Source: a virus
IMG/VR virus record: IMGVR_UViG_3300021368_001102
Coordinates: 1-26,168 of that record
Direction: 5' to 3' (one strand)
DNA: 26,168 nucleotides
A program made the position numbers and the translations under genes. Position 1 is the first letter of the stretch. Every line of letters begins with the position of its first letter. Under the pieces are notes generated by a model. That model searched no databases, was not told the DNA's origin, and was given only the letters and a program-made list of their open reading frames with translations. Of the stretch, positions 1 through 26,168 are shown piece after piece.

Positions 1-3000
1 AGTAGAGTAGAAATTGATCTCAGCATAAGAGTCTACAGTTTCTTTGGGTGCATTAGTTGAACTGGTAGTAAATTTAATTGTTTTTTGTCCTGAAGAAAGA
101 TAAATTCTTTCGGAAGTAATATCATATTCAATTTTTGTAATGTCTCCAGAATAGGAAACACCTTGTAATGGTGGGAATCCTGCGGGAACAATTAATATAC
201 CACTTGCGTTACCATTATCATCTGTAATTACGGGTGTATTAAAAGAAGTTAATGATGAAGATGCGATTCCAGTAAATCTAGAATCAGGAACAACCCATCT
301 AGAAACATCTCTACCATCAATGAATGGATAAATTCTAGTGTTTGGTTTCATTCTTGTAACTACAAATGAAACTGGAATACTCCTAGTAAATACAGTTATA
401 TCATTAGATACATATACATCTCCAGAAGATTTTACTCCCACACCTTTCGCAAGTTCGTTATTATTTGGACTTACATTAGAAGAACTAGCAATAGAACTTT
501 CGCTGTAGAATGATTCACTAGTTAAAGTATTTAAATTTGATAGATTATTGATAGTTCCGAAGGAAGAAGAAACACCTTTCCAGTTAATTAAGAATGAATC
601 GTATATTGATGCAAACGCATTGTCGGGATCATTTGACTTTGAAATATAAACACTGTATAGATTAGTATTATTGTTGGTAACTAGAGGAACCAATTGTTGA
701 TTATACCAATCATCATATACAGGATCTATATGAATATCACCAACATATTGTAAGACCACAAATGGATTTGGGTTTACTGTTTTAGTAGCAAAAATATTTC
801 CAAGCAATTCTTGCTCTGTAAATGGAAGAGTTACAACATTGTTGTTAATAACATATCCATCTAATTCCCTTTGAACAGATGTTGTATTGGATTCCTTTAA
901 TTTTAAACTATCTTCATATACCTGAGCTCTAAGAACTGATTGTTGAGAATCGATAGAACATGCATACTCAGAAGAGGATATTTTACCAACCCCATGACTT
1001 TCAAAATTATCAACTAAAAATCCTGCCTTAAATCTATCAAATCCAAACGCATCTTTAATCTGCATGTTTAGAGTTTGCTGCTCTAAAATACTTAATGCTG
1101 TGTAGTACTCTAATCTATCAATACGTTTTTCTAATTTTCCAATGTCTCTCATCGTATATCTACGATTATCAACAGGAACAATTTTTACATCCGCAACATT
1201 TTCAGTTAATGCTGGTAAGTAGATGTAATACAATGGAATTGTATCTTCAATTGCATCAGGTTTTGATGGATTCTTAGATGAATTTCCCTTTTTAACGATA
1301 AAGTTTCCTTTTTTGTCAAGCACTAAAGCATCAATTCTGTCTAAGAAACTAGACTCATTAAACTTAATTGCAAATTCTAAATTATTATCTGGAGCTATAG
1401 AAACTGATGGAGCTCCACCCTCACCATTGAAAGAAATATAATTAGCAGATCCTAGTAATGGTTGATCTTGGAATCCACTTGTAACAACTGTATTATCTAC
1501 CTTAGGTCTAAAGTCAATAGCGTCTCTCAATGAAATATTTCCAGTTGGGGATTTATATACTGGAATTTCATCAATAGGTACTCCAGACTCATGAGTATAT
1601 GAGTCTACTGTACAAAATTCTCCTTGGGAATGTTCAAAGTAATCAAATCCAATAACAATTTGTCCTGTAGGAATTTTTGCTCCTGGTTTTAAAATAATCC
1701 TAGCAACATCATAGTAACTTGGTCTTTGACCATCGTCAAATATAAAGTCGTCAGTAATATTTTTTCCTTCTAATAAATTTCCATTTGCATCTACACTAGG
1801 AGGTGCAGTTAAAGTTCCTTCGTAAATGTAACGTAATTTATAAACATCAGAATATGATGAGACACCTATTCCACTGTCGTCATCAAAATTTGAACCTCTT
1901 AATGGAATTACATTATCTCTACTTGGAACTACTAAAATTCTTCTATTTACAACTGAAGTTTTTAATTTTGGTTTTGCTTTTGAAACTTCTAGAGTTGCAA
2001 GCAGTTTAACTTTAGGGAATGTAGTCAATCCAGATCCAAAATATCCCTCAGGGAATGTTATAGTAATAGAACCAGCAACTAGTCCGCTTGTTTCATCTGT
2101 AGAACTTGTAATGTTTACAAATTCTGGTTTAATTACTACCGTGTCCCCAGTGTCAAATGCAGTTTCTGTTCCTTCTCCAGGATCTAATACAGTAAGAACA
2201 TAATTTTCTGGAGAGAATGTAACAAAACGTTGTGTTCCAAATGGTAGTTGTGCTGCAAATGTAATGGGACCCGAAGTACCAGAACCAGTAGCAACAAAAT
2301 CTCTCTTGAAGTAATATGTTATTTTTGAATCTGTAATATCATCTACAATAGATGAAACGCCTTTACTACCTGTTGGGAAAACTAATGATGCATTTGGATT
2401 GTCAATTTTTGGTGTAATTTTATTGACTACAGAATTTGTTACTTTACCTCGTAATCTAGAACTTAAATATATTCTAGATTTTAAGTTACCTACAGAAGTA
2501 GTTGCGTACCTAACAATTCCTCTCTGAACAACACCATCATCTTGTAAATACTGAATCACGTCTCCTTTAGAAAGATATGCAGCAAGATTAACATTTAATG
2601 CGTTAATTTCTAAGTAGTCTCCACCTAGTAATCCATTAAATGTAAAATTAGTAATATTTTCAATAGTAGCATAACTAGAATCTTGGGTTTCTATATCTGC
2701 TGTAAATACATTAGAACCTGATGTTCCAGATCCATATCTAGAATAAAATGAATTTACATTAGACAAACTGTAAGTATATACAGTATCCTTAAACAGAACT
2801 GCCGTTACATTTGCAGCGGAACCATTTGTAATAATAACAGTTGGTGGATTTGTGTATTCTTTTGTCCGGACAATATCATCCTCAATTGTTAAATTTAGAA
2901 TAGATGTTCCGCCACCAACAGTGTTGATAGAAATTTTAGATTTGTCGAAACTAACACCGTCTAATTTTACAGTAGAAGCAGCTGTGTAATTAAATCCTTG

Positions 3001-5622
3001 ATTATGGACTACGAAATGTGATACAGTATTATTAGTTGCAATTTTTGCTGAGTATCCATCTTCATCAACAATAGTTTCTCCAGGAATAAAACTTCCCTGT
3101 TGAACTCTTAGATGCAAGATATTTCCAAAACTATAGTATCCACCAACAGAACCTTCAACTACGCCAAATGCTCCACTCTTACTACCGGATACATATTTGC
3201 CCTCAGTAAATCCAAGTGAAGAAGGATTTGATAAAGTTAATCTAGTGAAGAATATTGGGTTAAAATAATCGTATTTGAAAACTCCATTATACGATTCTTG
3301 TCCCTGGTTTGATAATCCTTTCGAAAGAACTTTGTCAGATAATGGATTAAATCCATCTCCAGTTTCAATAAATGAAATATTGCTCGGTTTGGAAATACCC
3401 ACCAAAGGATTGAAGGTATCAGAATAATCAACTATACTACCAAAGAAATAATTTGCCCTTTCCTGACCTAAAGCATTTGCTGGGATAGCGTTAACGATAA
3501 AAGCATCATCAGTAGATAGTTTCCCAGTTAGGAATACTCTTCTTCTTCCATCAGGGTCTTCAGCATCATACTCTAAAAGTAGAGAATCTAAAATATCTCT
3601 CCTACCACATACAACACATTCGACATAATCTGTTTGTAAAGTTGCATCTAATTTTTCAGATTTTACTATCTTAGAAGATACAACTCTTACTGCTTCTGTT
3701 AGGAGAGTAACAGGAGTTGTAGTTTGACCGTCTGCGGTAACTGATTTAATGAACCAAAGATCTGAACCTACAGGAGGCACTAAATTATTAGTAACGATAA
3801 TGTTTATAACTGCCTGTTCACTACCAGGAATAGGGTTGGAGAATGATAACTGAACTGCTCCAGTACTGTAACCAATACCCGCTTCAACTATAACATAATC
3901 TTCAATTCCTCCAAATGCATCAACCTCTGTGACTTGAATAATTAATCCATTTCCATCGAGAGCAATAACTTGATCGTCTACTTGATAACCATCTCCTGCC
4001 TGAATAACGGGTTGATCTGGATCTTTTACTGTACCACCAACAGATAATCCTAGGAAGTTAAGACTTCTTTCAATAACAATAGTTTTTAATGCTACTTCAG
4101 AAGGTTGTAAATTTAAATCAGTTGCTGTTGCTACAGCAAGTTCATATGCTCCTAGGTCATCATATTCAGTTGTGTCTACATTGTTGGGAATATTTGATGG
4201 TAATAACCCCCTAAAATCAGATGTAAATGCGTAGTCACTTGTTAATCCGTTGATGCCTACATCTCCATCATTGAATGATGCAAACATATAAACTGTTGGA
4301 TATTGAGTCAACTCAACACCCTCAGCATTTACTGGTAGAGAACCATATAAATTTGTAATATAAAATGAACTATATCCGGGACTCTTAAGAGTTACATTTG
4401 CTCTAGTAATCTCATCCCTTGCCTTGTCAAGAGAAATATACTTAGTCTCTTTATTTACAATTTCGTATCCTTTAACATATGCTTTTCCTGGACCAATAGT
4501 TCCAACTAACTTAGTGCTTGCTTCAGATACGGGTAAATTGTTTACAAGACCAGTATTTGAATTTAATGAGTAGAAACCTAAATTGTCAGATTTTTGGTAA
4601 TATTCTCTAATATCAAAATCAAAATTAGATACTACATAGTCACCAGATTCATCATATGTTCTTCTTGCTAAAGTATCTTCTAGTAAATTAAAGTCTTTTT
4701 GGCGAATTTTTTTCTCTACAATGCCATTTCGTATAGAAAGAAGTTCTATACTATTTCTATCTAATGCTTCTGAGTATCCATACTTTTTAGCAATTAGTTC
4801 TATTTTTAATCTATGCGCTCCAGGAGAAGCAAAGTTTGATGATCCTCTAGCATTATCATATAGCGAACTATCTTCTTCGGGAGTAACAATACTTTCTATA
4901 ATATCAAATGCTACTTTTCCAGACGCTTTATTATTGTATGGGTCTACAATTACCAACTGCTCTGAGTTTTTGACAAAAAATCCATTAACAAAATAAATTC
5001 CAGATTCTACTTTTACAGCAGAAGCAAATCCCATTGCTGGACTAGATACAAATTCAGACTCTCCTGTATCTAAATTATCTACCTGAATAAAAGTTGGTGC
5101 AACAGTACCGTCAGTACCAATAACTAAAGTTGGTGTATTTACTCCATTGACAACTTCGACAGTCTCGCCCTGTCTAAAAGTCTCTTCTGTATTTGAATCT
5201 CCACTGCTGATATAGGAAACAAAAAGTGTATCTGCAGAACTCGATGTTTGTAATTGTGCGTCTAAAACTTTACATTGAACTCCAGACAAAAGTCCTACTA
5301 AAGTTTCTCCTACTAACTGAGTAATATCATATTTTTGGAATACAATTTCCCCATCTACATTAACAGCAACTTCAGAAACTGAAGTTAATTTAACATAGTC
5401 TAGTCTGGTATTCAGACCAACTTCACCAGGAATTACCAGTTGACCTTGCTTGAACTGGTAACTACCAAATCGTTCTACTTGATCCTGAAGGATACTTTGT
5501 AGCGTTGTTAATTCTCTGGATTGGATAGAATATCCCGGCCTAAACAAGACCTTATGAAAATTCTTATCCCCGTTATAGTCATCAAAATATGGGGCTACAT
5601 TAAGGTTAGTATTCTGTGCCAT
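1..5622 (-). CDS. Giant virion structural protein, DUF4815-like N-terminus (partial, C-terminus off window)
   Basis: An open frame runs from the ATG at 5622 to position 1 without a stop: 1,874 codons, so the C-terminus lies outside the window. The N-terminal region (residues about 12-55) carries FDDYNGDKNFHKVLFRPGY followed by SRELTTLQSILQDQVERFG. I associate this signature with DUF4815-type structural proteins of cyanomyoviruses. Near residue 1490 is a charged helical stretch (RRYTMRDIGKLEKRIDRLEY), probably a coiled coil, and near 1757 a segment RMKPNTRIYPFIDGRDVSRW of a kind seen in other phage tail proteins. A single CxxC (ECVVCGRRD) lies near residue 668. The gene follows the gp8-like gene and has its own late promoter 33 nt upstream, so it sits where T4 has gp9/gp10. 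A baseplate periphery or fibre-connector role is inferred from position. Start chosen because it is the first ATG after the promoter and matches the expected N-terminal motif. Confidence 0.85.
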   Translation of the reverse strand, partial: MAQNTNLNVAPYFDDYNGDKNFHKVLFRPGYSIQSRELTTLQSILQDQVERFGSYQFKQGQLVIPGEVGLNTRLDYVKLTSVSEVAVNVDGEIVFQKYDITQLVGETLVGLLSGVQCKVLDAQLQTSSSADTLFVSYISSGDSNTEETFRQGETVEVVNGVNTPTLVIGTDGTVAPTFIQVDNLDTGESEFVSSPAMGFASAVKVESGIYFVNGFFVKNSEQLVIVDPYNNKASGKVAFDIIESIVTPEEDSSLYDNARGSSNFASPGAHRLKIELIAKKYGYSEALDRNSIELLSIRNGIVEKKIRQKDFNLLEDTLARRTYDESGDYVVSNFDFDIREYYQKSDNLGFYSLNSNTGLVNNLPVSEASTKLVGTIGPGKAYVKGYEIVNKETKYISLDKARDEITRANVTLKSPGYSSFYITNLYGSLPVNAEGVELTQYPTVYMFASFNDGDVGINGLTSDYAFTSDFRGLLPSNIPNNVDTTEYDDLGAYELAVATATDLNLQPSEVALKTIVIERSLNFLGLSVGGTVKDPDQPVIQAGDGYQVDDQVIALDGNGLIIQVTEVDAFGGIEDYVIVEAGIGYSTGAVQLSFSNPIPGSEQAVINIIVTNNLVPPVGSDLWFIKSVTADGQTTTPVTLLTEAVRVVSSKIVKSEKLDATLQTDYVECVVCGRRDILDSLLLEYDAEDPDGRRRVFLTGKLSTDDAFIVNAIPANALGQERANYFFGSIVDYSDTFNPLVGISKPSNISFIETGDGFNPLSDKVLSKGLSNQGQESYNGVFKYDYFNPIFFTRLTLSNPSSLGFTEGKYVSGSKSGAFGVVEGSVGGYYSFGNILHLRVQQGSFIPGETIVDEDGYSAKIATNNTVSHFVVHNQGFNYTAASTVKLDGVSFDKSKISINTVGGGTSILNLTIEDDIVRTKEYTNPPTVIITNGSAANVTAVLFKDTVYTYSLSNVNSFYSRYGSGTSGSNVFTADIETQDSSYATIENITNFTFNGLLGGDYLEINALNVNLAAYLSKGDVIQYLQDDGVVQRGIVRYATTSVGNLKSRIYLSSRLRGKVTNSVVNKITPKIDNPNASLVFPTGSKGVSSIVDDITDSKITYYFKRDFVATGSGTSGPITFAAQLPFGTQRFVTFSPENYVLTVLDPGEGTETAFDTGDTVVIKPEFVNITSSTDETSGLVAGSITITFPEGYFGSGLTTFPKVKLLATLEVSKAKPKLKTSVVNRRILVVPSRDNVIPLRGSNFDDDSGIGVSSYSDVYKLRYIYEGTLTAPPSVDANGNLLEGKNITDDFIFDDGQRPSYYDVARIILKPGAKIPTGQIVIGFDYFEHSQGEFCTVDSYTHESGVPIDEIPVYKSPTGNISLRDAIDFRPKVDNTVVTSGFQDQPLLGSANYISFNGEGGAPSVSIAPDNNLEFAIKFNESSFLDRIDALVLDKKGNFIVKKGNSSKNPSKPDAIEDTIPLYYIYLPALTENVADVKIVPVDNRRYTMRDIGKLEKRIDRLEYYTALSILEQQTLNMQIKDAFGFDRFKAGFLVDNFESHGVGKISSSEYACSIDSQQSVLRAQVYEDSLKLKESNTTSVQRELDGYVINNNVVTLPFTEQELLGNIFATKTVNPNPFVVLQYVGDIHIDPVYDDWYNQQLVPLVTNNNTNLYSVYISKSNDPDNAFASIYDSFLINWKGVSSSFGTINNLSNLNTLTSESFYSESSIASSSNVSPNNNELAKGVGVKSSGDVYVSNDITVFTRSIPVSFVVTRMKPNTRIYPFIDGRDVSRWVVPDSRFTGIASSSLTSFNTPVITDDNGNASGILIVPAGFPPLQGVSYSGDITKIEYDITSERIYLSSGQKTIKFTTSSTNAPKETVDSYAEINFYST

Positions 5623-5655
5623 ATTAAATTTTTATGCACTTATGTTTCCTAACCT

Positions 5656-5663
5656 TATTTATA
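5656..5663 (-). promoter_or_regulatory. T4-type late promoter (TATAAATA)
   Basis: A perfect TATAAATA on the minus strand lies between the gp8-like stop (5682) and the ATG at 5622, leaving 33 nt to the start codon. In T4 this octamer is recognised by gp55 and needs no -35 box. A 10-bp palindrome, CCCATATGGG (5666-5675), lies just upstream. Confidence 0.75.
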
Positions 5664-5681
5664 GCCCCATATGGGATTACA

Positions 5682-7805
5682 TCAGAACTCGATAACTAGT
5701 TTGATGTCTTCAATCTGGTCAATAGCACGGGTGATTAGTCTTCTGTTCTCAACATAAAGGAATTCGCCTGTGTTTGGTTCCAATTCAGGATAGAGAGCAG
5801 CAGCAGAAGCACCATCGAGAGGTGTTCCTGACGCTCCACCACTACCGGCAGTGATTGTATCACCAACTCCATAAGATCTTACAGTTGCTGTTGGAGCTGT
5901 CTGGTGGTTAAGTGTTTCAGAACCCTGAATATCTCCAGCAGCAGTAAGAGCTGGATCAGCTGTGGCGGCAGATGCAGTGATAAATTGATGTACCTTACCA
6001 CCACTTGAATGAATAGATGCATCTTGATAGTATCTTAGTACACCACCACTAGTGAAAACGGTGTCGCTAGTAGGAGTCCACTCAACAACAGTTCCTTTTG
6101 CTTCTACAGTACCTCCACCAGCCAAACTAATTGTTTGTGTGATTTCTTCATCGACATTAAAGTTTGCCTGATAATTTACATTATCATCAAATACCAATGC
6201 GTAAGTATTACGAGCAGTTTCGTAACTAGCGGAGTTGGCATTAGTAATATCAATACCACCAGTTCCGTTATAACCTTTAGGATCTCTTAGAAGACCAATT
6301 CTTCTAAAGTCGTTGGTTACAGGGAAGTCGCCAGAACCTTCATCAAATGTTAGGCGAATGTTTGCCATTACACGCTTGACGTTAAGTTGCTCTACAAACT
6401 GAGCGTACCCTGCAGTGCCCTTAGCACCAGCAGAACCATATCCACCTTGAGGGGGAATAACTACCTCAATATATGCAGTTCCAGTAGCAAGAGATACGCC
6501 CGCAGCGGTGGTGAGGGCGGGGCTGTCGAAAAGTCCTCTCTTATATCCATCAGCCTCACCAGCATTTCCATTTTCTAAGGAAACGCTAGCATAGGTATAT
6601 TCAGCATCAGCCCAAGTGGGAGTATAACCTGTTTCGCCTTGAACCATTGCGCGGGCTGATACAATTTCTCCACCCGAGACAACAATTTTCATGACTTTCA
6701 ATGTGGATCCATCTGCTGCTTGACCATCTCCGTTAATTGGAGCATAGTAAGTACCATCAGTAAGACCCGTTCCTTTGTCTAGGACGATTCCTACTTCTGG
6801 TCCAACAACTGATACAGCGGATTCAGATTCTCCACCACCACCAGAGACATCAAATGGTAGGAATGGAATAAATCTTTGTGATTGGAATCTCACAACACTT
6901 TCGATGTCCATCTTATAGAGTAGTTTCCATCTGTATCCATTAGATGTTGTATATACACCATTTAGAGTACAGAAACCAGTAGCATCAGCATCTGTTCCGG
7001 TTCCTCCGGCAAGGACCAGGTAGTTAGGACCATTGAAGTTGTCAGGAGGAGCACCTGTTTCAGTAGCTGAATCGTATTTATTATCAATACACATCCAGAC
7101 CTGATAATCACCAGTTCTGATAATCATTTCTAGGTCAGCAATTTCAGTTGCCTGATCTGCTAAATTCGCTCCTGGTCCAGGTTGAACTCTCTTGAAGTTA
7201 TTTGTTGCTGATAGTCCAGGATGCCACATATCATATGGCTCGAGTCTTCCTGGAACACCATTGCTGTCTAGTCCGTAGTCAATTCTCGCAACAACTGGTG
7301 ATAGGAAACTCTGATCTGGTGAAGTACCAGTATTCTGTCCTAAAGTTTCGTTAAAAATTCTCTTTGCTGCAATAATTTCGTTATAGTAGTCATACTTCTC
7401 TTCCTGGTTATCACTAGGACGAAGGACCTCATCTTCATTAGCAGGTCTAATTTTTAAAATTTTGGCTGTGTTAGCGCCACCCGCAGGATATGTGAAATCT
7501 AGTGCAAATGCTAAAGATGTAAGAGCCGCAGGATCAAGACCGGAGCAAAGGAAACCGCCTTCCACTACTTTTGTGATAGTTGCGTGAGTTGTGCCTGGAT
7601 AACCACTAAGAGTTTCAAAACTTACTGTGTCACCAACTTGAGGAGCAGTCGCCCCCGCACCGTAGTATTCGACTAGTGTCTCCCAATCGGCAGATCGACC
7701 GATAAAGAAATAATGGTTAGTTGACGAAGTTTCGTCAAATGATTCAACGAACTGCTTAGAATTAAATACCCTAAACTTTTCTGTAATTTTTGCGGTTTCA
7801 GCCAT
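5682..7805 (-). CDS. 8: gp8-like baseplate wedge subunit, enlarged
   Basis: This 707-aa protein shows the N- and C-terminal signatures of T4 gp8 as I recall it. KFRVFNSKQFVESF then HYFFIGRSADWE (residues 10-42) match gp8 KFRTEKMLNFYN and the FGRSEPW region. YRWKLLYKMDIESVVRF (about 290-306) matches the YVWEYLFEIPPDVSI region. The end, FLYVENRRLITRAIDQIEDI then KLVIEF, matches gp8 MENRPPIIMAMDQTEEINIL and FTF. T4 gp8 is about 334 aa, so this version is roughly doubled, mainly by Gly/Ala/Thr-rich sequence in the C-terminal half. gp8 bridges gp7 and gp10 in T4 wedges. The gene follows the gp7-like and 200-aa genes, as in T4 order 7-8, and has its own late promoter and an AGAGA Shine-Dalgarno-like stretch before the ATG. 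Parts are clearly GC-richer than flanking genes, for example 38 of 60 bases at 6481-6540. Confidence 0.9.
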   Translation of the reverse strand: MAETAKITEKFRVFNSKQFVESFDETSSTNHYFFIGRSADWETLVEYYGAGATAPQVGDTVSFETLSGYPGTTHATITKVVEGGFLCSGLDPAALTSLAFALDFTYPAGGANTAKILKIRPANEDEVLRPSDNQEEKYDYYNEIIAAKRIFNETLGQNTGTSPDQSFLSPVVARIDYGLDSNGVPGRLEPYDMWHPGLSATNNFKRVQPGPGANLADQATEIADLEMIIRTGDYQVWMCIDNKYDSATETGAPPDNFNGPNYLVLAGGTGTDADATGFCTLNGVYTTSNGYRWKLLYKMDIESVVRFQSQRFIPFLPFDVSGGGGESESAVSVVGPEVGIVLDKGTGLTDGTYYAPINGDGQAADGSTLKVMKIVVSGGEIVSARAMVQGETGYTPTWADAEYTYASVSLENGNAGEADGYKRGLFDSPALTTAAGVSLATGTAYIEVVIPPQGGYGSAGAKGTAGYAQFVEQLNVKRVMANIRLTFDEGSGDFPVTNDFRRIGLLRDPKGYNGTGGIDITNANSASYETARNTYALVFDDNVNYQANFNVDEEITQTISLAGGGTVEAKGTVVEWTPTSDTVFTSGGVLRYYQDASIHSSGGKVHQFITASAATADPALTAAGDIQGSETLNHQTAPTATVRSYGVGDTITAGSGGASGTPLDGASAAALYPELEPNTGEFLYVENRRLITRAIDQIEDIKLVIEF

Positions 7806-7839
7806 CTTTGTTTCTCTTGATTTGGGCGGTTTCTTGTTT

Positions 7840-7847
7840 TATTTATA
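7840..7847 (-). promoter_or_regulatory. T4-type late promoter (TATAAATA)
   Basis: A perfect TATAAATA on the minus strand lies between the stop of the 200-aa gene (7855) and the gp8-like ATG (7805), with 34 nt to the start codon. It would drive the gp8-like gene separately from the long gp25-gp6-gp7-like transcript. Confidence 0.75.
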
Positions 7848-7854
7848 AGAGTTA

Positions 7855-8457
7855 TTATGTAGTAGATATCGTCCTCAGGTAATCTCCATTAGTAAGAGTT
7901 GCCTCAGATGTTCCATCTTGTGCTCTTTGGATATTATCCAAAGTGTTGGTTGATTTTCCATTATATGATATCACTTCATTATTTATCAAAATTTTACCTT
8001 GGGTGGGAAATTTTTCTAGTGGATTCCCAGTAGTAGACTGGACTGTTATAGTAGTTGATACTATAGAATCAAACAATGCTCCAGAAAGATTAACTGATGG
8101 AACTGCATACCCACCAAAGTTTTTATTATCTCTATCAATAGTAGATAATGGTCTTATTACGAAGGTATCCAACGTTAATGTGGGATTTTGATCAAAAATA
8201 GATATAGGTGCTACAGAAACTACAGGAGGATTTCCATCGCCATTTATATCAGTAGTCATTTGGTAGGTTATAGTACCATATTCAACAGCAGCATTTTTAC
8301 TAAAAGATTGCCAATGTCCTATAGTTGGTGCATTTCCCTTAGCAAATTGTTCTGATACTCTAACTGTACGTTGTGTTAATTCAAAGTTGGCAACATTAAT
8401 TTGATCGCCATTTTGTAATCTAACAGTTACTGGTTTTTGTAATTTTTTTACTGCCAT
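7855..8457 (-). CDS. Probable baseplate-associated structural protein, 200 aa
   Basis: I do not recognise a named family. The protein starts MAVKKLQKPVTVRLQNGDQI and is rich in beta-prone sequence, with no signal peptide or membrane segment. Residues about 150-184 contain FPTQGKILINNEVISYNG followed by a short turn and RAQDGT. This is a copy of a module found at least three times in the upstream gp7-like giant (residues about 88-122, 1370-1408 and 3302-3334). Its ATG shares one base with the stop of that giant (TAATG at 8457), which implies translational coupling. T4 has nothing between genes 7 and 8, so this is an insertion relative to T4. A structural role next to gp7 and gp8 is inferred from coupling and the shared module. 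Confidence 0.85.
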   Translation of the reverse strand: MAVKKLQKPVTVRLQNGDQINVANFELTQRTVRVSEQFAKGNAPTIGHWQSFSKNAAVEYGTITYQMTTDINGDGNPPVVSVAPISIFDQNPTLTLDTFVIRPLSTIDRDNKNFGGYAVPSVNLSGALFDSIVSTTITVQSTTGNPLEKFPTQGKILINNEVISYNGKSTNTLDNIQRAQDGTSEATLTNGDYLRTISTT

Positions 8458-11400
8458 TAGTTTAGACCTATTTCGTCAGTATTGATGGTTTCAATAAAGT
8501 CATCTGTAGATCCTTGATCTATCTGTACTGTAATATTACTATCTATGCTATCAACGGTAACCTCTGCAGATACAGGATCAACACCGGAAGTAACCTCAGA
8601 TACACTATCTAAATCTAGATTATCATTATCTAGGGTTACTACGTCTTCAGGGAACTTAGTAATTTCTTGTGCTTCAATCTCTGGACCAATAATTAATTCT
8701 GCACCTTTATCAATCTGTGCTGTAATATTACTATCTATAATATCAATGGTAACCTCTACAGATACAGTATCAGCAACAGAAGTAGACTCAAACTCAACAT
8801 TAATATCTAAATTATCATCATCTGCAGATACTACATCTTCAGACTTAGTAATTTCTCGTGCTTCAATTTCTGGTACAGTGATTAATGTTGCACCTCTAAC
8901 TTCAGAAGTTAGAACTTCAATTTCGGATTGAATTGTTATAGCAGATACATCAAGTACAGATTCTTCAAGTTCAGGTGTTGGGGTTGCTGGTTCCTCTACA
9001 ACAGTGATAAGTTCACTTACGCTATCAATAACGTCAATCGTTACCTGATTATCATCAACATCAATAAACTTAGTTAGTGGTTCAACAACTGCAGCAGCAA
9101 TGGTTGCAACTTCACCGCCTCCTGGAACGAAGTTGGTTAGTTCAATCGTGGTTGTTTCTAGGGATACGGATAGAATTGTCTCGGTTACTGGATCAACAGT
9201 ATCAACATCAATAATTATTGATGTGGATTCTGGTTCTGTTAGAGTTAGTGCAGCATCAAATTCGTAGAATAGAGTTACGTTAGTTTCTTCGACATCAAAT
9301 ACAGCGAATGCTTCTGCGTCAGCAGTGGATTCATAGAACTTGAATATTGGTGTTTCGGTAGTAGAAAGATCTAAACCTCCCTCAGCAAGTATATCCAGAA
9401 CAACGTTGATTCTAGTCTCACTCTCTTGTTCCGGAGGTGAAACAGATCTAGGAGTATTTTGAATAGTTAAGTTAATATCCGCACGGACACTTTCAATAGA
9501 TACAGTCTGTAATTCATCTTCGATGAAGTAAGATAGTTGAGAATCATTCTGTACTTCTGGTTGTGTTACATCTAGATTAGGAACAGTTATGTAATTAACT
9601 TCTGTAGATGCAGTAATTGGTGCAAATACTTCTGGTATTTCAGTATGAATATCTTCTCTGATAATACCATTAATATTTTGATTCTCTAGGTATAGATAGA
9701 CTAATGTTCCAACAGGATGAATTGCGGGAGATACAGTACCTCTTTGTTCCCTAGAAGTAATGAAGAATCTATCTGGAAGTGTTCCATTGTAGGTAACTAC
9801 TTCACTACCAACCTGTAGTTCCCCTTCTGATGGGAATCCTGATGTGTTGGTAACAAATAGAACTGTACTTCCCGCTACGAAATCAATATCAACAATAGTT
9901 TGTGTCTGCTCAAAGGATTCAGGATTAAATGGACCAAAGAAGTCCCCAGCAAAACTATCTGTAAATATTATAGTTCTGGAACCAGTACTAGATGGACTCA
10001 GAAGTTCTGGAGATTCTGCAGTGATAACACTATCAAAGAATCTAGAAACCAGATTTTCTCTTCTTATTACTGGCGCTATAGGAACAACAGAGTCTGGGAT
10101 GAATAATGTAACGGGTTCTATTTGGAAAGTAGGTTCAAGACTTTCAACATCAAATTCAGACTCCAAGAATAGAGAAATATCTTGAGACACAATTTGAGCA
10201 CTTTCTCCTAGGTCAACAAAGATATTGACATTGTTTGGACCAAATGGATCCACAATTGTAAATTCTTTACCTACAATTTTAAGATTGTTAACATTAAAAT
10301 TAACATTAACTATCCTATTAAAAGATGGAGATGCTTTTCTATTGGATTTGTTGATTGTAAATCCTCTAGTTATAACAGGAATAGGAGGTTGAGTATATCC
10401 AAATCCTCTGTTAATAATACTTACACCTACTACAACACCACCCCAAAGATCAACTTTTGCATATGCTCCGCCACCTTCACCGTTTACTGGAATGAAATCA
10501 ACATATACATTATTACGATAACCAGCACCAATATTACGTTGCTCCTTAGTTAATGCTTCAAGTAAATTATCTTTACCAGTTATAACTCTAGAAACTCTAC
10601 CTTCAGAATCTAAAACTGGCATTATATCAATTCCAGCTCCGGGAGGAATTTCATCAGAAGGTGATACTATAATAGATCCATAATGCTGATCCGCATTATG
10701 ATATCCTCTATTATACTGTGTTGTTATTAGATTATCGGGTACACCTAAAACTTTTCTAAAGTTCTTTTCACCATCAATTCTTATTTCATCGCCCTCTAAT
10801 AACTTTGAGGTCAATCTATTTAAAGTTCTGCGTTCAGTGTTCTTTTTGGGATCATCAAACAACCAAGGATTTGTTCCGCGTTGTAATACACGTTCATTGT
10901 TCTCATTTACTTCAAAATTTAAATTGATATCTGCGGCAACAACAATGGCAGTTTCGTTAACTGTTACTGTAAATCCATCACCAACTGCGATGTTTCCATA
11001 AACATAAGTTTCTGGTCCAGGGAATGTTAAATTTTCATTGATAAAGATAGCAAATACAAATTCTAAATCTGGTTGATTACTATATGGTCTGCTAAATTTT
11101 ATAGGTTCATCAGAAGTAATTGTTGTTGGATTACTATCTAATTCAAGTCTAAATCTAATTCCTGGGTATGGATCATCATCCGCTATTCTTTCGTATGATA
11201 TTACAGTACCTACAGGTTTATCATTGGCAGATATAACAGTGAGACTAGTGTTATTGGTATAACTACCACCATACCATGTATTAATTACATCAAAGAAATC
11301 AAATTCTAATGGATCGTAGTATAATTCAAGTTCAGCAGCTGCTGTAAATTCATTAGGTAAGAAATTAAATCCGGTAAGTATATTTGTAGATTGGTCTCCC

Positions 11401-14400
11401 CTGAATGAAATTATATCAACAGTTGAAATAGATGGTGCGCCTGTATCTGGTTCAAAATAAGATAATTTTTCTGTAAAATAAATCTTAGTTTGATTAATTC
11501 TATAATCAATTTTGTTTCTTTGAAGTACACCATTTACAAAAACAAGATGATACCTATCATCAAATATTGGGTCTATTATTCGTTTAGTTTCTGCATCAAT
11601 AATTGAGAATACGGCAGAAGATGCCATTTTCTTAGTATCAACTGTCCTTCTGTCATACGGTCCAATAGAGAAAGCATGGAAATATTCTAATGCTGTTCCT
11701 TGATTTAATAACAGTTGTGCATCACTTTGATCCCAAATTGGCGCAGAACTAAATTGAATTTTATCAGTTTCTAATTCATTTTCAGATCTTACTATACTAT
11801 AAGCAGATGGTCTTTGTAGAACACCATTTAAAAATACTAATAAATCTTCATTAATTTCAGTTTTTAGTATGTCACCTTCATCTTTGTAAAGTTCAAACAG
11901 AGTGTTTTCTCCATTAAAATAATCTGGTAGTGAAATTTCTACAAAATTAGTACCATTAACTAAAACACTATCTAGAGATAACCTTAAGGTATAGAGAGCA
12001 GAAATTACATTAGCACACTCAGCACCAAACCACACTCCATCAATTTCTGTAGAATTTAGTAAGTCAGTATCATCTAATATGTTATAATTTGAATACGTTA
12101 ATATGTTAGTGTATTCACCAGACCTTTGTGGATTTGTAAAGGATCTTTGAATTAAATTTGGTCCATTAGTAAGAGTATCAGAATATATTCCTGCAAAAGA
12201 ATCTATCGTTGATTTAACCTGAGCACAAACATTTAATGGGTTCTCTACATCTGGTTGAACTTCATAATTTACTGTTTCGAATGGAGCTCCAGGATTCTCA
12301 ATAGCGTCCTTCATTAATTCAAACGCAAAATTATAGGCAGCAATAGTTTCAGTTAATTCATTAACAACATAATTTAATTGATTTGCTACAAAATATTTTT
12401 CTGCACCATCAACAATCCTATTATTTCCACCATATAGTAAGTGGAACACCACAGAATCAATGACTAATCCAATATCTCTTCTACATGACCCCTCAGATAA
12501 TCCAGGGAATGTGAATGATGGGAATGTAGTGGTAATATAATTAATTGTTTCGTCAATAATATAACTTCTGTTAACTTTAATTAGATTTGCAGCATCTACA
12601 AAAGTACCAGTATTAATTCTACTTAAAGAAAATCTAACTTGTCTTAATCTGGCAACAGCACTTTCAACAATTACCGTAATTCCATTATTAATAATTAATG
12701 ATGCGTCAGTTAAAATATTAACTCCATTATATTCAAATTCAATTTCTGTACTTCCTCCAGGTGGAAGTATAACTTCACCGGCAGGAATTTCAAAAATTAT
12801 AGATCCATTTTCAGTGATATCTGCAAATGAGTTATTACTTACACGAATATTAGTTTCGTCAACAATTTCTATAATTCTGGTATCCATTGGGAATTGATTA
12901 CCGGAACTTAGATACATTCCCTCAACTAATCCAAAAGTTGATGGTACAGTAATTAAATCGCTAGATGCAGAAACGATAACTTCAAATTCTGGAGCTAGTG
13001 TATTGGGATCATCAATAAACGCCACATCCCAATTTCTAATTGCTGCAGCACAAAGTTTAGCAGCATAAAAATATGCTTCTCTAGTTTCTTCTAATTCATT
13101 ATTAACAAAATTTAATTCGTTTGCAGCATTAAAGTAAGATTCCCCTGATAGGATAGTTTTGGAATTACCACCAAATCTTAAGTCGTGCTCATAAGCATCA
13201 ACGATAAGACCTATGTCTCTTTTGCACTTAGATGTGTCAAAAATAGTTGAAGGATACTTATTAGTGATATATCCAAAAGTTTCTTCGATTATAAATTCTC
13301 TATTAAAGTGAATTTGATTGGCAGCGTCTAACCAGATGCCACCACGTTGAAAAATATTTCTAACCTTAGTAAAATATTTTTCGCTGTCTGAATCTTCAAC
13401 ATAGTTAAATACTTTTCCAATAAAGGAATCTGCAACCAATGCTTGACCTTCAGATTCTCTTGGTCCTAAGGGTGCTTCACTAAAAGTAATCGTAGAACCA
13501 CTTACAGTATAGGCAACTTTTGGTTCTTGAATAACATTGTTTAATGAAAAGACAAATGCAGTCTCGTCATAAGGAGAAACGGGCAAATCAGTTTTTTTGT
13601 CGTATATAGTGAATGTTTTAGTTCCTCTTCGTTGATTAGTAATATTATCAATAAATCCATTAAATTCTGGAACCAAATATACATCGTCAGCATAATCTGT
13701 TGCGCCAGCTCCACTTCCTAAGAGTGCAACTCTTCCAGTACCATCCTGATAATTTGTATTACCGCAAGATACAATTCGTTCAGTTAATAGTATACTGCTT
13801 GTTAAGGTAAATGCTTCTTTTACACCAGCATTAACAAATATTGCAACAGGTGTTGATTGTTGAGATTCACTGGTTATAATTTTAGCAGGTTTTGCTTCAA
13901 TTAGAACTTCACCAAATAATTCAAATCCTGCTGGGTGAACTACGTCCTTAATTAGTTCTCTCCAAAGATCAATTGGCGTTTTGGATCTAATTACATAAGA
14001 ATAGTCTTGGTAATAGTATGAATCTGTTATCTTAGAATTTGAATCATTTAAAATACCTTTTCTGGAAGCGTACCTACCGTTCTTATCATAGAATGATTTT
14101 AATTCGGGTTTATAATTTGTGTATAAAATTGATAATATAGTTGTTCCATTAAGAGGATATTTTTTAGATATTTCGCCAAAAAGATTAGTTAACTTTACTA
14201 AATTAGTTCCTTGTTTGTATTGACTTACTATAGCTCTAAAAGTTAAATTACCATTGGAATCAAACTGAGATACCGTACTTCCATTCGCAAACTCATCCCC
14301 TACTATTCCAGATACAAGAACAGTATACGTTGAGGTGTAAGATGGTACAGTAGATAAATCTGAAGAATATAGTACACCAGGATTGCTTATTGTAATAGAT

Positions 14401-17400
14401 TCAGGAATTCCTATATTATTAGAAGAAGCATATAGATTATTACTTCCTTCTATAATTTTAACAACAGGATTATTTGCATATCCAGAACCGGAAGACAATA
14501 CAAGAATTGAAATAACTGTTCCATTCAATACTGTTGGTTTAAATATACCTTTCTTTTCTCCACCTTCTACAATAACAACAGGATTAATATAGTCAGAACC
14601 AACACTAGTAATATTAAAAGATGTTATTGATCCGTTATCAACATTTGCTGTTGCTGTAGCTTCCCTAAATGTAGGACACTCAATACCCTGTACAACAGGA
14701 ACGTCAACAAAACCAAAACCTGAATTTGTAACCGAAATAGTATTCAGAAGTCCTGTTGCATTATTACTGGTAGTTGTGTATACAATATCACCAGTTCCAT
14801 TTTCTTGTGGTTCTGTATTTACTGAATATAAAAATTTGTTATTTGTAACAAATCTAAGATTTTTTTCTCCTGATAGGGGATCATTTGTTATTGAAAGTCT
14901 AGATCCATTAGTATCTACTCCACCAGCAACAATAAAATAGTAATAGAACGAAAAATTATTAGTAACAGTTTCTGTGTAAGAATTCGTTTCTAATGCAGGA
15001 CCGAAACCAAACTTTAACGCCACAAACGCTCCCGCAGTTCCTGGAGTAAAATCAGAAACAGTTTTTTCTAAAGTAATTAAATTGTAATTTGTACTTGGGG
15101 AGAAATCAAGAAACGTTCCTGTCATGCTAACATGCTCTGTTGAGAACACATAGCGATATAGATTTTGAATATTGATATTTGGATTTACCAAAAATTCATT
15201 TGTTGGCGCATCTTCAGCAAACTCTAATTTAAATATTTTATCACTAACAGTATCTAATATTACTTCTTTAGATTCTGTGCTTTGATCCTTGATAAGACTA
15301 GTTTCTCCTAGACTCTCTGTTGTTGATGGAGATGGTAAAGGTAGAGCACCAGTATTGTCCCAAGCAAGAGTTAAAATTTGTGTTTCTTTATCATAAGAAA
15401 ATACTCTAGGGTTTAAAATTGGATCGTTTCCAATTTGATCTATAAATTGACCAGGAATGAATCTATATTCAAAATTGTAGAATGAAATTTTAGCTCCATT
15501 ATAATGCTCTACTATTTTTGTTCCCTCTTGACCTCTCTCTACAGTTATTAATTCTTCAGTATAATCTACACTAATAACTTTTACAATTTCATCATCAATC
15601 AATAGCAAGTCATCCTGAGATACATTTTCTACATTATTAACTTGCAATACGGTATTTTCTTTAGATAGTCCAGAGTGATCTACCCTAGCAGTGAATACAA
15701 ACTCTGGTTCCATATAGACACCAAAGTCTGTTAAAAATACTAACTCGGATGGATTTTGAGGATCTGTTACTAAATCAGCATCAAAAAATAAAATTTTACC
15801 CTCTGCAAAATCAGAACCTTTATCTAATATAGTTACATCAGAAATTGAATTATAAACTTCAAATGATACTTGAATACTAGCATTAGCACCACCAGTTTGT
15901 ACCACTTCCAATACTTCATTCTGTTGATATCCAAGACCAAGTTCAGATAAACTTACAGATTGAATAGCACCATTTATATCAACTTCGTCAATATTAATGA
16001 ATAGTCCCTCTCCTGTGCTTCCTGCAGATGCTTGAGTTTTTACTCGTTGTCCTGCGGTATAACCCGTTCCTGGATTTGTAATAACAAAAGATGGTTTGTT
16101 AAAATTATCAAATTCTGAAATTACTACTTCTACAGTTGCATTACCTAATGTGGTATTAAAAGTTCCTGTTGACCTAAACAGTCCTCCATTAAGTAAAGTA
16201 AGTTTGCCAATGCCGGTATCAAATAAACGTGCAGATAAAGTTTGATTAATTAACTTAACTTCTTGGAATAGTCGTTTCCTCACATAATAAGTTTTTTCTG
16301 TTAATACATCATCGGGATTTACAGAAATATTAACAAAATCTCCAACAGATAAATTGTGATTTGAATTTGTTTTAGCAATTGCCAAATTGTAGTCAAAAAT
16401 TGCAATTTCTATATTTTTACTAAGAGACCTTGTGGAAAATATACCAACACCGGTAGAATCACTTAAATTCGAACTTCTTAAGAATAAAGATGGATCGGTA
16501 ATACCTAAATCAAAATCTCCACTATTTACCTTTATTCTTACTATATTTTGACGTATAGTTGTTTCAAGAATAGTACCGACAGCAACTTCATTTCCAGGTT
16601 GCCCATTTGTTAAGATTATTTGGGAGTTTGCTGTAAAACTTGCGTTATCATCTAGTACAACGTTTAAAACTTGGACTACAGCATTTGTGTTGGGGTCTAC
16701 TAAATCAAACAAGTCCGTATCAGAAAATTGAGTTTGAATATTTTCTAACGCAATAGTTGTACCAAATCTAACATCACCAACAATATTAGACTCATATCCA
16801 GTATTTTGTTGTCTTAATTTAAATTCATCAAACAAATACACTTCAGATGCTGCTGTAAAAATACCAGCACTTTTTTTAGATCTCAAATAATCAACATCAG
16901 CACCAAAAACTGAAGCAACCTCAGATTTTACATCTTGTCCTTGCGTTCCATTTAAATCTAAAAATACTTTATTTCCTGGGTTGTGATTTGTCTGTGCTGA
17001 ATCTACTAATATAGATGTAATAGTTCCTGATTTTATTGACGATACTGTTGCAGAAAAATCTTTCCCGTTATCAAGAAATTCACTAAAGTTTATAAATTTA
17101 GAAGATCTTGGAATTTCTGTTTGTGAAATTTCTGAATTATAATTTGAATCAACAGGAACTCCATAATAATTCTCACCAATTATGTATGGATATTGAGGTT
17201 CTCCAGCAGCAGATACGGTTACAAAATATGCATAGGTGCCATCAGGGTACTCCGGAGTGACGCAGTATCTGCCGTTGTTGCGGTCTAATCTCTCCTTACC
17301 ACTATCTACAGTAGGAGACCATGTATAATCGTCTACAAAAGATCCTAGAGGGTATATAGAGGTACTAGGTCCATTGCTTCTAGAGGTATTGATTGCATAT

Positions 17401-19739
17401 CCAGTTTTTAATCTCACCACAGAAGACTGCGAATCTAAGGGATCCTCGTATCCATATGGTCCATAGATAGGATTTCCATCATAAGCAAATCCTAGAATCT
17501 TAGAGTGACCTGATGGATTCTCATTTAATAGAGAATTTATATTGTCTCCTAGTTTATTTCTAAGTCTTCTTGGATTTGATAAAATACCATAAGTCAAGTT
17601 AGAACTAAATTTTTTGTTTAGTAAAGCACCACCATTAGGATCGATTTCTGCTGATGTGGTTTCTGTGTATCTGTTCTTATACCATTTTCTAATTTCTACG
17701 GTTGCTGCAGCATCTTTACCTACAGGAACAACAGTTGCTATCGTATCAGTGGCACTATAGTTAAAACCTGAGTTTGTAATATTAAATCCAATTATTCTTC
17801 CATTGCTAGAAATTAAAGTTTCAACTTCAGCAAATTTTCCTTTTCCTGAAAAATCTGTAAATTGTATAGTTGGAGGTGAAACATAATACTCACCAGCATC
17901 TTCGATTACTAGACTGGTTAATTTGCCTTGTGTTATGATGGGACGTACCTTACCTCCTCTACCAGATGTAATTACTATACTTGGCGTTCTTTGATAAGTC
18001 TGAGTCGTAAGAATTTCTATCTCACCAACAACATTTCCTGCTAATCTAGATATTGCTTTTGCTGATGAACCATTAACTAACACAACTGGTGGATTAACAT
18101 ATCCAGATCCTTTATTTGTGATAGTTACAGTTTGTATAGGACCGTATCTTACAAAAGAATCACTCTTAGTACCATATGCTAGTGTCCCATCAAGAAGAAC
18201 TCCAACATCGTAAAAATCAGTTTTATAGATTTCAGTATTTGATATTGGAGATTTTCTAATTAATTTTAAGTACTTATTATCTTCTAAACTGCCAGTTGCT
18301 GTAGTCCCATCTAGTATATTTGTTGATGGATAACCAGATGAACAAATATAAAAATATGTCTCGTCTTCAAATATAGCAGAAACATCTGCATTTGTAGTGT
18401 CTAACTGTGACTGCAGTAATGGAAGTGATGGTGCAGTAGGTCTTTGACGGTTTTGATTAGAAATCCATCTATAATCACCAGTTAGATCGGAATATACTAC
18501 AGTGTCTACGCTAGACTTTGCTGAAGGAGATTCTAGAATTTTATCACCAACAGATGAATAAGGTTGCTTGTTAGTTGGTAATAACTGATATATTACCGCA
18601 CTTACATGAAATTTAACTGAATCAATATTATATGGATTTTTATTGTAAATTTTAGTTCCAACTGGATAAGATGAAGTTCCAGTTCTGGATGAAATTTTAA
18701 ACTGATTTACATTTCTATCGTCAATAACTAATTCTTCATTTCCGACATATACTTTATTATCCTCTAATTTCCAAGACCTGGTAGAAACTACTTCGAGTGT
18801 AAAATTAGAAGTATCTGTTGATTGTATTTCTGAACGAGTTTCAGTAAGTCCATAATATGCAAAATTTCCGACAACTGAACTTCTATCAACAATTAACTTG
18901 GTTACATTACCGGGAAGAGTTTTTACATCTTCAACTACAAAAGATGCAAAAGGAGATTGCTGTACAATTTCTTTTCCAATCAGTGAACGTGGATCACCAG
19001 AGATTAAATCAATGATAATATCAAAACTGGAAATCCAATCAGACTCTGATGCTTTTGTAGTTTGCTTAGATGGTCTTCTAATAGACACATCCTCATTTTT
19101 TGGATCTTCTGATACTAAAGTGTTGAAGACAAATTTAATTGATTTCTCAGATCCTTTTGCTTTATAAAAATCTGTAATATTTTTAATTAAAGTTCGTTTA
19201 TCTACAGATTTTTTTAGATATTTGGTTGGGATTGATGCTAGATATTGAGACTCAAAACTTTTTAATATAGCAAATAAGAATAAATTGCTTATATTTTGTA
19301 CAACGGCACCAGAAGCATGAGTAGCAGTTGTAGTAGCAACATATTTTGTATTATTATACAGGTCACCTAAAGTAGTATTTCCGCTTACTCCTCTAAGAAC
19401 ACCTTCAAGGACGTTGCCATTTTTGTTAGAATAAAAACAAATTTCGTCATCTATTTTTACATACCCGTATTGTTGAGGAAAAGCAGATCCATCAACTAAT
19501 TCAATTTCTGTGTCGGTAGATGATAATGAAGATGCAAGAGTTGTATCTTCACTAAGAATATTTTTTGTGTAAAAATTAATGTCGTAGTACGAACTTATAT
19601 TAGATAAGATATCTAAAGGTTGACCCTGTATTTCTAAACTTTCGTAATATTTTTCGAGAAAATTTGAAAAGGCAGCATAATGAGTGGAGATAAACTCCGG
19701 TAATTGCCTTTCAATTAAACTGGATACCTTTACCGTCAT
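8457..19739 (-). CDS. 7: Giant gp7-like baseplate wedge protein, 3,760 aa
   Basis: Two blocks resemble the C-terminal part of T4 gp7 (1,032 aa) as I recall it. The first is DFYKAKGSEKSIKFVFNTL (about residues 190-208) followed by FDIIIDLISGDPRSLIGKEI; compare gp7 DFYSTKGIEASYKFLFKVLY. The second is VIRSKTPIDLWRELI then VVHPAGFELFGEVLI (about 1910-1945); compare gp7 KSNLPSSRWKSDVIRFVHPV. In T4 these lie close together; here about 1,700 residues separate them and another 1,800 follow. Added elements: FPxxG...DDEI modules (about 88-122, 1370-1408, 3302-3334), a YHYH-like domain (about 740-850), many GxGYxxPPxV beta repeats, NGVLQ-type repeats (near 2080, 2650 and 2745), a duplicated CxRDIGL helical domain (about 2120-2236 and 2366-2480) and a 63-aa acidic tandem repeat near the C-terminus. 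It follows gp6 directly. In T4, gp7 forms the wedge core with two gp6 copies. The gp7 assignment is from motifs plus gene order. Confidence 0.85.
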   Translation of the reverse strand: MTVKVSSLIERQLPEFISTHYAAFSNFLEKYYESLEIQGQPLDILSNISSYYDINFYTKNILSEDTTLASSLSSTDTEIELVDGSAFPQQYGYVKIDDEICFYSNKNGNVLEGVLRGVSGNTTLGDLYNNTKYVATTTATHASGAVVQNISNLFLFAILKSFESQYLASIPTKYLKKSVDKRTLIKNITDFYKAKGSEKSIKFVFNTLVSEDPKNEDVSIRRPSKQTTKASESDWISSFDIIIDLISGDPRSLIGKEIVQQSPFASFVVEDVKTLPGNVTKLIVDRSSVVGNFAYYGLTETRSEIQSTDTSNFTLEVVSTRSWKLEDNKVYVGNEELVIDDRNVNQFKISSRTGTSSYPVGTKIYNKNPYNIDSVKFHVSAVIYQLLPTNKQPYSSVGDKILESPSAKSSVDTVVYSDLTGDYRWISNQNRQRPTAPSLPLLQSQLDTTNADVSAIFEDETYFYICSSGYPSTNILDGTTATGSLEDNKYLKLIRKSPISNTEIYKTDFYDVGVLLDGTLAYGTKSDSFVRYGPIQTVTITNKGSGYVNPPVVLVNGSSAKAISRLAGNVVGEIEILTTQTYQRTPSIVITSGRGGKVRPIITQGKLTSLVIEDAGEYYVSPPTIQFTDFSGKGKFAEVETLISSNGRIIGFNITNSGFNYSATDTIATVVPVGKDAAATVEIRKWYKNRYTETTSAEIDPNGGALLNKKFSSNLTYGILSNPRRLRNKLGDNINSLLNENPSGHSKILGFAYDGNPIYGPYGYEDPLDSQSSVVRLKTGYAINTSRSNGPSTSIYPLGSFVDDYTWSPTVDSGKERLDRNNGRYCVTPEYPDGTYAYFVTVSAAGEPQYPYIIGENYYGVPVDSNYNSEISQTEIPRSSKFINFSEFLDNGKDFSATVSSIKSGTITSILVDSAQTNHNPGNKVFLDLNGTQGQDVKSEVASVFGADVDYLRSKKSAGIFTAASEVYLFDEFKLRQQNTGYESNIVGDVRFGTTIALENIQTQFSDTDLFDLVDPNTNAVVQVLNVVLDDNASFTANSQIILTNGQPGNEVAVGTILETTIRQNIVRIKVNSGDFDLGITDPSLFLRSSNLSDSTGVGIFSTRSLSKNIEIAIFDYNLAIAKTNSNHNLSVGDFVNISVNPDDVLTEKTYYVRKRLFQEVKLINQTLSARLFDTGIGKLTLLNGGLFRSTGTFNTTLGNATVEVVISEFDNFNKPSFVITNPGTGYTAGQRVKTQASAGSTGEGLFINIDEVDINGAIQSVSLSELGLGYQQNEVLEVVQTGGANASIQVSFEVYNSISDVTILDKGSDFAEGKILFFDADLVTDPQNPSELVFLTDFGVYMEPEFVFTARVDHSGLSKENTVLQVNNVENVSQDDLLLIDDEIVKVISVDYTEELITVERGQEGTKIVEHYNGAKISFYNFEYRFIPGQFIDQIGNDPILNPRVFSYDKETQILTLAWDNTGALPLPSPSTTESLGETSLIKDQSTESKEVILDTVSDKIFKLEFAEDAPTNEFLVNPNINIQNLYRYVFSTEHVSMTGTFLDFSPSTNYNLITLEKTVSDFTPGTAGAFVALKFGFGPALETNSYTETVTNNFSFYYYFIVAGGVDTNGSRLSITNDPLSGEKNLRFVTNNKFLYSVNTEPQENGTGDIVYTTTSNNATGLLNTISVTNSGFGFVDVPVVQGIECPTFREATATANVDNGSITSFNITSVGSDYINPVVIVEGGEKKGIFKPTVLNGTVISILVLSSGSGYANNPVVKIIEGSNNLYASSNNIGIPESITISNPGVLYSSDLSTVPSYTSTYTVLVSGIVGDEFANGSTVSQFDSNGNLTFRAIVSQYKQGTNLVKLTNLFGEISKKYPLNGTTILSILYTNYKPELKSFYDKNGRYASRKGILNDSNSKITDSYYYQDYSYVIRSKTPIDLWRELIKDVVHPAGFELFGEVLIEAKPAKIITSESQQSTPVAIFVNAGVKEAFTLTSSILLTERIVSCGNTNYQDGTGRVALLGSGAGATDYADDVYLVPEFNGFIDNITNQRRGTKTFTIYDKKTDLPVSPYDETAFVFSLNNVIQEPKVAYTVSGSTITFSEAPLGPRESEGQALVADSFIGKVFNYVEDSDSEKYFTKVRNIFQRGGIWLDAANQIHFNREFIIEETFGYITNKYPSTIFDTSKCKRDIGLIVDAYEHDLRFGGNSKTILSGESYFNAANELNFVNNELEETREAYFYAAKLCAAAIRNWDVAFIDDPNTLAPEFEVIVSASSDLITVPSTFGLVEGMYLSSGNQFPMDTRIIEIVDETNIRVSNNSFADITENGSIIFEIPAGEVILPPGGSTEIEFEYNGVNILTDASLIINNGITVIVESAVARLRQVRFSLSRINTGTFVDAANLIKVNRSYIIDETINYITTTFPSFTFPGLSEGSCRRDIGLVIDSVVFHLLYGGNNRIVDGAEKYFVANQLNYVVNELTETIAAYNFAFELMKDAIENPGAPFETVNYEVQPDVENPLNVCAQVKSTIDSFAGIYSDTLTNGPNLIQRSFTNPQRSGEYTNILTYSNYNILDDTDLLNSTEIDGVWFGAECANVISALYTLRLSLDSVLVNGTNFVEISLPDYFNGENTLFELYKDEGDILKTEINEDLLVFLNGVLQRPSAYSIVRSENELETDKIQFSSAPIWDQSDAQLLLNQGTALEYFHAFSIGPYDRRTVDTKKMASSAVFSIIDAETKRIIDPIFDDRYHLVFVNGVLQRNKIDYRINQTKIYFTEKLSYFEPDTGAPSISTVDIISFRGDQSTNILTGFNFLPNEFTAAAELELYYDPLEFDFFDVINTWYGGSYTNNTSLTVISANDKPVGTVISYERIADDDPYPGIRFRLELDSNPTTITSDEPIKFSRPYSNQPDLEFVFAIFINENLTFPGPETYVYGNIAVGDGFTVTVNETAIVVAADINLNFEVNENNERVLQRGTNPWLFDDPKKNTERRTLNRLTSKLLEGDEIRIDGEKNFRKVLGVPDNLITTQYNRGYHNADQHYGSIIVSPSDEIPPGAGIDIMPVLDSEGRVSRVITGKDNLLEALTKEQRNIGAGYRNNVYVDFIPVNGEGGGAYAKVDLWGGVVVGVSIINRGFGYTQPPIPVITRGFTINKSNRKASPSFNRIVNVNFNVNNLKIVGKEFTIVDPFGPNNVNIFVDLGESAQIVSQDISLFLESEFDVESLEPTFQIEPVTLFIPDSVVPIAPVIRRENLVSRFFDSVITAESPELLSPSSTGSRTIIFTDSFAGDFFGPFNPESFEQTQTIVDIDFVAGSTVLFVTNTSGFPSEGELQVGSEVVTYNGTLPDRFFITSREQRGTVSPAIHPVGTLVYLYLENQNINGIIREDIHTEIPEVFAPITASTEVNYITVPNLDVTQPEVQNDSQLSYFIEDELQTVSIESVRADINLTIQNTPRSVSPPEQESETRINVVLDILAEGGLDLSTTETPIFKFYESTADAEAFAVFDVEETNVTLFYEFDAALTLTEPESTSIIIDVDTVDPVTETILSVSLETTTIELTNFVPGGGEVATIAAAVVEPLTKFIDVDDNQVTIDVIDSVSELITVVEEPATPTPELEESVLDVSAITIQSEIEVLTSEVRGATLITVPEIEAREITKSEDVVSADDDNLDINVEFESTSVADTVSVEVTIDIIDSNITAQIDKGAELIIGPEIEAQEITKFPEDVVTLDNDNLDLDSVSEVTSGVDPVSAEVTVDSIDSNITVQIDQGSTDDFIETINTDEIGLN
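8514..8894 (-). repeat. Tandem 63-64-codon repeat at the 3' end of the giant gp7-like gene
   Basis: Two adjacent copies (about 8706-8894 and 8514-8705) encode residues about 3616-3678 and 3679-3742. Both read G-A-x-L-I-x-x-P-E-I-E-A-x-E-I-T-K, then DVV, then an acidic DNDNLD or DDDNLD turn, then VTxDxIDSNITxQID. Similarity is also clear at the DNA level, for example ctgtaatattactatct in both copies on the plus strand, so the duplication is fairly recent. Confidence 0.85.
12310..13375 (-). repeat. Duplicated helical CxRDIGL domain inside the giant gp7-like gene
   Basis: Two diverged copies of a domain of about 110 residues are encoded at about 13,035-13,375 and 12,310-12,650. Shared features in order are a DAAN...R.(Y/F)IIEET or IIDET helix, a C(K/R)RDIGL motif, a GGN turn, a (Y/N)F.A.(E/Q)LN(Y/F)V.NEL.ET helix and a closing AAKL or FEL helix. 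Segments like CRRDIGLVIDS followed by GGN recur, to my memory, in structural proteins of marine myoviruses, but I know no named function. Confidence 0.75.
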
Positions 19740-19743
19740 TTAC

Positions 19744-21534
19744 TTATTCTGCTTGTGCAAAAATTTTACTGTTGTTAATATCAACATCTAGGTATTGCTC
19801 TCTAAAAGCAAATACATCACGCTTCAGTGGTATAGTTCTAAGTTGTATAATATTATTTGATAATGTTCCACGAATGATTGTGAGATCATATAATTTTACT
19901 TCACCTGCTACATAATCAACTGTTCCAACATTAGGTTTTAGTATAATATCATCACCAGAACTACCTATCCTATATAGGACCATTATGCCATCCACATCTT
20001 TGATGTAGACTGTAAATCTTGGATATTCACTTACCACAAATCCTGTAGAAGAAACTGTAGGTCCATTACACTCCTTATCAAATTCATTTTGATAACATAC
20101 TTCGTAATATGTGGTTGTATTAAGTATTGGTTGAATATCTTTTCTCATTACAAAACTAGTCTCATTAGACTGAATTGAATCATCTGCAGCATCAATAACA
20201 CCATTCACTTTGCTGTATCTTAATTTACCAGAAAATTTCTCAGTTTCTGATAATTTAACATAAGACTCTAATGAATTTATTACTTTTGTGGTTATATCTT
20301 TAGATGTTAAATTTGTTTCTAATCTATTGTAAAATACGGTTGAATTTACTTCAACATACAAAATAGATGGATCAATAATTTTTGGAGTTACTGATCCTAC
20401 CATATATTGTTCTAATTCAGATTCAATTTCTCTTTTTCTTTGTGAAGTTAATTTTGCAGAATTTTTTGGTTTAATTACTAGTTTAACTACGCCATATTCA
20501 GGTGGTTGTTCTTCTTCTCCACCATATACAATAATATCAGATACGTTTGGATAAATTTTTGATATAATTGGTTTAAAATCTTCAGCAGTTACTGCTCGAT
20601 TTTGTGTTCCAAAATATTTTGGTGCAATAAATTTAATACTATCTGTGCTCTCAATCTCAGCACCACCATCTGATATTGAAGCATCCGATACAACTACAGT
20701 AGTGCTATATGTATTGTTGTCGTCATCGGATAATATACCATTAAATCTAAATGAAGAAACTCCATTAGATTCTGGACCTGCCGTAATTAAGTATGAAACT
20801 TCAATATAATTTCCTGTATCTAGTGCTGCACCAAATACACCATCTCCAAATATAATTTGATAATTTTCATCATCAATTTCTTCAATAAAATATACTTTAG
20901 ATTGTGAATCTATTTCTAATATATTTTGTGTACTCTTAAATTCAAACTTTGATGATGAATTTTGATTTTGATATACAACAACTCTAATGCTCGAACTGTC
21001 GATACCAATATTAGATAAAACAAATCTATTATCTGTACTAGAATCAAAGGTAAAATATTGCTTTATTAGAGTTCCTTCTGAGATTTCAACATCCTCAAAA
21101 GTTGCTACACCATTTGTTACAGGTACAGTTACATCATCAATAACAACATACTTGTAAACCGTATCATCAAAATTACTTAAAAATCCAGTGCCTTTTCGTA
21201 GAGTATAGCTTGCTGGTGGATTATTTGATGTGATAGTTGCAGTAAAATTAATTGTAGATTTTGGAGCAACTCTTGATCTAGGTCTATAACCTAACTGTTT
21301 GGCAATTCTAATTACATTGTCTCTTAATGTAGCAGAATCGATGAAAAACTCATTTGCTACTAAGTTTGTATTAAACGCTGTATAATAAGTATTATACGCC
21401 AATACATCAAGAATATTGCTTAATGCAGATCCTTCAAAATCATAGTCAGTAAATTCCGACTGAGATCTCAAATATGTCTTGAGACTTTCTTTAATTTCTA
21501 AGTAGTCTAAGTTAGCAATCTGAGAATATGGCAC
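19744..21534 (-). CDS. 6: gp6-like baseplate wedge subunit (baseplate J-like)
   Basis: This 596-aa protein (T4 gp6 is about 660 aa) has the gp6/baseplate-J hallmarks. FTDYDFEGSALSNILDVLAY (residues 28-47) matches the T4 gp6 FLDYDFEGSRLNVLCDLLAY segment. It continues with LRDNVIRIAKQLGYRPRS (70-87), a beta-rich middle with IIFGDGVFG (about 228-236), and NRAVTAEDFKPIISKIYP (about 312-329), typical of J-like proteins. In T4, gp6 dimers form the inner ring that holds the six wedges together and passes the contraction signal to the sheath. The start is GTG (21534), two bases after the gp25 stop, preceded by an AGAGAG stretch at good spacing; there is no nearby ATG alternative. The giant gp7-like gene begins four bases after its stop, so gp25, gp6 and gp7-like are one operon. 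Confidence 0.95.
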   Translation of the reverse strand: MPYSQIANLDYLEIKESLKTYLRSQSEFTDYDFEGSALSNILDVLAYNTYYTAFNTNLVANEFFIDSATLRDNVIRIAKQLGYRPRSRVAPKSTINFTATITSNNPPASYTLRKGTGFLSNFDDTVYKYVVIDDVTVPVTNGVATFEDVEISEGTLIKQYFTFDSSTDNRFVLSNIGIDSSSIRVVVYQNQNSSSKFEFKSTQNILEIDSQSKVYFIEEIDDENYQIIFGDGVFGAALDTGNYIEVSYLITAGPESNGVSSFRFNGILSDDDNNTYSTTVVVSDASISDGGAEIESTDSIKFIAPKYFGTQNRAVTAEDFKPIISKIYPNVSDIIVYGGEEEQPPEYGVVKLVIKPKNSAKLTSQRKREIESELEQYMVGSVTPKIIDPSILYVEVNSTVFYNRLETNLTSKDITTKVINSLESYVKLSETEKFSGKLRYSKVNGVIDAADDSIQSNETSFVMRKDIQPILNTTTYYEVCYQNEFDKECNGPTVSSTGFVVSEYPRFTVYIKDVDGIMVLYRIGSSGDDIILKPNVGTVDYVAGEVKLYDLTIIRGTLSNNIIQLRTIPLKRDVFAFREQYLDVDINNSKIFAQAE

Positions 21535-21535
21535 T

Positions 21536-21925
21536 TTATGGTCTCTCTAACAACAGGTTTAAATTCAAAGGTTCATCGTTTCTACCAATTACATAGAAGT
21601 CTAAACGAACATCAAATGCATTTGCTGCGAAATCAGCAACAACTTCAATTTTATCAATTGCTATTCTAGGTTCGTATCTACCTAAAACTTGTCTAATTTC
21701 TTGTGAAATTAAACCTGCAGTAGAACTAGAAAGAGGTTCAAATAATAAACTATTTAATCTTGTGCCTGAATCTGGATCAAATAATCTTTCACCCTCGACT
21801 GTATACAACAAATTAGCAACAGCTTGTTTAATTGCTGCCGTATCTTTCTTTGTTAACACATCACCAGTTATAGGGTGTGGTTTAAAAGAAATACTCAGAT
21901 CTTTAAATGTCTGAAACGTAGGCAC
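21536..21925 (-). CDS. 25: gp25-like baseplate wedge subunit
   Basis: This 129-aa protein is close in length to T4 gp25 (about 132 aa). It has the family's lysozyme-like-domain features: ISFKPHPITGDVLTKKD, AIKQAVANLLYT...GERLFDP near residues 31-51, and the RYEPRI motif (E85-P86-R87). The EPR motif of gp25/TssE proteins mediates contact with the sheath and gp6 when sheath assembly is nucleated. It is the first gene of the baseplate wedge operon, with a late-promoter-like CATAAATA 24 nt upstream of its ATG and gp6 starting two bases after its stop, exactly as in T4 order 25-6. Confidence 0.96.
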   Translation of the reverse strand: MPTFQTFKDLSISFKPHPITGDVLTKKDTAAIKQAVANLLYTVEGERLFDPDSGTRLNSLLFEPLSSSTAGLISQEIRQVLGRYEPRIAIDKIEVVADFAANAFDVRLDFYVIGRNDEPLNLNLLLERP

Positions 21926-21948
21926 AAGAATAGATTATGAGTTCTTTA

Positions 21949-22134
21949 TTATTTATGCCACCTTTCGACATAATCATCAAACCCATTTTTACCACCACAA
22001 TGCCTAGACATTCTATCTGCAGGAGGATTATTTCGCTTTGCGGCATTCAAATACTTGTCCGATGCTTGATCGGTAATCAATGTCATACCAGACTTGATGA
22101 ACTCTTCACTTTTATCTACTGGACTATTAGCCAT
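21949..22134 (-). CDS. Small hypothetical late protein, 61 aa
   Basis: The protein begins MANSPVDKSEEFIKSGMTLI and ends DDYVERWHK. I recognise no domain; it is hydrophilic with no membrane segment. It is likely real because it fills the gap between the 48-aa gene and gp25 and has a sensible start. The ATG lies one base after the U-tract of a strong hairpin (22142-22180), and the only Shine-Dalgarno-like sequence, GAGGGG, is in the 3' arm of that hairpin, so translation may be limited by the structure. Its TAA stop lies inside CATAAATA, the candidate late promoter of gp25. Function unknown. Confidence 0.65.
   Translation of the reverse strand: MANSPVDKSEEFIKSGMTLITDQASDKYLNAAKRNNPPADRMSRHCGGKNGFDDYVERWHK
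21950..21957 (-). promoter_or_regulatory. Late-promoter-like CATAAATA before gp25
   Basis: CATAAATA on the minus strand differs from the T4 late consensus at one position. It lies 24 nt before the gp25 ATG and overlaps the end of the 61-aa gene, whose TAA (21949-21951) uses its last bases. It would start the baseplate wedge transcript. Confidence 0.55.
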
Positions 22135-22135
22135 G

Positions 22136-22180
22136 AAAAAACCCCTCTAAAGGACTACATATGTAGAACTTTTAGAGAGG
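22136..22180 (-). terminator. Strong hairpin with U-tract directly before a start codon
   Basis: On the minus strand CCTCTCTAAAAG pairs with CCTTTAGAGGGG (12 positions, one wobble and one mismatch), with an inner CTAC/GTAG stem, followed by TTTTTT. This is the form of a Rho-independent terminator for the 48-aa gene and those before it. The six Ts end one base before the ATG of the 61-aa gene, so the element may instead act as an attenuator or a translation-limiting 5' hairpin. Confidence 0.7.
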
Positions 22181-22195
22181 TTTCTATCTCAGAAG

Positions 22196-22203
22196 TATTT
22201 ATC
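22196..22203 (-). promoter_or_regulatory. Late-promoter-like GATAAATA
   Basis: GATAAATA on the minus strand differs at one base from the T4 late consensus and contains the TAA stop of the 48-aa gene. A transcript started here would begin only a few bases before the 22142-22180 hairpin and lead into the 61-aa gene. Confidence 0.4.
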
Positions 22204-22345
22204 GCCCCTGTCCACGATAACGCTTACGCTTACCGTTACGAGAAGTGGCAGCATACTTCGTATGTTTTCCCATACCCTGTCGTGTTTTCTTGGGAGTAGA
22301 CTCAATCATCTTGTCGCCCATCAATCCAACTTTTGCTCTCGCCAT
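22199..22345 (-). CDS. Small very basic protein, 48 aa
   Basis: The frame runs from the ATG at 22345 to TAA at 22199 and encodes 48 residues beginning MARAKVGLMGDKMIESTPKK and ending RNGKRKRYRGQGR. Lys and Arg dominate and acidic residues are few, so nucleic-acid or polyanion binding is possible but is only inference. An AAGAGG Shine-Dalgarno sequence lies about five bases before the ATG, which supports expression. It sits between the 63-aa coiled-coil gene and the terminator-like hairpin. No family recognised. Confidence 0.75.
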   Translation of the reverse strand: MARAKVGLMGDKMIESTPKKTRQGMGKHTKYAATSRNGKRKRYRGQGR

Positions 22346-22380
22346 AATACCTCTTGGTTTACTTTGTCATTCTAACACCC

Positions 22381-22572
22381 CTAGGAGCGTCTGTCAAGTG
22401 CCTTGTGCAGATAATCAAGTGTCTGTGCCAAGGTTTCATACTCGCTGCTTCCTGGACGTTTATACATCAATTTAAATTGACTCTGTTTCTCCTCTACCTG
22501 CGCTATCCGTTTCTCCAAGGAATTCAGCCGTGCGACCATTTCCTGATACACTTTCTGTTCGTTTTGTTCCAT
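22381..22572 (-). CDS. Small coiled-coil protein, 63 aa
   Basis: From the ATG at 22572 the protein begins MEQNEQKVYQEMVARLNSLE and continues KRIAQVEEKQSQF, a clear heptad pattern predicting a coiled coil over residues about 5-35. It then has MYKRPGSSEYETLAQTLDYL and a basic end. A TTG at 22584 would add four residues but lacks a usable ribosome-binding site; GGAG lies 13 bases before the ATG. The first 101 bases overlap the preceding 84-aa frame in the other (+1) frame. Coding character in the overlap favours this frame. Function unknown; possibly a small chaperone or structural accessory. Confidence 0.75.
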   Translation of the reverse strand: MEQNEQKVYQEMVARLNSLEKRIAQVEEKQSQFKLMYKRPGSSEYETLAQTLDYLHKALDRRS

Positions 22573-22726
22573 AATTTGTTTCAATCTCCATTGGTGGCAT
22601 CATACCAGTCTTATAAAAATCTCCAGCGACACTTTCAATTGCATCGGCAAATTCATTAAAATCATCAAATCTTTGCTCTTTTAATGTACCATCTTTTGTT
22701 TTATAAGTGATCTTATGTTCTTCCAT
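22472..22726 (-). CDS. Small hypothetical late protein, 84 aa, overlapping the next gene
   Basis: The protein begins MEEHKITYKTKDGTLKEQRF and continues DDFNEFADAIESVAGDFYK, which looks like a normal small acidic protein. After about residue 52 it becomes a Gly/Thr/Glu/Ser-rich tail that lies entirely over the start of the 63-aa coiled-coil gene in another frame. The tail therefore looks like out-of-frame translation, and the true functional part is probably the first 50 or so residues. A perfect late promoter is 18 nt upstream, leaving a very short AT-rich leader with no Shine-Dalgarno sequence. No family recognised. Confidence 0.7.
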   Translation of the reverse strand: MEEHKITYKTKDGTLKEQRFDDFNEFADAIESVAGDFYKTGMMPPMEIETNYGTKRTESVSGNGRTAEFLGETDSAGRGETESI

Positions 22727-22744
22727 AATTAATTATAAAAAAAA

Positions 22745-22752
22745 TATTTATA
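22745..22752 (-). promoter_or_regulatory. T4-type late promoter (TATAAATA)
   Basis: A perfect TATAAATA on the minus strand, followed by a run of eight Ts, lies 18 nt before the ATG at 22726. The TAA stop of the PAAR gene (22748-22750) is inside the octamer. A separate TATAAT follows in the leader. Confidence 0.7.
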
Positions 22753-23107
22753 ACCTACTAGGTGAAGTTCTAGCACCAGATTTAATATGTACTGTAGTTG
22801 CTGCCTGCCCTGCTACCATCCCAGCAGGTGCTAATATCGATAATCCTAATATCGCAACTGGTGAACCATTTACAAGTACAGTAGGTTCACCATTAATAAT
22901 TACATCCGGATGTATATCAACTGGACTACAAAAATGTGGTAGTGTTAAATCACCTACACGATGAGTAAAAAGTCCATTGATAATAACATTACTTGATGAA
23001 CCAGAAGCAAACGCTACTGGACCAGGTGGTAAATATCCAACTGGAGCCCAACATCCATGCCCTGTAGTTACATCAGAAGGTGTGGCAAGTGCAGCAAAAA
23101 GTGTCAT
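22748..23107 (-). CDS. PAAR-type baseplate spike-tip protein
   Basis: This 119-aa protein has the PAAR layout: short beta-hairpin repeats with VIINGLFTHRVGD (41-53) and VIINGEPTVLVNGSPVAIL (69-87). Candidate metal ligands are H17 (TGHGC), H58 and C60 (LPHFC) and H66 (DIHPD), giving the three-His/one-Cys set described for PAAR tips. In T4 the equivalent is gp5.4, a small cone capping the gp5 spike and sharpening it for membrane puncture; PAAR proteins do the same in type VI secretion. Its ATG overlaps the stop of the 427-aa gene by four bases (ATGA), indicating translational coupling. The product is a little longer than T4 gp5.4 (about 97 aa), with extra N- and C-terminal residues. Confidence 0.9.
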   Translation of the reverse strand: MTLFAALATPSDVTTGHGCWAPVGYLPPGPVAFASGSSSNVIINGLFTHRVGDLTLPHFCSPVDIHPDVIINGEPTVLVNGSPVAILGLSILAPAGMVAGQAATTVHIKSGARTSPSRL

Positions 23108-24387
23108 TCTAGAGGCTCCGGTTCGTAACTTGAATCATCACTAATAAATGGTGTACTATCTGGATCATACTCATAACTTGAATCACCTATAACATCACCA
23201 ATAACATTTCCAAATGTAGATGTGAGTGTACTAATTCCTGCATTGAAATCTTGATTAATACGGAAACACTCACTCTCTAAGTCATCACCACCTGTTGATC
23301 GATCAGGTACTTGATTTAAATCTTCATAAACTTCAGGATCGCAATTACCATGACCTATTAATTCATTCGCACATAATAACTTTAATACCGCTAAAATATC
23401 ATTTTGTGAATCTACTGTCATATGACATATAATAGGAGTCTTTAATAAAATAGGTGGTGGATTTGATGTAAATGGTGGAAAATATGGTAAATATATAACA
23501 CTATCTATCACACAAAGATAGTAAAATCTCATCTTTTTGATTTCACTCGCTTTCCATTGAACGATCTGCTCGGCACAACGAAGATATGGTAGCATTATTT
23601 CCTCAATGCACCCGGCAGTTAACATATTCTGTGAAAAAAAGGTGAAAGGGGTAATACCACTTGCACCAAAATCTTTTATATTCTCTCGGTATAATGGCAT
23701 TTTTACCTTATTGCCTGGCATCGTAAATCTACCATTAATATTATATCTCGCATACACATCACGATGCTTTAAAACCCATTCCCTATCAGTCCAGTTCCTT
23801 TCAGTATAATATCCCGATATACTCTTAGTAAACGTCGTATAACCTCTACCAGTACCTCCTTCTGGTGACCAAGATACATCCGGTATTAGTATCGGTGGAT
23901 TTGCATCGTTAAGTTCCTCACAAGTTATATACGGTTCGAAAAATGGCCCAGGACCTAGATTACTTAAACTTGGATTGGGGGCCCACCATGGACTTACACC
24001 AATTCGTAATGCTGTCTCAAATGAACGAGTGGTACTACCAATATCTGTAATCTCTGGTAGAGGATCCTCCAAAAAACAAGCAAATGGACCTGTAATATTC
24101 ATATCCAGTATCTTTTCATAAAGAAAAGACGGGATTGCAGTTACATCTATCGTAAACAAATCATACGGCGAAATATATTCTGGATTGTCTTCCTCTAATG
24201 AACCTACTAAATCTCGTATATCCTTGATGATTTGTGGTACTTCGACGCTTAAAAATGGCTTTAACTCAAATTGCCCGCGAGGAATTAATAAAGCAGCACT
24301 TAATTCACTCTCCTTTGCTAATCTTTCTAATGTCTCTACAGTATATGGTGATCCAGTAGTAACCCCACTATTGATTAATGTAGCCAT
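23104..24387 (-). CDS. Virion structural protein of unknown function, 427 aa, coupled to the PAAR gene
   Basis: I do not recognise this protein. It starts MATLINSGVTTGSPYTVETL and ends in an acidic, Ser/Tyr-rich tail (DSSYEYDPDS, then DDSSYEPEPLE). At least nine cysteines are spread through it (for example FACFLED, TCEELND, AGCIEEI, RCAEQIV, YLCVIDS, ESECFRIN), more than in the neighbouring structural proteins. There is no signal peptide or membrane helix. Its TGA overlaps the PAAR ATG (ATGA), so the two are probably made in ratio and may work together at the spike or hub. The ATG is preceded by GTGAAAAG at suitable spacing and by a late-promoter-like AATAAATA. A hub, spike or inner baseplate role is inferred from context only. 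Confidence 0.85.
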   Translation of the reverse strand: MATLINSGVTTGSPYTVETLERLAKESELSAALLIPRGQFELKPFLSVEVPQIIKDIRDLVGSLEEDNPEYISPYDLFTIDVTAIPSFLYEKILDMNITGPFACFLEDPLPEITDIGSTTRSFETALRIGVSPWWAPNPSLSNLGPGPFFEPYITCEELNDANPPILIPDVSWSPEGGTGRGYTTFTKSISGYYTERNWTDREWVLKHRDVYARYNINGRFTMPGNKVKMPLYRENIKDFGASGITPFTFFSQNMLTAGCIEEIMLPYLRCAEQIVQWKASEIKKMRFYYLCVIDSVIYLPYFPPFTSNPPPILLKTPIICHMTVDSQNDILAVLKLLCANELIGHGNCDPEVYEDLNQVPDRSTGGDDLESECFRINQDFNAGISTLTSTFGNVIGDVIGDSSYEYDPDSTPFISDDSSYEPEPLE

Positions 24388-24438
24388 TTAACTTTTCACG
24401 GCAAATTTTTCTGGGCGAATTTTTTTTTATTCTCGATA

Positions 24439-24446
24439 ATATTTAT
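24439..24446 (-). promoter_or_regulatory. Late-promoter-like AATAAATA
   Basis: AATAAATA on the minus strand (one mismatch to the T4 late consensus) lies 51 nt before the ATG of the 427-aa gene, in the gap after the early-block terminator. It is the only candidate start for that late transcript in the window. Confidence 0.5.
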
Positions 24447-24486
24447 TGCTCGTTTGGATACTTTTGTAGGTTAGAAAGTGCTAGAT

Positions 24487-24511
24487 GGGACCCGGTTCGC
24501 CCGGCCGCGCC
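24487..24511. other. GC-rich 25-mer in AT-rich intergenic DNA
   Basis: Twenty-two of these 25 bases are G or C, in a gap that is otherwise AT-rich. It contains CCGG-TTCGC-CCGG, which can fold into a short hairpin. It sits between the early-block terminator (24515-24545) and the late promoter at 24439. No function assigned. Confidence 0.5.
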
Positions 24512-24514
24512 AAT

Positions 24515-24545
24515 ATAACAAATAAGGGGCAAATTAACTGCCCCT
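24515..24545 (-). terminator. Rho-independent terminator closing the early block
   Basis: On the minus strand AGGGGCA and TGCCCCT form a perfect 7-bp stem around a 7-base loop, followed by the T-rich TATTTGTTAT. It lies 73 bases after the HicA-like stop and separates the accessory genes from the late structural genes. Confidence 0.75.
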
Positions 24546-24618
24546 CAGTGTTAATTAGTGACCCTTCGTAAAGTGTAACTGTGCCTTGCGAGGTTTCTGT
24601 GCTTTAAGTTTGATAATC

Positions 24619-24789
24619 TTAAACTCGCTGTAGTTGTTTTGCGATGAGTTTGCCTGTGAAATCATTTTTAACGTGATAGGGGATTGTGATGCTGTGCTCA
24701 TGTTTTGTGAAGACATAGTGTGATCCACCGTTACGTTTTTTAGTCCAACCTTGCAACTTAGCAAGTTTGAATAGTTGTTTCGTTGTCAT
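24619..24789 (-). CDS. HicA-like mRNA interferase family protein, 56 aa
   Basis: The frame runs from the ATG at 24789 to TAA at 24619. The protein begins MTTKQLFKLAKLQGWTKKRN, then GGSHYVFTKHEHSITIPYHV, then a GKLIAKQLQRV helix. This is the compact double-stranded-RNA-binding-like layout of HicA/YcfA proteins: an N-terminal helix ending in GW, a G-S-H segment with the catalytic histidine (H24), a beta strand ending in IPYH, and a closing helix equivalent to the L..ILKQ helix. The length is normal for HicA (about 55-85 aa). Its ATG overlaps the upstream stop by four bases (ATGA), so it depends on translation of the 66-aa gene. No HicB-type antitoxin is visible. It could act as a toxin, an RNase against host mRNA, or a non-catalytic RNA-binding protein. 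Confidence 0.75.
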   Translation of the reverse strand: MTTKQLFKLAKLQGWTKKRNGGSHYVFTKHEHSITIPYHVKNDFTGKLIAKQLQRV

Positions 24790-24986
24790 ACAATATCAGC
24801 AGAAACAATACGCTTAGCACCAGGTGCGTGAGTGTAACGATTGCGGTCAGGATTAACGTGCCCTTCGTAACCATTGACAGACTTACGTTCTGCCGCTGCT
24901 TGTACATAAGCAGGCAGTGCAATGTTCATCTCATGATGCACAAATTGAATGCGCTTGGTGATAAGTGAGGAGCAGACGTGATACAT
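24786..24986 (-). CDS. Small hypothetical protein coupled to the HicA-like gene
   Basis: Up to 66 aa from the ATG at 24986 (MYHVCSSLITKRIQFVHHEM). A start at M20 (24929, MNIALPAYVQAAAERKSVNG) is equally plausible and gives 47 aa; neither has a clear Shine-Dalgarno sequence. The C-terminal half is basic, with YEGHVNPDRNRYTHAPGAKR. It does not look like HicB, which normally has a partial RNase H-like fold plus a helix-turn-helix or ribbon-helix-helix domain. The ATGA overlap with the HicA-like gene makes it the natural candidate for a partner, but that is position only. Function unknown. Confidence 0.6.
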   Translation of the reverse strand: MYHVCSSLITKRIQFVHHEMNIALPAYVQAAAERKSVNGYEGHVNPDRNRYTHAPGAKRIVSADIV

Positions 24987-25018
24987 AACGAAGTGAGAAA
25001 AGTGTGCTAGGGTTAGTG

Positions 25019-25192
25019 TCAGTCGCGGTCTGAAATGTTCCAGGTGCCAGACTGTACCTCAGGGGCAGGAAATGGGAAGGGGCGACCCTCAGCAAATGCC
25101 TTGCGATTAGCGGCGGATCGTGCCTGCATCTGATTGTAGCGGGTGGTATAGTCTGCCAGGATTGCGGCGAGGTCGATCTTAGGGTTGGTCAT
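25019..25192 (-). CDS. Small hypothetical early protein, about 57 aa
   Basis: From the ATG at 25192 the protein begins MTNPKIDLAAILADYTTRYN and ends TWNISDRD. An in-frame ATG at 25216 would add MTSVQTKQ, but it overlaps the TATAAT of the upstream module and may not be in the transcript. The first half is probably helical (AAILADYTTRYNQMQARSAA); the second is Pro-rich (GRPFPFPAPE). No family recognised. GC content is high (35 of 60 bases at 25081-25140), unlike the structural genes. Confidence 0.65.
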   Translation of the reverse strand: MTNPKIDLAAILADYTTRYNQMQARSAANRKAFAEGRPFPFPAPEVQSGTWNISDRD

Positions 25193-25271
25193 TTGCTTTG
25201 TTTGAACTGAAGTCATTATAGGCACAGGCGGGGGCGGTCTGGGGTCGCCTCTGTGCCAGTTAGGCAGGTGG
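25190..25271 (-). repeat. Hairpin/TATAATG module, copy 1
   Basis: This 82-base element on the minus strand ends at the ATG of the 57-aa gene. It has CCACCTGCCTAACTGGCACAG, a second arm ending CGCCTGTGCC, then TATAATG and a 24-base leader ending AAACAAAGCAAATG. The GGCACAG/CTGTGCC inverted repeat matches copy 3 exactly, and both copies are 82 bases. TATAAT is a good -10 box for host sigma-70 RNA polymerase; no convincing -35 was found. Confidence 0.7.
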
Positions 25272-25283
25272 TGTGAGTTAGTG

Positions 25284-25493
25284 TCACCCACCACCGTAAA
25301 CATAGGATACAACACCGGCAGGATGATTCACACCTTCGATAACAGTGAACTCGGTATCTTCATGATCAAAATCTTCAGCATTGAAAAATTGATCGATGAA
25401 AAATTCACGACACTGTGCCATAGATTCAGCAGCGATTACACACATTCCGGGGGTGTAATCACAGAGCACGTTGTTGATGATGTAGAGGTTCAT
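25284..25493 (-). CDS. Small hypothetical early protein, 69 aa
   Basis: From the ATG at 25493 the protein begins MNLYIINNVLCDYTPGMCVI and ends VSYVYGGG. It looks like a compact alpha/beta fold with an acidic middle (FNAEDFDHEDTEF). An in-frame ATG at 25517 would add MVSTTNKA but overlaps the -10-like TATAAT of module copy 2. I recognise no named family, though small proteins of this style are common in cyanophage early regions. The two cysteines (CDY, GMC) are seven residues apart. Confidence 0.7.
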   Translation of the reverse strand: MNLYIINNVLCDYTPGMCVIAAESMAQCREFFIDQFFNAEDFDHEDTEFTVIEGVNHPAGVVSYVYGGG

Positions 25494-25540
25494 TGCTTTG
25501 TTTGTTGTTGAAACCATTATAGACACAAGGGGGGACGCTT
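25491..25540 (-). repeat. Hairpin/TATAATG module, copy 2 (shortened)
   Basis: On the minus strand this copy has AAAGCGTCCCCCCTTGTGTC, TATAATG and a leader ending AACAAACAAAGCAATG identical to copy 3. The 5' arm of the inverted repeat is missing or degenerate, so no strong hairpin forms. Confidence 0.65.
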
Positions 25541-25560
25541 TGGGGGCGATGGTGGACAGT

Positions 25561-25806
25561 TCAGAGATCGCCCATCATGGCGTTCATCTCGTCTGCATCG
25601 ATGGCAGGATCATCCCAACGCACCCCATCGCCCGTGGTGACCAGATGGCGTCCGATCATGCCGTCAGTCATGCAGCGCACGAACTTATCCCAAGGGGTCT
25701 CACCCTCAGCGAACTCTACACACGCCTTAGCGGTGTTGTAAAGAAATTCATCGTTACCAACCCAGAGGGCGGCATTCCAGGTTTCGTAGTTGGCGAATCC
25801 GTTCAT
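25561..25806 (-). CDS. Small NYETWN-motif phage protein, 81 aa
   Basis: From the ATG at 25806 the protein begins MNGFANYETWNAALWVGNDE and continues FLYNTAKACVEF, then a conserved-looking acidic end. The NYETWN...WxxND(E) opening recurs, to my memory, in small proteins of many phages infecting different bacteria, but I know no established function. An in-frame ATG at 25830 would add MVSTTNKA and overlaps TATAAT of module copy 3. GC content is very high (39 of 60 bases at 25621-25680). It is followed by module copy 2 and the 69-aa gene. Confidence 0.75.
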   Translation of the reverse strand: MNGFANYETWNAALWVGNDEFLYNTAKACVEFAEGETPWDKFVRCMTDGMIGRHLVTTGDGVRWDDPAIDADEMNAMMGDL

Positions 25807-25885
25807 TGCTTTGTTTGTTGTTGAAACCATTATAGGCACAGGCAGGGGCGCTTCGCGGTCGCCCCTGTGCCACTTAGGCAAGTGG
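25804..25885 (-). repeat. Hairpin/TATAATG module, copy 3
   Basis: This 82-base element lies between the ArdA-like stop and the NYETWN gene. On the minus strand it has a small perfect hairpin CCACTT-GCCT-AAGTGG, the GGCACAG/CTGTGCC inverted repeat with GC-rich inner pairing (GGGCG/CGCCC), TATAATG, and the leader ending AACAAACAAAGCAATG. Same length and layout as copy 1. Confidence 0.75.
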
Positions 25886-25894
25886 TTTTTCTCT

Positions 25895-26168
25895 TTAGTT
25901 ATCAGCAAAGATATGAACGGGGCAGTATGTAGAACCATCGTTACATGCTGTGAAATCGTAATACAAAGCACTGTCCCAAGTTGCTTCCCAATCAACAACA
26001 ATAGCGGCAGGAATATCTAAACACATGGTGTTAGTGTAAAATTCCTCTGCAAAGTCAGCGGTAGATTGATAGCAACCCTGATAGCGTTCGTCACAATTTT
26101 CGACGTAAGATACGCATCCTTGCTCTTCAATCAGGGCATCAACTGCCTCGAATCCGATTGCTTCACCA
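25895..26168 (-). CDS. ArdA-like antirestriction protein (partial, N-terminus off window)
   Basis: The C-terminal 90 residues are present, ending at TAA 25895. The segment RYQGCYQSTADFAEEFYTNT, then IPAAIVVDWEATWDSALYYD and HIFADN, fits the ArdA pattern of a Y.G.(Y/F).S..DFA.E(F) motif followed by a D(W/Y)...W...L segment. ArdA proteins are acidic DNA mimics that block type I restriction enzymes and sometimes the matching methylases; in phages they act early after DNA entry. The fragment is acidic, as expected. Its position at the head of a block of small accessory genes suits an early anti-defence role. The start and N-terminal domain cannot be seen. Confidence 0.75.
   Translation of the reverse strand, partial: GEAIGFEAVDALIEEQGCVSYVENCDERYQGCYQSTADFAEEFYTNTMCLDIPAAIVVDWEATWDSALYYDFTACNDGSTYCPVHIFADN

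Follow-up and report, generated by a model that had tools for sequence, protein, structure and literature searches.

Small genes at one end of a marine cyanophage genome fragment are each preceded by a copy of an approximately 80-bp module that recurs in hundreds of viral sequences. We interpret this module, with a probability of about 0.75, as an early-type promoter of T4-like cyanophages that is positioned by an upstream dyad and doubles as a recombination joint, a reading in which the start sites, the timing and the binding protein are what we infer from sequence.

The window, by which we mean the whole 26,168-nucleotide stretch of an IMG/VR virus record, encodes gp6, gp25, further baseplate proteins, PAAR and giant structural proteins, and is syntenic with S-PM2, S-WAM2 and S-RIM32. 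On the basis of this gene content and synteny, its source is assigned to a Synechococcus T4-like myovirus (Kyanoviridae). Every gene around the three modules lies on the minus strand, in the order ArdA-like gene (cut), copy 3, DUF7249, copy 2, 69-aa ORF, copy 1 and 57-aa ORF (Table 1); the score of the ArdA-like gene against the Pfam ArdA model was below the Pfam cut-off. A 56-aa protein with a HicA-like toxin domain (Pfam PF07927, PHROG toxin) is encoded at 24619-24789 on the minus strand, with no obvious HicB neighbour beside it. The 3760-aa structural protein encoded at 8457-19739 (minus strand) combines a YHYH domain with baseplate-like segments. An N4-type hairpin promoter served by a virion RNA polymerase was considered and dropped, because this large protein is baseplate/structural.

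Table 1. Genes and module parts at the end of the window that carries the three modules
Feature	Position	Strand	Evidence or remark
ArdA-like anti-restriction gene, upstream of copy 3, interrupted by contig end	25895..26168	-	PHROG anti-restriction, E 8e-32
Copy 3 dyad, CCACTT-GCCT-AAGTGG plus CAC	25867..25885	-	Family dyad, fixed distance from -10
Copy 3 central slot, hairpin GGGGCG..CGCCCC without T-run, GTGCC adjoining -10	25835..25866	-	-15.5 kcal/mol alone, z -1.8
Copy 3 -10 hexamer TATAAT	25829..25834	-	Predicted start A at 25822
81-aa DUF7249 protein, downstream of copy 3	25561..25806	-	Pfam, E 3e-32
Copy 2 dyad, intact right half AACTGTCCAC, DUF7249 gene end (TGA stop inside) in place of left half	25552..25570	-	
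Copy 2 -10 hexamer TATAAT	25516..25521	-	Predicted start A at 25509
69-aa ORF, downstream of copy 2	25284..25493	-	ORF and one module missing in relative L124
Copy 1 dyad, CCACCT-GCCT-AACTGG plus CAC	25253..25271	-	
Copy 1 -10 hexamer TATAAT	25215..25220	-	Predicted start A at 25208
57-aa ORF, downstream of copy 1	25019..25192	-	Homologues elsewhere preceded by leaderless or leader modules

The three related copies described in an earlier, sequence-only reading of this DNA are real, all on the minus strand and far beyond chance, the string TGTGYCTATAATGRYTTCA occurring three times in the window vs 0.07 times expected in shuffles. Neighbouring TATAAT hexamers are 313 and 301 nt apart, and the distance from module start to gene ATG (25806 for copy 3, 25493 for copy 2 and 25192 for copy 1) is 82 nt in each case. 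The same reading took copy 2 for a mere 3' half, which is wrong: a full-length profile scores it at 57 bits (E 3.5e-17), beside 61.5 bits for copy 1 and 48.7 bits for copy 3, and finds all three copies at E 1.5e-14 or better with no other match across the window, as a profile whose training set included these copies or close relatives. Judged by this profile, copy 2 is complete and represents a different subtype. The upstream half of copy 3 is identical to that of copy 1 at 38 of 45 positions and its downstream half to that of copy 2 at 34 of 34, so that the copies are mosaics. As a 27-mer, the leader common to copies 2 and 3 had no match in other viruses, and it was therefore probably copied between these two modules in the window phage; the matches of its 16-mer version were unrelated sites. 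On the plus strand, the dyad of copy 3 (25869-25886) reads as a hairpin ahead of TTTTTCTC and may be a terminator for transcription in that direction; no plus-strand gene is evident.

Further copies, for which the earlier reading had proposed a search, exist in the hundreds beyond the window. A weight matrix restricted to the upstream part and the -10 gave 341 matches in viral contigs vs one in reversed sequence, and these were reduced to a non-redundant set of 196 copies. They share the dyad GTGnCAGTT-N4-AACTG-N1-2-CAC, a slot of 28-32 nt and TATAAT, with the family consensus GnCAGTTGnnnAACTGTCCAC-N30-GTGCC-TATAAT-GACTTC-A-GTTCAAAC. Scans started from other ends, anchored on GTGCC-TATAATG or on the dyad alone, recovered the same family, and its members were among the matches listed when the -10/leader core was run against viral contigs; window-like patterns served as seeds for the -10-based scans, which biases these towards the window subtype. 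In nine complete cyanophage genomes, between 1 and 11 copies per genome were found at E <= 0.01, mostly clustered and, within each genome, all on one strand; in S-PM2, S-WAM2, S-RIM32 and Syn9 the clusters are located in small-gene regions. In the genomes of 84,980 bacterial and archaeal species, the 19-mer core had no exact match and the strict dyad pattern only two matches. One of these two, with a -10 and a leaderless ATG at the correct distance, occurs in a contig of a Microbacteriaceae MAG (CALGUV010000127.1, L356:6676) that is probably a misbinned cyanophage contig. In S-PM2 (AJ630128.1, ~21.5-24.1 kb), several modules are followed by ATGs that disagree with the annotated CDSs, which suggests missed or miscalled small genes in this annotation.

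The proposal of a regulatory promoter cassette in front of unrelated genes is well supported by the conservation of the family, by its spacing and by a purine at the predicted +1. The base 12 nt on from the first T of TATAAT is a purine in 195 of the 196 copies (A in 184, G in 11), the A at this place being fixed by the fetch pattern in the leader class and free in leaderless and other copies. The gene ATG falls exactly on this predicted +1 in 43 copies, which we call leaderless; no ATGs are found at positions 13-22 after the first T, and the next cluster begins at 27. Leaderless modules and modules with a leader can both precede homologues of one gene, as in the 57-aa ORF family, where 18 of 32 are leaderless. 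The dyad is present in 152/196 copies vs 9% in shuffles, its CAC lies 29-32 nt from TATAAT in 149/196, and in a search with the dyad only (85 copies) -10-like hexamers concentrate at 28-29 nt (45 copies), with four or fewer at any other position. The -35 box is missing, as had been claimed: matches in the 196 copies were no better than in shuffles, and a sigma-70 scan of the window found no enriched -35 hexamer. Because of the purine at +1, the leaderless ATGs lying on it and the recovery of the -10 at the same distance by the dyad-only search, we read the module as a promoter with predicted start sites. Its early timing is suggested by gene content (anti-restriction, helicase, tiny ORFs) and by the parallel with Syn9 discussed below.

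In the proposed mechanism, the dyad would be placed at about -63 to -43, followed by a free slot that often ends in GTGCC beside the -10. Transcription would start at the purine, and the ATG would come either at once or after an A/C-rich leader of the AGTTCAAAC type, about 16 nt long. Host RNA polymerase would read the -10 and, the -35 being absent, would be positioned by a dyad-bound protein. The slot could house the terminator of the upstream gene, and homologous recombination inside modules would insert, delete or swap genes, since many small genes are separated by these same ~80 bp.

The idea of an operator or activator site at the inverted repeat GGCACAG/CTGTGCC was only partly sustained. 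This repeat does occur in copies 1 and 3, but as a conserved operator it is rejected, and such a site would instead be the conserved palindrome GTGnCAGTT-N4-AACTGnnCAC further upstream. Over the 196 copies, GGCAC at the dyad is found together with GTGC ahead of the -10 about as often as chance predicts (odds ratio 1.02, p = 1), and only the outer A/T step is correlated; GGCACAG/CTGTGCC is thus mostly a coincidence of the right half of the dyad with the GTGCC adjoining the -10. What mutual information there was between upstream columns came mainly from 1-nt shifts and from linkage of subtypes. The dyad is palindromic, its right half being better conserved than the left, and its arms show no RNA covariation beyond shuffles; a comparison with Rfam structured RNA families gave no match above the gathering score. 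As a palindrome without arm covariation, the dyad is better read as a DNA site for a protein than as a stem in RNA. This protein would most likely be an activator, since the -35 is missing and the dyad-to-minus-10 spacing is fixed. A palindromic DNA site of this kind would also be expected if the dyad were an operator for a phage or host repressor that shuts the promoters off, a reading that we consider unlikely: the dyad lies at ~-63 to -43, beyond the polymerase contacts, and keeps a strict spacing to a promoter without a -35, which would be the usual arrangement for an activator site.

If the activator reading is right, the module resembles T4 middle promoters, in which the -10 is kept and the -35 is replaced by an upstream activator site, but the MotA box (TGCTTTA-like) near -30 is missing and a low-information C-rich slot occupies its place. 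Marine T4-like cyanophages are described as having no T4-like middle promoters and as lacking motA and/or asiA (PMC5780444, citing Doron and Thompson). T4-like late promoters differ in having TATAAATA at the -10, where the cyanophage module has TATAATGA or TATACT.

It is distinctly unlikely that the element acts mainly in RNA, its inverted repeats being terminators or 3'-end protecting hairpins for the upstream gene and TATAAT a separate ordinary promoter. A hairpin with a T-rich tail does occupy the slot in 11 of the 196 copies, where about four are expected, the cobS copies in S-SM2, Bellamy and S-T4 contain textbook hairpin/T-tail terminators, and most shuffled versions of window copies 1 and 3 fold less well than the originals. 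However, the mean folding z of the copies is only -0.6, the dyad is free of covariation, and a T-run is missing from most family copies and from all three copies of the window, where termination is therefore doubtful. In dyad-only matches with an intrinsic terminator in the slot (e.g. L237, L255, L314), the dyad-to-minus-10 distance is unchanged, although termination needs no such spacing; the dyad and the -10 therefore form one unit, of which the terminator is an optional passenger.

We regard as very improbable that TATAATG provides the start codon context for a conserved peptide (MTSVQTKQ-), with the repeat being coding or translational rather than a promoter. The reading frame of the gene is shared by this ATG in the window and in 61 of the 86 leader copies, which is more than one third, and in the in-frame leader copies no stop intervenes before the gene start. 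We reject its use as the start codon, because this ATG is out of frame in 25 leader copies and opens a frame that is closed immediately in all 26 leaderless copies having it, because Bellamy and S-T4 have TATAATA and TATAATT at this place, and because that frame contains a stop in Sf-CH1b. The in-frame excess may simply follow from the most frequent leader length, or it may point to a protein form extended at its N terminus and made from read-through transcripts, and with 61/86 in frame some translation of this kind is conceivable.

The description of the module as movable stands with respect to recombination and fails with respect to transposition. In the relative L124, the DUF7249 gene is directly followed by the 57-aa ORF with a single module between them, and the 69-aa ORF is missing; the upstream half of this module is identical to copy 2 at 42 of 45 positions and its downstream half to copy 1 at 34 of 34. 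Recombination of copy 2 with copy 1 would produce such a junction, and the 69-aa ORF would thereby have been lost, or gained in reverse. Evidently, as read from this junction, a gene was gained or lost at least once by recombination exactly inside the module. Throughout the family, half-modules co-segregate with their neighbouring genes: module pairs with only the downstream gene in common have a downstream identity of 0.71 vs 0.60 and an upstream identity of 0.49 vs 0.42, and pairs with only the upstream gene in common have an upstream identity of 0.54 vs 0.42, with the downstream identity not raised (0.58 vs 0.60). An autonomous MITE-like transposing element would explain why many copies precede genes that are unrelated (71 downstream families), but is hardly credible given that half-modules travel with neighbour genes and form mosaic junctions, as recombination predicts, and that each genome carries them on one strand only.

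Known cassettes of T4-type phages offer a partial parallel. The PeSL (promoter-early stem-loop) cassettes, reportedly described by Arbiol et al. in 2010 and Comeau et al. in 2014, are small composite promoter/terminator units located among small variable genes, which are gained, lost and swapped by recombination. The cyanophage module, too, recurs in a variable region of a T4-like phage, between small genes that are unrelated, and genes are likewise exchanged by recombination inside the cassette. In contrast to PeSLs, it has no effective terminator stem-loop in the window, where the T-run is missing (11/196 copies elsewhere have one), and no strong sigma-70 -35 and -10 pair, the -10 standing alone with -35 matches at chance; it is defined instead by an upstream dyad at a fixed distance and includes a leaderless subclass. 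We therefore do not file the module as a PeSL, since the terminator (in these copies) and the full sigma-70 promoter are lacking. PeSLs are sparse in the S-PM2 ORFanage (PMC4503421). The cyanophage modules of S-PM2 lie mostly beside this ORFanage (21.5-24 kb).

A novel early-gene regulatory element was reportedly found in cyanophage Syn9 by Doron et al. in 2016 (ISME J). That element also belongs to T4-like cyanophages and is said to control early genes, and the same dyads as in our family are present in the Syn9 small-gene region at 43-49 kb, with dyads at 44777, 46292, 47207, 48561 and 49081 of DQ149023.2. The Syn9 element is probably the same as our module, or the module is an extension of it. 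The leaderless subclass and the module-borne swapping of genes are not known from that work.

As a tentative and more far-reaching possibility, a dedicated, probably phage-borne (virion-delivered) activator might bind the dyad and recruit host polymerase to the -35-less early promoters of many cyanomyoviruses, about one fifth of which would make leaderless mRNAs, the same element being the recombination joint at which genes for host takeover are traded. With this compact definition of a promoter class, small genes of abundant ocean viruses that lack annotation and are probably early can be recognized. Module positions also correct the start codons of small genes, several of which are missed or miscalled in S-PM2. 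Finally, the analysis of modules shows a route by which small, probably early cyanophage genes are exchanged.
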